From contig NZ_CM001022.1 of assembly GCF_000165795.1 (NCBI RefSeq), positions 434,001 through 498,000 of the forward strand: DNA of 64,000 nucleotides, read 5' to 3'. This DNA comes from Aminomonas paucivorans DSM 12260. Its GTDB lineage: Bacteria; Synergistota; Synergistia; Synergistales; Synergistaceae. Position numbers and translations under genes: made by a program. Below, one piece after another: positions 1-64,000 of this stretch (positions are counted from its first letter, which is position 1; each line of letters starts with the position of its first letter). The notes beneath the pieces were generated by a model. It did no database searches. It was not told where the DNA came from and saw nothing but the letters and a program-made list of their open reading frames with translations.

Positions 1-16
1 CCGGAACCGGAAGAAG

Positions 17-51
17 AAGGAGCGAGGGTCCCGACGGGGCCCTCGCTCCTT
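17..51. terminator. Hairpin terminator at window edge
   Basis: A 12-bp perfect stem (17-28 with 40-51) and 11-nt loop is followed on the plus strand by GGTTTTT, and on the minus strand by CTTCTTC. It lies 15 bp past the stop of the minus-strand chemoreceptor, so it probably serves that gene and a plus-strand gene lying off the window. Confidence 0.7.
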
Positions 52-65
52 GGTTTTTGGGGGGC

Positions 66-2126
66 TCAGCTCCGGTTCGGCAGGGACAGGGGGCCCTCCG
101 TGCGGAACCGGGACAGGTCCGTCTGGATCTTCTTGGACCCCTCCGCGAGTCCCTGGGACTCCAAGGCCACCTGCTCCGAGGCCCGGGACGTCTCCCCGGT
201 GGAATACCGGATGGACGAGAGGGCCTCCGTCACCTGCACCGTGCCCCTCGTGACCTGGTCCACGCCGCTGGCCATCTCCTGGGCGGCGGCGGCCTGTTCC
301 TCCGAGGTGGCGGCGATGTTCTGCATGGCGTCGTTCACCCGGGCGATTTCCCGCAGGGCCTCCCGGAGTTTTTCCCGGGTCGTCTGGGCGCGGGCCACGG
401 TCTCCTCCATGGCCGTCCCGGCCCTGCGGCTCACCTCCAGGGAGCCTTGGGTATCCTCCCGAAGGGAGCCGATGAGGGTCTCCACCTCCCGGGCGGCCTG
501 GGCGGATTCTTCCGCCAGTTTGCGCACCTCTTCCGCCACCACCGCGAAACCCCTCCCGGCCTCTCCCGCTCGGGCGGCCTCGATGGCGGCGTTCAGGGCC
601 AGGAGGTTGGTCTGGTCCGCGATGCTGCGGATGGTCCCCACGAAGCCGGAGATGGAGGAGACCGAATCGGCCACCTTGTGCATGCTTTCCAGGGATTCCC
701 GGCTCTGCTCCCCGATGGCCGCGATGGTCCGCACCACGTCGTCCACCTGGGTCACCGCCTGTTCGGAGAGGGCCGCCGTGTGCCCCGACGCCTCCGCGCC
801 CTGGGAAGCGGCGTTCGCCGCGTTGGTGGCGGAGGAGGAGACCTCCTCCACCCCCGCGTTGGTCTGCTGCAGGGCGGCGGAGTTGGACTCGGAGAGGGCG
901 GCGGCCTGATCCACGGAGGAACGGATCTCCTCCATGGAGGCCACGGATTCCTGGGAAAGGGCCGCCAGAGATTCCGCAGCGGCGTTCACCCGGGAGGCCT
1001 CCTCCCCCAGGGAGCGGATCAGGGAGGCCAGGTGCCCCCTCATGTCCTCCATGCTTCGGACCAGGACGCCGATCTCGTCGTGTCGCCGCAGCGCCCCTTC
1101 CTCGGCCCGGGTGGTCAGGTCCCCCTCGGCGATGGCGGCCATCTGGGCGCTGGTGTCCCGGATGGGTCTCGCCACGCTGCGGGCGAAGAGGAAGGCGAAG
1201 CCCACCCCCGCCGCCACGAAGACCAGGGTCAGGGCCAGGAGGGTCAGGGTGGTGGAGCGCACCGCCGCGAAGGCCTCCTCCTCCGGGACCGGGGCGGCCA
1301 AGGACCAGCCCGTGTCCCCGATGGGGGCGAAGGCCACGGTCATGCCCCGCCCGTCCTCGCGGTAGGTCCCCTCACCCCGTTCCCCCGCGGTCATGCGCCG
1401 GGCGATCTCCCGCAGGGAGGCGTCCCGTCCCTTGCCCTCCTCCAGCAGGTTTTCCAGGTTCTTCACCTTCTCCGGGTCGCTGTGGGCCACCAGGGCCCCG
1501 GAACGGTCCAGGGCGAAGGGGTGCCCCGTCTTGCCCAAGAGGATTTCGGAAACGATGCGGGAGAAGAGCGTTCCGTCCAGGGCGGCGGTGAAGACCCCCG
1601 TGATCGTTCCCTGGGGGTTTCGTACCGGGATGGCCGCCACGGAGACCAGCAGCCCCGTGGTCTTGCTCACCAGCGGGCTGGAGAGGTTGTCCTTTCCCTG
1701 GAGGGCAAGCCGGAAGTAGCCCCGGTCCCCCAGGTCCACGTCCTTGTCGTCGAAGGTGAACCCCTTGCCGTCGGGCCCCAGGAGGGTCAGGTTGGTGAAC
1801 TCCGGGTACAGGGCCTTCACCTCCCCGAGGATCTGGCATAGCCGTTCCCGGTTCTCCCGGTAGGCCGTCTCGTCGGCCCGGTCGTGGGCCCGGGGGAAGC
1901 GATCGTTGGCGGCGGCGGTGGTCAGGATGGCGTAGATCCTCTGGATGCGGGCATCCAGGGTGGAGGCCACCTCCAGGGAGGTGCGTCTCAGGGCGGCGTG
2001 CAGCTCCTGGGAGAGTGCCCGGCGGAAGAGGGCGAGGCCCGTTCCCCCAAGGACGAGGCAGGTCAGGGCCACCATCAGGGAAACCACCACCAGGAGCCGT
2101 GCCTGGATGCTTTGGAAACGGAACAT
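66..2126 (-). CDS. Methyl-accepting chemotaxis protein with dCache sensor
   Basis: A 686-residue transmembrane chemoreceptor. An N-terminal membrane helix (about 13-35) precedes a roughly 240-residue periplasmic double-Cache-like sensor; a second helix (about 285-310), a HAMP segment and a long coiled-coil signalling domain follow. The tip motif [20 protein letters not shown], which contacts CheA/CheW in this family, is intact. The ATG is preceded by GGAGGAGG at good spacing. The gene starts 15 bp after the stop of the secreted Synergist-CTERM protein, so the two are probably co-transcribed. The ligand cannot be read from sequence; amino acids are common ligands of dCache domains. No flagellar genes are nearby. 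Confidence 0.93.
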
Positions 2127-2141
2127 GGGGATCCCTCCTCC

Positions 2142-3695
2142 TCAGTGTCGGTTTCGCGCCAGGATCAGAAGGGGCAGGAGGAGAGCCAGGAGCAGGAGTC
2201 CCTGGAACCCCCCGTTGCACCCCCCGCCTCCTCCCCCGGATTGCGAGGTCGGGGGGCCGTAGCAGACGTTCCCCGCGTTCCGGTCCATCAACTCGGAGAA
2301 GGAGGCCGGAGCCCGGTGGACCCCGTCCCCGATGTTGCGGACCAGAGCGGAGGACGGAGAGGTCCCCGGGCCTACCAGCAGGAGGATCTGCCCGTTCGCC
2401 TGGCCGTCCGAGTCGTCGGGGCCCCCGTCGGAGACCGTCACGGAGGCCGTCTCCCCCGTGGCCCCGGAGGAGCGGGCCTGTTGGGCGGAGTAGTGATACG
2501 TGAAGATGCGTCCCTCGTTCGCGGGAAGGGGCCCGGGCAGGTGAAGGGTCACGGTGGTGGACCCTCCCGTGGAGAGCCCGGAGATCTGGAGGGCGTAGAT
2601 GCCCACCTGGAGGATGCCTCCCAGCTTGGAGATGCTGCCCTCAGGGGACTGGTAGCCCTCCGGGAGGATGGCCCTCAGGTGCAGCCCCTCCAGGGAGAGG
2701 AGGCTCCCCGAGGAGGTCACGAAGCCGATGGCCCCGTTCCAGCACTGTGTTGTGCAGGCCTTGGCGTTGGGCTCCGTGTTGTCGAAGGAGCGGTTTCCCA
2801 CCGTCACGGGACCCGGATCCTGAGCGTCCGCCACCCCGTTCCCGTTGGAGTCTCCCGGGTCCGCAAGCTGGAAGGTCCCGAGGTCGGACCACTCGCTCCA
2901 GTTTCCCTGGTCGTCTCGGTAGCGCAGCCGGAAGGCGTAGTTCCCCACGGGGTAGAGCCGGGGGGGCAGATCCAGGGCCGTGGCGGGCCCCGTCAGCAGG
3001 GCCAGCAGGGGGGTCCCGGAAGGGGTCGTCTTGCGGTTTGCCCGGAGGAGGGCTGCCAGCCCTTCGGTCGGTCCGGAGGGGGACCCGGAGAGTTCCCACT
3101 CCGTGGCGGCGTGGGGATGGGGCCCCTCGTAGGGGCTTCCCTGGAGGGTCAGAACGCCCCGGTCCGCGGTCCCGGAGGGAGAGACGGGGGAGGGCTTCCC
3201 CGGTCCTGCGGGGGTGGGGGTGGGAGAGGGCGTCGGCGTGAGGCTTGGGGTCGGGGTGAGGGTGGGTGTGGGGCTCGGGGTGACGGAGGGCGTCGGGGTG
3301 GGGTCGGCTCCGGCTACGGAGAAGGAGGTGCTGACGGACTCGTGGGTTCCTCCGTTGACGATGACGACCCACCAGTGGTAGGTGCCGCTGGGTAGGGAGG
3401 GGCCGGTGGCGGAGTTGGAGCCTGCGGGAGCCCCGTCGGCGGAGGCGACGACGGACGAGGCGCCTCCTTCGGGTTCCAGGTAGACCGAGACGGTTCCCCC
3501 GGAGTTGTCGTAGTCCGCCGTCCAGGTGAACACCACCGGGTCCCCCCCCGGCAGGACGGCCTCGGGGGCGGGGGCCACGTTGACTATTGTGCTGCCCCAG
3601 GAGGGGGAGGTCCCAAGGAGGAGGACGAGGAAGGCGAGGCGGCACAGCCGGAGGGGGCGCGAAAGACCACTGCGGAGCCGGGCGGTTCTTCTCAT
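2142..3695 (-). CDS. Secreted protein with Synergist-CTERM-type sorting signal
   Basis: A 517-residue exported protein. The ATG chosen gives a classic signal peptide (basic start, hydrophobic LAFLVLLLG, cleavage near SWG). A beta-rich N-terminal domain is followed by a Thr/Pro linker (132-162), then a region resembling the choice-of-anchor U domains of surface proteins (GLSTGGSTTVTLHLPGPLP). The C-terminus is a Gly run, then GCNGG, a hydrophobic helix and a short basic tail (ARNRH), the architecture of the Synergist-CTERM signal used for cell-surface sorting in Synergistota. Its position between a FecR-domain gene and a chemoreceptor suggests an envelope role. The function of the mature protein is unknown. 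Confidence 0.8.
   Translation of the reverse strand: MRRTARLRSGLSRPLRLCRLAFLVLLLGTSPSWGSTIVNVAPAPEAVLPGGDPVVFTWTADYDNSGGTVSVYLEPEGGASSVVASADGAPAGSNSATGPSLPSGTYHWWVVIVNGGTHESVSTSFSVAGADPTPTPSVTPSPTPTLTPTPSLTPTPSPTPTPAGPGKPSPVSPSGTADRGVLTLQGSPYEGPHPHAATEWELSGSPSGPTEGLAALLRANRKTTPSGTPLLALLTGPATALDLPPRLYPVGNYAFRLRYRDDQGNWSEWSDLGTFQLADPGDSNGNGVADAQDPGPVTVGNRSFDNTEPNAKACTTQCWNGAIGFVTSSGSLLSLEGLHLRAILPEGYQSPEGSISKLGGILQVGIYALQISGLSTGGSTTVTLHLPGPLPANEGRIFTYHYSAQQARSSGATGETASVTVSDGGPDDSDGQANGQILLLVGPGTSPSSALVRNIGDGVHRAPASFSELMDRNAGNVCYGPPTSQSGGGGGGCNGGFQGLLLLALLLPLLILARNRH
3210..3302 (-). repeat. Thr/Pro repeat linker within the CTERM protein
   Basis: The coding DNA holds tandem imperfect copies of TPTPS/TPTPT-type units, about 31 residues, forming an extended linker between the two halves of the exported protein. 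Such tracts are usually spacers and change length easily by slippage. Confidence 0.8.
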
Positions 3696-3804
3696 GAACG
3701 GATCCCCCTTTCCCATGCGAAACCGGGATCATCCGCCGGGGGCCCAGGGGCACGGCGACCCCTGAGCCCTTCGGCATCCGGGAGAGACGGCGCTTGCGTG
3801 GGGG

Positions 3805-4554
3805 TTACAGGCAGGGGTCATGGCCGCCGAAGGGGCCTCCGTCTCGTTCTCCGCCGCCTCCTCCGCCCCCGCCGGGCTGGGAGGGAGCGGGAGGAGAAGG
3901 GGGGGAGGAGGGGCCGACGCTCGGCAGGGTCCCCGGGACGGTGGGAGGGGCGGGAGGCGTGAGGGCCTCCTGGACGTCCGTGGCGGAGACGGTGGTGGAC
4001 ATGCCCGTCCCCAGGGTCTGGGTGTTCCCCAGGGCGTCGGTGACCTCCACGGTGCCCCCGGTGACGGAGACGCTGGAGGTGCCGTTTTCCGTCACCGCCA
4101 CCCCGAACTCGGTGCCTCGCACCGACGCCACCAGCACCGGGGTGGCCACGTCCAGGGGCGTCCCGGGCTTCACGCGGTACCAGCCCGTTCCCTGGTCCAT
4201 GCGGTAGGTCTCGGGTACCTTGCCGGGGGGGACGTTTCGGGGTTCCTTTCCCGGCTCCGCCCCGTAGGAGAGGGTGGTCTTTTCGGTGACCCGGACCTCC
4301 ACCTGTCCCTTCGCGGAGTGCAGGGTGACCAGGGAACCCGGAGCCGTCCGGAGCTTGGCCCCCTCCGGCAGCTCCGCCCCGAGGGCCGCAGGCTTCCACT
4401 GTTTCTGAACCGCGTCGTAGACCTCCGCCTTCCCCACCAGCGCGACCACCTTGGCGGCCCCCCAGGCCGGAACGGCCCAGACCAGGGTCGCCAGGGCGAG
4501 GGCCAGCAGGACGACGTGGCGCCTCCTGCCCCCTTGCGGATCTCCGTGCCTCAT
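3805..4554 (-). CDS. FecR-domain periplasmic protein
   Basis: A 249-residue protein. Starting at the ATG seven bases after GAGGAGG gives a good signal peptide (basic MRHGDPQGGRRR, hydrophobic core, PAWGA cleavage). The mature part carries a FecR fold: an SH3-like start (VALVGKAEVYD), then a beta-helical run with TPVLVASVRGTEFGVAV, the family's signature block. The tail is Pro-rich, has eight consecutive glycines and ends DPCL. FecR domains in non-FecIR settings bind surface ligands or peptidoglycan. No sigma factor or TonB receptor lies nearby, so the classic iron-signalling role is unlikely. It has its own promoter and is followed by the Synergist-CTERM gene 109 bp on. Confidence 0.82.
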   Translation of the reverse strand: MRHGDPQGGRRRHVVLLALALATLVWAVPAWGAAKVVALVGKAEVYDAVQKQWKPAALGAELPEGAKLRTAPGSLVTLHSAKGQVEVRVTEKTTLSYGAEPGKEPRNVPPGKVPETYRMDQGTGWYRVKPGTPLDVATPVLVASVRGTEFGVAVTENGTSSVSVTGGTVEVTDALGNTQTLGTGMSTTVSATDVQEALTPPAPPTVPGTLPSVGPSSPPSPPAPSQPGGGGGGGGERDGGPFGGHDPCL

Positions 4555-4596
4555 GCCCATCCCTCCTCGAACGATGTCGGGTCGGTCCAGACGCTT

Positions 4597-4618
4597 GAGC
4601 CTCTTGGCAGAGAGGCTC
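4597..4618 (-). other. Hairpin at the 5' end of the fecR-like transcript
   Basis: An 8-bp perfect inverted repeat (4597-4604 with 4611-4618, GAGCCTCT/AGAGGCTC) starts within a few bases of the predicted transcription start. It could stabilise the 5' end of the mRNA or act as an operator; a terminator for thiT is less likely because no T-run follows. Confidence 0.45.
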
Positions 4619-4627
4619 TTTAGCGTC

Positions 4628-4656
4628 ATATTAGGGCAATGGGATGAGATGGACAA
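4628..4656 (-). promoter_or_regulatory. Sigma-70 promoter for the FecR-domain gene
   Basis: On the minus strand TTGTCC (4651-4656), a 17-bp spacer and TAATAT (4628-4633). Transcription would start near 4621, giving a leader of about 67 nt before the ATG at 4554. Confidence 0.65.
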
Positions 4657-4672
4657 GGTGGGGCGTTTCGGG

Positions 4673-5206
4673 TCACCGAGGGGAAGCGGCCTGCCCGACC
4701 TTTCCCGCCAGCCTCCGGGCCAGGGGGATCGCCGCCGCGCCGGAGAGGATCAGGCTGGGGGCGAGGAAGGTCCCGTTGTACGACAGGGAGTAGAGCCACA
4801 CGTTGGTCCCCTGGGGGGCGAAGGAGGCGAAGAAGACCACCCCGGAGAGGACGTGGCAGAGCAACCGGGCCCCCCCGCCCAGCAGGAGCCCCGCGATCTG
4901 CCGGGGCAGCCCGTCGCCCCGGAAGATCCCTGCCAGGCCCACGGCCCCGAAGGCCACGGGGTAGTCCAGGAGGGCTTGGAGGGGGTGCACCACGTAGCCC
5001 CCGAAGAACAGCTGGAGGAGGCCGGAGAGGGTCCCCGCGGCGATCCCCGCCCGGGGACCCCGCAGGAGAGCGAAGGCCAAGAGGGGGGCCATCTCCAGGG
5101 TCACGGAGCCCCCTTGGGGCAGGGCGAAGAGCTTCAGGTTGGACAGGACCAGGGACAGGGCGGCGGCGACGGCGCCCTCCGTCAGGGCGCGGGTGCGGTC
5201 GGACAT
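4673..5206 (-). CDS. thiT: Thiamine ECF transporter S component ThiT
   Basis: A 177-residue integral membrane protein with about six hydrophobic segments. It has the ThiT hallmarks LPQGGSVTLEMAPLLAFALLRG near the N-terminus (substrate-binding loop), HPLQALLDYPVAFG, and an Asn/Tyr-rich late segment. ThiT binds thiamine and works with the shared ECF energising module (EcfA/A'/T), which is not in this window. The ATG at 5206 has AGGAGGT eight bases upstream; upstream in-frame codons lie inside the riboswitch terminator and are not coding. The TPP riboswitch strongly supports the substrate. Confidence 0.9.
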   Translation of the reverse strand: MSDRTRALTEGAVAAALSLVLSNLKLFALPQGGSVTLEMAPLLAFALLRGPRAGIAAGTLSGLLQLFFGGYVVHPLQALLDYPVAFGAVGLAGIFRGDGLPRQIAGLLLGGGARLLCHVLSGVVFFASFAPQGTNVWLYSLSYNGTFLAPSLILSGAAAIPLARRLAGKVGQAASPR

Positions 5207-5268
5207 GGAGAAGACCTCCTTCCCGGGAGGCGGCCCGGGGCCGGACGTCATCGGGGAGAAACGCAAAG

Positions 5269-5289
5269 GGCCGCGCCCAGGGCGCGGCC
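5269..5289 (-). terminator. Terminator of the TPP riboswitch expression platform
   Basis: A 9-bp GC stem (5269-5277 with 5281-5289) with a 3-nt loop is followed on the minus strand by CTTTGCGTTTCT. It sits between the aptamer and the thiT ribosome binding site, so ligand binding probably promotes its formation and premature termination. Confidence 0.7.
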
Positions 5290-5315
5290 GAAGAGAGGGG
5301 TCCTTGGAGGTTCCA

Positions 5316-5404
5316 GGGGGCACCATCCCTTCGCCGGCATGACCCGGATCAGGTTCAAGGGGTCGAGGCCCTGCGGCCTCCTCTCAGTCGTTTCCGACTC
5401 CCCC
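5316..5404 (-). promoter_or_regulatory. TPP (thi-box) riboswitch
   Basis: The minus strand shows the conserved TPP aptamer pieces in order: a closing G-run (P1), CTGAGAGG, a variable hairpin, CCCTTGAACCTGATCCGGGT, CATGCCGGCGAAGGGA, and the pairing C-run. It is 110 bp upstream of thiT and is followed by a terminator, so high thiamine pyrophosphate should shut down thiamine uptake. Confidence 0.95.
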
Positions 5405-5415
5405 GATGCGCCTCC

Positions 5416-5444
5416 ATTCAAGGGGAAGGGCGCGTCCTTGTCAA
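5416..5444 (-). promoter_or_regulatory. Promoter of the riboswitch-thiT transcript
   Basis: Minus strand: consensus TTGACA (5439-5444), a 17-bp spacer and TTGAAT (5416-5421). The predicted start near 5409 falls just before the aptamer. Confidence 0.75.
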
Positions 5445-5493
5445 TGGACGCCCGGTACGGAAGGGGTTCAGCCGGAGAAGGAGGGAGGGCGCC

Positions 5494-7656
5494 ATGATCC
5501 CGAAGGCGTGGAGGGGACGACGTTCCGGTTTCTCCCTGCTGGTCCTGGCGGCGGGGCTGCTGGGGGCTCTCCTGGGGGCCAGCCCTCCCGCCCCGGTGCG
5601 GGACCTGGACAGGCGGGCCTTCGACCTGCGCCTCTCCCTTCTGCCGGAGGTGCCCGTGCCCCTGGAGGTCGTCCTGGTGCTGGCTCGGGAGGAGACCTTG
5701 GCCCGTATGGGCCGTTGGCCCTGGCCGAGGCGCTACCACGCGGCCCTGCTGGATCGGCTGGGGGAGGCCCGGACGGTGGTGCTGGACATCCTCTTCCCCG
5801 AGGGAGGGGATCCGGAGGACGACGCCCTGCTGGCCCGGGCGGCGGCCCGGCACGGTCGGGTGGTGGCGGCGATCCACCTGGCCCCGGGGCAGGGGAAGGC
5901 TCCGCCCCGGATCCTTCCCCCCTACGACGCCCTGTTCCGAGGGGTGGCGGATGTGGGGGTCACCAACGTGGAGGCCGACGAGGACGGGGTGTTTCGCTAC
6001 GCCGTCCCCCTGTGGCCTGTGGCGGGAGGGGTCGCGCCCTCCCTGTCCCTGGCGGGAGTCTCCTTGGCCCTGGGCCTGAAGCCGGAGGTGGAGGAGTCCC
6101 CCCGGGGACTGATCCTGCGCCTGGGGAAGGCCCGCCTGGATCTGGACGGGGATCGGCGCGTCTGGGTTCGGTTCTCCCGGGTTCCCCCGAGGGTGTTCGA
6201 GTACGGGGATGTCCTGGAGGGGAAGGTGCCCCCGGAGGCCTTCCGGGACCGCATCGTGGTGGTGGGGGTGGCCGCCGCCGGGGCGGGAGACGTGGTGACC
6301 GCCCCGAACGGGGGAGGGGTGCGAAGCCTTTTCGGCGCCCAGTTCAACGGGGAGACCATCCGCACGCTCCTGGGAGGAGGGACGCCCCGCTGGATTCCCC
6401 CCTGGGCCGCCGCCCTGCTGGGTGCCCTGGTGGCCTCCCTGGGGGCGGTCCTGGCCCTCTTCGCCCGACCCCTTTGGGCCGCCCTGGGTTTCGGCGGCCT
6501 GGTGGTCCTCCTCTTGGGGGGAGAGCAGGCGCTTTTGGCCTCGGGGCTGTGGGCCGCTCCCCTGGCAGGCCCCCTGACCCCGGGGGTCCTGACCTTCGGG
6601 ACGGGGCTGTACCTGCGTTTCCGGGTGCTCCACGGGGAGGAGCGGACCCATCGGCTTTCCGTTTTCGGCATCCTGGACCTGGTGCGGGAGACCCGAGATC
6701 CCAAGGAGATCCCCGAAAGACTTGCCTCGGTGTTGGCAGAGATCCGGGCTCAGGACGGCATCGAGGTGGAGTCCCCGGGGCTCTCCTTTCGGGAGGTCTT
6801 CGAACGGACCCGTGCCCTGGGGGTGGAGGAGGCCCTGGAGGGAGCGGGGAAGGAGGCGGTGGTCCTCGAGACCCCTCGGGACCCGTGGCGATTTCGGATG
6901 ATCGTCCCCCTGCCGGAAGAGGAGGAGACCCGCTACCTGCTCCTCCGCTGGCGCCGGTCCCTCCCCCTGGAGCAGGTCCGCAGCGTGGCGGCCCTGGCGG
7001 TGGCGGCAGACTGGTTCGCCCGGGCACTTACGGAGGCGAAGAAGCAGAAGGAGACCCTCTACCAGACCGTGGCGGCCATGGTGGAGGCCATCGACGCCAA
7101 GGACCCGGTGACGGCGGGGCACTCCCGCAGGGTCTGCGACCTGTCCGTGGAGCTGGCGCGCCACCTGGGGGCGGACGAGCGCACCCTGGAGGAGATCACC
7201 TTCGGGGGGATCATCCACGACGTGGGCAAGCTGGGGATCCCCGATGCGGTGCTGGGCAAGCAGGGCAAGCTCACCGACGAGGAGTTCGCCCTGATCCGGT
7301 CCCACCCCTCCGTGGGGGAGCGCATCCTGGCCCCCGTGTCCCTTCCGGAGGTGGCCAAGCAGGCCATGGCGGAGCACCACGAGAAGTGGAACGGCCGGGG
7401 CTACCCCCGAGGGCTCAAGGGAACGGAGATCAGCCTGGCGGGGCGGATCGTGGCGGTGGCGGACGTGTACGACGCCCTGGCCAGCGATCGCCCCTACAAG
7501 AAGGGGTGGCCCCTGGCGGAGGTGTGCGATCTGCTCTACAAGCAGTCCCGGGAGGATTTCGACCCCGACGTGGTGCAGGCCTTTTGGGAGATGAAGGCCC
7601 CGGAGGACTGGGTCCCCCCGGACCGGAGGCCTCCGACCGAGAATGCCTCCTCCTGA
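5494..7656 (+). CDS. CHASE2 sensor with HD-GYP c-di-GMP phosphodiesterase
   Basis: A 720-residue membrane protein. After an N-terminal helix, a CHASE2 extracytoplasmic sensor (about 30-290, with VVLVLAREETLARMGRWPWPRRYHA and VVLDILFPE) is followed by the three consecutive membrane helices typical of CHASE2 proteins. The C-terminal part is an HD-GYP domain: HSRRVCDLS, the metal-binding IIHDVGKLGIPD, RSHPSVGERIL, AEHHEKWNGRGYPRGL and DVYDALASDRPYKKGW, with all catalytic residues present. The expected activity is hydrolysis of cyclic di-GMP. A linker with KKQKETLY precedes the HD-GYP part. AGGAGGGAGGGCGCC leads into the ATG. The next gene on the same strand encodes a diguanylate cyclase, making an opposing pair. 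Confidence 0.93.
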   Translation: MIPKAWRGRRSGFSLLVLAAGLLGALLGASPPAPVRDLDRRAFDLRLSLLPEVPVPLEVVLVLAREETLARMGRWPWPRRYHAALLDRLGEARTVVLDILFPEGGDPEDDALLARAAARHGRVVAAIHLAPGQGKAPPRILPPYDALFRGVADVGVTNVEADEDGVFRYAVPLWPVAGGVAPSLSLAGVSLALGLKPEVEESPRGLILRLGKARLDLDGDRRVWVRFSRVPPRVFEYGDVLEGKVPPEAFRDRIVVVGVAAAGAGDVVTAPNGGGVRSLFGAQFNGETIRTLLGGGTPRWIPPWAAALLGALVASLGAVLALFARPLWAALGFGGLVVLLLGGEQALLASGLWAAPLAGPLTPGVLTFGTGLYLRFRVLHGEERTHRLSVFGILDLVRETRDPKEIPERLASVLAEIRAQDGIEVESPGLSFREVFERTRALGVEEALEGAGKEAVVLETPRDPWRFRMIVPLPEEEETRYLLLRWRRSLPLEQVRSVAALAVAADWFARALTEAKKQKETLYQTVAAMVEAIDAKDPVTAGHSRRVCDLSVELARHLGADERTLEEITFGGIIHDVGKLGIPDAVLGKQGKLTDEEFALIRSHPSVGERILAPVSLPEVAKQAMAEHHEKWNGRGYPRGLKGTEISLAGRIVAVADVYDALASDRPYKKGWPLAEVCDLLYKQSREDFDPDVVQAFWEMKAPEDWVPPDRRPPTENASS

Positions 7657-8030
7657 ACGGCGGGGTTCCGGGGAAGCTCCGACTCCCTGCGGAAGGCCCT
7701 GCTTCGTTCGGTGAGGTTTCCGGCTATACTGGAGCGCACGGACGCCGGAGGATCGGCCCCGTCACCGGGAAGAGGGATCGGCGCGCAACGGACGAAGCAC
7801 GCTGCGGGATCGCTTCGAGAGTCCCCAAGGGCCTCCGGAACGGGTACGAGGGGGACGGAAGGTGTGACCCCGAAGGGTGCCGCCGGGGGTGTCGCGTCTC
7901 GTTTCGTTTCTTGTCGCCGAGGATCGGAACCGGAGGAGACGCCCCGTAAGCGCTCGGGCGGCCCGGTTGTGCGCGTCGTCCAACCAGCAGGCATCCGGCC
8001 CCGCATGTCCGAAGGGAGAGCCCCCATTTC
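7657..8030 (+). other. 374-bp intergenic region with a weak promoter candidate
   Basis: No convincing gene is visible. A TATACT (7725-7730) could be a -10 element, with a poor TTCGTT -35 at 7703-7708 (16-bp spacer). If it is used, the cyclase mRNA would have a leader of about 290 nt. Composition is more mixed than in neighbouring genes, like the cyclase gene that follows. Confidence 0.35.
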
Positions 8031-10019
8031 ATGAATTTGTTCGACATGCGGACCGTGGTCCTCACCAGCGCCGCCATCGTCTTCGTCTGTTCGCTCCTGC
8101 TGCTGATGCTTTGGAGGCAGAACCGCGGAAGGTTCTCCGGGATGGGACTGTGGGCCGGAGGGTTTGCCGCAGTGGCCGTCGGTTTTTGCCTTTTGTTCCT
8201 GCGCGGGATCATCCCGAACGCCGCCTCCATCCTCCTCGCAAACGTGGTCATCATGTCGGGTGCCCTCATGACCCTCGTCGGGACGGACCGGTTCCTTGGA
8301 CGAAGGGGGGGACACCTCCACAACGTCGTCCTCCTCGGCGTCTTTGCCGTCCTGTTCGCCCGGTACTCCCTCGTCCAGGACCACCTTCCGGCGAGGACCG
8401 CTCTCGTCTCCGTCCTGATGACCCTCTTCACCGCCCAGGGGGCCTGGCGCCTCCTCGTCTCCATCGGTCCGGAGGTCCGCCGCTGGACCTTCCTGACCGG
8501 GTCGGTCTACGGAGCGTTCGCCCTGATCAACATCGTGAGGCTGGTGCGGATCACCTCGGGGGCCGATGCGTCGTGGGGGGACTTCTTCGCGGCGAACGGC
8601 TTCGAGACCCTCATCGTCTTCCTGTACCAGCTCCTGTCGATCCTCCTGACCTACAGCCTCACGCTCATGGTGACCCGGAGGCTGCTGCTCGACGTGCGCG
8701 CTCAGGAGGAAAAGTTCTCCCGGGCGTTCCGCTCCGCCCCCTACGTCCTCACCCTCGCGCGTCTCTCCGACGGTCTCATCCGGGAGGTCAACGAAGGCTT
8801 CGTGGGCATCACGGGATACGCCTACGACGAAGCGGTCGGGAGAACCTTCTCCGAACTGGGGCTCTGGGCCGTCGAATCGGACCGTCGTGCCGTCGTCGAA
8901 GCCCTGGTGAAGACCGGAAGCGTCCGCGATCGGGAGTACCCGTTCCGCCTGCGCTCCGGAGAGACGATGCTGGGGGCGCTCTCCTCGGACACCCTCGAGA
9001 TCGGCGGCGAAACCTGCGTCCTGTCGAGCATCACCGACGTCACGGACCGTCGGCGCATGGAGGACGCCCTCCGGGAGAGCGAGGAGAAATTCCGGTATAT
9101 GGCGGAGCATTCGAGCGACACCATCTGGCATACCGACGCGGAGTGTCGTTTCACCTACGTCAGCCCCGCAGACGAACGGATGCGCGGTTTTACGCAGGAC
9201 GAAGTGGTCGGAACCACCGTCTGGAGCCTGCTCAAGCCGGAGGGGGTCGAACACGTCAGGCGTCTGAGCGCCCAGTACGCCGCCGAGGGCCGGACGGACG
9301 CCGGAACGGGAGCCCTGCGATACGAACTGGAGCTGATCTGCAAGGACGGGACCTGGCTCTGGACGGAGGTCAACGTGGTCCCGCACCGCGACGGAGTGGG
9401 AAAACTCGTCGGCTACCACGGCGTGACGCGGGACATCTCGGAGCGTAAACGCACCGCCGAGCGCATGGAACACCTGGCCCGGCACGACCCGCTCACCGAC
9501 CTGCCCAACCGGGCGCTCTTCTTCGACCGCCTCGACGTGGCCCTTGCCCTCTCGAAACGGAACGGGACGCGGCTTGCGCTGATGTTCGTGGACCTCGACC
9601 GATTCAAACCGGTCAACGACACCTTCGGCCACGCGGTGGGGGATGTCCTTTTGAGGGAGGCTGCGGGGCGCATGAGGGCCTGCATCCGTGGGTCCGACAC
9701 CGTGGGACGCATCGGCGGGGACGAGTTCGTGGTGCTCCTTCCTGCCGTCGAGACGCAGAAGGCCCCCCTCGTGGTCGCCGAAAAGCTGCGCAGGGCGCTG
9801 GCCCGTCCCTTCGAGATCGACGGACGCCGGATCGGGATCTCCTGCAGCATCGGTATCGCCATCGCCCCGGACGACGGGTGCGACCCCATCGAACTCGCGA
9901 AGAATGCCGACATGGCGATGTACCTCGCCAAGCAGCAGGGGGGCGACGCCGTTCGGTTCTTCGGGTCGCAGGCCGAGGCTCCCCGGGTTACCGAAAAGGC
10001 TTTGCCCCGGGAGACGTAA
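8031..10019 (+). CDS. PAS-domain diguanylate cyclase with membrane-embedded N-terminus
   Basis: A 662-residue protein. Six or seven hydrophobic segments occupy about residues 8-215, followed by two PAS domains (about 225-345 and 350-470; the second ends with a PAC-type GYHGVTRDISERKR), then a GGDEF domain. The active-site GGDEF is intact and RGSD lies five residues before it, matching the RxxD product-inhibition site, so an active, feedback-inhibited cyclase is expected. Codon choice (GTC/CTC rather than GTG/CTG) differs from its neighbours, suggesting recent acquisition. The stop codon lies exactly in the loop of a long perfect hairpin. It has no close partner except the upstream HD-GYP gene. 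Confidence 0.92.
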   Translation: MNLFDMRTVVLTSAAIVFVCSLLLLMLWRQNRGRFSGMGLWAGGFAAVAVGFCLLFLRGIIPNAASILLANVVIMSGALMTLVGTDRFLGRRGGHLHNVVLLGVFAVLFARYSLVQDHLPARTALVSVLMTLFTAQGAWRLLVSIGPEVRRWTFLTGSVYGAFALINIVRLVRITSGADASWGDFFAANGFETLIVFLYQLLSILLTYSLTLMVTRRLLLDVRAQEEKFSRAFRSAPYVLTLARLSDGLIREVNEGFVGITGYAYDEAVGRTFSELGLWAVESDRRAVVEALVKTGSVRDREYPFRLRSGETMLGALSSDTLEIGGETCVLSSITDVTDRRRMEDALRESEEKFRYMAEHSSDTIWHTDAECRFTYVSPADERMRGFTQDEVVGTTVWSLLKPEGVEHVRRLSAQYAAEGRTDAGTGALRYELELICKDGTWLWTEVNVVPHRDGVGKLVGYHGVTRDISERKRTAERMEHLARHDPLTDLPNRALFFDRLDVALALSKRNGTRLALMFVDLDRFKPVNDTFGHAVGDVLLREAAGRMRACIRGSDTVGRIGGDEFVVLLPAVETQKAPLVVAEKLRRALARPFEIDGRRIGISCSIGIAIAPDDGCDPIELAKNADMAMYLAKQQGGDAVRFFGSQAEAPRVTEKALPRET

Positions 10020-10040
10020 CGTCTCCCGGGGCAAAGCCTT
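9996..10040. repeat. 21-bp perfect inverted repeat centred on the cyclase stop codon
   Basis: Arms 9996-10016 and 10020-10040 are exact reverse complements and the three-base loop is the TAA stop codon of the upstream gene. No T-run follows on the plus strand; on the minus strand the stem is followed by TTCGG after CCTT. It lies between convergent genes and is most simply a bidirectional terminator, but its length and perfection are unusual. Confidence 0.8.
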
Positions 10041-10088
10041 GGCTCCGTTCCGGGGAGCCCGCTTCCCAGAGCCTTTCGCCCTGATCCG

Positions 10089-11405
10089 CTAGGGCCTTCC
10101 GATGGCGTAGTAGGCGAAGCCCCGGCGGCGCAGCTCCGGGCCGGAGTACTGGTTGCGCCCGTCGAAGACCGCCTTCTCCCGGAGCTTCTGCCCCACCAGG
10201 CGGAAGTCCGGCTGCTTGTACAGATCCCACTCCGTCACCAGCACCAGCCCGTCCGCCCCCTCCAGGGCCTCGTAGTGATCCGTCAGGAAGGCCAGGCCGG
10301 GCCGGTTTCCCAGGAGCCGCCGGGCCTCCTCCAGGGCCACCGGGTCGTGGAGGCGCAGGGAGGCCCCCGCCCCCAAGAGGTCCTGGATCAGCACCAGGGA
10401 GGAGGCCTCCCGCAGGTCCGAGGTGTTGGGCTTGAAGGAGAGGCCCCAGAGGGCCAGGACGCGCCCCCCCAGCTCACCCCCGAAGTGCCGCAGGATCTTC
10501 TGGAAGAGCACGTGCTTCTGCGCCTCGTTCACGTCCTCCACCGCCTGGAGGATCCGGGGGGAGTAGCCCTTCTGGAGGGCGGTGTGTCTCAGGGCCCGCA
10601 CGTCCTTGGGGAAGCAGGAGCCTCCGTAGCCGCACCCGGGGGAAATGAAGGCGTAGCCGATGCGTCCGTCGGACCCGATGCCCAGACGGACCTTCTCCAC
10701 GTCCGCGTCCACCAGCTCGCAGATCCGGGCCATCTCGTTCATGAAGGAGATCTTGGTGGCCAGGAGGGCGTTGGCGGCGTACTTGGTCATCTCCGCGGAG
10801 CGGATGTCCATGAAGAGAACCTTCTCCTGGGGGAGGAAGGAGTACAGCTCCCGCAGGGTCTCCTCCGCCTCCGGGGCGTCCGCCCCCACCACCACCCGGT
10901 CGGGGTGGAGGAAGTCCGCCACCGCCGCCCCCTCCCGGAGAAACTCGGGGTTGGAGGCCACGGAGAAGGGGATTCCCGCCCCCCGGGCCTCCAGGGCTCG
11001 GGCCACGCAGTGGCGCACCCGGTCGGCGGTGCCCACGGGGACGGTGGACTTGGTGACCACCACCGAGGGGCCCTCCAGGGCCGCACCGATCTGTTCCGCC
11101 ACCTCCAGGACGTACTGGAGGTCCGCGCTGCCGTCCACGTCCGAGGGGGTCCCCACGGTGATGAAGCAGACCCGGGCATCCCGGACCGCCTCGGGGAGGG
11201 CGGTGGTGAAGGCCAGGCGCCCTGCCCGCTGGTTCGAGAGGATCACGTCCCCCAGTCCCGGTTCGTAGAAGGGGACCGTCCCCTCCTGGAGCCCTCGGAT
11301 CTTCTCCTCGTCCACGTCCACGCAGGTCACCCGGTTGCCGAAGCCCGCCAGGCAGGCTCCGGTGACGAGGCCCACGTATCCTGTGCCGATCACGGCGATG
11401 CGCAT
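10089..11405 (-). CDS. ugd: UDP-glucose 6-dehydrogenase
   Basis: A 438-residue NAD-dependent dehydrogenase converting UDP-glucose to UDP-glucuronate, the first step toward UDP-L-Ara4N. The N-terminus has the Rossmann motif GTGYVGLVTGACLAGFG; the centre has the family block TKISFMNEMARIC and the catalytic cysteine in CGYGGSCFPKD; the C-terminal nucleotide-binding domain has GLSFKPNTSDLREA. Length is normal. It is the last gene of the arn operon, 34 bp after arnD, and supplies the operon's substrate. The reading frame ends shortly before the hairpin at 9996-10040. Confidence 0.96.
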   Translation of the reverse strand: MRIAVIGTGYVGLVTGACLAGFGNRVTCVDVDEEKIRGLQEGTVPFYEPGLGDVILSNQRAGRLAFTTALPEAVRDARVCFITVGTPSDVDGSADLQYVLEVAEQIGAALEGPSVVVTKSTVPVGTADRVRHCVARALEARGAGIPFSVASNPEFLREGAAVADFLHPDRVVVGADAPEAEETLRELYSFLPQEKVLFMDIRSAEMTKYAANALLATKISFMNEMARICELVDADVEKVRLGIGSDGRIGYAFISPGCGYGGSCFPKDVRALRHTALQKGYSPRILQAVEDVNEAQKHVLFQKILRHFGGELGGRVLALWGLSFKPNTSDLREASSLVLIQDLLGAGASLRLHDPVALEEARRLLGNRPGLAFLTDHYEALEGADGLVLVTEWDLYKQPDFRLVGQKLREKAVFDGRNQYSGPELRRRGFAYYAIGRP

Positions 11406-11439
11406 GTCCTTCCTCCTCCGTTTCGGGAGCCCGAAAGCC

Positions 11440-12354
11440 TCAGGCCGCCGGTTCCTCCTCGATGATCTGGGTGGCCACCCGTCCCGCCCGGCCCTCGATG
11501 GGGCACATCCTCACGGGGCACACCGGCAGGGTCTCCGGGTCCAGGGCCTGGGCCACCGTGGACAGGGGGACGCAGCGCACCCCCTGGTCCCGGGCCCGGG
11601 TCAGGAACTCCCGGAACACCCCCAGCTGGCCCATCCCCTCCATCTCCCCGTGGAGGGTGAAGACGTTCAGCCCTTCCCGAAGCAGCCCCAGGAGGTGCTC
11701 CGCCAGCCGGGAGCCCTCCAGACCGCCCCGTCCCAGGACCTCGTCCATGGTGGGGAGGGTGGAGGGGATCTGGGGGGTCCGGAAGACCTTGTTCCCCCAT
11801 CGGGGCAGGAAGGGGAAGGCCCCCCGGGTGTCGCTGCAGTAGTCCAGCTTCAGCTCCTCCTGGACCCGGAGGCTCTCCTCCGTGACCTGCCAGCCCGGGG
11901 CGGCGCAGGCTCGGGCCGCCTTGCCGGTGCGCTGGGAGAACAGGTCGAAGGCCCGGCGGAAGTCCGCTTCCAGGGTGGTGACGGGAAGCTTGGGGAGCCG
12001 GTCCTGCCACTTCACGTGGTCCCAGGCGTGCACCCCGCAGTCGTGTCCCTTCCGCGCCGCGTCCCGGAGGATCCCCGGGGCGGATTCCACGATCAGAGGG
12101 GCGGGGAGCAGCGTCCCGTAGAGCAGGGTGCGCCAGCCGTAGGTGGACACGGCGCTGGTGCGGCGCATCTTCTCCAGGAACCCCGGGCGGAAGACCCGCA
12201 CCAGGGCCTTCCCGGAATTGTCCGGTCCCATGCTGAAGAAGAAGCTGGCCTTCACGGACAGCTCCTCCAGCAGCCCCAGGAGGTTGGGGACCCCTTCCCG
12301 GTAGCCCCGCAGCGTGTCCACGTCCACCTTCAGGCCCAGGATCTTCACGGCCAT
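11440..12354 (-). CDS. arnD: ArnD deformylase (undecaprenyl-P-Ara4FN)
   Basis: A 304-residue polysaccharide-deacetylase-fold enzyme of the ArnD type, which removes the formyl group from undecaprenyl-phosphate-L-Ara4FN on the inner membrane. LKVDVDTLRGYREGVP at the start holds the metal/catalytic Asp, followed by VHAWDHVKWQD, ACAAPGWQVTEESL and late FTLHGEMEG, all matching ArnD. Its ATG follows the preceding stop directly (TGAATG), so translation is probably coupled. The Cys-rich tail (PVCPVRMCPIEG) is somewhat longer than expected from the core fold. Confidence 0.92.
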   Translation of the reverse strand: MAVKILGLKVDVDTLRGYREGVPNLLGLLEELSVKASFFFSMGPDNSGKALVRVFRPGFLEKMRRTSAVSTYGWRTLLYGTLLPAPLIVESAPGILRDAARKGHDCGVHAWDHVKWQDRLPKLPVTTLEADFRRAFDLFSQRTGKAARACAAPGWQVTEESLRVQEELKLDYCSDTRGAFPFLPRWGNKVFRTPQIPSTLPTMDEVLGRGGLEGSRLAEHLLGLLREGLNVFTLHGEMEGMGQLGVFREFLTRARDQGVRCVPLSTVAQALDPETLPVCPVRMCPIEGRAGRVATQIIEEEPAA

Positions 12355-13374
12355 TCACCCCTGGTTCAGGTAGAAATGCACCGTGCGCTCCAGGGTCTGT
12401 CGCAGGGGGCGCGTCGCCTCCCAGCCCAGCAGCTCCTTGGCCTTGCGCACGCTGGGCCGCCGGTCCCGCACATCCTGGTAGCCCGTCCCGTAGTACTCCG
12501 TCGCGGGGACCTCGGTCAGGGGAACCGACGCCGTGTCCTCCTGTCCCGGCTGGGCCGCCAGGACCTCTCGCAGCAGCTCCGCCACCTCCCGGATGGAGTG
12601 GTTGTTCCGGGGGTTGCCCAGGTTGAAGATCTGCCCGTTCGCCGCCTCGGGCTGACGGAGGATGGCCAGGAGGCCTTCGATGCCGTCGTCGATGTCCGTG
12701 AAGCTGCGCCGTTGGGCGCCCCCGTCCACCAGGACCAGGGGGCGACGGCGCAGCAGGTTCCCCAGGAGCTGGGGCACCAGGCGGTTGTCGTTCCCCTCCG
12801 GGCGGAGGGGGTCGTCCTGCCTCGGGCCGATCCAGTTGAAGGGCCGGAAGAGGGTGTAGGGCAACCCCTTCTGGGCTCCCAGGGCGGCGATGACCCGGTC
12901 CATCATCTGCTTGCTGCAGCTGTAGATCCACCGGGACTTGCCGATGGGGCCCTGCACCAGGATGCTGTGGTCCTCGTCCAGCTCCTCGTCGGGGCTCATG
13001 CCGTAGACCTCCGAGGTGGAGGGGAAGACCACCCGGGTGCGGGTCTCGGCGCAGCGCCGCACCACCCGCAGGTTCTCCTCGAAGTCCAGCTCGAAGATCA
13101 GCAGGGGGTTTTCGATGTACACCGCCGGGCGGGCGATCCCCGCCAGGGGCACCACCGCGTCCGCCGCCTCCACCTCCCGGTCGATCCAGTCCCAGGAGTT
13201 CCCCATGGTGTCCTTGCGGAAGGAGAACCGGGGGTTGCCCAGGCAGGCCCCCAGGTTGGAGTCTCCCGGGTCCAGGGCCGTCACGGTCCAGTCCGTCTCC
13301 GCCAGGATCTTCTCGCAGAGGAAGCTGCCGATGAAGCCGTTGGCCCCCAGGATCAGCACGTTCATGTCCCTCAT
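12355..13374 (-). CDS. arnA: UDP-glucuronate oxidative decarboxylase (ArnA C-terminal-type)
   Basis: A 339-residue extended SDR that oxidises and decarboxylates UDP-glucuronate to UDP-4-keto-arabinose, the step done by the C-terminal half of E. coli ArnA. It has GANGFIGSFLCE for NAD binding, PSTSEVYGM with the catalytic Ser, YSCSKQMMDR with the Tyr/Lys pair, FNWIGPRQDD, and RRSFTDIDDG carrying the conserved Arg. In enterobacteria this domain is fused to the formyltransferase; here the two are separate neighbouring genes, 31 bp apart. Two in-frame ATGs (13374 and 13365) are possible starts; neither has a clearly better ribosome site. Confidence 0.93.
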   Translation of the reverse strand: MRDMNVLILGANGFIGSFLCEKILAETDWTVTALDPGDSNLGACLGNPRFSFRKDTMGNSWDWIDREVEAADAVVPLAGIARPAVYIENPLLIFELDFEENLRVVRRCAETRTRVVFPSTSEVYGMSPDEELDEDHSILVQGPIGKSRWIYSCSKQMMDRVIAALGAQKGLPYTLFRPFNWIGPRQDDPLRPEGNDNRLVPQLLGNLLRRRPLVLVDGGAQRRSFTDIDDGIEGLLAILRQPEAANGQIFNLGNPRNNHSIREVAELLREVLAAQPGQEDTASVPLTEVPATEYYGTGYQDVRDRRPSVRKAKELLGWEATRPLRQTLERTVHFYLNQG

Positions 13375-13404
13375 CCTTTCTTCCGGCGTCCCGTCCCTTG
13401 CGGG

Positions 13405-14325
13405 CTAGGACAGCCGCGCCCCCGGCGTCAGGCCGGGCATGGCCTCGTCCTCCCGGGCCCCCTCCTCCTGCACCTCCAGGAGCCGCAGGGCCCCGGAGCC
13501 ACAGCGCACCCGAAGACCCCCCTCCGGGTCCTCGAAGCAGGTCCCGGGGGGCACCGACGGCTGCCCCGCCTCCGGCAGGGGCCAGGCCTTCCAGACGAAG
13601 AGCTTTCGGTTCCCCAGGAAGGCGAAGGCTCCCGGGTAGGGGCGGGTCACCGCCCGGACCAGATGGTACAGGCCCAGGGCGTCGCCGGTCCAGTCCAGCC
13701 GCCCGTCCGCGGGGGTGCGTCGGCCGAAGGTGGTGGCCCGGGCCTCGTCCTGGGGGGTGCGGGGGGCCCGACCCTGCGCCAGGAGGGGATAGGAGCGCCG
13801 CACCACCCGCACCGCTGCGTCCGTCACCCGGCGGAACACCTCCAGGGAGGTGTCCTCGAAGAGGATGGGCACCGATTCCTGGTCGATCAGGTCCCCCCCG
13901 TCGGGGCGGGGGGTCATGACGTGGAGGGTGGCCCCGGTGCGGGTCTCCCCGCGGATCACCGCCCAGTGGATCGGCACCCGGCCCCGGTACCGGGGCAGCA
14001 GGGAGCCGTGGAGGTTGTAGGCCCCCAGGGGGGGCAGGGCCAGCAGGTCCGCCCCCAGCAGGTCCCGGTAGTAGAAGGACAGCAGCAGGTCGGGCCTGAG
14101 GCTTCGGGCCAGGGCGATCCCTCCGGGGGAGGCCAGGCTCTCCGTGGACACGGGGATTCCCGCCGCCTCCGCGACCGGGGCGGGGGTGCGGAACCACCGG
14201 TTCTCCTTCGGGTCGTCCCGGTGGGTGAAGAGGCCCACCACGTTTGCCCCCAGGTCCAGCAGGGCCTCCAGGCAGGCCGTCCCCACCTCGCTGTAGCCGC
14301 ACACCAGCACCCGAGGGGCGGTCAC
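13405..14325 (-). CDS. arnA: UDP-L-Ara4N formyltransferase (ArnA N-terminal-type)
   Basis: A 306-residue formyltransferase that transfers a formyl group from N10-formyl-THF to UDP-L-Ara4N. It has YNLHGSLLPRYRGRVPIHWA, with the Asn and His of the active site, GATLHVMTPRPDGGDLIDQE with the catalytic Asp, and a C-terminal OB-like domain (RAVTRPYPGAFAFLG). The GTG start overlaps the arnC stop (GTGA) and has AAGGAG eight bases before it; the frame stays open far upstream but that sequence is arnC in another frame. It equals the N-terminal half of bifunctional ArnA. Confidence 0.9.
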   Translation of the reverse strand: MTAPRVLVCGYSEVGTACLEALLDLGANVVGLFTHRDDPKENRWFRTPAPVAEAAGIPVSTESLASPGGIALARSLRPDLLLSFYYRDLLGADLLALPPLGAYNLHGSLLPRYRGRVPIHWAVIRGETRTGATLHVMTPRPDGGDLIDQESVPILFEDTSLEVFRRVTDAAVRVVRRSYPLLAQGRAPRTPQDEARATTFGRRTPADGRLDWTGDALGLYHLVRAVTRPYPGAFAFLGNRKLFVWKAWPLPEAGQPSVPPGTCFEDPEGGLRVRCGSGALRLLEVQEEGAREDEAMPGLTPGARLS

Positions 14326-15278
14326 GGCCGGGACTCCTTCTCCGGACCCTCCGGGTAGAGGCGCCGCACCAGGTAGCGGGGGCGCTGGCGAACCTCCAGG
14401 TAGATGCGCCCCACGTACTCCCCGGAGATGCCGATGCCGAAGAGGAGCACCCCCAGGAGGAAGAAGTTCAGGGCCATGAGGGTGAAGAGCCCCTCCGCCT
14501 CCGCCCCCACCAGCAGGCGGCGCAGCACCAGGAAGAGGCCGAAGAGGACGCTCAGGGCCGACACCAGCAGGCCCATGAGGGTCACCGCCTGGAGGGGCAC
14601 CAGGGAGAACCCCGTCATGAGGTCGAAGTTCAGCCGCACGAGCCGGTAGAGGCCGTACTTGGAGGTGCCGTGCTCCCGCTCCGCGTGCCCCACGGGGATG
14701 TCCACGGGGGACTGGGCGAACTTCTGGGCCAGGGCGGGGAGGAAGGTGGTGGTCTCCCGACACTGGTTGATCAGGTCCACGATGCGCCGGTCGTAGCCCC
14801 GGAGCATGCAGCCGTAGTCCTGGATGGCCAGGCCGGTGATGCGGTTGGAGATGCGGTTCACCACCTTGGAGGCGAGTTTCCGGAAGAGGGGGTCCCGGCG
14901 TCCCACCCGGTGGGTGCCCACCACGTCGTGCCCCCCGTCCATCTGCTCCAGCAGCCGGGGGATCTCCTCCGGGGGGTTCTGGAGGTCCGCGTCCAGGGTG
15001 AGGACCTTCTCTCCCCGGGCGTGGGCGAACCCCGCCAGAATGGCCATGTGCTGGCCGAAGTTCCCGTTGAAGTCGATGAGGCGCACGTAGGGGTGGTCCT
15101 GCACCGCCCGGACCAGCAGGGGCAGGGAGGCGTCCCGGCTGCCGTCGTTGATGAACACCACCTCGCAGGACCGTCCCAGCCCCTCCACCACCGGGAAGAG
15201 GCGGTCGAAGAGGGCGGGGAGGCTCTCCTGCTCGTTGTACACCGGGATGACCAGGGAGACCTCCGGGGAGGGGGTCAT
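14322..15278 (-). CDS. arnC: ArnC glycosyltransferase (Ara4FN to undecaprenyl-P)
   Basis: A 318-residue GT2 glycosyltransferase. The N-terminal GT-A domain has VSLVIPVYNEQESLP, FINDGSRD and TLDADLQNPPEEIP (metal-binding DAD), and NGNFGQHMAI typical of ArnC. Two C-terminal membrane helices (about 232-258 and 267-293) end in ISGEYVGRIYLEVRQRPRY, characteristic of polyprenyl-phosphate transferases. It moves L-Ara4FN from UDP to undecaprenyl phosphate at the inner membrane. It overlaps arnB upstream (ATGA) and the formyltransferase downstream (GTGA). Confidence 0.93.
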   Translation of the reverse strand: MTPSPEVSLVIPVYNEQESLPALFDRLFPVVEGLGRSCEVVFINDGSRDASLPLLVRAVQDHPYVRLIDFNGNFGQHMAILAGFAHARGEKVLTLDADLQNPPEEIPRLLEQMDGGHDVVGTHRVGRRDPLFRKLASKVVNRISNRITGLAIQDYGCMLRGYDRRIVDLINQCRETTTFLPALAQKFAQSPVDIPVGHAEREHGTSKYGLYRLVRLNFDLMTGFSLVPLQAVTLMGLLVSALSVLFGLFLVLRRLLVGAEAEGLFTLMALNFFLLGVLLFGIGISGEYVGRIYLEVRQRPRYLVRRLYPEGPEKESRP

Positions 15279-16447
15279 CGGGCCTCCGGGGCGGCGCAGA
15301 CCTCCCGTACCGCCTCCACCACGTCCTCCACGTCCCGGTCCGTCATGTCCGGGAAGAGGGGGAGGGAGACGAGGCGGTCCGAAACCCGGGCGGCCTGGGG
15401 GAAGTCCTCCCGGGCCCAGCCGAAGCGCTCCCGGTAGTACCGGTGCAGGTGCACCGCCTTGTAGTGCAGCGCCGTGCCGATGTTCCTCTCCTTCAGGCGG
15501 GCCATGAAGGTGTCCCGGTCGAAACCCAGGGCGTCCACGTCCACCAGGGGGCAGTACAGGTGCCGCCCGTGCACGTGTTCGTAGGAGGGGGAGCCGAGGG
15601 GCAGGATGCCCCGCTGTCCCCGGAAGGCCTCGTCGTACCGCGCGGCGATCTCCTCCCGCCGCCCCTGGAACCGGTCCAGCTTGTCCAGCTGGTGCAGGCC
15701 GATGGCCGCCTGAAGGTCCAGCATGTTGTCCTTGAAGCCCAGCATGATGACCTCGTACTGGGGGGTCCCCGCCTCGGCGTAGCGGTTCCAGGCCCCCTTG
15801 GACATGCCGTGCTGCCGCAGCACGGACACGCGCTCCCCCAGGTCCTCGTCCCCCGTCACCACCATGCCCCCCTCCCCGGTGGTGATGTTCTTGGTGGGGT
15901 GGAAGCTGAAGACCCCCAGGGGCGCGGGGTTCTGCCCCACCGGTTCCCCCTTGTAGGAGGCCCCCAGGGCGTGGGCGCAGTCCTCCACCAGGGCCGCTCC
16001 CGTGTGCTTCGCCAGGTCCCGGAAGGCGTCCAGGTCCACGGGGAGCCCCGCGAAGTGCACCGGCACGATGGCCTTGGTGCGGGGGGTGCAGGCCCGTTCC
16101 GCCGCCCCCGGGTCCAGGTTCAGGGTGGCCGGGTCGATGTCCGCCAGCACCGGGGTGGCCCCGGTGAAGAGGATGGCGTTCACCGTGGCGGCGAAGGTCA
16201 TGGGGGTGGTGACCACCTCGTCCCCCGGTCCCACCCCCAGGGCCACCAGGGACAGGTGCAGCCCCGCGGTGGCGGAGTTCACCCCCAGGGCGTAGGGGAC
16301 CCCCAGGCGGGCGGCGAAGGCCTTCTCGAAGGCGGCGGTTCGGGGTCCCGTGGTGATCCAGCCGGACCGCAGGACCTCCGTTACCTCCCGGATCTCCTCC
16401 TCCCCCAGGGAGGGACGGGAGAAGGGCAAAAAGGTGGATCGGCTCAT
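15275..16447 (-). CDS. arnB: ArnB aminotransferase (UDP-Ara4O to UDP-L-Ara4N)
   Basis: A 390-residue PLP-dependent DegT/DnrJ/EryC1-family aminotransferase. FSRPSLGEEEI and LRSGWITTGPRTAAFE begin the protein, EDCAHALGA contributes the Asp that contacts the cofactor, and the Schiff-base Lys is in GVFSFHPTKNITTGEGG. In this operon it should transaminate UDP-4-keto-arabinose from glutamate. The start is the ATG overlapping the arnT stop (ATGA at 16444-16447); the frame extends upstream into arnT in a different frame. Other sugar aminotransferases look similar, but context makes ArnB secure. Confidence 0.93.
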   Translation of the reverse strand: MSRSTFLPFSRPSLGEEEIREVTEVLRSGWITTGPRTAAFEKAFAARLGVPYALGVNSATAGLHLSLVALGVGPGDEVVTTPMTFAATVNAILFTGATPVLADIDPATLNLDPGAAERACTPRTKAIVPVHFAGLPVDLDAFRDLAKHTGAALVEDCAHALGASYKGEPVGQNPAPLGVFSFHPTKNITTGEGGMVVTGDEDLGERVSVLRQHGMSKGAWNRYAEAGTPQYEVIMLGFKDNMLDLQAAIGLHQLDKLDRFQGRREEIAARYDEAFRGQRGILPLGSPSYEHVHGRHLYCPLVDVDALGFDRDTFMARLKERNIGTALHYKAVHLHRYYRERFGWAREDFPQAARVSDRLVSLPLFPDMTDRDVEDVVEAVREVCAAPEAR

Positions 16448-18153
16448 GGCAGCGCCTCCGTTTTCTGATTGGTCACCACGGTCTTGCCGTAGTAGAGGGG
16501 GTCGGAGCCCAGGACGCGGAAGGTCAGCCCCATCCGCCGGAACTCCTCCAGTTTCTCCGGGTCCGCCACGGCGAGGACGGGTTTGGGTCCCCGCCAGATC
16601 CGGGCGAACTCCTCCGGGGTCACGAACCAGTCCGGGTTCTCCGCCCTCTGGCCGAAGGAGAGTTCCCCGAAGCCCCCCGGATCGTTCACCAGGGTGATGC
16701 GGCGCTTCAGGTAGAAGGCCAGGCCCTGGTCGTAGTCCCGATAGTCCGCCACCACCGCGTCCGGGGTGGCGTGTCGGGCCACGATGGCCGCCACTCCCTT
16801 GGCGGAGCGGATCTGGCCGTAGAAGTCGAACAGCCCCTTGAAGGTTATCCCCATGGCGAGGGATCCGAGGCACAGCAGCAGCACCGCCCCACCGATCTTC
16901 CTCCGGAGCCCCGCAAGGAAGGGGAGGATGCCCACCGCCCCCAGCACCGCCGCCAGGGGGAGAGACACGGGGGCCAGCACCTCCGGGGCGAACCGGTCCT
17001 GGTGGTGGGGGTACAGCAGCAGCGTCGCCCCCAGGAGGAGGCAGACCGCCCCGTTCCCCGCCAGGCCCCAGAGGAGTCTTCTTCGGTCCTGGTCCGCCAG
17101 GATCCGGTCCAGAGCGGTTCCCGCCAGCACTCCCAGAGGGGGGAAGACCGGCAGGATGTAGGGCACCAGCTTGGACTTGGAGACGGAGAAGAACAGCAGC
17201 ACCACTCCCGCCCAGAGGAGCAGGAAGAGGGCCTCCTCCCCGGGGCCCGCGGGGGCCTCGTCGTCCTCCCGGAGGCGACGGTCCGCCCCCAGGCTCCGCA
17301 GGGCGGCCAGGCCGTCCCGGAGGCCCTGCAGGAGGTTTCCCGTCCAGGGCAGGAAGCCCAGCAGCAGGATGGGCAGGAAGAACCAGCCGGGCTGGTACCG
17401 GTTGGCGTTCAGGGTGGCGTAGCGCAGGAAGTGCTCATGGACGAAGAAAAACCAGGCGAAGTCCGGGTTGCGGAGCATCACCAGGGCGAACCAGGGTCCC
17501 GCCAGGGCGAGGAAGACCAGGATCCCGGGGAGGGAGAAGGCCCGCCAGAGGAGAGACCAGCGCCTCGTCCCCAGGGCCCAGGCCACCCCCACCATCCCCG
17601 GCAGCACGACTCCGATGAGCCCCTTGGTGAGCAGCGCCAGGGCCATGCCCGCGTACCCCGCCAGCAGCCAGCGCCGGTTCCCCGTCACCCCCCGGTAGAG
17701 GCCGTAGAAGGCCAGGGTGAGGAAGGTCGCCAGGGCCATGTCCGTGAGGGTGATGTGGGCCAGGGCGAACCACACCAGGGAGGTCCCCACCATGAGACCG
17801 GAGAGGAAGGCCCCCCGGGGCCCGTGGGGGGCCGCGGCGACGTAGGTCAGCGCCGCCCCCCCCAGGGCGGACAGGGCGGGGACGGCTCGGGCCGCCAGCT
17901 CCGTCTCCCCCAGGGTCCGAAGGGAAAGGGCGCTCATCCAGTAGTAGAGCACGGGCTTCTCGAAGTACTTCACCCCGTTGAGCCTCGGGGTGACCCAGTC
18001 CCCCGTGGCCAGCATCTCCCGGGGGATCTCGCTGTATCGGCCCTCGTCGGGCTCCAGAAGGCCGTGGTCCCCGAGTCTCCAGAAATAGAGGAGGCCCAGG
18101 AGGGCCAGGAGGAGGGCGAAGGGCCGGGCGTGGCTGCGGAAGAATCCGTTCAT
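16444..18153 (-). CDS. arnT: ArnT lipid A L-Ara4N transferase
   Basis: A 569-residue polytopic membrane glycosyltransferase of the PMT/GT83 type with about 12 membrane helices. The first periplasmic loop has [18 protein letters not shown] with the catalytic acidic residue and [16 protein letters not shown], both ArnT signatures. It moves L-Ara4N from undecaprenyl phosphate to lipid A phosphates on the periplasmic side, reducing negative charge and polymyxin binding. It is the first gene of the operon, 45 bp after the predicted transcription start; in E. coli arnT is fifth. Confidence 0.94.
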
Positions 18154-18205
18154 GGGGGTCCCCGTCCTTTCCTTTATCGTTCCTTCGGTGGCTTCACCGT
18201 GGCCG

Positions 18206-18235
18206 GTTATACCGTTCCCCGGGCCGCACCGTCAA
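18206..18235 (-). promoter_or_regulatory. Promoter of the arn operon
   Basis: Minus strand TTGACG (18230-18235), an 18-bp spacer and TATAAC (18206-18211); predicted start near 18199. The strong match suggests a fair basal level without an activator. I saw no clear direct repeat of the PmrA type beside it. Confidence 0.75.
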
Positions 18236-18316
18236 GGAAGGGGGTTTCTGGTGCTTCCCAGGGGAACGTGGTATCGTGAACAAAACATGTCCCGTAGTTC
18301 AAGGAGGGGATTTTCG

Positions 18317-19609
18317 TTGGTGGGGATTCGGCTTCTTCGCTCCGTCCGCATGTCCGTGCGCCTTTGGGGACTCCTGGCGGGGGCCAGCCTCCTTCTCCTG
18401 GCCCTGGGATGGGCGACCCGGTCCGGGGGGGCTTCCTGGGGCGTCCTGGGGGCCTGCCTGCTCCTCCTCTGGATCCTGGGGGGGTGGGTGGTCCTCTCCG
18501 TGACGGGCCCCCTGGGGGCGGTGGAGGAAGGGCTCGGGGGCATCGCCTCCCAGCTGGACCTGACGGTGCGCACCTTTACCTGGGCCCGGGACGAGGTGGG
18601 CAACGTCAGCCGCTCCATCAACGACTTCCTCACCTCTCTGGATGGGGCACTGGGGCAGGTGGCCCGGGCCAACGAGGGGAACAACGAGGTGGTCTCCCAC
18701 TTTCTCCGGGCCGCGGAGGACCTGCGCGTCCAGGCCCGGGAGGGGCGGGACGCCGTGGACCGCACCGTGGCCCTGGTGGATTCCGTGTCCGCGGGGATCG
18801 AAGAGGTGAACGCGGGGGTGGAGGAGATCTCCGCGGGGGCCCAGACGGTGGCCCAGCGCAGCGCCGAGATGGCGGAGCAGGCCGGTCGGGCCCACGAGGC
18901 GGGGGAGACGGGCCTGGCGGCGGTGCGCACCGCCGTGGGGAGCATCCAGACCGTGGCGGAGGAGGCGGCCCAGTCCTCCGGACGGGTCCGGGACCTGGCG
19001 GGACGGGCCCACCAGATCCAGTCCTTCGTGGGCAGCATCTCTCAGATCGCCGACCAGACGAACCTGCTGGCCCTGAACGCCGCCATCGAGGCGGCCCGGG
19101 CGGGGGAGGCGGGACGGGGCTTCGCGGTGGTGGCGGAGGAGGTGCGCAAGCTGGCGGAGGAGTCCAACGGGGCGGCCCGGAACATCGCCGACCTGGCCCA
19201 GGCCATCGCCAAGGATCTGGAGGACGTGGTGCGGGCGGTGGACCGCACCAGCGGCAACGCCGGGGAGGCCCGGGAGCAGGCCCGTTCCGTGGAGGAGGCC
19301 ATCGGGGACATCCAGTCGGCCCTGGGGGAGATCACCCGGGCCACCCAGGACATGGCGGCGGTGGCCCAGGAGCAGGCGGCCTCCTCGGAGGAGATCGCCG
19401 GTGCGGTGCAGTCCACCACCGACCAGATCCACCAGGTGGCCCAGGCTTCGGAGGAGGTCCGGGGCGGGATGGGGCGCATCGCCGAGGCGGCGGAGCAGGT
19501 GGCTGCCCGAACGGGGGACCTGTCCGCCAACGCCCGGGACCTGGACCGAAGCCTCGGAGGGTTCCGCATCACTCCGGGAGGAGAGGGGGCCCGCACGGCC
19601 CTTCCCTAG
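18317..19609 (+). CDS. Chemoreceptor without a periplasmic sensor domain
   Basis: A 430-residue protein: two close membrane helices ([17 protein letters not shown] and [20 protein letters not shown]) separated by only about eight residues, then HAMP and a full methyl-accepting signalling domain with [20 protein letters not shown]. It has no periplasmic ligand domain, so it may sense membrane state, redox or a partner protein. The TTG start follows AAGGAGG at nine bases; an upstream in-frame ATG at 18287 lacks a ribosome site. A strong terminator follows. It stands divergent from arnT. Confidence 0.88.
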
Positions 19610-19655
19610 GGACGGTAGGTCTCCTCAGGACAGACGGGGCGGAAAACCATGAATA

Positions 19656-19695
19656 AGCGGGGCCGGAGAAGAACTCCGACCCCGCTCGTTTTTCG
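19656..19695 (+). terminator. Intrinsic terminator after the sensorless chemoreceptor
   Basis: AGCGGGG-C-CGGAG pairs with CTCCG-A-CCCCGCT (19656-19668 with 19674-19686) around AAGAA, followed by CGTTTTT on the plus strand. It also lies just past the end of the minus-strand flavodiiron gene. Confidence 0.85.
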
Positions 19696-19706
19696 TCTTC
19701 CAAGGT

Positions 19707-20906
19707 CTAGCTCTTGGCGCGGATGGCCTGGGCCAGGTGCTGCCCCAGGAGGGTGCACTGCTCCAGGTCCGCCTCGGTGGGGCAGGACTTCACCTCCACG
19801 TTGGGCTCCACCAGCTCCCAGTCCCCCTTCTCCGCGAAGGAGAGCAGCTCCGAAAGGGCGCCCCGACTCCAGCTGTAGGAGCCGCACAGCCCCAGGACCC
19901 GTCCCTTCATGGCCTTGTTGGCCAAGGTGCGGGTCAGGTGGGCCATGGGGGGGAAGAGTTCCGTGTTGTAGGTGCAGCTCCCCAGGACCAGCCCCCGGAA
20001 GTTCCAGATGTCCCGCACCAGGAAGGACACGTTGGCCCGGGAGACGTCGTGCACCGCCACCTTGCGGATCCCCGCCTCGGAGAGGGACCGGGCGATGGCG
20101 TCGGTCATCTTCTTGGTGTTGCCGTACATGGACCCGTAGACCACCACGCAGCCTTCCTCCGTCTCGTGGCGGCTCCACCGGTCGTACAGGTCCACCACCC
20201 TCCAGGGGTTGGACCGGAGGACCGGGCCGTGGGAGGGGCAGATGACCTTCAGGTCCAGGGTGCGCACCCGGGCGATGGCCTTCTGTACGAAGGGGCTGTA
20301 GCGCCCCACGATGTTGGAGAAGTAGCGCAGGATTTCCGACTCGTAGAAGTCCATGTCCACCTCGTCGTCGAAGACCCCTCCCTCCAGGGCGCCGAAGCCC
20401 CCGAAGGCGTCGCAGGTGAACAGCACCTTGTCGGTGGTGTCGTAGGTGACCATGGTCTCGGGCCAGTGCACCATGGGGATCAGGGCGAAGACCAGCTTGT
20501 GGGTCCCCAGGTCCAGCACGTCCCCGTCCTTTACCTCCACCAGGTTGTCCTGGATGTCGTAGAAGGCCCGGATCATCTCCAGGGTCTTCTTGTTCCCCAC
20601 GATCTTCAGGTCCGGGTAGACCTGTCTCATCACGGCGATGGATCCGGAGTGGTCCGGCTCCATGTGGTTCACGATGAGGTAGTCCACGGGCTTGCAGTCC
20701 TGGAGCACCGAACGGAGCCTCTGGAGGTAGTCCGTCAGGTAGGAACTCTTGACGGTGTCCACCAGGGCGACCTTCTCGTCACAGATCAGGTAGGAGTTGT
20801 AGGAGACCCCCCGGGGGAGGGTCCACAGCCCCTCGAAGAGGTCCGTCTCCCGGTCGTTGGCACCGATCCAGGAGATGCTTTCGGTGATGGGGATGGCCTT
20901 GTACAT
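19707..20906 (-). CDS. fprA: Flavodiiron protein (oxygen/NO reductase, FprA type)
   Basis: A 399-residue two-domain protein. The N-terminal metallo-beta-lactamase-like domain has the diiron ligands in NHMEPDHSGS and further His/Asp in MVHWPETM, TCDAFGGFG and CPSHGPVLR. The C-terminal flavodoxin domain starts with VVVYGSMYGNTKKM, the FMN phosphate loop. Such proteins reduce O2 to water (or NO to N2O) with electrons from rubredoxin and protect strict anaerobes. No rubredoxin is fused or adjacent. It starts 37 bp after a small zinc-ribbon gene on the same strand. Confidence 0.95.
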   Translation of the reverse strand: MYKAIPITESISWIGANDRETDLFEGLWTLPRGVSYNSYLICDEKVALVDTVKSSYLTDYLQRLRSVLQDCKPVDYLIVNHMEPDHSGSIAVMRQVYPDLKIVGNKKTLEMIRAFYDIQDNLVEVKDGDVLDLGTHKLVFALIPMVHWPETMVTYDTTDKVLFTCDAFGGFGALEGGVFDDEVDMDFYESEILRYFSNIVGRYSPFVQKAIARVRTLDLKVICPSHGPVLRSNPWRVVDLYDRWSRHETEEGCVVVYGSMYGNTKKMTDAIARSLSEAGIRKVAVHDVSRANVSFLVRDIWNFRGLVLGSCTYNTELFPPMAHLTRTLANKAMKGRVLGLCGSYSWSRGALSELLSFAEKGDWELVEPNVEVKSCPTEADLEQCTLLGQHLAQAIRAKS

Positions 20907-20943
20907 GGGGTTCTCTCCCTTCTTCCCGTCCCTTCGGTTCGAT

Positions 20944-21306
20944 CTAGTCCCGCCCGTGGCGGTCCCGACCGTAGGTGGTCCGGCGATCCGCCGCGGCGCT
21001 GCCGGAGGAGTCCCCCAGGGATTTCTGGAAGGCGCTCAGAAGCTGCTGACGCCGCCTCTCCTCCGGATCCGCCGCCGTGGTGTCCCTCTCGAAGCGTCCC
21101 TCGGCGATGAGGATCTCCAGGTCCCGCACGTCCTCCCCGATGGCCTCCGCCAGGGAGGAGGCGTTCAGCTCCGCGTCCGCGTGGTCCCGCAGGTACTCCC
21201 GCGCCCGTTCGTAGACCTTGTCCAGGCGCTTCATGCAGGCCGCGCAGATGCGAGGACCCGAGGACGCGAACAGTTTGTTGCAGACTTGACAGGTGTGCAT
21301 CTCCAT
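20944..21306 (-). CDS. Small zinc-ribbon protein, YvyF-like
   Basis: A 120-residue protein. An N-terminal CxxC...CxxC ribbon (CQVCN, CAAC) precedes a helical segment and a short HTH-like part (LNASSLAEAIGEDVRDLEILIAEGRFERD), the layout of Bacillus YvyF and related 'flagellar operon' proteins. The tail is Arg/Asp-rich and probably disordered. GGAGGT seven bases upstream supports the ATG at 21306. It precedes the flavodiiron gene and may share its transcript. The function is unknown in the whole family. Confidence 0.65.
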   Translation of the reverse strand: MEMHTCQVCNKLFASSGPRICAACMKRLDKVYERAREYLRDHADAELNASSLAEAIGEDVRDLEILIAEGRFERDTTAADPEERRRQQLLSAFQKSLGDSSGSAAADRRTTYGRDRHGRD

Positions 21307-21370
21307 CAGCGGCACCTCCATGACGGCGGGGTCCCTCGTGGGGGAGGGACGCCCTGGGGAAGCTTGTACT

Positions 21371-21376
21371 ATTATA
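21371..21376 (-). promoter_or_regulatory. Candidate -10 element for the zinc-ribbon/flavodiiron pair
   Basis: A perfect TATAAT on the minus strand lies 65 bp before the predicted start codon, inside an AT-rich spot of an otherwise GC-rich region. No good -35 hexamer is visible 16-18 bp upstream. Confidence 0.35.
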
Positions 21377-21442
21377 CACATCGGCCCTCGGAAGCCCGAT
21401 ACCCCGAACGCGCCCGTCATCCCCGGAGAGGAGGAACCCCCC

Positions 21443-22600
21443 TTGATCCTGCCGTCCTTCCTGCAGCCCCCCCTGGTCGCCCTCGTCCTGGCGGCCTCCA
21501 CGGGCTACCTTCTGGGGCGAGTCCGGGTGGGACACTTTCGCCTGGGCCTCTCGGGAGCCCTCTTCACCGGACTTGCCCTGGGGCTTGGGGGGGCGTCCGC
21601 TCCCCAGGGGGCCTTTACCTGGAACCTGCTGCTCTTCGTGGTGTGCGTGGGGCTGCTGGCGGCGGAGGACCTGCGCGCGGTGCTGCGCCTCTACGGAATG
21701 CGGTGTCTTGCCCTCTCCGTGTGGGTCACCGGAGTGGGGGCGGCGCTCACCTACCTTCTGGCCCGGTCCTTCGGGGGCGGGGCCCACCCCCTTCTCATCG
21801 CGGGGACCTACACTGGCGCCCTCACCAGTTCCCCCGGCCTGGGGGCCGCCCTGGAGGCCACGGGGAACAACCCCCTGGTGACGGTGGGCTACTCTGTGGC
21901 CTACCCCTTCGGCGTCCTGGCGGTGGTGCTCTTCGTGCAGCTCGCCCCGGCCCTCCTGGGCATCGACGTGGCGGCGGAACGGGAGGCCCTGGTCCGGGAG
22001 CTTCGGGGTCGCCCCGACCCCTCTTCGCCCCTTCCGCACCCCGTCGCCCCCTTTTCCCTGGCGGGCTTTCTGGTCTGCCTGCTGGGGGGGCTGCTCCTGG
22101 GAGGGGTGGGGGTGGATCTCCCCGGCCTGGGGCGCCTTTCCCTGGGCACCACCGGGGGGACCCTTCTTGCGGCCCTGGTCGCCGGGGCGTGGGGGCACCT
22201 GGGCTCCCTGTCCTTCCGCATGGCCCCGGAGCCCCTGGAGGCGATCCGGGACCTCTCCCTGGCCTTCTTCCTGGGGGCGGTGGGGCTCCAGGCGGGACCC
22301 CAGGTACTGGAGGCGGTGCAGGCCCACGGGGTCCTGCTGGCCGCGGCGGGGTTCGGGGTGGCCCTGGTCTCGGAGCTGGCGGGCTTTCTTCTGGGGCGCT
22401 GCGTCTGGAGGATGAACTGGGTCCTCCTGGCGGGGGCCCTCTGCGGCGCCATGACCAGCACCCCCGGCCTGGGGGCGGCGGTGGAGGCCACGGGGTCCCG
22501 AGAGTGCGCCGCAGGGTACGGGGCCACCTACCCCCTGGCCCTGGTGTGCATGGTCCTCTTCACCTCCTGGATCCACGTCCTCCTGGTCCGGCTGGGGTGA
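21443..22600 (+). CDS. AspT/YbjL-type membrane transporter lacking RCK domains
   Basis: A 385-residue membrane protein of two homologous halves, each with several helices and the signature of aspartate:alanine exchangers: TGALTSSPGLGAALEATG with GYSVAYPFG in the first half, CGAMTSTPGLGAAVEATG with GYGATYPLA in the second. Typical AspT proteins are about 540-560 residues with two RCK (TrkA-C) domains between the halves; here only a short hydrophilic loop (about 177-205) joins them. TTG at 21443 has GGAGAGGAGG upstream and gives a protein that begins at the first helix. An amino acid or dicarboxylate substrate is likely but not shown. Confidence 0.82.
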   Translation: MILPSFLQPPLVALVLAASTGYLLGRVRVGHFRLGLSGALFTGLALGLGGASAPQGAFTWNLLLFVVCVGLLAAEDLRAVLRLYGMRCLALSVWVTGVGAALTYLLARSFGGGAHPLLIAGTYTGALTSSPGLGAALEATGNNPLVTVGYSVAYPFGVLAVVLFVQLAPALLGIDVAAEREALVRELRGRPDPSSPLPHPVAPFSLAGFLVCLLGGLLLGGVGVDLPGLGRLSLGTTGGTLLAALVAGAWGHLGSLSFRMAPEPLEAIRDLSLAFFLGAVGLQAGPQVLEAVQAHGVLLAAAGFGVALVSELAGFLLGRCVWRMNWVLLAGALCGAMTSTPGLGAAVEATGSRECAAGYGATYPLALVCMVLFTSWIHVLLVRLG

Positions 22601-22669
22601 AACGAAGGTAAAGTAATCCCCCGGAGACGTGAATTTGCATGAAACTTTCTGGAAACTAAGGATAATACC

Positions 22670-22698
22670 TTGCACGTCCGAGGGAACTGCGAAATAAT
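22670..22698 (+). promoter_or_regulatory. Candidate promoter of the methylmalonyl-CoA operon
   Basis: TTGCAC (22670-22675), a 17-bp spacer and AATAAT (22693-22698). A second AT-rich stretch just upstream (TTGCAT at 22635, GATAAT at 22661, 20-bp spacer) may be an alternative. Confidence 0.45.
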
Positions 22699-22786
22699 GG
22701 ACGGGCATGTGTCCAGGGCGGAAGCCCCGGCGCGTGCGGGGGGAGGGCAACCCCCACAGTTCGTGTAGGATTAGGAGGCGGAGTGC
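22699..22786 (+). other. Potentially structured leader before methylmalonyl-CoA mutase
   Basis: Short hairpins can be drawn: GGAC/GTCC (22699-22702 with 22711-22714), GGGC-GGAA-GCCC (22716-22727), and GTG-c-GGGGG with CCCCCAC (22734-22742 with 22751-22757). The ribosome site AGGAGG follows at once. No cobalamin-riboswitch B12 box or GCCACTG core is visible, so any sensing role is open. Confidence 0.35.
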
Positions 22787-24466
<1,680 letters not shown>

Positions 24467-24484
24467 GATCGGGAGGGACGAAGG

Positions 24485-24901
24485 ATGAGCGATCGGAAAA
24501 TCCGCGTAGTGGTGGCGAAGCCCGGCCTGGACGGGCATGATCGGGGAGCGAAGGTGATCGCCCGGGCCTTCCGGGACGCGGGCATGGAGGTCATCTACAC
24601 GGGGCTGCGTCAGACCCCGGAGCAGATCGTGGAGACCGCCATTCAGGAAGACGCCGACGCCGTGGGGATCAGCATCCTTTCCGGGGCCCACGAGCACTAC
24701 TTCAAGGCGATCATCGACCTGCTGGCGGAGAAGAACGCCTCGGACATCCTGGTCTTCGGGGGCGGCGTGATCCCTGAGTCCGACGTGCCCCGGCTGGTGG
24801 AGCTGGGAGCGGGGGCCATCTTCGGTCCCGGGACCCCCACCACCGAGTGCATCGCCTGGCTGGAGAAGTCCGTGGCGGAGAAGCGAGCGAAGGAGGCGTA
24901 G
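24485..24901 (+). CDS. mcmA2: Methylmalonyl-CoA mutase, B12-binding subunit
   Basis: A 138-residue cobalamin-binding Rossmann-like protein. [12 protein letters not shown] holds the DxHxxG motif whose His coordinates cobalt, [10 protein letters not shown] is the SxL motif, and VFGGGVIP and GPGTPT form the nucleotide-tail pocket. It forms the active mutase with the preceding subunit. No MeaB/ArgK GTPase chaperone gene is in the window. Confidence 0.96.
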
Positions 24902-24906
24902 AGCCC

Positions 24907-25308
24907 ATGAAGCCCACCGTGGTGGACCACATCGGGATCGCGGTCAAGAGCATCGACGAGGCCCTGAAGTTCTGGGAAGAGGCCCTGGGCATCCACTGCC
25001 ACGGGGTCGAGGAGGTGGCGGAGCAGAAGGTGAAAACCGCCTTCCTGCCCCTGGGAGACACGGAAGTGGAGCTTCTGGAGGGGACCTCCGAGGAGAGCCC
25101 CGTGTCCAAGTTCATCGCCGCCAAGGGCGAGGGGATCCACCACCTCGCCATCCGGGTGGAGAACCTGGAGGCGGCCCTGGAAGAGCTGAAGGCCAAGGGC
25201 GTGCGGCTCATCGACGAGAAGCCCCGGATGGGAGCGGGAGGCGCCAAGATCGCCTTCGTGCACCCCAAGGCTTCCGGAGGCGTCCTTCTGGAACTCAGCG
25301 AAAGGTAG
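24907..25308 (+). CDS. mce: Methylmalonyl-CoA epimerase
   Basis: A 133-residue vicinal-oxygen-chelate protein interconverting (R)- and (S)-methylmalonyl-CoA, linking the mutase to the decarboxylase. It has [20 protein letters not shown] with a metal His, [12 protein letters not shown] with a metal Glu, [16 protein letters not shown] with the second His pair, and [16 protein letters not shown] with the catalytic Glu. The start is the ATG five bases after the previous stop. Confidence 0.96.
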
Positions 25309-25320
25309 GCGAACAGGGCT

Positions 25321-25355
25321 CAGGTCCCCCGGACAGGGTGCTTCGGGGGAACCTG
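25321..25355 (+). other. Hairpin between mce and mmdA
   Basis: CAGGTCCCCCG (25321-25331) pairs with CGGGGGAACCTG (25344-25355) with one bulged A. There is no T-run, so it is more likely a processing or partial-attenuation element that sets the ratio of mutase to decarboxylase than a full terminator. Confidence 0.5.
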
Positions 25356-25396
25356 GGCCCTTTCGAGTACCCACATAGGCAAGGAGGTCGGAGTGT

Positions 25397-26956
25397 ATGG
25401 CGGAGCGTACGATCGACGAGTTGTGCGAGAAACTTCTCGCCAAGCGCGGGAAGGCTCTCGAAGGCGGTGGAGAAAAGGCCATCGCCAAGCAGCATGACAA
25501 GGGGAAGCTCACCGCCCGGGAGAGGATCACGCAGCTTCTGGATCCGGGGAGCTTCGTGGAGCTGGACGAGTTCGTGGAGCATCGCTGCGACAACTTCGGC
25601 ATGGAGAAGACCAAGTTCCCCGGCGACGGCGTGGTCACGGGCTATGGCACCGTGGACGGGCGCATCGTCTACGTCTTCAGCCAGGACTTCACCGTCCTCG
25701 GCGGCTCCCTGGGGGAGATGCATGCCAAGAAGATCTGCAAGGTTCAGGACCTGGCCCTGCAGAACGGAGCCCCCATCATCGGCATCAACGATTCCGGCGG
25801 CGCCCGGATCCAGGAGGCGGTGGACGCCCTCTCCGGGTACGGCAACATCTTCTTCCGCAACGTGAAGGCCAGCGGCGTGGTCCCCCAGTTCTCCATCATC
25901 TCCGGTCCCTGCGCCGGCGGCGCGGTCTACAGCCCCGCCCTGACGGACTTCATCTTCATGGTGGACAAGGTCGGCATCATGCACATCACCGGCCCCGCGG
26001 TCATCAAGGCGGTGACCGGCGAGGACGTCACCTCCGAGCAGATCGGCGGCGCCCGGGCCCACAACGCCACCTCCGGTGTGGCCCAGTTCTTCGCCGCCGA
26101 CGAGGCGGAGTGCTTCGCCCAGGTCCGCAAGGTCCTCTCCTACCTCCCCAGCAACAACATGGAGGATCCCCCCGTCTCCCAGCCCGGGGACGACCCCATG
26201 AAGACGGACATGAGCCTCCGGGAGGCGGTGCCCACCAACCCCAACAAGGGCTACGACGTGCGCGACGTGATCCGCAAGGTGGTGGACGACGGGGACTTCT
26301 GCGAGGTCCAGCCCCTGTGGGCCCGGAACATCGTCACGGGCTTCGCCCGGGTGGGCGGCCGGTCCATCGGCATCATCGCCAACCAGGCGGCCTTCATGGC
26401 GGGGTGTCTGGACATCGACGCCTCCGACAAGGCGAGCCGCCACATCCGCCTCTGCGACGCCTACAACATCCCCATCGTCACCTTCGAGGACGTGCCGGGC
26501 TACCTCCCCGGTCTGAACCAGGAGATGGGAGGCATCATCCGCCACGGAGCGAAGCTCCTCTACGCCTACAGCGAGGCCACGGCCCCCAAGATCACCCTGG
26601 TGCTCCGCAAGGGCTACGGCGGTTCCTACCTGGGCATGTGCAGCAAGGACCTGGGGGCGGACGTGGTGCTGGCCTGGCCCCAGGCGGAGATCGCCGTCAT
26701 GGGGGCGGAGGGGGCTGCCAACATCATCTTCCGCAAGGAGATCGACGCGGCGAAGGACAAGAACGGCGTGCGCAGCCAGAAGATCGAAGAGTACCGCGAG
26801 GCCTTCGCCAACCCCTACCAGGCCGCGTCCCGGGGCTTCGTGGACCGGGTGATCCTCCCCGAGGAGACCCGTCCCGCCCTCTACCAGGCCCTGCTCATGT
26901 GCGACGGCAAGAGGGAACTCCGGCCGAAGCGCAAGCACGGCATCATGCCCCACTAG
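25397..26956 (+). CDS. mmdA: Methylmalonyl-CoA decarboxylase, carboxyltransferase alpha subunit
   Basis: A 519-residue crotonase-fold carboxyltransferase. It moves the carboxyl group from (S)-methylmalonyl-CoA to the biotin on MmdC, yielding propionyl-CoA. Both halves are recognisable: LLDPGSFVELDEF, INDSGGARIQEAVDALSGYG, SGPCAGGAVYSPALTDF, then FEDVPGYLPGLNQEMGGIIR, KGYGGSYLGMCSKDLGAD and GAEGAANIIFRKEI. Propionyl-CoA carboxylase beta looks alike, but the following mmdD, mmdC and mmdB and the lack of a biotin carboxylase identify the decarboxylase. AAGGAGG precedes the ATG. Confidence 0.95.
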   Translation: MAERTIDELCEKLLAKRGKALEGGGEKAIAKQHDKGKLTARERITQLLDPGSFVELDEFVEHRCDNFGMEKTKFPGDGVVTGYGTVDGRIVYVFSQDFTVLGGSLGEMHAKKICKVQDLALQNGAPIIGINDSGGARIQEAVDALSGYGNIFFRNVKASGVVPQFSIISGPCAGGAVYSPALTDFIFMVDKVGIMHITGPAVIKAVTGEDVTSEQIGGARAHNATSGVAQFFAADEAECFAQVRKVLSYLPSNNMEDPPVSQPGDDPMKTDMSLREAVPTNPNKGYDVRDVIRKVVDDGDFCEVQPLWARNIVTGFARVGGRSIGIIANQAAFMAGCLDIDASDKASRHIRLCDAYNIPIVTFEDVPGYLPGLNQEMGGIIRHGAKLLYAYSEATAPKITLVLRKGYGGSYLGMCSKDLGADVVLAWPQAEIAVMGAEGAANIIFRKEIDAAKDKNGVRSQKIEEYREAFANPYQAASRGFVDRVILPEETRPALYQALLMCDGKRELRPKRKHGIMPH

Positions 26957-26966
26957 GAGGGACGAC

Positions 26967-27365
26967 ATGAGCATCCACGAACATTTCGTCGGCCCCATGG
27001 GGGGCGTTCTCATGTCCCTGATCGCCTTCAGCATCGTGTTCCTGGTGATCCTGGGCCTCATGCTGGTCATGTTCGCCACCAAGATGCTGGCCCACAGCCT
27101 GGACGCCGCCGCCAAGGCCAAGTCCGCCGCCACCCCCGACGCCTCTGCGTCGGGAGCCAAGGCGGTGGCCGTGGCTCCCCAGACTCCCGTTGCCGTCACC
27201 GGTCCTGCCGAGGACGGGGAGCTGGTGGCGGTGATCGCCGCCGCCATCGCGGCAGCCTGCGGGCGGGCCGTGGCGGTGACGGGCATCCGTCCGGTCCTGC
27301 CTGCGGGAGGGGCCTTGGCCTCCTCCTGGAAGATGGCGGGACGGATGGAGCAGCTGGAAGGCTAA
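26967..27365 (+). CDS. mmdD: Decarboxylase delta subunit (OadG/MmdD-like)
   Basis: A 132-residue small membrane protein: one helix near the N-terminus (about 14-36, LIAFSIVFLVILGLMLVMFA), an Ala-rich linker, and a C-terminal part with AVIAAAIAAACG followed by SSWKMAGRMEQLEG, as in the OadG/MmdD subunits that tether the soluble carboxyltransferase to the membrane complex. It lies ten bases after mmdA. Confidence 0.88.
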   Translation: MSIHEHFVGPMGGVLMSLIAFSIVFLVILGLMLVMFATKMLAHSLDAAAKAKSAATPDASASGAKAVAVAPQTPVAVTGPAEDGELVAVIAAAIAAACGRAVAVTGIRPVLPAGGALASSWKMAGRMEQLEG

Positions 27366-27411
27366 TCCCCGCAACGGGGACGACTTGGATTCTTCTGAGG
27401 AGGTCATTGTG

Positions 27412-27810
27412 ATGGGTCGCAAATATCGCATCGTGGTGAACGGCAAGACGTACGACGTGGACGTGGAGGATCTGGGAGCCGGCGCCGCCGCTCCCGCCGC
27501 CGCTCCGGCTCCCGCCGCGGCTCCTGCCCCTGCTGCCGCTCCCGCTCCGGCCCCCGCGCCGAAGCCCGCCGCTCCCGCCGCCCCCGTCCCCGCCGGGGCG
27601 GGCACCGTGGAAGCCCCCATGCCCGGAAAGGTCCTCAAGGTCCTGGTGCAGCCCGGCGCCGCCGTGACGGCGGGTCAGCTGGTGCTGGTGCTGGAGGCCA
27701 TGAAGATGGAGAACGAGATCTTTGCCCCCGCCTCCGGCGCCGTGTCGGAGGTCCGCTGCAAGGAAGGCGATTCGGTCAACACCGGCGACGTCCTCCTGGT
27801 GGTGGCGTAA
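27412..27810 (+). CDS. mmdC: Biotin carboxyl carrier subunit of the decarboxylase
   Basis: A 132-residue biotin carrier. A short N-terminal part (YRIVVNGKTYDVDVED) is joined by an Ala/Pro linker (about 23-62) to a biotinyl domain with EAPMPGKVLKVLV and the biotinylation motif EAMKMEN (Lys98). It shuttles CO2 from MmdA to MmdB. GGAGGT seven bases before the ATG at 27412 fixes the start; nine upstream in-frame codons are unlikely to be used. Confidence 0.95.
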   Translation: MGRKYRIVVNGKTYDVDVEDLGAGAAAPAAAPAPAAAPAPAAAPAPAPAPKPAAPAAPVPAGAGTVEAPMPGKVLKVLVQPGAAVTAGQLVLVLEAMKMENEIFAPASGAVSEVRCKEGDSVNTGDVLLVVA

Positions 27811-27836
27811 GCCCCCCCGGCTAGGAGGGAGGAGCC

Positions 27837-28961
27837 ATGGAACTTTACCTGACCGCGCTCAAGGGCCTCATCACCCAGTCGGGCCTGGTGGGGCTCACCA
27901 CGGGCAACATCATCATGCTGGTGGTGGCTCTGGTGCTGCTGTACCTGGCCATCGGCAAGGGCTTCGAACCCCTGCTGCTCATGCCCATCGCCTTCGGCTG
28001 TCTTCTGGTGAACCTGCCCCTCTCGGGGATCATGGACCCCGGCGGGTTCCTCTACTACGTCTCCTTCGGGACGAAGCACGAACTGTACCCCATCATCATC
28101 TTCATGGGCATCGGAGCCCTCACGGACTTCGGCCCCCTGCTGGCCAACCCCATCACGTTCCTCCTGGGGGCGGCGGCGCAGTTCGGGGTCTTCATCGCCG
28201 TGGTGGGGGCCATGTTCATGGGCTTCAGCATCCAGGAGGCCGCGGCCATCGGGATCATCGGGGGCGCCGACGGCCCCACCTCCATCTACCTGTGCATGAA
28301 GCTGGCCCCGAAGATTCTGGGGGCGGTGGCGGTGGCGGCGTACAGCTACATGTCCCTGGTGCCCCTGATCCAGCCCCCCATCATCCGGCTCTTCACTACC
28401 AAGAAGGACCGGGCCATCAAGATGGAGCAGCTCCGGCCCGTGACCCGCACGGAGCGGATCCTCTTCCCCATCATTAGCACCATCGCCTGCGGGCTCATCC
28501 TGCCCCCGGCGGTGCCCCTCATCGGGATGCTCATGTTCGGGAACCTGCTTCGGGAGTGCGGCTGCACGGAGCGGCTGAACCTGGCGGCGCAGAACGAGAT
28601 CCTCAACGCCACCACCATCTTCCTGGGGATCACCGTGGGGGCCACCATGGAGGCCCAGACCTTCCTCACCGCAGCGACCCTGAAGATCATCGTCCTGGGG
28701 CTGGTGGCCTTCATCTTCAGCACCGCCGGAGGCTGTGTCTTTGGTCAGGTGATGAAGGTCATGTCCGGGGGCAAGATCAACCCCCTTATCGGGGCCGCAG
28801 GGGTCTCCGCGGTGCCCATGGCCGCCCGGGTGTGCCAGCGGGTGGTGCAGCAGGAGTTCCCCGGGTCCTACGTGCTCATGCACGCCATGGGACCCAACGT
28901 GGCGGGAGTGGTGGGAACCGCCGTGGCGGCGGGAGCCATGCTCACCCTGCTGACGGCGTAG
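27837..28961 (+). CDS. mmdB: Na+-pumping decarboxylase beta subunit
   Basis: A 374-residue polytopic membrane protein of the OadB/GcdB/MmdB family. It releases CO2 from carboxybiotin and pumps Na+ outward. Signature regions are GIGALTDFGPLLANP, IGIIGGADGPTSIY with the conserved Asp needed for Na+ transport, FGNLLRECGCTERLN, and NPLIGAAGVSAVPMAARV with HAMGPNVAGVVGT. It ends the operon that couples propionate formation to a sodium gradient. Confidence 0.96.
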   Translation: MELYLTALKGLITQSGLVGLTTGNIIMLVVALVLLYLAIGKGFEPLLLMPIAFGCLLVNLPLSGIMDPGGFLYYVSFGTKHELYPIIIFMGIGALTDFGPLLANPITFLLGAAAQFGVFIAVVGAMFMGFSIQEAAAIGIIGGADGPTSIYLCMKLAPKILGAVAVAAYSYMSLVPLIQPPIIRLFTTKKDRAIKMEQLRPVTRTERILFPIISTIACGLILPPAVPLIGMLMFGNLLRECGCTERLNLAAQNEILNATTIFLGITVGATMEAQTFLTAATLKIIVLGLVAFIFSTAGGCVFGQVMKVMSGGKINPLIGAAGVSAVPMAARVCQRVVQQEFPGSYVLMHAMGPNVAGVVGTAVAAGAMLTLLTA

Positions 28962-28999
28962 AGAACTCCGCCTCAAGGAATCTCGACACAGTAAACGGG

Positions 29000-29024
29000 G
29001 GAGGGAGGCCTTAGGCCTCCCTCC
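29000..29024 (+). terminator. Hairpin after mmdB (no U-tract)
   Basis: An 11-bp perfect stem (29000-29010 with 29014-29024) with loop TTA lies 39 bp after the mmdB stop. TGCTCC follows, so termination by itself may be weak. Confidence 0.6.
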
Positions 29025-29116
29025 TGCTCCATTGCAGGGGGGCTCCGGTTCTCCTGTGGTCTGTTCGCTTCCTGTCAGTGGGGCGGCGGGATGTTTTTTG
29101 TCCATAAAGTGCAGGG

Positions 29117-29155
29117 GCGGCGAGGCACAGGGCTTCGCCGCTCGTTTCATTTTTC
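29117..29155 (+). terminator. Second terminator of the methylmalonyl operon
   Basis: GCGGCGAGGC (29117-29126) pairs with GCTTCGCCGC (29132-29141, one G-T wobble), followed by TCGTTTCATTTTT. The T-rich tail makes this the better terminator of the two; it also overlaps the promoter candidate for the fumarase genes. Confidence 0.65.
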
Positions 29156-29173
29156 CGACAAAACCGGTACACT
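29145..29173 (+). promoter_or_regulatory. Candidate promoter of the fumarase genes
   Basis: TTTCAT (29145-29150), a 17-bp spacer and TACACT (29168-29173) lie 42 bp before the predicted start. The match is moderate. Confidence 0.4.
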
Positions 29174-29214
29174 AGGACCCAAGACCTACGTCTCGTGATG
29201 AAGGGGGAGTGCCC

Positions 29215-30060
29215 ATGCGCGTCCTTCCTGCGGCGCAGCTGGTGGAGCGGATTCGGGAGCTGGCCCTGGAGGCCAACCGGGTCCTGCCCGGTCCGGTGCT
29301 TCGGGCCCTGAAGGAGGGTCGGGACCGGGAACCCCTGCCCCTGGCCCGGTCGGTGCTGGAGGATCTGCTGGAGAACGCCCGCATCGCCCGGGAGGAATCC
29401 CTTCCCCTCTGCCAGGACTGCGGCCTGGCGGTGGTCTTCCTCTCCTGGGGGCAGGAGGTGCTTCTGGAAGGGTCCTCCCTGCGGGAGGCGGTGGACGAAG
29501 GGGTCCGCCGGGCCTACCGGGAGGGGTACCTCCGCAAGTCCGTGGTCACGGACCCCCTCTTCGACCGGATCAACACGGGGGACAACACCCCCTCGGTGAT
29601 CCATCTGGAGTCCGTCCCCGGGGATCGGGTGGAGATCACCGTGGCCCCCAAGGGGATGGGCAGCGAGAACATGAGCCGCATCGCCCTGCTTCGCCCCGCC
29701 GACGGGGAGGAGGGGGTGCTGGATTTCCTGGTGGAGGCGGTCCGTGCCGCCGGCCCCAACCCCTGTCCCCCCGTGGTGCTGGGGGCGGCGGTGGGGGGGA
29801 ACTTCGAGACCGTGGCCCTGGCGGCCAAGAAGGCCCTGCTCCGCCCCCTGGGACAGCCCCACCGGGACCCCCGCTACGCTGCCCTGGAGGCGGAGGCCCT
29901 GAGGCGGATCAACGCCCTGGGCATCGGCCCGGGGGGCTACGGAGGGGCCACCACCGCCCTGGCGGTGCACCTGTCCTGCCTGCCCACCCACATCGCGGGC
30001 ATGCCCGCAGCGGTCAACTTCTGCTGCCACGCCCTGCGCCACGCCTCGGGCGTCCTTTGA
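29215..30060 (+). CDS. Class I fumarate hydratase (Fe-S), alpha subunit
   Basis: A 281-residue protein matching the N-terminal half of oxygen-sensitive [4Fe-4S] fumarases and the alpha subunit of tartrate dehydratase. LPLCQDCGLAVVF, GPNPCPPVVLGAAVGGNFE and LSCLPTHIAGMP supply the conserved cysteines for the cluster, and NTGDNTPSVIH and GSENMSRIALL are family blocks. It converts fumarate and malate into each other, feeding the succinate/propionate route just upstream. The ATG at 29215 has GGGGGAG five bases before it. L-tartrate dehydratase is the alternative, but metabolic context favours fumarase. Confidence 0.9.
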   Translation: MRVLPAAQLVERIRELALEANRVLPGPVLRALKEGRDREPLPLARSVLEDLLENARIAREESLPLCQDCGLAVVFLSWGQEVLLEGSSLREAVDEGVRRAYREGYLRKSVVTDPLFDRINTGDNTPSVIHLESVPGDRVEITVAPKGMGSENMSRIALLRPADGEEGVLDFLVEAVRAAGPNPCPPVVLGAAVGGNFETVALAAKKALLRPLGQPHRDPRYAALEAEALRRINALGIGPGGYGGATTALAVHLSCLPTHIAGMPAAVNFCCHALRHASGVL

Positions 30061-30073
30061 GGAGGGGAAACCC

Positions 30074-30652
30074 ATGACGGAAGCCCGCATCCTGACCCTC
30101 TCCACCCCCTTGACCCGGGAGGTCCGAAAGGACCTTCGGGCGGGGGATCGGGTGCTCCTCTCCGGGACGATCTATGCCGCCCGGGACGCGGCGCACCGCC
30201 GCATGACCGAGTCTCTCCGCCGGGGGGAACCCCTTCCCTTCGATCTTCGGGACCAGGTGGTGTACTATGCCGGCCCCGCCCCCACCCCGCCGGGTCGGGC
30301 CATCGGCCCCGTGGGCCCGACCACCAGCGGTCGCATGGACCCCTACACCCCTGCCCTCCTGAACCTGGGACTGGGGGGGATGATCGGCAAGGGACGCCGC
30401 TCTCCGGAGGTGCTGGAGGCCCTCAGGCGCCACGGGGCGGTGTACTTCGGCGCCACCGGGGGTGCGGCGGCGCTGCTGGCTCGATCCGTGCAGGAGTGCG
30501 TCCTGGTGGCCTACGAGGACCTGGGGCCGGAGGCCATCCTGCGCCTTCGGGTGGAGGGTTTCCCCGCCGTGGTGGTGGTGGACCCCCTGGGGACGGACCT
30601 CTACGACGTGGGTCCCCGGGAGGCGAGGCGCGCCCTGGGGTACGGGGACTGA
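30074..30652 (+). CDS. Class I fumarate hydratase (Fe-S), beta subunit
   Basis: A 192-residue swivelling-domain subunit, equal to the C-terminal part of class I fumarase. Motifs are LRAGDRVLLSGTIYAARDAAH, VYYAGPAP, GPTTSGRMDPYTP, GMIGKGRRS (substrate carboxylate binding), and VVVDPLGTDLYD. It starts 13 bp after the alpha subunit and forms the active dimer with it. Confidence 0.93.
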   Translation: MTEARILTLSTPLTREVRKDLRAGDRVLLSGTIYAARDAAHRRMTESLRRGEPLPFDLRDQVVYYAGPAPTPPGRAIGPVGPTTSGRMDPYTPALLNLGLGGMIGKGRRSPEVLEALRRHGAVYFGATGGAAALLARSVQECVLVAYEDLGPEAILRLRVEGFPAVVVVDPLGTDLYDVGPREARRALGYGD

Positions 30653-30663
30653 CGGAGATCCCT

Positions 30664-30906
30664 TTGCGGGGCGGATCGGACCAGCCCGTGGAGGTGGTCC
30701 TGGGGCCGGGGCTTCAGGGGGAAGGGGAGCGTCTCCTCCGGGTGTCCCTCCCGGGGCCCCTGCCCCTGAGGGAGTTCCTTCTGTTCCTCGGCCTGGACCC
30801 CCGGAACGTGGGGCCGGTCCTGAGGGAGGGCCGGACGGCGTCCCTCGAGGTCACCGTGTTACCAGGAGAACGATTGGTCCTGTTGCCTCCGCTGGATGGA
30901 GGATAG
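30664..30906 (+). CDS. ThiS/MoaD-like ubiquitin-fold protein
   Basis: An 80-residue protein from a TTG start with CGGAG upstream, only 11 bp after the fumarase beta stop. The pattern is a beta-grasp: beta strand VEVVLGPG, strand RLLRVSLPG, helix LREFLLFLGL, then LEVTVLPGERLVLLPPLDGG. The exact C-terminal Gly-Gly and the preceding hydrophobic-PP-xx-GG are hallmarks of ThiS/MoaD-type sulfur carriers, which are adenylated and thiocarboxylated at the last glycine. No E1-like ThiF/MoeB gene is near. Possible jobs are thiamine, molybdopterin or tungstopterin sulfur transfer, or delivery of sulfide to another pathway. The link to fumarase is positional only. Confidence 0.75.
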   Translation: MRGGSDQPVEVVLGPGLQGEGERLLRVSLPGPLPLREFLLFLGLDPRNVGPVLREGRTASLEVTVLPGERLVLLPPLDGG

Positions 30907-30950
30907 TGGTTCGACCCAAGTTCATTTTGTGTTATTGTTTGGGAATTGGC

Positions 30951-30979
30951 TTGACGCCACAGCCCCCTGTGGTTTAATG
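30951..30979 (+). promoter_or_regulatory. TRAP operon promoter with an operator in the spacer
   Basis: TTGACG (30951-30956), a 17-bp spacer and TTAATG (30974-30979). The spacer holds a perfect inverted repeat CCACAG-N4-CTGTGG (30957-30972), placed so that a bound protein would block RNA polymerase. Predicted transcription starts near 30986, about 30 nt before the GTG. Confidence 0.65.
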
Positions 30980-31015
30980 GCTCTAGAGGCACCAATCGAC
31001 ACGGAGGTAAGGGAA

Positions 31016-31969
31016 GTGAAACGTGGGTTTCGGTTCCTGGCGGTAGGGGCAGCGCTCTTCTCGTTGATGGCGGGTACGGCCTTCGGGGCCACCTTCATCA
31101 ACATCGGTACCGGCACCACCGGGGGGACCTACTACCCCGTGGGGGCGGGCATGGCGAAGATCTGGAACACCGCGATCCCGGGGATGAAGGCCAGCGCCCA
31201 GTCCACCGGCGGCACCGTGCACAACCTGCAGCTCATGAGCAAGGGCGAGGCGGAGATGGGCTTCGCCGACGGGCTTTACTACTTCGCTTACCTGGGCAAG
31301 GGCAAGTACGAGGGCCAGCCCCAGAAGTACCTCCGCGCCATGGTGCCCCTCTACGCCGAGCCCATCCACTTCCTGGTGGCCAAGGGCAGCGGCATCAAGG
31401 ACCTTCGCGGCCTGAAGGGCAAGCGGGTCTCCATCGGAGCCGTGGCAAGCGGCACGGAGGTCACCGCCAAGGAGCTGCTTCGGGCGGCGGGGCTGAACCC
31501 GGACAAGGACATCAAGGCGGAGAACCTGGGGCTCTCCGACACCGCCAAGGCCTTCGCGGACAAGCAGATCGACGCGGCCCTCACCGTGGGCGCCGTGGGG
31601 ATCTCCGGGGTGGTGGAAGCGGCCACCATGGGCCTGGTGGAGTTCGTGGACGTCCCGGAGGCCCAGATCAACCAGATCTGCGCTAAGCTGCCTTATTTCC
31701 TTCCCTTCACCATTCCCGCCAAGACCTACAAGGGGCAGGACAAGCCCAACAAGACCTTCGCCAGCTGGAACATCCTGGTGGTGTCCGACAAGGTGGACGC
31801 GGACCTGGTCTACAAGATGACCAAGGCCCTCTTCGATAAGAAGCAGGACCTGGTGAACATCACCACCCGCATGAGTTCCATGACCCCGGAGAACGTGCGC
31901 TACATCAAGATCCCCCTGCACCAGGGGGCGAAGAAGTACTACAAGGAAGCGGGAGTGGCGGTGAACTAG
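31016..31969 (+). CDS. TAXI-family TRAP solute-binding protein
   Basis: A 317-residue exported binding protein. The GTG start has GGAGGT seven bases before it and yields a signal peptide (KRGFRFLAVGAALFSLMAGT, cleavage near AFG). The mature N-terminus FINIGTGTTGGTYYPVG is the TAXI signature; QSTGGTVHNLQLMSKGEAEMG and the GKRVSIGAVASGTEVTAKELL block also match. It should hand its ligand to the fused permease 99 bp downstream. TAXI proteins often carry glutamate or related organic acids; the ligand here is unknown. Confidence 0.94.
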   Translation: MKRGFRFLAVGAALFSLMAGTAFGATFINIGTGTTGGTYYPVGAGMAKIWNTAIPGMKASAQSTGGTVHNLQLMSKGEAEMGFADGLYYFAYLGKGKYEGQPQKYLRAMVPLYAEPIHFLVAKGSGIKDLRGLKGKRVSIGAVASGTEVTAKELLRAAGLNPDKDIKAENLGLSDTAKAFADKQIDAALTVGAVGISGVVEAATMGLVEFVDVPEAQINQICAKLPYFLPFTIPAKTYKGQDKPNKTFASWNILVVSDKVDADLVYKMTKALFDKKQDLVNITTRMSSMTPENVRYIKIPLHQGAKKYYKEAGVAVN

Positions 31970-32013
31970 CCCGTCCGTTTCCGTTCCAGGGGGCTGCTGT
32001 ACAGGCGTCAAGC

Positions 32014-32039
32014 CGGGGGACGGCGTGAGTCGTCCCCCG
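32014..32039 (+). other. Hairpin between TRAP binding protein and permease
   Basis: A 9-bp stem (CGGGGGACG 32014-32022 with CGTCCCCCG 32031-32039) followed by TTCTGT. It could end part of the transcripts or protect the 3' end, so the binding protein is made in excess over the permease. Confidence 0.6.
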
Positions 32040-32068
32040 TTCTGTACCGAAAGGAGCGTCGGATCGCT

Positions 32069-34039
32069 ATGGAACCCAAGGAAAAGCCGGTGGATCTGCT
32101 TTCCATCGACCCCATGAACGACGAAAAGATCCAGCGGCTGGTGGAGAAGTACGACGCGGAGAGTCGCTACCGCAGGCTGACCGGCTTGCCGGGCAAGCTG
32201 GTCACCCTGCTCCTCGCGGGGATGTCCCTGTTCCACCTCTACACCGCGGGCATCGGCATCCTCCCCATCACCATCCAGCGGGCGGTGCACCTCACCTTCG
32301 CCATCGTGGCGGTGTACCTGCTCTATCCCATGACCCAGAAGGGCTCCAAGACCCAGACGCCCTGGTACGACTGGATCCTGGCCGCCGCGTCCCTGGTGGC
32401 GGTGGGCTACATCGCCCTGTTCTTCAACGACATCGCCCGCCGGGGGGCGGAACCCATCGGGTACGAGCTGTGGCTGGGGGCCCTGGCCATGGTGCTGGTC
32501 CTGGAGGCGGGACGCCGGGTGGTGGGCAACGTGCTGCCGGTGATGAGTCTCCTCTTCCTTTCCTACTGCTACTACGGGGCCTACGCCCCCGGGATGTTCC
32601 AGATCCGGGGCTACTCCGTGAGCCGCATCATCCAGCACATGTACCTCACCCCCGAGGGGATCTTCGGCGTGGCCCTGGGGGTGTCCGCCACCTTCGTCAT
32701 CACCTTCATCATCTTCGGCGCCTTCCTGGGCAAGAGCGGGGGCGCCCGGTTCTTCAACGAGCTGGCACTGGCACTGGCGGGCTCCCGTCCCGGAGGTCCC
32801 GCCAAGGTGGCCGTGGTGGCCTCGGGGCTTCTCGGGACCATCAACGGTTCCTCCGTGGCCAACGTGGCCACCACCGGGACCTTCACCATCCCCCTGATGA
32901 AGCGGGTGGGCTACAAGCCCGAGTACGCCGGGGCGGTGGAAGCCTGCGCCTCCACGGGAGGCCAGCTCATGCCCCCCATCATGGGGGCCGGAGCCTTCAT
33001 CATGAGCGAATTCCTGGGCATGTCCTACCTGCGCATCGCTGCGGCGGCGGCTCTGCCTGCGGTGCTCTACTACACCGCCATCTTCGTGAACGTCCACGTG
33101 CGGGCCCGCAAGCGGGGCCTCCGGGGGCTTTCCAAGGACGAGCTTCCCGCGGCGGGGCAGGTCCTCAAGCAGGACGGACACCTGCTCATTCCGGTGATCG
33201 CGGTCATCGCGGCCCTTCTGATGAAGTACACCCCCATCAAGGCGGCGTTCCTGGGGGTGTTGGCGGTGGTGGTGGTGAGCCAGTTCCGGGCCCACACCCG
33301 TATGGGCTTCAAGGCCATCGTGGAAGCCCTGGAAGAAGGGGCCCGGGGCGGCCTGGGGGTGGCTTTGGCCTGCGCCCTGGTGGGCTTCGTGGTGGGGACC
33401 TCCACCCTCACCTCCCTGGGGCTCACCCTGTCCAACAACATCATCGAGATCTCCGGGGGGAAGCTCCTCCCCACCCTGGTGATGGCCATGGTGGCCTCCC
33501 TGGTCCTGGGCATGGGGCTGCCCACCACGGCGAACTACATCGTGTGCAGCACCATCATCGCCCCCGCCCTCATCGGCATGAACGTCTTTCCCCTGGCGGC
33601 GCACCTCTTCGTGTTCTACTTCGGCATCATGGCGGACCTGACCCCGCCGGTGTGCCTGGCCGCCTTCACGGGGGCGGGCATCGCCGGGGCCAACCCCGCC
33701 AAGACGGGCTTCACCGCCACGAAGATCGCCCTGGCGTCCTACCTGCTGCCCTACAGCTTCATCTACAGCCCCATGATCCTGCTGGAAAACGTGGTCTACC
33801 TGGACCTGGCGGTGATCCTGGTGGCCGGGGTGGCGGGGATCCTGGGCCTGGCGGCGGGACTCGAAGGGTGGATGTTCCGGTCCCTGAAGCCCCTGGAGCG
33901 GGTGGCCATCATCCTGGTCTCCGTGGGGGCCTTCCTGCCTCACGACCTGCCCAAGCTGGTGGCCCTGGGGGCGGTGGTGGCGGCGTTCCTGTTCTTCCGC
34001 AAGACCGCAGGGGAGGAGATCCAGCCCGAGACGGCCTGA
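32069..34039 (+). CDS. TRAP transporter fused 4TM-12TM permease
   Basis: A 656-residue membrane protein fusing the small DctQ-like and large DctM-like TRAP subunits, as is usual for TAXI systems. After a cytosolic N-terminus there are about 16-18 helices. DctM signatures include FGVALGVSATFVITFIIFGA, GSSVANVATTGTFTIPLMK, ASTGGQLMPPIMGAGAFIM and LGMGLPTTANYIVCSTIIAPAL. Uptake is driven by H+ or Na+; a Na+ gradient from the upstream decarboxylase would fit (inference). Confidence 0.95.
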   Translation: MEPKEKPVDLLSIDPMNDEKIQRLVEKYDAESRYRRLTGLPGKLVTLLLAGMSLFHLYTAGIGILPITIQRAVHLTFAIVAVYLLYPMTQKGSKTQTPWYDWILAAASLVAVGYIALFFNDIARRGAEPIGYELWLGALAMVLVLEAGRRVVGNVLPVMSLLFLSYCYYGAYAPGMFQIRGYSVSRIIQHMYLTPEGIFGVALGVSATFVITFIIFGAFLGKSGGARFFNELALALAGSRPGGPAKVAVVASGLLGTINGSSVANVATTGTFTIPLMKRVGYKPEYAGAVEACASTGGQLMPPIMGAGAFIMSEFLGMSYLRIAAAAALPAVLYYTAIFVNVHVRARKRGLRGLSKDELPAAGQVLKQDGHLLIPVIAVIAALLMKYTPIKAAFLGVLAVVVVSQFRAHTRMGFKAIVEALEEGARGGLGVALACALVGFVVGTSTLTSLGLTLSNNIIEISGGKLLPTLVMAMVASLVLGMGLPTTANYIVCSTIIAPALIGMNVFPLAAHLFVFYFGIMADLTPPVCLAAFTGAGIAGANPAKTGFTATKIALASYLLPYSFIYSPMILLENVVYLDLAVILVAGVAGILGLAAGLEGWMFRSLKPLERVAIILVSVGAFLPHDLPKLVALGAVVAAFLFFRKTAGEEIQPETA

Positions 34040-34062
34040 TCTCCCTCCCTTCGAGATCCCGT

Positions 34063-34095
34063 GCGGAGCCGCCCGGCGCGTTCGGGCGGCTCCGC
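34063..34095 (+). terminator. Strong hairpin after the TRAP permease (no U-tract)
   Basis: A 13-bp perfect stem (34063-34075 with 34083-34095), loop GCGCGTT, followed by GCACGTTG. It lies 23 bp after the stop. Confidence 0.6.
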
Positions 34096-34145
34096 GCACG
34101 TTGCGGGGATGGCGGCTACAATGGCTGGGAACGGGGGGACGGGAG

Positions 34146-34637
34146 ATGAAGGAGATCTGGTTGGTGGGGGCCGTGGTGGTCCTGGGGGTGGCGGGAGGCC
34201 GGCTCGGCTTCCCCGCGGGGGGGTTGGTGCTAGGCCTGGTGGGGGGGCTGACGGTGAAGGCCCTTTTGGGGATGAACGTCCTGGCCCCCCTGCCGGGGCT
34301 TTCCCTGGTCTCCCAGATCCTGGTGGCCTACGTCCTGGTGCGCTCCTCCGACCTGGTGTCCCTCAAGGACCTTCCCCGCCTGATCCCTGCGGCCCTGGCC
34401 TACTGCATCCTCCTCCTGGGCTTCTCCCTCTTCCTGGCCTGGCTGTTCGGTCGGCTCTGCGGGATGGACTTCCTCACCGCCCTGTTCGCCACCTCCCCCG
34501 GGGGGCTCACGGGCATCGCCACCGTGGCGGTGGAGACCGGGGCCAACGCCCCCGTGACGGTGCTTTTCAACCTGGTGCGCCTGGTGGCCATCCTGGTGGT
34601 CCTTCCCCTGATCGCGGCCTTCTGGAGCCGCCCCTGA
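34146..34637 (+). CDS. Half-length AbrB-family membrane protein
   Basis: A 163-residue membrane protein of about five helices with one AbrB duplication unit, including the family block DFLTALFATSPGGLTGIATV. Normal AbrB-type membrane proteins (about 350 residues) carry two such units; a single unit implies a dimer or a pairing partner. Despite the name, this membrane family has no shown DNA binding; transport of an ammonia-related or organic compound has been suggested. It is followed after four bases by an MFS gene, so translation is probably coupled. Confidence 0.75.
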   Translation: MKEIWLVGAVVVLGVAGGRLGFPAGGLVLGLVGGLTVKALLGMNVLAPLPGLSLVSQILVAYVLVRSSDLVSLKDLPRLIPAALAYCILLLGFSLFLAWLFGRLCGMDFLTALFATSPGGLTGIATVAVETGANAPVTVLFNLVRLVAILVVLPLIAAFWSRP

Positions 34638-34641
34638 CGCC

Positions 34642-35820
34642 TTGAAGGACCGGGAGATCCTCCATTCTTCGGTGGTGACCTACGTGGTGCAGGGCTTCAT
34701 GGCCCTGTACTTCCTCTACCCCCTGGCCCTGTCCCGACAGGGGGTGGACCTGGTGCGCACCGGCTGGCTCATGAGCGCCTTCTTCCTGGCCACCACCCTG
34801 GTCCGTCCCCTGGGGAGCCTCTGCACGGAGCGCCTGGGGGTCTGGCGGACCCTGCTCCTTTCCGGCCTGGGCATGGGGGTTGCGTCCTTGGGTCTGGCGG
34901 TACCGGGGAGCTTTTCCCTCCTCCTGGCGGTGCGCCTCCTCCAGGGGGGGTTCTACGGGGTCTACATGGTGGGGCTCACGGCCTACCAGGCCCTGGTGAT
35001 CCCCCCGGACATCCGAGGGGCCGCCTTCGCTTTGGTCTCCGTGGGGTACGTGATGCCCCAGCTCACCGTGGTGCCCGGGGCGGACTTCCTCCTCTCCCGG
35101 GGCTGGCTCGGGGTCTACTTGGCCCAGGCTCCCCTGTGGGGGTTCGCCTGCGCCGCCGCTGCCTTTCTGGTTCCCCGGGAACTGGCCCGGGAACGACGGC
35201 CCCGGGAGGACTGGGGTTCCTGGGGGGAGCTGCGCCGCCTTTCCGGGCTTGTGCCCCTCCTGGTCTCCCTTCTCCTCTTCGCCCTGGTGAACGCCACGGG
35301 TCTCCAGTACCTTCCCTCCCTCGCTGGGGAGAAGGGGCTTTCCGCCAGCCGGTTCGTGGTGGGGGTCGCCCTGGCCGCCCTGGGAGTCCGACTGGCGGGT
35401 TCCCGGTTCATGGATTCCTGCGCCAAGAGGATGGGGCTGTTGGGCGGCTCGGTGGTTCTCATGGGAGGCGCGGGGCTGGCGGCCCTGGAGGCGGGTTCCG
35501 ACGGAGCCCTGCTGGCCTGCGGGCTCCTCTACGGGGTGGGGATGGGCTTCGGCTTTCCCGTGGTGCTGGCCCTGATCCCGGACCTGATCCCCCCGAGGCT
35601 TCGCCCCAAGGGGGTGGCCCTGGCCTTCTTCGCCATGGACGGGGGGTGGATCGCCGCTCCCCTGGCCGTGGGGTACCTGGGGCGGTTCGCCGGTCTGGAG
35701 GGGGCCATCCTCCCCATCATGGGCCTGGGACTCCTGGGAGGCGGGGCGGTCTGGGGGTTCGGCTGGAGGCCCCTCTGCCGCAGGAGGAGGGGGGAGGAGG
35801 AATCGGGGGATGGGACTTGA
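34642..35820 (+). CDS. Major facilitator superfamily transporter
   Basis: A 392-residue MFS protein with 12 predicted helices. The loop between helices 2 and 3 (RPLGSLCTERLGVWRT) resembles the family motif, and a hydrophilic loop lies mid-protein (RELARERRPREDWGSW). The TTG start has no strong ribosome site and relies on coupling to the AbrB-like gene four bases upstream. The cytosolic C-terminus is Arg/Glu-rich. Substrate unknown; drug or metabolite export is common for this subgroup. Confidence 0.85.
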   Translation: MKDREILHSSVVTYVVQGFMALYFLYPLALSRQGVDLVRTGWLMSAFFLATTLVRPLGSLCTERLGVWRTLLLSGLGMGVASLGLAVPGSFSLLLAVRLLQGGFYGVYMVGLTAYQALVIPPDIRGAAFALVSVGYVMPQLTVVPGADFLLSRGWLGVYLAQAPLWGFACAAAAFLVPRELARERRPREDWGSWGELRRLSGLVPLLVSLLLFALVNATGLQYLPSLAGEKGLSASRFVVGVALAALGVRLAGSRFMDSCAKRMGLLGGSVVLMGGAGLAALEAGSDGALLACGLLYGVGMGFGFPVVLALIPDLIPPRLRPKGVALAFFAMDGGWIAAPLAVGYLGRFAGLEGAILPIMGLGLLGGGAVWGFGWRPLCRRRRGEEESGDGT

Positions 35821-35899
35821 GGACCGCGGCACCATGAGTTATAAGTGAAGGGCGCCGAAGGAGCAGGCCCACGGAACCGGCGCGCCGGGAGGGACGGAG

Positions 35900-36682
35900 A
35901 TGGAGCTTCGGGAATACCTTCAAGTCTCGACGGATAGCCGCAAGAGCGACCGGTTGAAGCTCCTCTTCTTTCGGGATCAGTTGGCCTGCGACGAGTTTGC
36001 CCAGCTTTGGTCCCTGGCGGAGGAGATCGACGGAGAGGACGAAGCCCTGCTGTTGCGGGGGCTGGCGGCCAACGAGCGGGCCTCCCAGAGGGGCATCGTC
36101 AAGCCCCGGGGGCGCGGCCTGGGCTACCGCCTCTGGAGGCAGGCGCCGGAGGAGGACCTGCTCTGGATGGTCCGGGCCTTCACCGCCGCGGCGCTGGACT
36201 TCCACTTTGCCGGGGGCGACGGGAACTTCATGGCCGCCGGAGGGTGCCCCGTCCAGGGGCTCCTTGCCTCCCTCCCCGTGGGGGTGCTGGGCAAGGGCCT
36301 GGGGCGGGGAGAGCGGGAACTGGCGGAGGCCCTGGCCCTGAGCCAGCTGGTCACCGGGGCGCTGCTTCCCGACTCGGGGGACGAACCGGGCTTCGACGGC
36401 CTGGTGGCAGCCTCCGCGGGGGCCGCGGCGGGGATGACCCGTCTGGGGGACGGGTCCCCCAAGGCGGCGGAGGAGGCCGTGGCCACCCTGGTGGCCGCCG
36501 TCCTGGGCAGCCCGGAGGGCTCCGAACCCTCCATGTGGCAGTACGTGGGTTCCTGCCTGGCGGGGCAGGCCTTCATGGCCTCCCAGCTGGCCCTTTCGGG
36601 GCAGGGGCTTTCCCTGCGTTTCGGGGAGACCCGATGCCTTCTGGGGGACTGGGTGAAGCGTCAGAGAGAGGAACTTCTCTGA
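35900..36682 (+). CDS. Uncharacterised protein, faintly serine-dehydratase-alpha-like
   Basis: A 260-residue soluble protein I do not firmly recognise. A charged N-terminal part (about 1-105) is followed by a Gly/Ala-rich helical region. The stretches GGCPVQGLLASLPVGVLGKGLG and AASAGAAAGMTRLGDGS-PKAAEEAVATLVAAVLG recall the helical core of Fe-S L-serine dehydratase alpha chains, but the usual set of cluster cysteines is missing (only about three Cys), so enzymatic activity would be doubtful. A good ribosome site (GGGAGGGACGGAG) precedes the ATG. Confidence 0.55.
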   Translation: MELREYLQVSTDSRKSDRLKLLFFRDQLACDEFAQLWSLAEEIDGEDEALLLRGLAANERASQRGIVKPRGRGLGYRLWRQAPEEDLLWMVRAFTAAALDFHFAGGDGNFMAAGGCPVQGLLASLPVGVLGKGLGRGERELAEALALSQLVTGALLPDSGDEPGFDGLVAASAGAAAGMTRLGDGSPKAAEEAVATLVAAVLGSPEGSEPSMWQYVGSCLAGQAFMASQLALSGQGLSLRFGETRCLLGDWVKRQREELL

Positions 36683-36728
36683 CTATCCCCGGCGGGGTTT
36701 CGGCAGGAGAATGACGGAGGGGATGGGC

Positions 36729-37613
36729 ATGACGGGACCCCAACCTTGGATCTGGAAGGCCCTTGGCGTCGCCGGGGGCCTTTTTCGCGCGTTGCCCCAC
36801 CCGGGAGCGGTGCGGCTGGGGGGGCTTTTGGGCCGGACCGTGGCCCGCTGCACCCCCGAGCGGGTGGAGCGGGCGGTGGGGCGGTGCGAACGGTTTCTCG
36901 CCGTGGACCGGGGGGAGGCGCGGCGCATCGTCCTGGGGGCCTACGACCATTTCGGCCGTTCCGCGGCGGAGTTCCTCCGGTTTCCCGCCCTGGTGGGACA
37001 CCTGGGAGACTGGGTGACCCTGGAGGGGGAGGAACACCTGCGGGGAGCCCTGGACCGGGGCAAGGGGGTGGTGCTCCTCACCGCCCACCTGGGAAGCTGG
37101 GAGATGGCCGCAGGGGTGCTGGCGGAGCGGGGGTTCCCCATGAACGCCATCGGGGCGCAGCAGCGGGACCCTCGGATCACGGACCTCATCGCGGAGCTGC
37201 GCCTTCTCCACGGGGTGGTCACCGTGGGGAAGGGCTTCGACCTGAAGGCCGCCATCCAGTGTCTCCGGGAGGGACGCATCCTGGGCATCCTGCTGGACCA
37301 GGACGCCCGGGACAAGGGATTGGTGTCCCCCTTTCTGGGAGCCCCCGCCAGCACCCCCGTGGGGCCGGTGAAGCTGGCCCACAAGCTGGGAGCGGCGGTG
37401 GTGCCCCTCCAGACCGTGCGCCTTCCCGACGGGGTGCACCATCGCCTGACCCTCTATCCCCCCCTGGAAGACCCCCGGGGGATCCCCTTCGGGGAGGACG
37501 CCCAGGCCTCGGTGGACCGGTGCAACGGCGTCCTTTCCCGGTGGATCCGGGAGCACCCGGACCAGTGGATGTGGATGTACCCCCGCTGGGCCACCACCCT
37601 GGGAGACCGATGA
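36729..37613 (+). CDS. LpxL/HtrB-type lipid A acyltransferase
   Basis: A 294-residue lysophospholipid acyltransferase-like membrane-associated enzyme. The catalytic HLGSWE (HxxxxE) is in VVLLTAHLGSWEMAAG, followed by GAQQRDPRITDLI, LGILLDQDARDKG and FLGAPASTPVGP, and a C-terminal WIREHPDQWMWMYPRWAT, all standard for late acyltransferases that add a secondary acyl chain to lipid A. The start chosen is the ATG six bases after GGAGGGG; an earlier ATG at 36711 is also possible. With the arn operon it supports an LPS-containing outer membrane. Confidence 0.9.
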   Translation: MTGPQPWIWKALGVAGGLFRALPHPGAVRLGGLLGRTVARCTPERVERAVGRCERFLAVDRGEARRIVLGAYDHFGRSAAEFLRFPALVGHLGDWVTLEGEEHLRGALDRGKGVVLLTAHLGSWEMAAGVLAERGFPMNAIGAQQRDPRITDLIAELRLLHGVVTVGKGFDLKAAIQCLREGRILGILLDQDARDKGLVSPFLGAPASTPVGPVKLAHKLGAAVVPLQTVRLPDGVHHRLTLYPPLEDPRGIPFGEDAQASVDRCNGVLSRWIREHPDQWMWMYPRWATTLGDR

Positions 37614-38053
37614 TGGACGGAGCCCTGGACCCGGGGCGGAGCAAAATGGGCTTCGCCCTGGGGGAGCGGGAGCTGGTCTTCTCCGCCGTCCTGCCGGCGG
37701 ACCGGGACGACCTGCTGACGGAGGCCCTGCGGACCGGGGATTTTCGCCCCCTGGCCCCCTACGCCCGAGAGGGGGCCCCTCCCGTCCTGGAGGGAGGATG
37801 GGACGGCTCCCTGTTCGTCGGGGACGGCACGGGTTCCCGGGAGCTGAAGGCCGCCCTGGAAGGGGCGGGCTTTTCCTGCCGCCTGGTGGAGGAGCGGGAC
37901 AGCACCCTCCTGGCTCGGGCGGTCTACTTCCGTCTCCACCCCCCTCGGGGCTGGAGACGCCTGCTCCCCCTCTCCCTCCTGACGCCCCCCCGGCCGGTGG
38001 ACGACCTGGCCGCCTGGGTTCTGCTGCTTCGAGGAAGAGGGGAGGACGCCTAG
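37610..38053 (+). CDS. YqgF/RuvX-like RNase-H-fold protein
   Basis: A 147-residue protein overlapping the acyltransferase stop (ATGA). It begins LDPGRSKMGFAL, an RNase-H-fold first strand with the catalytic Asp, and ends with VEERDSTLLARAVYFRLHPPRGWRRLLPLS...PPRPVDDLAAWVL, a block found in cyanobacterial-type relatives of the pre-16S rRNA nuclease YqgF. A second acidic pair (EER and DD) fits a nuclease site. A true ruvX elsewhere in the genome is possible. Function in rRNA maturation or recombination is inferred only. Confidence 0.7.
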   Translation: MMDGALDPGRSKMGFALGERELVFSAVLPADRDDLLTEALRTGDFRPLAPYAREGAPPVLEGGWDGSLFVGDGTGSRELKAALEGAGFSCRLVEERDSTLLARAVYFRLHPPRGWRRLLPLSLLTPPRPVDDLAAWVLLLRGRGEDA

Positions 38054-38180
38054 CGGGGGCGTTTTCGGCCTGACCGGGGAGATGGGTCTGGGGGTTCTCT
38101 TTCCTCTGGGCGGCGGGGACGGTAGAATCGAAGGAATCCCATCCCCCTCGGTGCGTGAGGAGGGAAGAAGGAAGGTATCC

Positions 38181-38669
38181 ATGGCATTAGCTTCGGTGGT
38201 TTCCACGCTGGTCAACGCCTACGCGGGTTCGGTGGTGTCGGTGAGCCAGACCCTGGGGGTCGAGGCGGTCTTCCAGAAGACGGAGATCGCCACGGGGGTC
38301 AACGCCCCGGGCAGCCGTGTGGCGGCCCTCATCGGCATCGTGGGGGCGGGCCTCCACGGCACCGCCGCCCTCATGGCGGATATGGAAGGTTTCAGCATCT
38401 ACGTGAAGGCCCTCACGGGAGGCATGATCGAGGCCAATCCCGAGGATCCCATGTCCATGAGCGTCCTGGGGGAGCTGACCAACATGACCAGCGGCCAGGC
38501 CCTCATGAAGGTGGACCTTCCGGGTCTGGACATCACCCCGCCCCAGCTCATCACGGGGGACAACATCAAGGCCGTTCCGCCCCGGAAAGCCGACGTCAAG
38601 AGCTTCACCCTCCCCTTCCAGGTGGGGGGGCAGGGGCGCATCTACCTGGTCCTCTCCTTCCACGAGTAG
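38181..38669 (+). CDS. CheX-like chemotaxis protein
   Basis: A 162-residue protein of the CheX/CheC fold. The conserved active-site pattern ExxN is in LGELTNMTSGQAL, the helix that removes phosphate from CheY-P in CheX. The N-terminal stretch VSTLVNAYAGSVVSVSQTLGVEAVF also fits. GGAAGG lies upstream of the ATG. It is followed by a terminator and then by a chemoreceptor with its own promoter, so it probably acts on the same chemosensory pathway. Confidence 0.8.
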   Translation: MALASVVSTLVNAYAGSVVSVSQTLGVEAVFQKTEIATGVNAPGSRVAALIGIVGAGLHGTAALMADMEGFSIYVKALTGGMIEANPEDPMSMSVLGELTNMTSGQALMKVDLPGLDITPPQLITGDNIKAVPPRKADVKSFTLPFQVGGQGRIYLVLSFHE

Positions 38670-38691
38670 CTCCTCCTTATCCGCTTCCCCG

Positions 38692-38722
38692 TGCCGCGGC
38701 CGAACTCCGGCCGCGGCATTTT
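38692..38722 (+). terminator. Intrinsic terminator after the CheX-like gene
   Basis: An 11-bp perfect stem (38692-38702 with 38708-38718) with loop AACTC, followed by TTTTCTG. Confidence 0.85.
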
Positions 38723-38729
38723 CTGTAGT

Positions 38730-38758
38730 TTCCCAAGGGCACGATATGGTTCTATAAT
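38730..38758 (+). promoter_or_regulatory. Promoter of the dCache chemoreceptor gene
   Basis: TTCCCA (38730-38735), a 17-bp spacer and perfect TATAAT (38753-38758); predicted start near 38765, giving a leader of about 59 nt. Confidence 0.65.
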
Positions 38759-38823
38759 TTCGTTATTCTCTTTCAGGCGTTCGGAAACTTCAGATGATTC
38801 CACATGACCGGGGGTGCGACACC

Positions 38824-40860
38824 ATGTCCATGCGTCAACGTCTTTATGGTCTGGCGGCGGTCGCCGTGTTGGCTGCGGCGATTATGGGTTTCTTGGCCTA
38901 CTTCAACAGCCGAAGCATCGTGGAGGCCCAGATCCAGAGAGGGGGTCTCGTGGCGGCGGAATCCGCCGCGTCCAACGTGACCAACTGGCTGGAGGGACGC
39001 ATGGAGATCGTGGCCACGGCCTCCCGCAACTGTTCCTACCTCTGGAACAACTACGGCATCGCCGGACAGCTCCTGAAACCCTATCTCCAGAACCTAACGA
39101 AATCCTACAAAGACATGGGCTTCATGGACGTCTTCCTGGCCCTGGAAGACGGCACCTTCATCGATGGGGTGGGCTGGACTCCTCCGGCGGACTGGGACGC
39201 CCGGACGCGGCCTTGGTACAAGGCGGCACTGGACGCGGGGAACACCATCCTCACCACTCCCTATGTGGATTCCAACACCGGGGACATGATCGTCTCCCTG
39301 GCCGTCCCGTTGCTGGACGACTCGGGGGCGGCTCTCGGCGTTCTGGGGGCGGACATGAGCCTCAAATCGCTCATCGCCATGGTCTCCCAGCAGCGCATCC
39401 TGGGGGCGGGCTTCGGCGTTTTGGTGGGGCCGGACGGCACGGTGGTGGCCCATCCTTCCAAGGACGTGGTGATGAAGGAGAACATGACCAAGCCCTCCAA
39501 GGTGATCCCTCCCGCCCTGGCGGAGGCGGGAGGCCGGATGGTGAAGGGGGAGAAGGGAACCGCCGTCTACCGGTCCGCGGAGGGAGACCAGCGGATCCTC
39601 TTCTACCAGCCCCTTCCGCAGGGCTGGAGCCTGGGCCTGGTGGTTCCCCAGGACGAACTGCTGGGACCCATCGCCACCCTGGGCCTGAGGCAGCTGGGGG
39701 TGGCGGCTGCCACCATCCTGCTTCTGGGCTTCCTGGTGGTCACCTTGAGCCGCAGCCTCATGAAGCCTCTCCAGCACCTTCTGGCGGTTTCCGGAGAGGT
39801 GGAGAAGGGGGACCTCACCCTCTCCACGGGCATGGGGGGCACCGACGAGATGTCCCAGCTGGGGCGCGCCCTGGACGGGGTCATCGGGGCGCAGCGGCAG
39901 ATCCTCCTGGAGCTTCGCCGGGAGGGAGACCAGATGGGGCGTCAGTCCCGGACACTGGAGGAGATTGCCGGGAAGACCGAATCTACCTTGGAACAGGTGA
40001 AGGAGCGGGCGGGAGTGCTTTCCCGGATGGCCGACGAGAACGCCCAGGCGGTGGAGGCGGCCAACGCGGGGGTGGAGGAGGTGGCCTCCTCCGCCCAGGG
40101 TTCCGCCCTGGCGGCCTCGGAGGCTTCCTCCTACGCGGAGACCCTCAAGGGCAACGCCGAGGGGGCGGAGACCCTGATCCGCAACACCGCCGACCGGGTG
40201 GGGGAGATGGCCCAGTCCTTCCGGCAGGTCTCCGGAGCGGTGGCTCAGCTCAACGACCAGGCCAGCCGGATCGACCAGATCGTCACCACCATCGCGGGCA
40301 TCGCGGACCAGACGAACCTTCTGGCCCTGAACGCCGCTATCGAGGCGGCCCGGGCGGGGGAGGCGGGACGGGGCTTCGCGGTGGTGGCGGAGGAGGTGCG
40401 CAAGCTGGCGGAGGAGTCCAACTCCGCCGCCCGGAGCATCGGCGACCTGGCCCGGGGCATCGTGGCGGGCACCGGGGTGGCGGTGCAGAGCGCCGGGAGC
40501 GGCGTCGCCCTGGCCGAATCGGTGGAGAGGGAGACGGGGCTCATGCGGCAGCGCATCGCCGAGGTCCTGGGGGCCATCACCCAGATCGTGGACCAGATCC
40601 AGAACGTGGCGGCCACGTCCCAGGAGCAGTCCGCCGGGGCCCAGGAGATGGCCGCGTCGGTGGAGCGCCTTTCCCGGGGAACCCAGTCCGCCCGGGACCT
40701 CTCGGAGGAGATCCTCCGGGTGGTCTCGGAGCTGGCGGATACCTCCCGGAAGCTGGGGGAGGCCTCGGGGCAGCTGGACCAGTTCGCCGGGTCCTTCCAG
40801 GAGATGATGCGTCGCTACCGCCTGGAGGGGGATGCCCCGGTCCGGGCGCTGGGAGCCTGA
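38824..40860 (+). CDS. Methyl-accepting chemotaxis protein with dCache_1 sensor
   Basis: A 678-residue receptor. Helix 1 (about 8-28), a periplasmic dCache domain with [21 protein letters not shown] and [21 protein letters not shown]-like core ([20 protein letters not shown]), helix 2 near residue 295, HAMP, and a signalling domain with [20 protein letters not shown]. The WDxRxRPWY and Y-DxxTG elements resemble the amino-acid-binding motif of dCache_1 domains, so amino acids are a reasonable ligand for this fermenter. The ATG at 38824 is followed by a second ATG two codons later. Confidence 0.94.
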
Positions 40861-40941
40861 GGGGATCGAAGGGACGGGAAGCGCGGCGGACGGGGGGTGC
40901 CCCTCCGTCCGCCTTCGTCGTGAAGAGGAGGAGGGAGCAGA

Positions 40942-42042
40942 GTGGAAACGGAGGAGGTTCGTCGGGAGCAGAGCTGGTACATCCGGGACCTCATGGCCTA
41001 CATGCTGGGCATCCCCGGAGAGGACCTGGAGCGCCTGGTGGAAAGCTACCAGGAGGACGGGGGCGCTCCGGACCCGGGGGGGCTTTTCCGCTACCTCTCC
41101 GCCCGGGGAAAGAAGTACCAGATTCTCTGGGCGGCGGTTCCCTTCAGCGACGCCATCAGCGTGCTCTTCGCTGCGGTGATGGGACCCAACAAGGCCCTCC
41201 TCTGGCAGGGATCCTCCGTGGTCCCCTTCGGCCTGGACAGCGGTTCCCTCCGCATCTGGAACCGGGTTCTGGAGATGGTCTCCGGGGTGGCCATCCCCAC
41301 CAACCCCCAGGTGTCGGAGACGGACCTCTGGTCGGCGGAGCAGATCCATCGAGGCTTGAGGAAGCTCTGGGACCGCTGGGTGCCCCGCTTCCTGGGGGAG
41401 ATGGATCTCTGGCTTGCCGGGCAGAAGGAGACGGACAGCCTGGTCCTGGAGGATCCGGAACTCACCGTCCGCCTTTCCCTGGATGCCTCCCGGGAAATGC
41501 GGGAGGTCACGGGAAAGGGCTACCCCCTCGGAGCGGTACGCATGGCCCTGGTCTCCCTTCCGGACCTTCGGGACATGGGGTTGGAGGTGAACTCCCTTCA
41601 GGCGGCCCTGGACTCCTTCGTGGCCCAATCCCTTCCGGCGACGGAGGAAGGGGGGAAGAAGTCCGCCGAACCCTCCGCCGGTCCGGGGATCTCCGGGCGG
41701 ATCGTGGACGTGCGTCCCCAGGTGGACCCCCTGGAGGGGGTGGCCCTGTCGGAGCTGCGCCCCGGGGATCTGCTGATGCTGGACGGGCTTGGGGGGCAGG
41801 GGGTGGAGGGGAAGATCTACATGATCCGCCTCCTCAAGGGAGGGCAGTACGAGGTGCACGGCCACTTCGCCGGGGAGGAGGAGGTTTTCTTCCGGTTCGT
41901 CTCCCCCGGGGAGATCCGGCTGCGCCTTCCCGAAGAGGCCCCTCGCCCTCCCCGCAAGGTTCCCGTCCCCCTCCTGGGGGTATTGGGGCTTGCTGGACTT
42001 GCCTGCGTGATCCTTCTGGTGTGGGCTCTGCGCAGCCTCTGA
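40942..42042 (+). CDS. Uncharacterised protein with a C-terminal membrane anchor
   Basis: A 366-residue protein I do not recognise. It is soluble for about 335 residues, then has one C-terminal helix (VPVPLLGVLGLAGLACVILLVWAL) and a three-residue tail, the layout of a tail-anchored protein facing the cytoplasm. The middle has an alpha-rich section with many Trp/Leu; residues about 228-318 look beta-rich (GRIVDVRPQVDPLEG, LRPGDLLMLDGLGG, YEVHGHFAGEEEVFFRF). The GTG start is preceded by GAGGAGGAGGGAG. It follows the chemoreceptor by 81 bp; a signalling link is only positional. Confidence 0.7.
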   Translation: METEEVRREQSWYIRDLMAYMLGIPGEDLERLVESYQEDGGAPDPGGLFRYLSARGKKYQILWAAVPFSDAISVLFAAVMGPNKALLWQGSSVVPFGLDSGSLRIWNRVLEMVSGVAIPTNPQVSETDLWSAEQIHRGLRKLWDRWVPRFLGEMDLWLAGQKETDSLVLEDPELTVRLSLDASREMREVTGKGYPLGAVRMALVSLPDLRDMGLEVNSLQAALDSFVAQSLPATEEGGKKSAEPSAGPGISGRIVDVRPQVDPLEGVALSELRPGDLLMLDGLGGQGVEGKIYMIRLLKGGQYEVHGHFAGEEEVFFRFVSPGEIRLRLPEEAPRPPRKVPVPLLGVLGLAGLACVILLVWALRSL

Positions 42043-42067
42043 ACCGGGTCTTGCCTCGGGGCGGCGT

Positions 42068-42709
42068 CTAGTCCGAGCCGCCCCGCAAACAGAAGGGAGC
42101 CTGCGGCCCTCCCGAAGCGGCCAGGGCCGCCGCGCCCCGGCGCCCCGCCTCCTCGTCCAGGAGGGGGGTCAGCAGGACCCGCACGAGGACGTCCCAGGGT
42201 CCCAGCTCGTCCCGCAGCGCCCGGGCCACGGCAAAGCGGGACAGCCTAGCCGCCTCCTGAGGCGCCGAGAGGGGGCGCCCCTTCGGGGCCGCTTCCTGGA
42301 GGAACAGAATCTGCGCTCCCCCACGCCCCAGCAGGTAGGGCAGGGCGCAGCGAAGTCCCCCCGCCAGGTCGCGGGACACCTCCCCCAGGGCCTGTTCCCA
42401 GTCCCGGTCCTCCAGGTCCAGCCAGAGCTTGCGCCCTCCCGGGGCCATGGGCCAGGGAAGGACCCCGTCGAACCCTCCGAACCGCTCCGCCGCCGCTACC
42501 GTGGCGGCCGCCAGGTCTTCGGGACGTCCCGATCCCAGGTCGAAGGGGATCGCCTCCTCGGAAAGCGGCATCCCAGGCCCCGGGGACGGGGCGGAGGCTG
42601 CGGTGCCGTATCCCACCCGCCATCCCGCGGCGCACAGCGCCGCCGCCCCCGCGCGAGCCCAGGGGGTGTCTCCCCAGGGGAACCATGCCGCCGGTTGTCG
42701 TTTGTCCAT
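42068..42709 (-). CDS. Degenerate SDR-like protein without the catalytic Tyr
   Basis: A 213-residue protein with short-chain-dehydrogenase spacing: a Rossmann-like start (ARAGAAALCAAGWRVGYG), a D-containing second strand, a DRDWEQALGEVSRDLAGGLRC helix and an AQILFLQEA strand. The usual YxxxK is replaced by SAPQEAARLSRFAVARALRDE, with no Tyr, so dehydrogenase activity is unlikely. It may be a binding protein or decaying gene. It is the third gene on the minus strand after the two TrpR-like genes, past a hairpin, and converges with the tail-anchored gene 25 bp away. Confidence 0.55.
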   Translation of the reverse strand: MDKRQPAAWFPWGDTPWARAGAAALCAAGWRVGYGTAASAPSPGPGMPLSEEAIPFDLGSGRPEDLAAATVAAAERFGGFDGVLPWPMAPGGRKLWLDLEDRDWEQALGEVSRDLAGGLRCALPYLLGRGGAQILFLQEAAPKGRPLSAPQEAARLSRFAVARALRDELGPWDVLVRVLLTPLLDEEAGRRGAAALAASGGPQAPFCLRGGSD

Positions 42710-42751
42710 CTTCCGGTGCTCCTCTCTCTTTGCGAAGGGGTGGGTGCACGA

Positions 42752-42781
42752 CGATGCCGCCTCCCGGGGGAGGCGGCATCG
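42752..42781 (-). terminator. Hairpin between the TrpR-like gene and the SDR-like gene
   Basis: A nearly perfect 30-bp palindrome (arms CGATGCCGCCTCCC and its complement). There is no U-tract on either strand. It would reduce or end transcription after the second TrpR-like gene. Confidence 0.6.
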
Positions 42782-42810
42782 GGGAATCCGGGGGAGGGGA
42801 GGCGTCCGGT

Positions 42811-43104
42811 TCAGTCCTGCTTCTTCATCCTCTCCAGCACCAGCTTGTACCCGTCCGCCCCGTAGTCCAGGAACTTCTTCACCCGGCTGATGGTGGCGGT
42901 GCTGGCCCCGGTCTGCTTGGCGATCTGGGGGTAGGTCTCCCCGGCGCTCAGGAGTCGAGCCACCTCCAGACGCTGGGCGAAGGCCCGTATTTCCCCGATG
43001 GTGGCCACGTCCTCCAGGAACTGGTAGATCTCCTCGGGGTCCTTCAGGGCGAGCAGGGCCTTGCAAAGCTGGTCCGTGAGGGTGTCCTTCCATTTCTCCG
43101 ACAT
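42811..43104 (-). CDS. TrpR-related repressor, YerC/YecD family (copy 2)
   Basis: A 97-residue all-helical DNA-binding protein. Helix blocks WKDTLTDQLCKALLALKDPEE and FLEDVATIGEIRAFAQRLEVARLL are followed by the HTH (TYPQIAKQTGASTATISRVKKFL), which is very close to TrpR. The TrpR fold usually dimerises; YerC members are not tryptophan repressors and their ligand is unknown. It is a close paralogue of the gene 76 bp upstream on the same strand. Confidence 0.9.
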   Translation of the reverse strand: MSEKWKDTLTDQLCKALLALKDPEEIYQFLEDVATIGEIRAFAQRLEVARLLSAGETYPQIAKQTGASTATISRVKKFLDYGADGYKLVLERMKKQD

Positions 43105-43180
43105 GGCATCCGCCTCCGTTTGGTGGACTTAGGCGCATCATAGCCCCTCTGCACAGATGAAGCAAGAGGCATCGTCTCCC

Positions 43181-43477
43181 TCAGGCGGAGGGTTTGGCGA
43201 TGCGGTCCAGGGCGAGGCGGTACCCGTCCAGGCCGTAGTCCACGCACTTCTTCACCCGGCTGATGGTGGCGGTGCTGGCGCCGGTCTGGCTGGAGATGAC
43301 CGGGTAGGTCTCCCCCGCCAGGAGGCGGCGGGCCACTTCGAGGCGCTGCGAGAGGGCGCGGATCTCCGCGATGGTGGCCACGTCCTCCAGGAACTGGTAG
43401 GCCTCCTCGGGGTCCTTCAGACACAAAAGGGCCTGGCAGAGCTGGTCGGTCAAACTGTCCTTCCACTGGGTGGTCAC
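43181..43477 (-). CDS. TrpR-related repressor, YerC/YecD family (copy 1)
   Basis: A 98-residue paralogue of the next gene, with the same order of helices and an identical core recognition region (TGASTATISRVKK), but different residues before it (VISS in place of QIAK). Tandem duplication is clear from about 65-70 percent matching residues judged by eye. The shared recognition helix predicts shared operators and possibly heterodimers. A TTGACG promoter lies upstream. Confidence 0.9.
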   Translation of the reverse strand: MTTQWKDSLTDQLCQALLCLKDPEEAYQFLEDVATIAEIRALSQRLEVARRLLAGETYPVISSQTGASTATISRVKKCVDYGLDGYRLALDRIAKPSA

Positions 43478-43590
43478 GGCTGACTCCTCCTCGTTCGCTT
43501 CCTGGAATGTCCCGAGGGAGCCCCACTTCCCGTCTCCGACACAAAGCCATCATCGCAGTGCTTCAGGGGACTCCATCGTCTTCACATTCC

Positions 43591-43620
43591 AGGATACTGC
43601 GATAATGTAAAAATCGTCAA
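43591..43620 (-). promoter_or_regulatory. Promoter of the tandem TrpR-like genes
   Basis: Minus strand TTGACG (43615-43620), an 18-bp spacer and TATCCT (43591-43596), within an unusually AT-rich 90-bp patch (43570-43650). The leader would be about 105 nt. Confidence 0.55.
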
Positions 43621-43704
43621 CTATTGTTATCGTGAAATAAAACATGCCCCCTAGGGATTTTTCCTCGGGGAGAGGAAGGGATCTGAGGGGGGAGACACAG
43701 AAGT

Positions 43705-43730
43705 GCCCCCCGGGCTGCGGCCCGGGGGGC
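43705..43730 (-). terminator. Hairpin terminator after tdh
   Basis: An 11-bp stem (43705-43715 with 43720-43730), loop TGCG. In the minus direction ACTTCTGTG follows; no true U-run. Confidence 0.65.
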
Positions 43731-43761
43731 TCGGGAGAGGCGGGTCCGCCGGCCGCTTTGC

Positions 43762-44718
43762 CTAGGCCGCCACGCCCAGCTTGGCCGAGACCCGTTCCAG
43801 CATGTCCCGGGTCATGGCGTCCAGGTCATACCGGGGCGCGAAACCCCACTCCTCCCGGGCGGCGGAGCAGTCCAGGGAGTCAGGCCAGGATTCGGCGATG
43901 CCCTGGCGTAGGGGGTCCACGGCGTAGTCCAGGGTGAAGGAGGGCAGCACCCGGCGGATGGAGGCGGCGATTCCCTCGGGGTCGAAGCTCATGGCGGAGA
44001 TGTTGAAGGCGTTGCGGTGCGCCAGCCGGGCGGGGTCCGCCTCCAGGAGGCGCACCACCGCGTCCAGGGCGTCGGGCATGTACATCATGTCCATGAAGGT
44101 GCCCGGGGCGATGAAGCTGGTGTAGCGGCCCGTGCGCACCGCGTCGTAGTAGATGTGCACCGCGTAGTCCGTGGTGCCGCCCCCGGGGAGGGCCTGGTGG
44201 CTGATGAGGCCGGGGAAGCGCAGCCCTCGGGTGTCCATGCCGAACTTGAGGTGGTAGTAGTCGCAGAGCAGCTCCAGGGTCACCTTGGCCACCCCGTAGA
44301 TCGTGGTGGGACGTTGGAGGGTGTCCTGGGGGGTGTCCCGGTGGGGCGTGGAGGGACCGAAGGCGGCGATGGAGCTGGGGAGGAAGAAGGTCGTTCCCCG
44401 CTCCCGGGCCGCCTCCAGGGCGGCCACGGAGCCGTTGACGTTCACGTCCCAGGCCAGGGCCACCTGGTCCTCTCCCTTGGCGGAGAGGATCCCCGCCAGG
44501 TGGATCAGGGTGTCCGCCCGGAAGGAGCCCAGGAGGTCCGAGAAGGCCCGGCCGTCCCGCACGTCCAGGGGGGCGAAGGGACCTCCCTCAAAGACCGGAC
44601 CGGCGAGGGGGCGCAGGTCCGTGGCCAGGACGTTCTCCGAGCCGTAGAGGCCCCGCAGGTGGGGCACCAGCTCCGATCCGATCTGCCCTCCCGCGCCGGT
44701 GACCACGATGCGCTTCAT
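43762..44718 (-). CDS. tdh: L-threonine 3-dehydrogenase, SDR/epimerase type
   Basis: A 318-residue extended-SDR enzyme oxidising L-threonine to 2-amino-3-ketobutyrate with NAD. It has [42 protein letters not shown] with the catalytic Ser/Thr, [13 protein letters not shown] with Tyr/Lys, and [25 protein letters not shown], the block specific for this GalE-like threonine dehydrogenase. It overlaps kbl by four bases (ATGA), which settles its role: the two enzymes cut threonine to glycine and acetyl-CoA. Confidence 0.94.
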
Positions 44719-45890
44719 CGCAGCAGCCCCATTTCCCGCCCCACGGAGGCGAAGGTGTCCACGGCGAACCGCAGGTCCTCTCGGGAGTGGGCGGCGGAGA
44801 CCATGACCCGGATCCGGGCGGTGCCCCGGGGCACCGTGGGAAAGACGATGGCGGTGGCGAAGATCCCCGCCTCGAAGAGCTTGGCGCTGAAGGTCTTGGC
44901 GTCGGAGGCCTCCCCCAGGATGACCGGGGTGATGGGGGTCTCGCTGTGCCCCGTGTCGAAGCCCAGGGCGGAAAGCTCCTTCTTGAGGAAGCGCCCGTTG
45001 TCCCAAAGCCGGGTCACCAGCTCGTCGCTTTCCTCCAGGATCTCCACCGCCGCCAGGTTGGCCGCCACGTCGGGGATCGTGAGGGCGCTGCTGAAGAGGT
45101 TGGGCCGGGCCTTCTGGCGCAGGTAGTCCACCAGCACCGCGCTGCCTGCGGCGATGCCTCCCATGACCCCGAAGGCCTTGGAGAGGGTGCCCACCTCCAC
45201 GTCCACCCGGCCGTGGAGGCCGAAGTGGTCCACGATGCCCCGGCCGCCCCGGCCCAGGACCCCTTCCCCGTGGGCGTCGTCCACCACCAGGATGACCCCG
45301 TGGGCCTCGCAGAGTTCCACGATCTCCGGCAGCCTGGCCACGTCCCCGTCCATGGAGAAGACCCCGTCGGTGACCAGCAGCTTGCGCCCCGGAGCGTCCC
45401 GGTGCTCCTCCAGCTTCGCCTTCAGGTCGTCCATGTCCGAGTGGGCGTAGCGCACCACCGGGGCCTTGGAGAGCTTGCAGGCGTCGATGATGGAGGCGTG
45501 GTTGAGGGCGTCGCTGAAGATCCGGTCCTCCGCCGCCGGAGCCAGGGTGGGGATGGTCGCCAGGTTGGCGCAGAAGCCCGACTGCACCAGGATGGCCGCC
45601 TCCGCCCCCTTGAAGGCCGCCAGCTTGCGCTCCAGCTCCAGGTGGGGGCTCATGGTGCCCGCGATGGTGCGCACCGCCCCGGGCCCCACGCCGAATCGAT
45701 CCACGTACTCCTTGGTCTTGGCCACCACCCGGGGGTGGTTGCACAGCCCCAGGTAGTTGTTGGAGCACAGGTTCAGGACCTTCCGTCCTTCGATGGTCAC
45801 CCAGGCCCCCTGGGGGCTCTCCAGGGTCCGGATGGTGCCGTAGAGCCCTCCCTGCTTCATGGCCTCCAGTTCCTCCGCCAGAAACTGCAT
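44715..45890 (-). CDS. kbl: 2-amino-3-ketobutyrate CoA ligase (glycine acetyltransferase)
   Basis: A 391-residue PLP enzyme of the alpha-oxoamine synthase family. It has [60 protein letters not shown], and the cofactor Lys in [15 protein letters not shown]. It cleaves 2-amino-3-ketobutyrate with CoA to glycine and acetyl-CoA. First gene of the kbl-tdh pair, with a strong promoter upstream and a GntR-type regulator divergent from it. Confidence 0.96.
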
Positions 45891-45942
45891 GGAAACCGCC
45901 GTGGCAATCCCCTCCTCGGGAAGATGACGTTGGGTTTTGTTT

Positions 45943-45972
45943 AGTATGGTGAAGCACGACGATCCCTGTCAA
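45943..45972 (-). promoter_or_regulatory. Promoter of the kbl-tdh operon
   Basis: Minus strand consensus TTGACA (45967-45972), an 18-bp spacer and CATACT (45943-45948). Two direct copies of TATAATC (45978-45984 and 45998-46004, 20 bp apart) lie just upstream of the -35 and may bind the divergent GntR-type regulator. Confidence 0.7.
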
Positions 45973-46046
45973 CGGAGTATAATCTGGGCGGTTTTCCTAT
46001 AATCCGAAGGTGGAAGAATATATTCTCCGGGAGAGGAGGCGGTCGT

Positions 46047-46739
46047 GTGGAACAGAACCTGACCCTGGAGGAACTGGCGGCGCGCATGGGCGGGGACAGC
46101 ACCGCCCCCTACTTCATCGCCGGGGTGCTGCGGGAGGCCATCTACCGGGGGGTCCTCCCGGAAGGGCAGCCCCTTCACCAGGCCCAACTGGCCCTTCGGT
46201 TGGGGGTGAGCCCCATCCCCCTGCGGGAGGCCCTGCGGCTTTTGGAGACGGAGGGGCTGGTGAGCTTTCAGGGCTACCGGGGAGCCATGGTGACCGCCCT
46301 GTCGGTGGAGGAGGCCCAGGAACTCTACGAGATGGTGGCGGCCCTGGAGACGAACCTGCTGCGCATCGCCTTCCCCCGCATCACCCGGCGCATCCTGGAG
46401 GACGCCGCCCGCACCCTGGATCAGATGGAGGCGGAAGGGGACTGCATCCGTTGGCGGGACCTGAACCAGGTGTTCCACAACCTGTTCTATGAGCCCGCGG
46501 ACCGCCCCCTGACCCTGGACATGCTGGCCCGGCTGCGCCAGAAGACGGACCGGAACATCCGGCAGCACCTGGTCTCCATGAGGGAGGAGTCCCAGCGCCA
46601 GCATCGGGGGATCCTGGCGGCGGTGGAGGCCCGGGACCTGCCCCGGGCGCTGGAGGCCCTGGGGGAGCACCTGGCCTACACCTCCAACGACCTGCAGTCC
46701 TACATGCGTCTGGAGGAGGGGGCGAAGAAGCGCCGCTGA
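46047..46739 (+). CDS. GntR-family regulator with FCD ligand domain
   Basis: A 230-residue regulator. The N-terminal winged helix has VLREAIYRGVLPEGQPLHQAQLALRLGVSPIPLREALRLLETEGLV, the GntR pattern; the C-terminal all-helical FCD domain has metal/ligand-binding Asp/His positions (MVAALETNLLRIA, LNQVFHNLFY, RQHRGILAAVEARD). FCD members bind small organic or amino acids. The GTG start has AGGAGG seven bases upstream. Being divergent from kbl-tdh it is the likely regulator of threonine breakdown. Confidence 0.9.
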   Translation: MEQNLTLEELAARMGGDSTAPYFIAGVLREAIYRGVLPEGQPLHQAQLALRLGVSPIPLREALRLLETEGLVSFQGYRGAMVTALSVEEAQELYEMVAALETNLLRIAFPRITRRILEDAARTLDQMEAEGDCIRWRDLNQVFHNLFYEPADRPLTLDMLARLRQKTDRNIRQHLVSMREESQRQHRGILAAVEARDLPRALEALGEHLAYTSNDLQSYMRLEEGAKKRR

Positions 46740-46776
46740 CGGGAGGGGGCGGAGGGTTTCTCCCCCGCCGGAACGA

Positions 46777-46808
46777 GACGAGCCCCCGGGAAACCCCGGG
46801 GGCTCGTC
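46777..46808. terminator. Bidirectional hairpin between convergent genes
   Basis: A 14-bp perfect stem (46777-46790 with 46795-46808), loop AAAC. It lies between the GntR gene (plus) and a chemoreceptor (minus) and lacks a U-tract on both sides. Confidence 0.7.
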
Positions 46809-46832
46809 TGGATGAAGAGGATCGGGGAGGAC

Positions 46833-49007
46833 CTAGCCCCGAAGGGCCTTGGGGGTCTCGTCCCCCCCCACCCGGAACCGGGCCAGCTCGTCCTTCAGCC
46901 GCAGGGCCCCCTCGGCGAGGCGCTGGGATTCCTGGGCCACCTGTTCCGAGGCCCGGGCGGTCTCGTCGGTGGAGTGCTGGATGGAGGAGAGGGTCTCCAC
47001 CACCTGCACGGTGGACTTGGTGGCCTGGTCGATCCCCGAGGCCATCTCCCCGGCGGCGGCGGCCTGCTCCTCCGACGTGGCGGCGATGTTCTGCATGGCC
47101 TCGTCCACCTTGGCGATCTGGGACAGGGCCTCGGTGAGGCGTCCCTGGGTCTCCTGGGCCCGGCGCACCGTCGCCTCCATCACCTTTTCCGCCTGGCTCG
47201 TCACGTCCAGGGAGCCCTGGGTCTCCGCCTTCAGGGAGCCGATGAGCTGTTCCACCTCTTTGGCGGCCCCGGCGGACTCCTCCGCCAGCTTGCGCACCTC
47301 CTCCGCCACCACCGCGAAGCCCCGGCCGGCCTCCCCCGCCCGGGCCGCCTCGATGGCGGCGTTCAGGGCCAGCAGGTTGGTCTGGTCCGCGATGCCCCGG
47401 ATGGTGGCCACGAAGCCGGAGATGGAGTCCACCGAATCGGCCACCTTGTGCATCCGCTGCACCGAGTCCTGGGTCTTGCGGCCGATGTCCCCGATGGCCT
47501 GCACCAGCCCGTTCACCTGGTCCGTCGCCTGCTCCGAGAGGGCGGTGGTGCGCCCCGAGGCCTCCGCCCCGTCGGAGGCGGCGTGGGCGGCGCTGGAGGC
47601 CCCGGAGCTGACCTCCTCGATCCCCGCGTTGGTCTCCTGCAGGGCGGCGGAGTTGGACTCCGAGAGCCCCATCACGTGGTCCACCGAGGCCTTCACCTCT
47701 TCCATGGAGGCCACGGACTCCTGGGACAGGGCCGCCAGAGACTCGGCGGAGGAGGTGAACTGGGAGGATTCCCGCTCCAGGGTGCGCACCATGCGGGTCA
47801 CCGCCTCCTGCATCCTCCCCATGGCCCGGGTCATGTCGCCGATCTCGTCCCGGTAGTCCATCAGCCAGGCCCGGGAGGGGTCGTAGGTGAAGTCCAGGTC
47901 GCCGAAGCGTTCCAGCACCGCGGAGGTCTCCCGGATGGGGTGCACGATGCGCCGCACCAGAAACACCACCACCACCCCCATGAAGAGCAGCCCCGCCAGG
48001 GCGCTTAAGGCGATGTTCCGGGTCAGTGCCCGGGATTCCGCCTTGATGGTGCCCATGGGGACCAGCACGGAAAGGGACCAGGGGGTCTTGGATTCTCCCA
48101 GGGAGAGGGGCACGTGGACCTTGAAGGTCTCGTCCTTCAGGGCCAGGGAGTAGTCGAAGAGGGTGAAGTTCCTGCCCTCCCGGATGTTCTTCAGGATGGT
48201 GTCCAGGTTCTGGATCTTCCCCTTCCCCACCTCCGCCAGGGATTTGCCCACCAGCTCCGGGCTGGGGCTGCCTACGAAGATCCCGGAGTTGGAGAAGAGG
48301 GTCCCCGTCCCGGTGCCCATCACCCGCAGGTTCTGGACCAGGGCCTGGATCTCCGAGAGGTCGATGTCGATGCCCGTCACCCCTGCCACCCGGCCGTCCA
48401 CCCGGATGGGGACGCAGAGGCTGGTGATGAGCTTTTCGTCTTCCTTGCTGCCTGTGTAGGAGTAGAGGTAGGGCTCCATCACCGCCTCCTCCCCGGACCG
48501 GAGGGGGATGCGGTACCAGGCCCCTTCGGCGTCGCTTTCCAGCATGGCCTCGGTGATGTCGTAGTTCCGCTTGGCCGCGCTGCCCTCCTTGAGGAAGGTG
48601 GCCATGAAGCGTCCCTTCTCCTTGTAGCCCTCCCGGCTCACGAACTCCCCGTCCTTGCCGTCGAAGGCGTCGGGCTCGAAGACCACCCAGGTGGTCAGGG
48701 CTCCGGGGGTGGTCTCCAGCACCGCTTGGAGCATCCCTAGGGCGCTGTTTCGGGCCCCCGGGGCGGCCCGGTCCATCCCCGCCAGGACCTTGGCCAGGGT
48801 GCGGGCGGCGATCTGGATCTCCTCCACCCGGGACTCGATGGCCCCTGCCTCCGCCCGGGCGGAGGCCGTCACGATCTGCTGGGCGTCCCGCAGCACCACC
48901 TGCCCGGCGTGGGTGGAGACGTAGGCGAGGATGGCCCCCAGGATGAGGGTCATGGCGGTGAGGATGGCGAGGAGAATCTTGCCTTGAAGTTTCAGCCTTT
49001 TGATCAC
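46833..49007 (-). CDS. Methyl-accepting chemotaxis protein with dCache sensor
   Basis: A 724-residue receptor. Helix 1 (about 8-31), a long periplasmic dCache (about 35-355) with an [23 protein letters not shown]-like start and [20 protein letters not shown], helix 2 ([20 protein letters not shown]), HAMP, and a full signalling domain with [20 protein letters not shown]. The GTG at 49007 is seven bases after GGAGGT; a GTG three codons earlier overlaps that site. The PYxYSY region resembles sensors for organic and amino acids. Next to a related receptor upstream, probably an old duplication. Confidence 0.93.
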
Positions 49008-49134
49008 GAGACACACCTCCGTAGGAATGGATCAAGGGAATGAAGTCGATCCTAAATTAAATCAAAGGATACGCCATCCCCTCTCTCGCGTCAATGCGCC
49101 GTGGAGGAGCGTCTCGGGCCTTCTGGGGCGGGGT

Positions 49135-49164
49135 GGGAGGCCCCGGTTGGTGCCGGGGCCTCCC
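49135..49164 (-). terminator. Hairpin after the upstream chemoreceptor gene
   Basis: A 12-bp perfect stem (49135-49146 with 49153-49164) with loop TTGGTG lies 24 bp past the stop of the gene at 49188-51398. No U-tract follows. Confidence 0.65.
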
Positions 49165-49187
49165 GGAGAGATCGGGAAAGATCGGGG

Positions 49188-51398
49188 TCAGCGTGACGCG
49201 GGGAGGGGAAGGGGGGGGGTGCGCAGGGAGGGAGGGGTGCCGGCGGTCAGGGAGGGGGCCGCATCCAGGCGGAACCGTTGGAGCAGTTCCCGGAGGGTTC
49301 CCGACCCTGCGGCGAGGCTCTGGGATTCCAGGGTCACCTGTTCTGCCGCCTCGGTGGTGTCTCGGGCGGAGAGGGCGATGCTCTCCAGGGTCCGGGCCAC
49401 CTCTTCGGTGGTCTGGGCCACCTGGTCGATGGAGGCGGCCATCTGCTGGCTGGAGGCGGCCTGTTCCTGGGAGCTGGAGGACAGGTGCTGCACCGCCTCG
49501 TTCACCCGGTCGATCTGCTCCAGGGCGGTGCGAAGCCGTTCCGTGGCGGAAAGGGAAGAGGTCTGGAGGCTCGCCAGCAGCCCTCCCGCCTCCTGGGTCA
49601 TCCTTCGGGAATCCCGGGATTCCTCCGAGAGCTGGGCCACCAGGTCGGCGATGCGCACCGAAGCCTCCTGGCTTTCTCCCGCCAGCTTGCGCACCTCCTC
49701 CGCCACCACGGCGAAGCCCCGGCCCGAATCCCCCGCCCGGGCCGCCTCGATGGCGGCGTTGAGGGCCAGGAGGTTCGTCTGGTCGGCGATGCCCCGGATG
49801 GTGTCCACGAAGGAGCGGATGGACTGCGAGGCGCCCTCCACCCGGGCCACCCGGTCCTGAACCAGGGAGAAGCGATCCCGAAGCCCCTGGAGGTCCTGCT
49901 GGGCCCCCTCCACCCGGTCCACCGCCTCCTCGCTCAGCGCCGCGCTGTGGGCGGACGCCTCCGCCGCCTGGGAGGCGAACCGGGCCGCCTCGGAGGCGGC
50001 GGAGGCCACGTCGGAGGTCCCCGTGCGGGCGTCCTCCAGGGCTGCGGCGCTGTTCTGGGAGAGGGTCGTGGCCTGCTGCAGGGCCCTGCGGATCTCCTCC
50101 GCCGAGGCCACGGACTCCTCCGAGAGCCCCGCCAGGGCCTCCGCGGTCCCGTGGCACCGCCCCGCCTCCATCTGGAGGACCCCCATCATGTGGCTCAGGG
50201 CGCCCTGAAGCCGTCCCAGGGCGCCGGTCATCTCCCCGATCTCCCCGGTCTGGCGCCGGAGCCACGGGAGAGCCTCGTCCTGGGTGAGGTCCAGGTCCCC
50301 GAAGCGCGTCAGGGTGGCCGACAGGGCTCGCACCGGGCGCACCACCCGGCGCACCAGGAGCGTCACCACCCCTGCCAGGAGCAGGGCGCCCCCCAGGGAG
50401 ACCAGGAGGATGTCCTTCATCAGGGTGCGGGCGGGGAGGTCCACCGCGCTTAGGGGCAGCACCGCCGCCAGGCTCCAGGGGGCCAGCCCCGTCCCGGTGC
50501 GGACGGGGACGTGGATCTTCAGGGCGTCCTCCCGGAACTGGAGGGAGTAGTCCTGGCGCGTGAAGGCTCGCCCCTGGGCGATGGAGGAGAGCAGGTCGTC
50601 CAGTCCCTGGATCTTTCCCTTCCCCATCTCTTCCAGGGAGCGGCCCCGCAGCTTCGAGTCCGAATCGCTGACGAAGACCCCCCGGTTGCTGAGGAGGGAA
50701 AGCTGCCCCACTCCCAGGATGCGTTCCCGGGAGAGGGACTCGTGCAGGGCGTCCAGGTCCAGGTCCATCCCCACCAGCCCCACGGGGTGCCCCCGATCCA
50801 GGAGGGGTACCGTCAGGGTGGTCACCAGGCGGGTCTTCCCGGGCACATAGGCGTAGGAGTAGGGTTCCTGCACCGTCTCCCCCGGAGTCTCGAGTCCCTC
50901 CCGGTACCAGGCTCCCTGGACCGGATCGGCCAACATGGCCTCGGTGGTGTCGAAGGTGCGGCGGATCGTCCCGTCCAGTCGGGCGAAGGTGCCCTCGAAG
51001 CGGCCCTTTTCCCCGAAGCCCTGGGTGCGGGCGTAGGCCGCGTCCCGCCCGTCGAAGGCGTCGGGCTCCGTGACCACCCAGGCGGACAGGGCTCCCGGCG
51101 TGGCCTCCAGGGCCTGCCGCACCCGGCCCAGCGCCGCGCTCCGGGCGCCCGGAGCGGTACGATCCATCCCCTCCAGGGACCGGGCCAGGGATCGGATCGA
51201 GGCGAAGGACTCCCGGAAGTCCCCCTCCAACCGGGCCGCCGCCGCATCCGCGGCCCCCCGGGCGATGGCTCGGGCGTCCTCCCGGGCCGTGTGTCCCGCC
51301 TGGTGGGCGATCCACACCGTGCTGATCCCGCTGATCAGAAGAAAGCACCCCAGAATGCTCACAAGCAGTCGTTGCTGTAGACCCCACCGCAAGATCAC
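49188..51398 (-). CDS. Methyl-accepting chemotaxis protein with dCache sensor
   Basis: A 736-residue receptor, similar in plan to its downstream neighbour: [43 protein letters not shown] and [22 protein letters not shown] in the sensor, helix 2 near residue 345, HAMP, then a signalling domain with [20 protein letters not shown] (Asp-Ser in place of the usual Glu-Ala). The GTG start (51398) is used; a TTG two codons on is possible. An upstream 20-bp palindrome overlaps its probable -10. Confidence 0.93.
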
Positions 51399-51407
51399 AC
51401 ACCCCCT

Positions 51408-51427
51408 GTGTTTGACTATACAAACAC
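51408..51427. promoter_or_regulatory. 20-bp palindromic operator over a -10 element
   Basis: GTGTTTG-ACTATA-CAAACAC is a perfect 7+6+7 inverted repeat. On the minus strand its centre reads TATAGT, a plausible -10, so a bound regulator would control the chemoreceptor gene starting ten bases away. No matching -35 is obvious. Confidence 0.6.
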
Positions 51428-51608
51428 CCTAGCCCCCTCTCCCCCTCTCGTCAAGGGGGCCGACCCGACGGGCCGTTCCCCCCGTACAAGGGGAGGGTCC
51501 CCCCATACGGGGCAGGGGGGACGGGGTCACCGTACTCTTTCCCCGTAAGGAGGGAGTATCAACCTCTATACGGGGGCGTAAACGACTTGCGGGTCGGGGT
51601 CGAATCGG
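51428..51608. repeat. Intergenic region with repeated CCCCC(G/A)TAC motifs
   Basis: CCCCCCGTAC (51478-51487) and CCCCCCATAC (51499-51508) lie exactly 21 bp apart. Related pieces follow: CCGTAC (51530-51535), CCCCGTAA (51541-51548) and the inverted TATACGGGGG (51567-51576). No gene fits here. The spacing of two helical turns is typical of protein-binding arrays, but low-complexity G/C runs could give it by chance. Confidence 0.4.
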
Positions 51609-53249
51609 TCAGGAGGGGCGGCTTTCCGCTTCCAGGGGGAAGGTCTCGAAGAAGGCGTCCACCCCCTGGGGGTCCAGGTGGGTGCCCCGGAGGGAGCGCA
51701 GGTGTTCGTACACCCGCTCCTGGGGCCAGGCGGCGCGGTAGGGGCGGTCCGAGGACAGGGCGTCCCAGATGTCCACCACCGCGAAGAGCCGGGCGGAGCG
51801 GGGGATCTGCTCCCCCGAGATGCCCTGGGGGTAGCCCGTGCCGTCCCACCGCTCGTGGTGGCAGTAGGGGATGGACAGGGCGGGGTGCAGGTAGCGGATG
51901 GGGGAGAGCATCTCGTAGGCGAGGACGGGATGCTGCCTCATGATCGCCCACTCCTCCTCCGTCAGGGGGCCTTCCTTCAGCAGGATCCGGTCGGGGATGC
52001 CCAGCTTGCCGATGTCGTGGAGCAGCGCCCCCCGACGCAGGTGGGCCTGCTCCTCCTCCGGGAAGCCCAGGTGCCGGGCCAGGGCCAGGGTGCGCTCCGT
52101 CACCCGCAGGGTGTGTCCCTCCGTTTCCTTGTCCCGCAGGTCCATGGCGAAGGACCAGCCTTCCAGCGTCTTGTCGTAGGCCTCCGACAGCTCTTGGTGG
52201 GCCGACCGTAGGGCTCGGTCGGTCAGCCGCTTGGCCAGTTGGGATTCCTCCAGGGAAGCCAGCGTCCGGTTGATCCGACGGGCCAGGTCCCCCAGTTCGT
52301 CGTCCCCTTCCTCCGTGACTCGCCCTGCAGGGTTCTCCGTGTCCCCGATAACCCGAAGTTCCTCCTGGAACCGTTGGAGGCGGTGGATCAGGATGCGCTC
52401 CATGCCCCAGGCCGCCACTGTCCCCAAGAAGAGGGATGCCACGAGGAACACCAGGGCCATGTGGGTCAGGTTCCTCTTCGCCAGGAGGACGTGGGCCTTG
52501 TGCTGGGTGGCGCTGATCCAGAGGGAGGGGTTTCCCGTCAGGTCCTCCAGGGGGACAAAGCCCCGGTGGGCATCCTCCCCCTGGGATTCGAACCTGGCTG
52601 CAGGAGGGGCGATGTGCGGCCCCAGGGGAAGGAGGTCAAAGTGCACCTGGGTGCGTTCGCGGAGGTGCTGCAGCGCGAGGGAGTCGAGGCGGCGGACCAG
52701 CACCAGGACCCCTCGGAGCGTCCCCTGTCCCTGGGAGTTCAGGATGGGTCGCGCCGCCGCCAGGATCGTCCCCCCAGAGACCTGGAGAAGCCCCTTTATC
52801 CCTTCCCGGGGGACCCGGCTCAGGTGGAACGGCTGGCCCGGCCCTCCCAGGGCGTCCAGGCCCGGGAGCAGGGGGAGAGGGCGCACTTCCTCCGGATCGA
52901 CGGACCGGGAGAGGAGCAGGTGCCCGGAGGGATCGAAAAGGAGGAAGTCGTGGACCCGCAGGGCGGAGAGGCTGGAAGGCTCCAGGTTGTCCGCGATGTA
53001 GTCTGCCCCGAAATCCCGGAGAAAGTCGTAGGTGTCGTCCCAGAAGGCCCAGTCCGCGGCGGTGCGGTTCAGCTCCCGGGCTTCCTCCTCCAGGGCCAGG
53101 CGTACCCGCACCAGATCCTTCAGCAGGTTTGAACGGTCCAGGTTTTCCCCTTCCCGGATGGCCTGGAGGGAGGAGAACAGAAACAGCACCGTCACCAGGC
53201 TGAAAAAGGTGAAGGCGATGTTGGCGAGGGTCTTCTGGCGGATGGTCAT
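51609..53249 (-). CDS. CHASE4-HAMP-HD-GYP c-di-GMP phosphodiesterase
   Basis: A 546-residue membrane sensor. Helix 1 (about 9-30), a CHASE4 periplasmic domain with the signature TAADWAFWDDTYDFLRDFGADYIADNL, helix 2 (about 265-285), HAMP, and an HD-GYP domain with HTLRVTERTLALARHLG, LLHDIGKLGIPDRIL, RQHPVLAYEML, HHERWDGTGYPQG and DIWDALSSDRPYR. All catalytic residues are intact, so it should degrade cyclic di-GMP. The ATG at 53249 follows GGAGTG; upstream in-frame codons are not supported. It is the second HD-GYP protein of the window. Confidence 0.93.
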   Translation of the reverse strand: MTIRQKTLANIAFTFFSLVTVLFLFSSLQAIREGENLDRSNLLKDLVRVRLALEEEARELNRTAADWAFWDDTYDFLRDFGADYIADNLEPSSLSALRVHDFLLFDPSGHLLLSRSVDPEEVRPLPLLPGLDALGGPGQPFHLSRVPREGIKGLLQVSGGTILAAARPILNSQGQGTLRGVLVLVRRLDSLALQHLRERTQVHFDLLPLGPHIAPPAARFESQGEDAHRGFVPLEDLTGNPSLWISATQHKAHVLLAKRNLTHMALVFLVASLFLGTVAAWGMERILIHRLQRFQEELRVIGDTENPAGRVTEEGDDELGDLARRINRTLASLEESQLAKRLTDRALRSAHQELSEAYDKTLEGWSFAMDLRDKETEGHTLRVTERTLALARHLGFPEEEQAHLRRGALLHDIGKLGIPDRILLKEGPLTEEEWAIMRQHPVLAYEMLSPIRYLHPALSIPYCHHERWDGTGYPQGISGEQIPRSARLFAVVDIWDALSSDRPYRAAWPQERVYEHLRSLRGTHLDPQGVDAFFETFPLEAESRPS

Positions 53250-53368
53250 GTCATCACTCCGATGGGATGAGGGGCATGAAAGATGCCATGACTCTACCAT
53301 GGGAAGGGGAGACAACGAAGTAACATTTCAAACACGGCAACCCGAGGGGAACCGTCGCGGGGGGCGAA

Positions 53369-53404
53369 CCCCGGCCCCCGCCCGGGGAAGGGCAGGGGCC
53401 GGGG
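53369..53404 (-). terminator. Hairpin after glnS
   Basis: CCCCGGCCCC (53369-53378) pairs with GGGGCCGGGG (53395-53404) around a 16-nt loop, 18 bp past the glnS stop. No U-tract. Confidence 0.5.
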
Positions 53405-53421
53405 GCGTTCGGGGGACGGGT

Positions 53422-55116
53422 CTAGCCCTTCTTCTGTTCCTTCGCCCAGGAGTCCTTGAGGGACACGGTGAGGTTGAACAGGGGATGCTCCCCTGTGGAA
53501 TCCCCGTCGGCGCAGAAGTAGCCGTGGCGCAGGAACTGGAACCGTTCCCCCGGGGCGGCCTGTGCCAGGGCTGGTTCCACCAGGGCGGGAAGCTCCGTCA
53601 GGGAGGCGGGGTTCAGGTAGTCCTTGTAGTCCTTGTCCGGGTCCATGTCCCCCAGGTCCCGGAGGGTGAACAGGTGGTCGTAGAGACGCACCGTGGCGGG
53701 CACCCCGTCCTGGGCGCGCACCCAGTGGAGGGTCCCCTTGACCTTCCGTCCGTCCGGGGCGTCTCCCCCCCGGCTGTCCAGGTCCACGGTGCAGCGCAGT
53801 TCCGTCACCTGCCCCGCCTCGTCGGTCACCGCCTCTCGGCAGGTGATCAGGTAGGCGTGCTTCAGCCGCACCTCCCTGCCCGGGCTGAGGCGGAAGAAGC
53901 CCTTGGGCGGGTCCATGCGGAAGTCGTCCTGCTCGATGTACAGCTCCCGGCCGAACGCCAGGGTCCGGCTGCCCGCCCCCGGGTCCTCCGGGTTGTTCTC
54001 CGCCGGAAGCTCGTCCACCCGGTCCTCGGGCCAGTTCTCCAGCACCACCTTCAGGGGGCGCAGCACCGCCATGCGCCGCAGGGCGGTGCGGTTCAGCTCC
54101 TCCCGGAGGCAGTGCTGGAGCAGTTCGATCTCCACCATGCTGTCCGCCCGGGCCACCCCGATCTCGGCGCAGAAGCGCCGGATGGAGGAGGGGGTGTAGC
54201 CCCGCCGCCGCAGGCCGCTGATGGTGGGCATCCGAGGGTCGTCCCACCCGGAGACGATCCCCAGGGTCACCAGCTCCAGGAGGCGGCGCTTGCTCATGAC
54301 GGTGTAGCTCAGGTTCAGCCGGGCGAACTCGAACTGCCGGGGTCGGGAGGGCACGGAGACGTGCTCCAGGAACCAGTCGTACAGGGGGCGGTGGTCCTGG
54401 AACTCCAGGGTGCAGATGGAGTGGGTGACCCCCTCGATGGCGTCCTCGAAGCCGTGGGCGAAATCGTACATGGGGTAGACGCACCAGGTGTCCCCGGTGC
54501 GGTGGTGGCTCCGCTTGAGGATCCGGTACAGCACCGGGTCCCGCAGGTTCAGGTTGGGGCTGGCCATGTCGATCTTGGCCCGCAGGACGCAGGCCCCCTC
54601 GTCGAACTCCCCCCGGGTCATGCGCCCGAAGAGGTCCAGGTTCTCCTCCACGGAGCGGTCCCGGTAGGGGGAGAGGGAGCCCGGACGGGTGAGGGTGCCC
54701 CGGCCGGCTCGGATCTCCTCCGGGGAGGAGGAGTCCACGTAGGCCAGACCCTTGCGGATCAGCTCCACCGCCCAGGCGTGGAACTGGGCGAAGTAGTCCG
54801 AGGCGTAGCGCAGCTCCGCCCACTGGAAGCCCAGCCAGCGCACGTCCTCCTGGATGGACCGGACGTACTCCGTCTCCTCCTTGGCGGGGTTGGTGTCGTC
54901 GAAGCGCAGGTTGCACCGCCCCCCGAACTGTTCCGCCAGGCCGAAGTTCAGGCAGATGGACTTGGCGTGCCCGATGTGCAGGTAGCCGTTGGGTTCCGGG
55001 GGGAAGCGGGTCACCACTTCCCGGGTCTTGCCCTCCTCCAGGTCCCGGGTGATGATCTCCTCCAGGAAGTGCAGGCTCTTGCGCGGCGCGTCCGCTTCGC
55101 GGGCCGGTTCGTTCAC
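53422..55116 (-). CDS. glnS: Glutaminyl-tRNA synthetase
   Basis: A 564-residue class I synthetase charging tRNA-Gln. It has [20 protein letters not shown] (HIGH motif), [11 protein letters not shown], the KMSKS-like [28 protein letters not shown], and a C-terminal two-barrel anticodon-binding part (TCREAVTDE...[22 protein letters not shown]). Length and order match bacterial GlnRS rather than GluRS. Having GlnRS implies a direct route for Gln-tRNA. It is a single gene, with the AraC-type regulator divergent from it. Confidence 0.96.
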
Positions 55117-55292
55117 GTGGGGTCCCTCCCCTTTCCTTCGTGTCTCCCCAAGGGGGCTGCATCTCCTTATTGTGGCACGTGGAGAGGAAGAACGCCAACC
55201 GATTCCCTCCCTTCCCGAGGGGCCCAGGTGCGCAAGAACGGACAGGAGGCCGGGGCGAACTTTCTGTAGGCTCCTGTGTGGAGGTGATGCCC

Positions 55293-56156
55293 GTGAGGGA
55301 AGGTACCCGAGAGGCGTACGAAGAGAGGATCCTCCTGGCGCAGCGGTACATCTGGCAGCATCTGGACGAACCCATCCGCCTGGAGGACCTGGCCCGGGAG
55401 GTCTCGTTCTCCCCCTACCACTTCCATCGGCTCTTCGCGGGGCTGGTGGGGGAGTCCGTGGGGGAGTACGCCCGACGCCTGCGTCTGGAGCGGGCCGCCC
55501 TGGAGCTGCGCTACGGCTCCCGGGATCTGGTGACGGTGGCTTCAGATGCGGGATACGAGACCCAGGAGGCCTTCACCAGGGCCTTCCGGAGCCACTTCGG
55601 CGTCCCCCCGGGGGCCTACCGTCAGGGGGCCCGATCCTCCCGCGACCCCTCCGTGAGGCCGCGATCCCCGCACCACCCTGAAGGAGGAGTTCCCATGAAC
55701 GTGGAAATCCGGACCCTGGAGCCCCTGGACGTGGCCTTTCTGCGCCACACCGGTCCCTACGCGGAGTGCGCCGCCGCGTGGGAGAAGCTCTGCTCGTTCC
55801 CCAAGCTGCAGAAGACCTTCGGCCCCGGGACCCTGTTCCTCGGCATCTGCTACGACGACCCGGACGTGACGGAGCCGGACAAGATCCGCCTGGACGTGTG
55901 CGCCACCGTGCCCCCGGGGTTCGTCCCCGACGAGGGGCTCTCGGTGCAGCGCCTCGCCGGGGGGGACTACGCGGTGTACCTGCACACGGGGCCCTACGAG
56001 GGGCTCCACGACGCCTACCGACGCATCTTCGGCCAGTGGCTTCCCGGAAGCGGCCGGGAGGTGCAGTTCGCCCCGAGCCTGGAGGTGTACCTGGACGATC
56101 CGACCCGCACCCCTCCGGAGAAGTGCCGCACGGAGATCCGCATCCCCCTGAAGTGA
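55293..56156 (+). CDS. AraC-family regulator with GyrI-like effector domain
   Basis: A 287-residue regulator. The N-terminal AraC-type double HTH (about 10-115) has [30 protein letters not shown] and [30 protein letters not shown] Pro/Ser linker leads to a GyrI-like small-molecule-binding domain ([49 protein letters not shown]), the Rob/BmrR-type effector module. GTG at 55293 is seven bases after GGAGGT; an ATG at 55287 sits too close to it. Target genes unknown; stress or drug response is typical. Confidence 0.92.
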
Positions 56157-56181
56157 GGCCGACGGCCCCGGTGTTTTCGAG

Positions 56182-56208
56182 AAAGCGCCCCTTCGGGGGC
56201 GCTTTTTT
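56182..56208 (+). terminator. Intrinsic terminator after the AraC-type gene
   Basis: AAAGCGCCCC-TTCG-GGGGCGCTTT (56182-56205) with a UUCG tetraloop, followed by TTT. A second small hairpin (GGGCGACG/CGTCGCCC, 56213-56233) follows. The rest of the space to 56448 holds nothing else I recognise. Confidence 0.92.
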
Positions 56209-56448
56209 GATGGGGCGACGTAAGGCGTCGCCCGAAAGTGCTAGGGTCGGACCAGGAGGAAAGAAAGGGGCTTCGAGGGTTTTCGCCGACGAAGTCCCGG
56301 AAAACGGAGAAACCGGCAATCTTCTGTCGGTTCAATCGGGACTCCGGGCACTTGCGGGAAACGGGGAACTCCTTAGGATGGCAGTGAAATATCTGTCGGC
56401 GTTTATCGCATACGAACTATTGCTTTTATGTAGAAAGAAGGCGTGTTC

Positions 56449-57441
56449 GTGTCCAGGGATCTCAGCTCTGTCCGATTGGCTCGTCTTCACGAACTGATGC
56501 GGCTCTTCCACGAGACCCCCCGCCCCTCCCGGAGGCATCTCCTCCAGCGGCTCGGATACCAGTGCGACCGGACCCTGGAACGGGATCTGAAGCTCCTTCG
56601 GGAGGAGTTCGACGCGCAGATCGAGTACGACCCTCGCTACCGCACCTACTCCATGAAGGGGCGAGGGCGTTTTCTGCTCCGTGCGGAGCTGAACGATCGG
56701 GAGGTCACCCTGCTGGCGGCGGGGTTGGGCATGGCCGCCCACTTCCTGCCCCACCTGGCCCGGGACGGGGAGGTCCTCTGGAACAAGCTCAAGGGCCTGC
56801 TGCCGGAGAATCTGGCGGCCCAGGGGGAGCGGCTCGGCCGCTGCGCCGTGGTGGCCCAGCCCGTTTCGGCCCTGGACCCGGGGGTCTTCGAGGCCCTCCT
56901 GGGGGCCATCGCCAACCGCCAGAGGGTGCGGTTCCGGTACCGCTCCCCCTACGGGGACAAGGCCTTCCGGGAACAGCACGCGGATCCCTGGGGGGTGTTC
57001 TTCCGGGCCCATGCCTGGTACCTCTGGGGGCGCACGGTGGCCCACGGAAACGAGAGCACCTGGCGGGTGGGGCGCATCCGCTCCCTGGTCCCCCTGGGGG
57101 GGGAGGACTACGTCCCTCCTCTCGGCGACGAGTGCCTCGCCTCCCTGGCGGCCTCGGCCTGGTATGCAGCACCGGGGGAGGGACGCCATCCCGTCTCGGT
57201 GCGCATCCGCCCCCCCCTGGCCTCGGTGGTGTCGGAGACCCGGTGGCATCCCTCCCAGGTTCTGGTGCAGCAGGACGACGGGGCGGTGGTGCTGGCTGCC
57301 CGGGTCCCGGATCTGGACGAGGTGGCCCGGTGGGTCCTGGCCAGCGCCCCCTGCGCGGAGGTGCTGGAGCCCTCCGCTCTGGCGGACCGGGTCCGGGAGC
57401 TGGCCCTGGAGGTGGCGGGGATTCCGGAGCCCGCGCCCTGA
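56449..57441 (+). CDS. WYL-domain transcriptional regulator
   Basis: A 330-residue regulator. A winged-helix N-terminus (ARLHELMRLFHETPRPSRRHLLQRLGYQCDRTLERDLKLLREEF) is followed by the WYL core (RVRFRYRSPYGDKAF, DPWGVFFRAHAWYLWGRTVAHG, WRVGRIRSLVPLG) and a WCX-type C-terminal domain. WYL domains bind nucleotides or nucleic acids and control stress, DNA-damage or defence genes in other bacteria. No defence genes are seen around it. The GTG at 56449 has AAGG at seven bases; a GTG two codons earlier is the alternative. Confidence 0.88.
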   Translation: MSRDLSSVRLARLHELMRLFHETPRPSRRHLLQRLGYQCDRTLERDLKLLREEFDAQIEYDPRYRTYSMKGRGRFLLRAELNDREVTLLAAGLGMAAHFLPHLARDGEVLWNKLKGLLPENLAAQGERLGRCAVVAQPVSALDPGVFEALLGAIANRQRVRFRYRSPYGDKAFREQHADPWGVFFRAHAWYLWGRTVAHGNESTWRVGRIRSLVPLGGEDYVPPLGDECLASLAASAWYAAPGEGRHPVSVRIRPPLASVVSETRWHPSQVLVQQDDGAVVLAARVPDLDEVARWVLASAPCAEVLEPSALADRVRELALEVAGIPEPAP

Positions 57442-57474
57442 CGTTTCCCTTTGCCCTTCCATGATAAGGTCCAC

Positions 57475-57520
57475 CGCACACGCCCCCGGCTCGGGTTCTC
57501 CCGGCCCGGGGGCGTGTGCG
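57475..57520 (+). terminator. Long hairpin after the WYL regulator
   Basis: A 15-bp perfect outer stem (57475-57489 with 57506-57520) holds a smaller CGGG-TTCT-CCCG stem inside. TCTTCC follows. It separates the regulator from the CbiR-like gene. Confidence 0.7.
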
Positions 57521-57639
57521 TCTTCCCGTCGAGGGAAGGGGTTTGCGGCCCGGGGGCACAGGCGAGGAGAATGGGGAAGGGAAACCTTGCCGGTCCCCTT
57601 CGGAAAGCGACGTGTTCGGGAAAGGAAGGAGGAGGGGCG

Positions 57640-58473
57640 GTGGAGAAGGGGAACGGGCCCTTCGTGGGCTTGCGGGTGGGGGCTCCCTCCTGTGTCCGCC
57701 CCGTGGGGACCCTGGAGAACGCGGTCCTCTTGGCGAGGCAGGTGCAGGACGTGGAGCTGGTGTTCTGGGATTGCCCGGAGGGGTGCAACCTTCCCGGGCA
57801 GGAGGAGATTTCGGGGCTCCGTCGCCTGGGGAAGGAGGCGGGGCTGTCCTACACGGTGCACCTTCCCTCGGAGGCCCGCCTGGGGAGCGTTCAGGAGACG
57901 GAACGCCTCGGGGCCCTGGACCAGTGCCTGCGCTGGATGGACCTCTGCCGTCCCCTGGAGCCCTTCGCCTGGGTGCTGCACCTCTGCGGGGACGAGCGGG
58001 GACGGATCCCCTCCCGGGACGGGGCGCGGTGGCAGGATCGGTGCAGCCGGTCCCTGGAGGCGCTGTGCGCCGCCGCGGAGCGTCCCCGGGACCTCTGCGC
58101 GGAGACCCTGGACTACGACTTCGCCTGGGCGGGGGAGCTGGTGGAGGAGCATGGCCTGGGGGTGTGCCTCGACGTGGGGCACCTGGTGGCGGGGGGATGG
58201 GACGTGGAGGCCTCCTTGAAGCGGTGGCTGGACCGGACGAAGGTGCTGCACCTCCACGGGGTGCGCCGGGGGGAGGATCACGTGAGCCTCTCCTGGCTGG
58301 CCCCGGAGGTCCGTCGGCAGGTCTGGAGCGCCCTGGACCGGGACCCCCGTCCCCGGGTGGGGACCCTGGAGGTGTTCACCCCGGAGGATCTGGAGGATTC
58401 CCTGCGGGTCCTGGCGGCGGACCGGGCGCCCCGCGGAAGTCGGAAAGGAGGAGAAGACCTTGATTTCTCGTGA
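57640..58473 (+). CDS. cbiR: CbiR-like cobamide-remodelling phosphodiesterase
   Basis: A 277-residue TIM-barrel protein of the AP-endonuclease-2/xylose-isomerase-like superfamily. The start RVGAPSCVRPVGTLENAVLLA, VELVFWDCPEGCNLPG, YTVHLPSEARLG, ETLDYDFAWAGELVEEHGLGVCLDVGHL and VLHLHGVRRGEDH agree with what I know of CbiR, which cleaves cobamides so the lower ligand can be exchanged. The metal ligands expected of the fold (Glu, His, Asp, His, Glu) can be placed in these blocks. GTG at 57640 has GGAGG seven bases upstream. The B12-dependent mutase in this window gives it a purpose. Another sugar-phosphate-isomerase-like role cannot be excluded. Confidence 0.65.
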   Translation: MEKGNGPFVGLRVGAPSCVRPVGTLENAVLLARQVQDVELVFWDCPEGCNLPGQEEISGLRRLGKEAGLSYTVHLPSEARLGSVQETERLGALDQCLRWMDLCRPLEPFAWVLHLCGDERGRIPSRDGARWQDRCSRSLEALCAAAERPRDLCAETLDYDFAWAGELVEEHGLGVCLDVGHLVAGGWDVEASLKRWLDRTKVLHLHGVRRGEDHVSLSWLAPEVRRQVWSALDRDPRPRVGTLEVFTPEDLEDSLRVLAADRAPRGSRKGGEDLDFS

Positions 58474-59662
58474 CCTTCTGGAGACCCTGTTCTCCGCCTT
58501 CAGCATCGAGCGGTGGAACGACCACCCCCGCCCGGTGCGGCTGGTGGAGATGGACAAGCAGGCCCACAAGGGGATCATCGCCTTCCTCGTGGCCCGAAGC
58601 GACGGGGGGCTTTCGGAGGAGGACCTGCCGGAGCTGGCGGAGGCGCTGGTGTTCGAGTTTCTCCAGAGGGTCGTGCTCACGGACCTGAAGCCCCCGGTGT
58701 TCTACCGTCTCATGGAGAGCGCCGCGCCGGAGCTGAACCGTTGGGTGCTGGACCAGTGGGAGCGTCCCCTGGAGGAGCTTTCCCCGGAGCTGTTCCGGCG
58801 GTTCGGAGCGTACCTGGAGGGATGGGGGAGCCGGACCCCCCTGCGGGCCGTGACGGGGGCGGCGAACTACCTGGCCACCTCCTGGGAACACCAGCTCATC
58901 CACCCCCTGGCGGCGGGGCTCTTCGGGGCGGCGGAGACCCGCAGGGAGCTGAGGGCCCGGCTGGAGGAGCACATGACGGTTCCCCTGGTGCGCCACACCC
59001 TGCTGCGCCTGGCGGAGGCCCCCTCCTCCCGGACCTGCGACTTCGTGGACCTGGTGGCGCAGCTGCGCTTCCAGAAACGGTGGACCCGCATCCCCCGCAT
59101 CCCCGAGACCTCCGTGCTGGGGCACATGTTCTTCGTGGCCCTCCTGGGCTACCTGCTCTCCCTGGAGCTGGGCCTTTCCCCCCGGCGTCGGGCCTGGAAC
59201 TTCTTCGCGGGGCTCTTCCACGACCTGCCGGAGGTGCTCACCCGGGACGTGATCTCCCCGGTCAAGAAGGTGGCGGGACTGGAGGGGCTGCTCAAGGGGC
59301 TGGAACGGGACCTGATGGGGGAGAAGGTCTACCCCCTGCTCCCCCATCAGGTGGCGGCGGACCTGCGGTTCTTCACGGAGGAGGAGTTCGTCGACCGGGC
59401 CCGGTCGCCCCAAGGGGAGGTCCGCCCCTGCCCCGAGGAGGAAGAGGGGGATCGGCGGGAGGGGGAGGGCTGGACGGTGGTGGACGGAAGGCTGCTGGAC
59501 TGGGGGGACAAGTTCGCCGCCTACCTGGAGGCCGCCCTGTCGGTGCGCTACGGGGTGAAGCCGGAACTGCTGACGGAGGCCTGCGAGAGCCTGCGGGAGG
59601 GGTACGGAGGCCGTCCCGTGCGGGGGCGGAGCTTCGCCTATCTCTTCGACGCCTTTCGCTAA
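58460..59662 (+). CDS. HD-domain hydrolase (YfbR-like)
   Basis: A 400-residue protein overlapping the previous gene by 14 bp, from a TTG start after GGAGGAG. The central HD domain has the metal ligands in ETSVLGHMFFVALLGY, FFAGLFHDLPEVLTRD and a late DWGDKFAAYLEA, as in the HD_3/YfbR group of nucleotidases. An N-terminal helical part (about 1-180) is extra compared with the roughly 200-residue YfbR. A phosphohydrolase acting on a nucleotide is likely; with the CbiR-like neighbour, a nucleotide product of cobamide cleavage is one possible substrate (inference). Confidence 0.8.
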   Translation: MISRDLLETLFSAFSIERWNDHPRPVRLVEMDKQAHKGIIAFLVARSDGGLSEEDLPELAEALVFEFLQRVVLTDLKPPVFYRLMESAAPELNRWVLDQWERPLEELSPELFRRFGAYLEGWGSRTPLRAVTGAANYLATSWEHQLIHPLAAGLFGAAETRRELRARLEEHMTVPLVRHTLLRLAEAPSSRTCDFVDLVAQLRFQKRWTRIPRIPETSVLGHMFFVALLGYLLSLELGLSPRRRAWNFFAGLFHDLPEVLTRDVISPVKKVAGLEGLLKGLERDLMGEKVYPLLPHQVAADLRFFTEEEFVDRARSPQGEVRPCPEEEEGDRREGEGWTVVDGRLLDWGDKFAAYLEAALSVRYGVKPELLTEACESLREGYGGRPVRGRSFAYLFDAFR

Positions 59663-59902
59663 GGGAGGGGGCTAGGGGGGATCCGCAAAAAGGGCGAAGG
59701 AGCCGCCGGTGCGGGCGGCTCCTTCCGGGGGTTGGGACGCAGGGTCCCATAAGGGGAGAGAGAATTCCTCTCGGGGCTGAAGAGAAGCTGATCCCAGGGG
59801 GGCGACCGAGGGCGGGCGCCGTTTCTCCCCGAAGGGGGAGGGGATCAAACCCCGATGGACAGAGCATAGCGCAGGTTCGGGAAAAGCGCAACATGGTTGC
59901 GG
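59663..59902. terminator. Intergenic region with strong hairpin between convergent genes
   Basis: A 12-bp stem (59696-59707 with 59714-59725) is the likely terminator for the HD gene. A second weaker palindrome, CCCCGAAGGGGG, is at 59827-59839. No gene or known RNA element was recognised in the remainder up to the DUF364 stop. Confidence 0.6.
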
Positions 59903-60766
59903 TTATTTTTTCTCCCCTTCCCGTTCCCTCGTCAGGGTCACCCGATCGGCGCATTTCCCGAAGAAGTGGTACCCCGATCCCGCCTCCGCCAGGAGGTCCA
60001 GCAGGTCGTCCGCCCCGGTGACCCGGATGCCTCCCAGGAGGGACACCCCCCGGCGGAAGAAGGCCTCGGGGTACTGGCTGGCGGTGGGACCCACCAGCAC
60101 CACCCGGGCCCCGGGGCGGACCAGGGAAAGCAGCCCCTCCAGGGTATCGTTCACCAGGGTGGTACCCGTGACCACCACCAGGTCCGCCCCGGGAATCCTC
60201 CGGGGAGCCTCTTCCGCGGGGGCGTAGAAGGGCATCTCGTCGGCCTTCAGGGTCCGGGGATCCATCTCCAGCACCGTGAAGGGCTTGCGCTCCCCCTTGA
60301 GGCGTTTCATGAAGGGCGCCAGGGCTCCCACGATCACCACGTTCTCCCCGTCCACCAGTTCCACGCTGTCCAGAGCGTCCGGTCCCGGGACCACCCGGTA
60401 GCCCCGGAAGCCCTCTCGGGCCTCCAGGGAGGTGGACAGGGCGTTGAGCACCGCGATCCCCAGGGCCTTCTTCAGGGGGGTCCCTCCGTGGGATTCCTCC
60501 ACGATCCGGGCGACGGGGGTTCCCCGCAGCCTCCCCGAGAGGGGCATGGCCCGGGCGGAGCTGGGGCAGCACACCGCCTCGGGGATCGCCTTCACGGGGG
60601 TGAAGCTGATGCCTCCCGCGCCGTCGCTGAGCTTGACCCCCGTGAAGAACAGGCCGAACACGGCCCGCTCCAGGGTGAGGCCCTCGTAGAGGGTTTCTCC
60701 CAGACGTTCCCGCAGGTGCCCGGCGGTCTCCCGAAGGATCGCCCCGGGGGTGAAGTCGGGAGTCAT
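59903..60766 (-). CDS. DUF4213/DUF364 putative metal-chelation protein
   Basis: A 287-residue protein. The N-terminal enolase-N-like DUF4213 part (GLFFTGVKLSDGAGGISFTPV) and the Rossmann-like DUF364 part (VVIVGALAPFMKRLKG, LVVVTGTTLVNDTLEGLLSL, VVLVGPTASQYPEAFFRRG, GYHFFGKCADRVTL) are both clear. A crystal structure of this family led others to propose heavy-metal chelation. The ATG overlaps the methyltransferase stop (ATGA), so the two are translated together. It is the last gene of the transporter operon. Its reaction is unknown. Confidence 0.85.
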   Translation of the reverse strand: MTPDFTPGAILRETAGHLRERLGETLYEGLTLERAVFGLFFTGVKLSDGAGGISFTPVKAIPEAVCCPSSARAMPLSGRLRGTPVARIVEESHGGTPLKKALGIAVLNALSTSLEAREGFRGYRVVPGPDALDSVELVDGENVVIVGALAPFMKRLKGERKPFTVLEMDPRTLKADEMPFYAPAEEAPRRIPGADLVVVTGTTLVNDTLEGLLSLVRPGARVVLVGPTASQYPEAFFRRGVSLLGGIRVTGADDLLDLLAEAGSGYHFFGKCADRVTLTREREGEKK

Positions 60767-61821
60767 CGGGGGGTCCCCAGGGGTTTGCAGGCCCGGTGGA
60801 CCAGGGAGGGACCCAGGTTGCCCGGGATCTCCACCCCCTCGCCCAGGGGCTCCAGCCCCGCCTCCCGGAAGAGGTCCAGGAACGTCTCCACGTGGCACAG
60901 GGGGTGTCCGAAGCTCTGGAGACACTGCTCCAGGTCCTGGATGCCCGGGGCGGAGGAGGTGCAGCCGGGGCGGCAGAACCAGTGGTGGGACACCAGCATC
61001 CCCCCCGGGCGCAGGGCTGCGGCGGCCCGGGAGAGGAAGTCGGGAAGCTCCTTGCGGAACTTGTAGAGCAGGTGGGAGACCAGGATCAGGTCGTAGGGCC
61101 CCCCCAGCTCTCCTTCCATGGCGTCGCCTCCCCGGGTTTGCACGCGGTTTTCCAGTCCCGCCTCGGCGATGTAGGGTTCCGCGAAGGGGATCACGTGGGG
61201 TTTGTCCAGCACCGTGGCCCGCAGGTTCCGGTTCTCCTGGCAGAGGGCCAGGGCGTAGAGCCCGTGCCCGCCCCCCACGTCCAGCAGCTCCCGGGCCTGG
61301 GCAAAGCCCTTCCACTCCGTCACCGCCCGGACCACCCCCTGAAGCTCTCCCTGGAGGGCCCGCTGGGCCAATGCCTGGATGAAGGGCTCGCTGGGGCCGT
61401 CGGCGAAGGCTCCCCGGGGAGGTTCCTCCATCCGGAGGGTGGAGTCCAGGGAGCGCCAACGGGACCCCTCCGTCCCGCTTTGGAGGAACCAGGTTCCCTG
61501 GTAGAGGGGGCTGGTGGACACCAGAGCCTCCGAGGCCAGGGCGCTGTTGCGGTACCGGTCCCCGGGCTCCTTCACCAGAAGCCCCAGGTCGCAGAACACC
61601 TGAAGGTAGCTTCGGCAGAGGCTTCCGTGGATCCGAAGCCCCTCCGCCACCTCCTCCCGAGGGGTCTCGCCCCGGGTTTCGAGCCAGTCGAAGAGGCCGC
61701 AGCGGAGGCCCGAGGCCACGGTCTCGTAGACCTTGAGGCCTTCCGCCACGGACTGGAGGGTGCGCAGGGCCCGGGGGCGTTCCTGGGCCGCCAGGCGGGG
61801 GGCGATGCGGGGCTTGTACAT
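60763..61821 (-). CDS. SAM-dependent methyltransferase (O-methyltransferase type)
   Basis: A 352-residue protein: an N-terminal winged-helix dimerisation domain (about 25-110, VYETVASGLRCGLFDWLETRG) and a Rossmann methyltransferase domain with LLDVGGGHGLYALALC (SAM-binding motif I), ATVLDKPHVIPFA, and LILVSHLLYKF. It resembles small-molecule O-methyltransferases of natural-product pathways. GGAGG eight bases before the ATG at 61821 fixes the start. It is placed between a metal-type binding protein and DUF364, which suggests it modifies a chelator or corrinoid. Confidence 0.85.
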   Translation of the reverse strand: MYKPRIAPRLAAQERPRALRTLQSVAEGLKVYETVASGLRCGLFDWLETRGETPREEVAEGLRIHGSLCRSYLQVFCDLGLLVKEPGDRYRNSALASEALVSTSPLYQGTWFLQSGTEGSRWRSLDSTLRMEEPPRGAFADGPSEPFIQALAQRALQGELQGVVRAVTEWKGFAQARELLDVGGGHGLYALALCQENRNLRATVLDKPHVIPFAEPYIAEAGLENRVQTRGGDAMEGELGGPYDLILVSHLLYKFRKELPDFLSRAAAALRPGGMLVSHHWFCRPGCTSSAPGIQDLEQCLQSFGHPLCHVETFLDLFREAGLEPLGEGVEIPGNLGPSLVHRACKPLGTPR

Positions 61822-61851
61822 GGATTCGTCCTCCTTCAAATGATTTTCAGT

Positions 61852-62904
61852 CTACCGACGGGAACCCAGGGGATCGAAGAACCCTTCGATCCGGGCGTCC
61901 GTGGGGGCGGAGCCGTAGAACGCGGCGTAGAAGTCCCGGGTCTCCTTCTTCAGGTCCAGGTCCAGGAAGCGCTCCGGGTAGAGGGTCTTGGCCAGCCAGA
62001 GGAAGCCCAGGATGGCCTCGGGGGAGGGACGGTCCCACCAGAAGGCGCCGATGGGGCAGGTGTGGAGGTTCCCCTCCTTCACCGCCCTCAGGTTCCGCAG
62101 CTGGGGGTGCCCGGCCACGTCCGCCTTGGTCAGGGGGCGCCCCTCGTTGGGGCTGATGAGGATCACCTCGGGATTCCAGGCCAGGAGCTGCTCCACGTTC
62201 ACCTCCCGCACCTTGCCCAGTTCGGAGGCCACGTTGATCCCTCCGGCGGTGCGGATCAGGGCCTCCCCCCACCAGGCGCTTCCGTTGGTGTGCAGGAAGT
62301 CCCCCAGCAGGTAGTAGACCCGCTTGCGGTCCTTCTGGGGGATGGAGGCGGTGCGGTCCGCCAGGAGCTTGAGCTTCCTCTCCCAGTAGGCCACCAGCCT
62401 GGCGGCCCGCTTTTCCTGCCCCAACAGCTCGCCCAGCATGCGAAACTCCTGAAGCAGCTTGGGCACGTCCGCCCGCCCCGTGAGCACCTGCACCACCGGC
62501 AGTCCCGCCTCCTCCAGCTGTTTGTTGCCCTTGGAGGCGGTGACGCTGGCGATCACCACGTGGGGCTTCAGCTTCAGGGCCTCCTCCACGTTCACGTTGT
62601 CGAAGGACCCCGCGTCGGGGCTCTTGGCGAAGCGGGGAAACAGGTCCACCAGGGCGGGAAAGCGCTTCATGTCCGGCTGCCCCACGATCCGGTCGGCGCA
62701 GCCCAGCACCGCCACCTCGTGGGTGGCCCCGCCGTAGCACGTGATCAGCACCCGGCGGATCTCCCCGGGAACGGTGACCTTCCTGCCCCCCATGTCCGTG
62801 ACGATCCGAGGAGCGGCCAGGGCGGCTCCCGCCGCCAGCAGCACCCATCCCGCTGCCAGGACTCCCCAAACTGTCTTTTTCCACCTTCCCTGCATCCGCA
62901 CCAT
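61852..62904 (-). CDS. ABC transporter periplasmic binding protein (BtuF/FepB type)
   Basis: A 350-residue exported binding protein. The ATG at 62904 after AAGGAG starts a signal peptide (MVRMQGRWKKTVWGVLAAGW, hydrophobic core, AALAA cleavage). The mature part has IVTDMGGRKVTVPGEIRRVLI, ALKLKPHVVIAS, WNPEVILISPNE and a long backbone helix, as in class III metal-chelate binding proteins. No lipobox Cys is present, so it is soluble in the periplasm. Likely ligand: iron-chelate, haem or corrinoid. Confidence 0.88.
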   Translation of the reverse strand: MVRMQGRWKKTVWGVLAAGWVLLAAGAALAAPRIVTDMGGRKVTVPGEIRRVLITCYGGATHEVAVLGCADRIVGQPDMKRFPALVDLFPRFAKSPDAGSFDNVNVEEALKLKPHVVIASVTASKGNKQLEEAGLPVVQVLTGRADVPKLLQEFRMLGELLGQEKRAARLVAYWERKLKLLADRTASIPQKDRKRVYYLLGDFLHTNGSAWWGEALIRTAGGINVASELGKVREVNVEQLLAWNPEVILISPNEGRPLTKADVAGHPQLRNLRAVKEGNLHTCPIGAFWWDRPSPEAILGFLWLAKTLYPERFLDLDLKKETRDFYAAFYGSAPTDARIEGFFDPLGSRR

Positions 62905-62936
62905 CCCGTCCACGCTCCTTCGTTCGATTCGGGCGT

Positions 62937-63725
62937 CTACCCCAGAACGGGGACGCACACCCGGATTTCCTTGTCCTCCTGACCCCGCTCCGAGGCGGCC
63001 ACCACCCGAACCGAGGCCTGGTAGAGGTCCGTCAGCCGCTCCCCCGTGACCACTTCCTCCGGGGGGCCGTCCGCCAGCAGGGTCCCGTCCCGCAGGAGGA
63101 GCACCCGGCTGCTGGCGAGAAAGGCGTGGTTAGGGAAGTGGCTGGACATCACCACCGTGTACCCTCGGCCGGAAAGGGAGCGCACCGCCCGCAGGACCTT
63201 GATCTGGTTGCCGTAGTCCAGGTTGGCGGTGGGCTCGTCCAGCACCAGCACCCGGGCGTCCTGGGCCAGGGCCCGGGCCAGCAGGGTGAGCTGCCGTTCC
63301 CCGCCGCTCAGCTCGTTGAAACGCCGATTCGCCAGGGGGCGGATCCCCAGCTCGTCCAGGGCCGACTCCACGGCCCGGTGGTCCTCCCGGGTGGGGCTGC
63401 GGCCGCAGCCCAGATAGGGGATGCGCCCCATGAGCACCAGGTCCCGGACCTGGAAGGCGAAGGGGGTCTCCCCCGCCTGGGGGACGTAGGCCACCAGGTG
63501 GCCCCGATCCCGGGCTCCCAGTCGGCGCAGGTCCTTCCCCGCCAGGCGGACGGAACCCCGCATGGGGGGCGACACGCCCAGGATGCAGCGGAGCAGGGTG
63601 GTCTTGCCCGTGCCGTTGGGCCCCAGGAGACAGAGGCTTTCCCCCGCCCGGGCGTGGAGAGAGATGTCCCGGAGCGTGGGTTCCCTTCGGGGGTAGGCAA
63701 ACCAGAGTCCCTCCACCCTCAGCAT
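62937..63725 (-). CDS. ABC transporter ATP-binding protein (FecE/BtuD type)
   Basis: A 262-residue ATPase. Walker A GPNGTGKTTLL, Q-loop YVPQAGETPFAFQVRD, signature LSGGERQLTLLARAL, Walker B VLVLDEPTANLD and H-loop SSHFPNH are all intact. VRDLVLMGRIPYLG is typical of metal-chelate importers. The ATG overlaps the permease stop by seven bases. The start is the first ATG with that overlap; upstream frame is the permease in another frame. Confidence 0.95.
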   Translation of the reverse strand: MLRVEGLWFAYPRREPTLRDISLHARAGESLCLLGPNGTGKTTLLRCILGVSPPMRGSVRLAGKDLRRLGARDRGHLVAYVPQAGETPFAFQVRDLVLMGRIPYLGCGRSPTREDHRAVESALDELGIRPLANRRFNELSGGERQLTLLARALAQDARVLVLDEPTANLDYGNQIKVLRAVRSLSGRGYTVVMSSHFPNHAFLASSRVLLLRDGTLLADGPPEEVVTGERLTDLYQASVRVVAASERGQEDKEIRVCVPVLG

Positions 63726-64000
63726 TTCCCCCACTCCTTTCGGGCGCGGGTCAGGAGGACCAGGAAGAAGGGGGCCCCCACCAGGGAGGTGAGGATGCCC
63801 AGGGGGATCTCCGCGGCGAAGAGGGTGCGACAGAGGTTGTCCACCAGGAGGAGAAAGGCTCCCCCCAGGAGGAACGACGCGGGAAGCAGGGCGGGAAAGG
63901 AGGGGCCCACCAGGGCGCGGGCCATGTGGGGCACCAGGAGGCCCACCCACCCGATGATGCCGCTGATGCTTACCGAAACCGCCGTGAGCAGGGTGGATCC
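63719..64000 (-). CDS. FecCD-family ABC permease (C-terminal part, cut by window)
   Basis: The last 93 codons of a FecCD/BtuC permease; the rest lies past the window end. The visible protein begins GSTLLTAVSVSISGIIGWVG and has LLVPHMARALVG, a FecCD hallmark, followed by VDNLCRTLFAAEIPLGILTSLVGAPFFLVLL, the conserved loop-helix pair contacting the ATPase. It is the first visible gene of the putative metal-chelate locus. Confidence 0.92.
   Translation of the reverse strand, partial: GSTLLTAVSVSISGIIGWVGLLVPHMARALVGPSFPALLPASFLLGGAFLLLVDNLCRTLFAAEIPLGILTSLVGAPFFLVLLTRARKEWGKC

Follow-up and report, generated by a model that had tools for sequence, protein, structure and literature searches.

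The seven-gene cluster described here most probably encodes (at a probability of roughly 0.8, judged from sequence) a conventional pathway with split ArnA for the modification of lipid A with L-Ara4N, in which the gene for the carrier that flips Und-P-L-Ara4N would lie outside the operon. Both the split ArnA and the gene order are already known, and the question is narrowed to which carrier flips Und-P-L-Ara4N in the Aminomonas–Thermanaerovibrio clade.

The window analysed, a stretch of 64,000 nucleotides, corresponds to positions 434001–498000 of the 2,630,170-base single contig of Aminomonas paucivorans DSM 12260. Seven ORFs follow one another on its minus strand between 10089 and 18153, in the order arnT-arnB-arnC-formyltransferase-decarboxylase-arnD-ugd, with intergenic gaps from arnT to ugd of −4, −4, −4, 30, 0, and 34 bp. 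This tight spacing (4-bp overlaps and gaps of at most 34 bp) is consistent with a single transcript, so the seven genes are likely expressed together. The genes and their flanking signals are the following, in the direction of transcription:

18206–18235, minus strand: putative promoter-like site, detected by eye about 50 bp upstream of arnT (TTGACG at 18235–18230, an 18-nt spacer, and TATAAC at 18211–18206)
16444–18153, minus strand: arnT, L-Ara4N lipid A transferase, GT-C, 569 aa (NF009784, E 2.6e-68)
15275–16447, minus strand: arnB, UDP-Ara4O aminotransferase, 390 aa (NF008658, E 2.1e-135, under its cut-off)
14322–15278, minus strand: arnC, Und-P Ara4FN transferase, 318 aa (NF007986, E 7e-103, under its cut-off)
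13405–14325, minus strand: stand-alone UDP-Ara4N formyltransferase (ArnA N-terminal half), 306 aa, GTG start (NF005414, PRK06988)
12355–13374, minus strand: stand-alone UDP-GlcA decarboxylase (ArnA C-terminal half), 339 aa (NF008872, PRK11908)
11440–12354, minus strand: arnD, Und-P-Ara4FN deformylase, 304 aa (NF011923, E 2.3e-77, under its cut-off)
10089–11405, minus strand: ugd, UDP-glucose 6-dehydrogenase, 438 aa (436 bits with TIGR03026, where the cut-off is 190)
about 9995–10042, minus strand: terminator-like hairpin after ugd, with perfect arms of ~20 bp followed by TTTT

The TTGACG-18-TATAAC site upstream of arnT was not listed by a scan for consensus promoters and is kept as a lead only; the position at which the sequence-only reading ended the operon, 18235, is the first base of its −35-like TTGACG. 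The hairpin 3' of ugd showed a fold energy of −45.5 kcal/mol (z −7.9); since the structure is symmetric, it may act for the convergent GGDEF gene (8031–10019) as well.

Families were assigned by comparison with NCBIfam models, Pfam (for ArnT), and solved structures. Both halves of the split ArnA scored above the curated cut-offs set for NCBIfam models of the stand-alone proteins, the formyltransferase with 347 bits against NF005414 (cut-off 316) and the decarboxylase with 440 bits against NF008872 (cut-off 294). The two of them also matched the ArnA structure, the former (E 2e-63) with NLHGSLLP and the D of RPDGGDLI aligned, and the latter (E 1e-96) with STSEVYGM, YSxSKQ, and GYQDVxxRxPS aligned, whereas the ugd product additionally matched the TuaD model (E 4.6e-140). 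ArnT reached 231 bits against NF009784, under the 567-bit equivalog cut-off, but carries Arnt_C (PF18583) above cut-off, and the only solved structures that it matched were those of ArnT itself (5ezm/5f15), with 5ezm at E 4.6e-74 and HEH and one further motif aligned. The best structural matches of the remaining proteins were 1mdo for ArnB (E 1.5e-111, with the lysine in FSFHPTKNIT aligned), 9bhc/8vxh for ArnC (E 3e-95), and 8t0j for ArnD (E 2.3e-61, with DVDTLRG and HAWDH aligned). The motifs aligned in these Arn proteins are the catalytic ones. Scores of ArnT, ArnB, ArnC, and ArnD below equivalog cut-offs based on Enterobacteria are expected at such a distance, and the substrate specificities assigned here are predicted ones. 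With the seven ORFs intact, and with families and motifs in agreement, the sequence-only reading was borne out in that the L-Ara4N operon is complete, has its ArnA split, and has arnT in first place.

From family membership and the aligned catalytic motifs, the following route can be proposed. Ugd would produce UDP-GlcA, which the decarboxylase would convert into UDP-Ara4O, and ArnB would aminate the latter; the separate formyltransferase would N-formylate the ArnB product, ArnC would load the formylated sugar on Und-P, and ArnD would deformylate the Und-P-linked sugar. The Und-P-L-Ara4N so formed would be flipped in trans by a carrier encoded outside the operon, and ArnT would finally transfer L-Ara4N to lipid A. 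The most likely outcome is synthesis of L-Ara4N and its placement on lipid A, the flipping step being carried out in trans. The polymyxin tolerance put forward in the sequence-only reading keeps the status of a prediction. For Synergistetes, LPS biosynthesis genes but also an atypical outer membrane have been reported (PMC5738826). A literature search yielded nothing usable on polymyxin in Synergistota or on an arn pathway without arnE.

The absence of an ArnE/ArnF gene from the operon was confirmed, as the gap between arnD and ugd is only 34 bp and holds no SMR gene; a search for SMR genes across the window saw none either. The extension of this absence to the whole lineage was wrong for the family, because most of the Synergistaceae relatives examined that have the operon carry an ArnE/F-like SMR gene between arnD and ugd (ORFs of 122–137 aa, or more where the start could not be placed with certainty), and the claim of a missing flippase stands for a small clade, A. 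paucivorans and three Thermanaerovibrio-type genomes. The SMR gene is divergent from arnT in some other families and lies between arnT and arnB in several Proteobacteria and Nitrospirae. In all the arn-linked SMRs of Synergistota, Asn stands where the central Glu would be, a substitution that lipid-type SMRs often show (PMC9574504).

Operons without a linked SMR gene were found in A. paucivorans, in the three Thermanaerovibrio-type genomes, and in several other Synergistota groups. Two of the Thermanaerovibrio-type genomes are single-contig; the three are G002 (1,848,474 bases, matching T. acidaminovorans), G022 (1,880,838 bases, matching T. velox), and G032. Their operons and that of A. paucivorans share an MCP-arn neighbourhood, and the four genomes form a clade with a support of 1.0 in a concatenated ArnC/F/A/D tree, the neighbour of which is another SMR-less group (0.83). 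No SMR was detected in the three Thermanaerovibrio-type genomes at E <= 1e-5, 0.1, or 0.5, the last threshold returning only EamA frames of ~300 aa, although these searches may have overlooked an SMR of very divergent sequence. GtrA was sought in A. paucivorans and in the three genomes and none was found, nor was any conserved extra gene found beside the SMR-less operons. The gene that follows ugd in Thermanaerovibrio was discarded as such a gene; it looks by eye like a thiamine transporter (ThiT-like), and another part of the window encodes a homologue of it.

The flippase puzzle was to disappear if ArnE/F were found elsewhere in the genome. An SMR gene does exist, at 2228637–2228981, but it belongs to a different conserved cassette, and the Thermanaerovibrio-type relatives lack any, so the puzzle was only partly removed. 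This gene, 1.78 Mb away from the operon, encodes the only lipid-type SMR of the A. paucivorans genome, a protein of 114 aa with four TM segments (by eye and homology). The cassette, SMR-GT2-large membrane protein-GT2, spans L022:502–4981 (about 2224501–2228980 in A. paucivorans) and is also found at L226:6065–10870 in G041, a genome of another family. Its large membrane protein has 696 or 710 aa; the 696-aa copy of A. paucivorans gave no Pfam match and is putatively GT-C-like, and the whole cassette is possibly a three-component system for glycosylation from an Und-P-sugar.

Other matches were rejected. The SMR at 2290237–2290512 has a strong Multi_Drug_Res match and the central Glu, and was read as cation/guanidinium-type rather than lipid-type. 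Weak matches to the ArnE model at 508017, 644656, and 651881 fall on the opposite strand of transposase gene copies, and another at 948962 is antisense of a flagellar gene. A transposase-like ORF of about 344–358 aa is present in several near-identical copies near 503–513 kb and 640–656 kb (L019:4585–5661 and L020). Another genome, G017, has two neighbouring SMR-like genes that may form a pair of the ArnE/ArnF kind (L221:6182–6834); they lie away from the arn operon of that genome, and the pair occurs a second time, in inverted orientation, on the contig that carries it.

The simplest explanation, with nothing new needed, would be that the SMR at 2228637–2228981 flips Und-P-L-Ara4N in trans as a homodimer. 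Its match to PF00893 (26.6 bits) exceeds the cut-off and marks it as a genuine SMR, Asn replaces the central Glu, as is often the case in lipid-type SMRs (PMC9574504), and the protein falls in the Synergistota lipid-SMR group (0.85). In addition, Burkholderia uses a single ArnE/F homologue (PMC7835334), and a somewhat broad specificity has been reported for the ArnE/F flippase of Salmonella (review, PMC9574504). However, it pairs (0.99) with the SMR of the same cassette in G041, to which it is 50% identical, so that its first job is probably with another Und-P-sugar. Its identity to the arn-linked SMRs of Synergistota is only about 29–38%, and these SMRs, 27 in number, grouped without it (0.81), which speaks against orthology. 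As the Thermanaerovibrio-type genomes have the same operon and no gene like it, this explanation is possible but on the whole unlikely. The lack of both SMR and GtrA in these relatives makes a carrier of another family a likelier solution for the clade than the distant SMR, and we would give it about an even chance; that ArnE/F has been replaced in this clade by an Und-P-L-Ara4N carrier from outside both the SMR and the GtrA families is proposed tentatively, as somewhat short of probable.

As to which family this could be, a 10-TM EamA-type DMT carrier (1886659–1887537) has orthologues about 51% identical in Thermanaerovibrio and is one of four EamA carriers common to A. paucivorans and the three Thermanaerovibrio-type genomes. 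EamA and SMR proteins are members of one superfamily (PMC9574504). Among the same-family genomes searched, it was detected only in these four, and among arn-positive genomes it was present in 8 of the 14 without an in-operon SMR against 3 of the 23 with SMR (Fisher 0.008, a value that ignores shared ancestry and refers to a candidate chosen after its presence in the clade had been seen). On the other hand, the gene is unlinked to arn, with a neighbour upstream that looks by eye like a GntR-type regulator; it is found in two genomes with no arnA match (G045 and G054) and in three with SMR (G040, G049, and G057), and it is missing from six genomes without an in-operon SMR. EamA carriers, moreover, mostly export small metabolites. 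A second EamA group showed no such distribution, and a single-EamA match at 690123 was dismissed as a RarD-like two-domain protein. A replacement of the SMR flippase by the carrier at 1886659–1887537 is consequently a weak candidate, and very improbable. A MATE/Wzx-type or other carrier would fit with the absence of both SMR and GtrA from the Thermanaerovibrio-type genomes, and MATE-family carriers have been proposed for Und-P-pentofuranose donors (PMC11127046), but no conserved extra gene was seen near the SMR-less operons, and we regard this option as a minor one, below an even chance by a good distance. Finally, the pathway could be decaying, or L-Ara4N might not be exported in the Aminomonas–Thermanaerovibrio clade, as could be argued from an operon devoid of a flippase gene and from the broken frame of the decarboxylase in T. 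velox. Against this, the A. paucivorans ORFs are all intact and keep their catalytic motifs, and the operon is retained in 4/4 genomes of the clade, which makes decay or lack of export highly doubtful. The T. velox frameshift breaks ArnA-C at L074:7998–9000 and could represent either a sequence error or a decaying gene; the relatives have intact copies of the decarboxylase gene.

The preferred reading, a working L-Ara4N pathway with flipping in trans, bears on a group in which this operon is common, the Synergistota. The flippase gene is its least fixed part: it can occupy the arnD–ugd or the arnT–arnB interval, be divergent from arnT, or be unlinked to the operon. The small Thermanaerovibrio-type genomes, with the pathway and without detectable SMR or GtrA, offer a practical place to seek an unrecognised Und-P-sugar flippase.

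Compared with known systems, the split ArnA and the gene order, which the sequence-only reading had singled out, are unremarkable, as both correspond to the Burkholderia arrangement (PMC7835334) and recur widely. In the arn loci of Burkholderia thailandensis (BTH_I2189–2196), arnB and arnC are followed by two ArnA genes and then arnD, and a second operon holds arnT together with the single ArnE/F homologue, BTH_I2194 (PMC7835334). A. paucivorans shares with this species two adjacent ArnA genes, the B-C-A-A-D order, and the presence of arnT, but its arnT heads the same operon, ugd comes last, and no SMR gene is linked. The order T-B-C-F-A-D, or parts of it, was also found in Geobacter, Opitutae, Nitrospirae, Pectinatus, Proteobacteria, and other Synergistota, among 80 loci of other genomes recruited through the decarboxylase. 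Three loci of family f3 (L085, L087, and L088) have a different order, C-F-D-B-A-T, and no SMR above EamA-type matches was detected in their genomes. The T-B-C-F-A(-D) clusters of Geobacter/Geomonas and Opitutae (L132, L153, L159, L140, and L149) are alike in order, in split ArnA, and in that no SMR was seen nearby, but ugd is unlinked there; an SMR-like protein is encoded away from the arn cluster in the three Geobacter-type genomes searched. Closer relatives among the Synergistaceae (e.g., L065, L069, L070, L072, and L077) have the same T-B-C-F-A-D-ugd arrangement on one strand, and differ in the SMR ORF of 122–137 aa that occupies the place of the 34-bp gap of A. paucivorans. The arnBCADTEF operon of E. 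coli and Salmonella covers, by family, the same enzymatic steps, with a fused ArnA, arnT after arnD, ArnE/ArnF in the operon, and ugd elsewhere, whereas in A. paucivorans, ArnA is split, ArnE/ArnF are not in the operon, arnT comes first, and ugd forms part of the operon.

Follow-up and report, generated by a model that had tools for sequence, protein, structure and literature searches.

The question raised by this locus is what a very small gene, encoding a protein that ends in Gly-Gly, does directly behind the genes of class I fumarase. The window, by which we mean the whole 64,000-nucleotide stretch of Aminomonas paucivorans DSM 12260 that was analysed (contig NZ_CM001022.1, positions 434,001–498,000), contains the fumarase alpha subunit gene at 29209–30060 (+ strand; PF05681, E = 1.2e-103; NF004885, 351.7 bits, above cut-off; ATG 29215 is a possible start), followed by that of the beta subunit, fumB, at 30074–30652 (+; PF05683, E = 3.3e-59; NF005310, 250.2 bits, above cut-off). 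Upstream, a gene for an OAD_beta-type decarboxylase beta subunit (27837–28961, +; PF03977, E = 3.6e-154) is the neighbour that fixes synteny, and downstream lies that of a TAXI-type (NMT1_3) solute-binding protein of a TRAP transporter (31016–31969, +; PF16868, E = 4.4e-85, scored on a longer ORF from 30896, the GTG start at 31016 having been picked by eye). The TAXI protein is a neighbour, and we make no claim for it as a functional part of the small-gene system. Further downstream, 35900–36682 encodes a protein weakly similar to serine dehydratase alpha (PF03313, 1e-10), and the other genus considered below (that of G002, G021 and G031) has a similar-looking ORF close to its fumarase locus too.

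The initial annotation had described an 80-residue ORF that opens with TTG 11 bp past the fumarase beta subunit and ends in PPLDGG, and all of these features are present at 30664–30906 (+), where the fumB stop at 30652 is followed by an 11 bp gap, a TTG start and 80 codons (C-terminus LLPPLDGG) closed by TAG. A GGAG seen in the sequence at 30654–30657 (+), 6 nt ahead of the TTG, is a likely ribosome-binding site. An alternative start, GTG 30688, gives 72 aa and aligns with the starts of relatives, and the protein may thus be 72 rather than 80 aa long. The GC content per codon position (0.81/0.46/0.83) is coding-like and resembles that of fumB (0.76/0.54/0.88). A promoter scan at the locus found none, and terminator-like matches were close to chance level. 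The fumarase-linked small gene is a real gene.

Searched alone, the small protein had no Pfam or NCBIfam match at E-values up to 10, and single-sequence phmmer against the PDB gave E-values of 0.21 for TtuB and 0.36 for SAMP1; a PHROGs search returned no match. Using a profile of six orthologues, we matched TtuB of Thermus thermophilus at E = 3.4e-8 (PDB 5ztb) and, in a second TtuB match, at 2.1e-7, followed by SAMP2, SAMP1, PF1061 and MoaD at 0.002–0.004, whilst PF02597 matched two of the six family members (best 7.9e-5). The TtuB match upholds the ThiS/MoaD-like identity that the initial annotation had proposed to check by profile search and, together with the Gly-Gly end, supports a classification as a putative MoaD/ThiS/TtuB-type ubiquitin-like protein. 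A single-sequence AlphaFold model reached a pLDDT of 54.5, too poor for a fold search, and the predicted beta-grasp assignment rests on TtuB homology.

The distribution of the gene was followed through 185 Synergistota genomes, including a subset of 60 made up of the window's own genome (G000) and its relatives. A Fumerase_C match was present in 114 of the 185, and the small gene stands directly behind fumarase beta in four of these, namely G000 and the members of one further genus of its family (G002, G021 and G031), in which the orthologues overlap the end of fumB and all terminate in LPPLDGG. Conservation after fumarase, which the initial annotation had suggested looking for across Synergistota, therefore extends to two genera, and does not extend to the other 110 genomes with a Fumerase_C match. 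The Gly-Gly tail, on which the same annotation had staked its proposal, is kept in all four fumarase-linked carriers and in 6/6 rows of alignment A1, where it is among the invariant positions. Both the placement and the tail in G002, G021 and G031 are more than chance. The G021/G031 carrier pair had a dN of 0.21 and a dS of 1.25 (NG86; dN/dS ∼0.17), and the G036/G045 pair a dN of 0.043 and a dS of 0.394.

Among 30 fetched Fumerase_C loci, drawn from the 114 matching genomes, a small ORF ending in Gly-Gly was found behind fumB only at the window's locus, and G066 (L228) has the same order of OAD beta, fumA, fumB and TAXI genes with no room for a carrier. The six-member profile had matches at E-values up to 0.01 in 22 of the 185 genomes, including weak ones in long frames, and those beside Fumerase_C were confined to G000, G002, G021 and G031. 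Elsewhere the relatives keep different company: in G036 and G045, of another family, the gene follows malic enzyme at a distance of 3 bp, with TRAP-transporter genes upstream; in six genomes of family f9 it directly follows the gene of a tungsten-type aldehyde ferredoxin oxidoreductase (AOR; read so in all six, with Pfam applied to two and AFOR_N matches at three); in G061 it follows MobB (PF03205, 9.6e-17); and in G063 it comes after an AOR and then an Fe-ADH. In a small-protein tree of 45 rows (51 matches put through a final-Gly filter, at which six were lost, with L121 added and one duplicate removed; some rows trimmed at the N-terminus), the four fumarase-linked rows formed one group (93/93), neighboured by the malic-linked pair, six f9 rows and six f11 rows in a between-group order without support. 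A Gly-Gly ORF in L157 was rejected as not carrier-like, and the one match of a contig scan of species genomes, in a gammaproteobacterial MAG, was antisense to a long ORF and judged to be chance.

The initial annotation had also noted that no E1 was nearby. This holds for the window itself, but the sole ThiF-superfamily protein of the genome is encoded ∼15.7 kb past the window end, 49 kb downstream of the carrier (G000:C1:513721–514386; PF00899, 173.9 bits); it resembles MoeB, UbaA and ThiF and falls below every equivalog cut-off. An E1 was found in all six genomes of alignment A1. In G000 its gene stands head to head with that of MnmA (the two together spanning G000:C1:512366–514386), a divergent pair present in 11 of the 45 genomes having both, including all four with the fumarase-linked carrier. 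Several MnmAs of such pairs score low against the family model.

Comparison with known carriers shows where the protein resembles them and where it departs. It shares with TtuB (PDB 5ztb, 5gha) the best profile match, the size and the Gly-Gly end; TtuB, however, feeds TtuA in tRNA s2T54 synthesis (PMC7138817), whereas the TtuA-type family TIGR00269 had no match in G000, G021 or G031 at E ≤ 0.001 and a weak one (22.5 bits) in G002. Unlike canonical MoaD, it has no recognisable MoaE partner: MoaE matched in 0 of the 60 genomes (control matches in 11 of 14), so that the canonical sulfur acceptor is missing; MoaC was present in 55 of these genomes, G000 among them, and AOR in 44. By profile search, these 60 Synergistota either lack the large subunit of molybdopterin synthase or have one that cannot be recognised. 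It differs from ThiS of thiamine synthesis in that G000 has no full ThiG: the best match there, of 31.6 bits, is nominally above the 23-bit cut-off and covers 91 of 247 positions within a 663-aa frame, and we judged it to be a match to part of a barrel (in G012 and G027, a full ThiG reaches 331–335 bits). SAMP/Urm1-type modifiers differ in turn, since the Prok-JAB isopeptidase PF14464 had no match in G000, nor in G002, G021, G031, G036 or G045. The other two carriers of G000, ThiS-type at G000:C1:1663149 and MoaD-type at 588309, have the same Gly-Gly end and the one E1 in common with the window carrier, but they match TIGR01683 and TIGR01687 above cut-off, lie directly behind an AOR each and occupy different branches of the carrier tree.

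Further arrangements of ThiS-family genes were seen in other Synergistota. PP-loop proteins that resemble TtuA but score under the family cut-off adjoin ThiS-family proteins in G052:C3, G059:C1:1860387–1861445, G043:C1:200165–201231 and G036:C25, and these are possible TtuA–TtuB pairs. Genes for ThiS-family, E1 and JAB protease proteins cluster in G015, G017, G026, G029, G035, G011 and G030, and resemble protein-thiocarboxylate amino-acid synthesis modules.

The AORs offer a more specific connection. G000, G002, G021 and G031 each contain three AORs and three carriers (two ThiS-family matches and the fumarase-linked one); two AOR–carrier pairs are adjacent per genome, leaving one AOR (G000:C1:2350613 in the window's genome) and the fumarase-linked carrier unpaired. 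The window carrier is flanked by fumB and the TAXI protein, with no AOR adjoining. AOR trees of 37 and 78 rows were made from a subset of the AORs found in the 60 genomes, the former leaving out the divergent L182, L187, L193 and L205, and the latter L182, L187 and L193. In the 37-row tree the four unpaired AORs grouped with one that stands directly after fumA–fumB in G049 (99/97; in L216 fumB ends at 1519 and the AOR begins at 1550), then with one from G044, and this assemblage was sister to f9 and f2 AORs (99/96), namely those of G043 and G059, which have a related carrier behind them, and of G036. The wider group held in the 78-row tree of the N-domain (98/89), in which the four unpaired rows were not recovered as one clade. 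Moreover, in G002, G021 and G031 a malic enzyme gene, a 3-methyladenine glycosylase (tag) gene and the unpaired AOR follow each other on the same strand (Pfam run for G002). In G000 the malic enzyme is 2.7 kb from the unpaired AOR, with a peptidase gene between them on the other strand, and in G057 an AOR of the unpaired-AOR clade directly follows malic enzyme. In different families, then, the carrier and this AOR clade share two gene slots, one after fumarase and one after malic enzyme.

An AOR from one of the two sister clades was present in 9/9 carrier genomes vs 6/51 others (60 genomes; Fisher 3.4e-7, kinship ignored), a count in which AOR classification is partial, AORs outside the tree being judged other types from score and neighbours only. 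G042, G044, G049, G051, G057 and G058 have the same AOR clade and no carrier of the fumarase-linked type. All 7 aligned AOR rows retain the cysteines of CxxCxxxC as well as a distal Cys, and by family membership these AORs would be tungsten enzymes. One strand of L217 (G050:C3:8000–20000) encodes an AOR, fumA, fumB, a class II fumarase/aspartase-like lyase, malic enzyme and a ThiS-family protein; this row has a further reading frame ahead of fumA, the codon-position GC of its ThiS-family gene is unlike that of the neighbours, its AOR belongs to another clade and its carrier is outside the matches of the six-member profile. At G043:C1:971800–973800, the AOR ahead of the carrier is split in two ORFs, a possible frameshift.

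We put at roughly one half the probability that the fumarase-linked protein is a MoaD-like sulfur carrier for the tungstopterin of the third AOR, charged by the sole E1. The single MoeB/ThiF/UbaA-like E1 would adenylate the C-terminal Gly-Gly of the carrier, a sulfur donor would convert the adenylated end to a thiocarboxylate, and this would pass its sulfur to the tungstopterin dithiolene of the otherwise carrier-less third AOR. The simplest account of the shared slots and of the f9 adjacency would be a module in which C4-dicarboxylate enzymes are joined by an oxidoreductase of the tungsten type and by the carrier that provides its sulfur; carrier, third AOR, fumarase and malic enzyme would form such a module in Synergistota, loose and reshuffled, which would be why the carrier is translated with fumarase. 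The AOR-adjacent MoaD-like proteins (Iyer et al., 2006, PMC1779556; TK1065, UblB of T. kodakarensis, PMC11323500), which are of the same superfamily, are a fitting parallel: the nearest relatives in the phylum are directly behind an AOR, and each host has one matching unpaired AOR. The window gene differs from them in standing behind fumarase with no AOR adjoining, the adjacency being found instead in its f9 relatives. Several observations speak against tungstopterin synthesis: the AOR is not adjacent, the AOR clade occurs in six genomes that have no carrier of this type, MoaE had no match in the 60 genomes, the carrier–AOR link depends on about three independent lineages only (f1, f2 and f9), the malic enzyme and AOR of G000 are separated by a gap with an opposite-strand peptidase gene, the 78-row tree does not recover the unpaired AORs as one clade, and the E1 head to head with MnmA also fits tRNA thiolation. 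A wider proposal, which we offer only tentatively and think rather unlikely, is that Synergistota make tungstopterin without MoaE through several MoaD-like carriers, one per AOR clade, which deliver sulfur to cPMP via a large subunit not recognisably MoaE, the window carrier serving a malate/fumarate-linked tungsten oxidoreductase in the C4-dicarboxylate module.

The same slots weigh on the other roles that such a protein might have. That it supplies the sulfur with which the [4Fe–4S] cluster of fumarase is assembled or repaired, as the initial annotation proposed, would suit the operon-like spacing to fumB in four genomes. Malic enzyme is not known to have an Fe–S cluster, and yet the closest relatives lie behind it (G036 and G045) or behind AOR (six f9 genomes), and a related carrier follows MobB; together with the rarity of the gene beside fumarase (4/114) and the carrier-free syntenic locus of G066, this led us to reject cluster repair as the main reading and to regard it as highly improbable. 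The sharing of slots with one AOR clade favours tungstopterin synthesis over such repair, and so gives a definite form to the 'unrelated thiolation pathway' that the annotation had named as its other option. It also argues against a free-standing general carrier that duplicates the two AOR-linked carriers and sits in the fumarase slot as a neutral site of steady expression, since carrier and AOR clade come together behind both fumarase and malic enzyme in separate families; this we think decidedly unlikely, even though the neighbours of the family vary and the three T. kodakarensis carriers are functionally redundant in tungsten cofactor synthesis and tRNA thiolation (PMC11323500).

Thiolation of tRNA, in which the E1 charges the carrier and the head-to-head MnmA takes the sulfur for 2-thiouridine, has in its favour the divergent gene pair and the fact that the best solved relative, TtuB, is itself a tRNA-thiolation carrier. 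MnmA, however, normally uses a desulfurase persulfide, and the one next to the E1 is full length with what we take to be its CxxC-type and CF motifs; 7/11 genomes with the E1–MnmA pair have no carrier of this type, and the TtuA-type enzyme is wanting as described above, making this role unlikely. Were the protein instead to regulate fumarase, malic enzyme or AOR in the manner of a ubiquitin-like modifier or partner, either conjugated to them or bound non-covalently, the slots behind fumarase and malic enzyme would be explained, and SAMP and TtuB relatives form conjugates (PMC11323500; PMC4443979); this is nevertheless very unlikely, given the lack of a Prok-JAB match in the six genomes searched and the fact that most Synergistota fumarases have no such neighbour.

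The T. kodakarensis protein UblB serves tungsten cofactor synthesis (PMC11323500), and AOR–MoaD neighbourhoods are described in PMC1779556 and PMC2948915. In the text available of these last two, fumarase and malic enzyme are not named as carrier neighbours: in PMC1779556 the single instance of 'fumar' belongs to a species name and 'malic' is absent, and PMC2948915 has neither. Titles and opening lines of abstracts yielded no fumarase-linked carrier in the literature. These findings point to one more lineage of ubiquitin-like carriers in Synergistota, whose gene partners are fumarase and malic enzyme. The distribution of MoaC (55), AOR (44) and MoaE (0) over the 60 genomes is a gap like that of AOR-bearing Thermotoga thermarum, for which missing moaD/moaE is noted in PMC4148951. 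Moreover, pairing of the carrier with a specific, otherwise carrier-less AOR would make it possible to test cleanly if each such carrier is dedicated to one tungsten enzyme. In this amino-acid-fermenting bacterium, the likeliest role of the carrier would be to provide sulfur to a tungsten cofactor, and not to fumarase repair.
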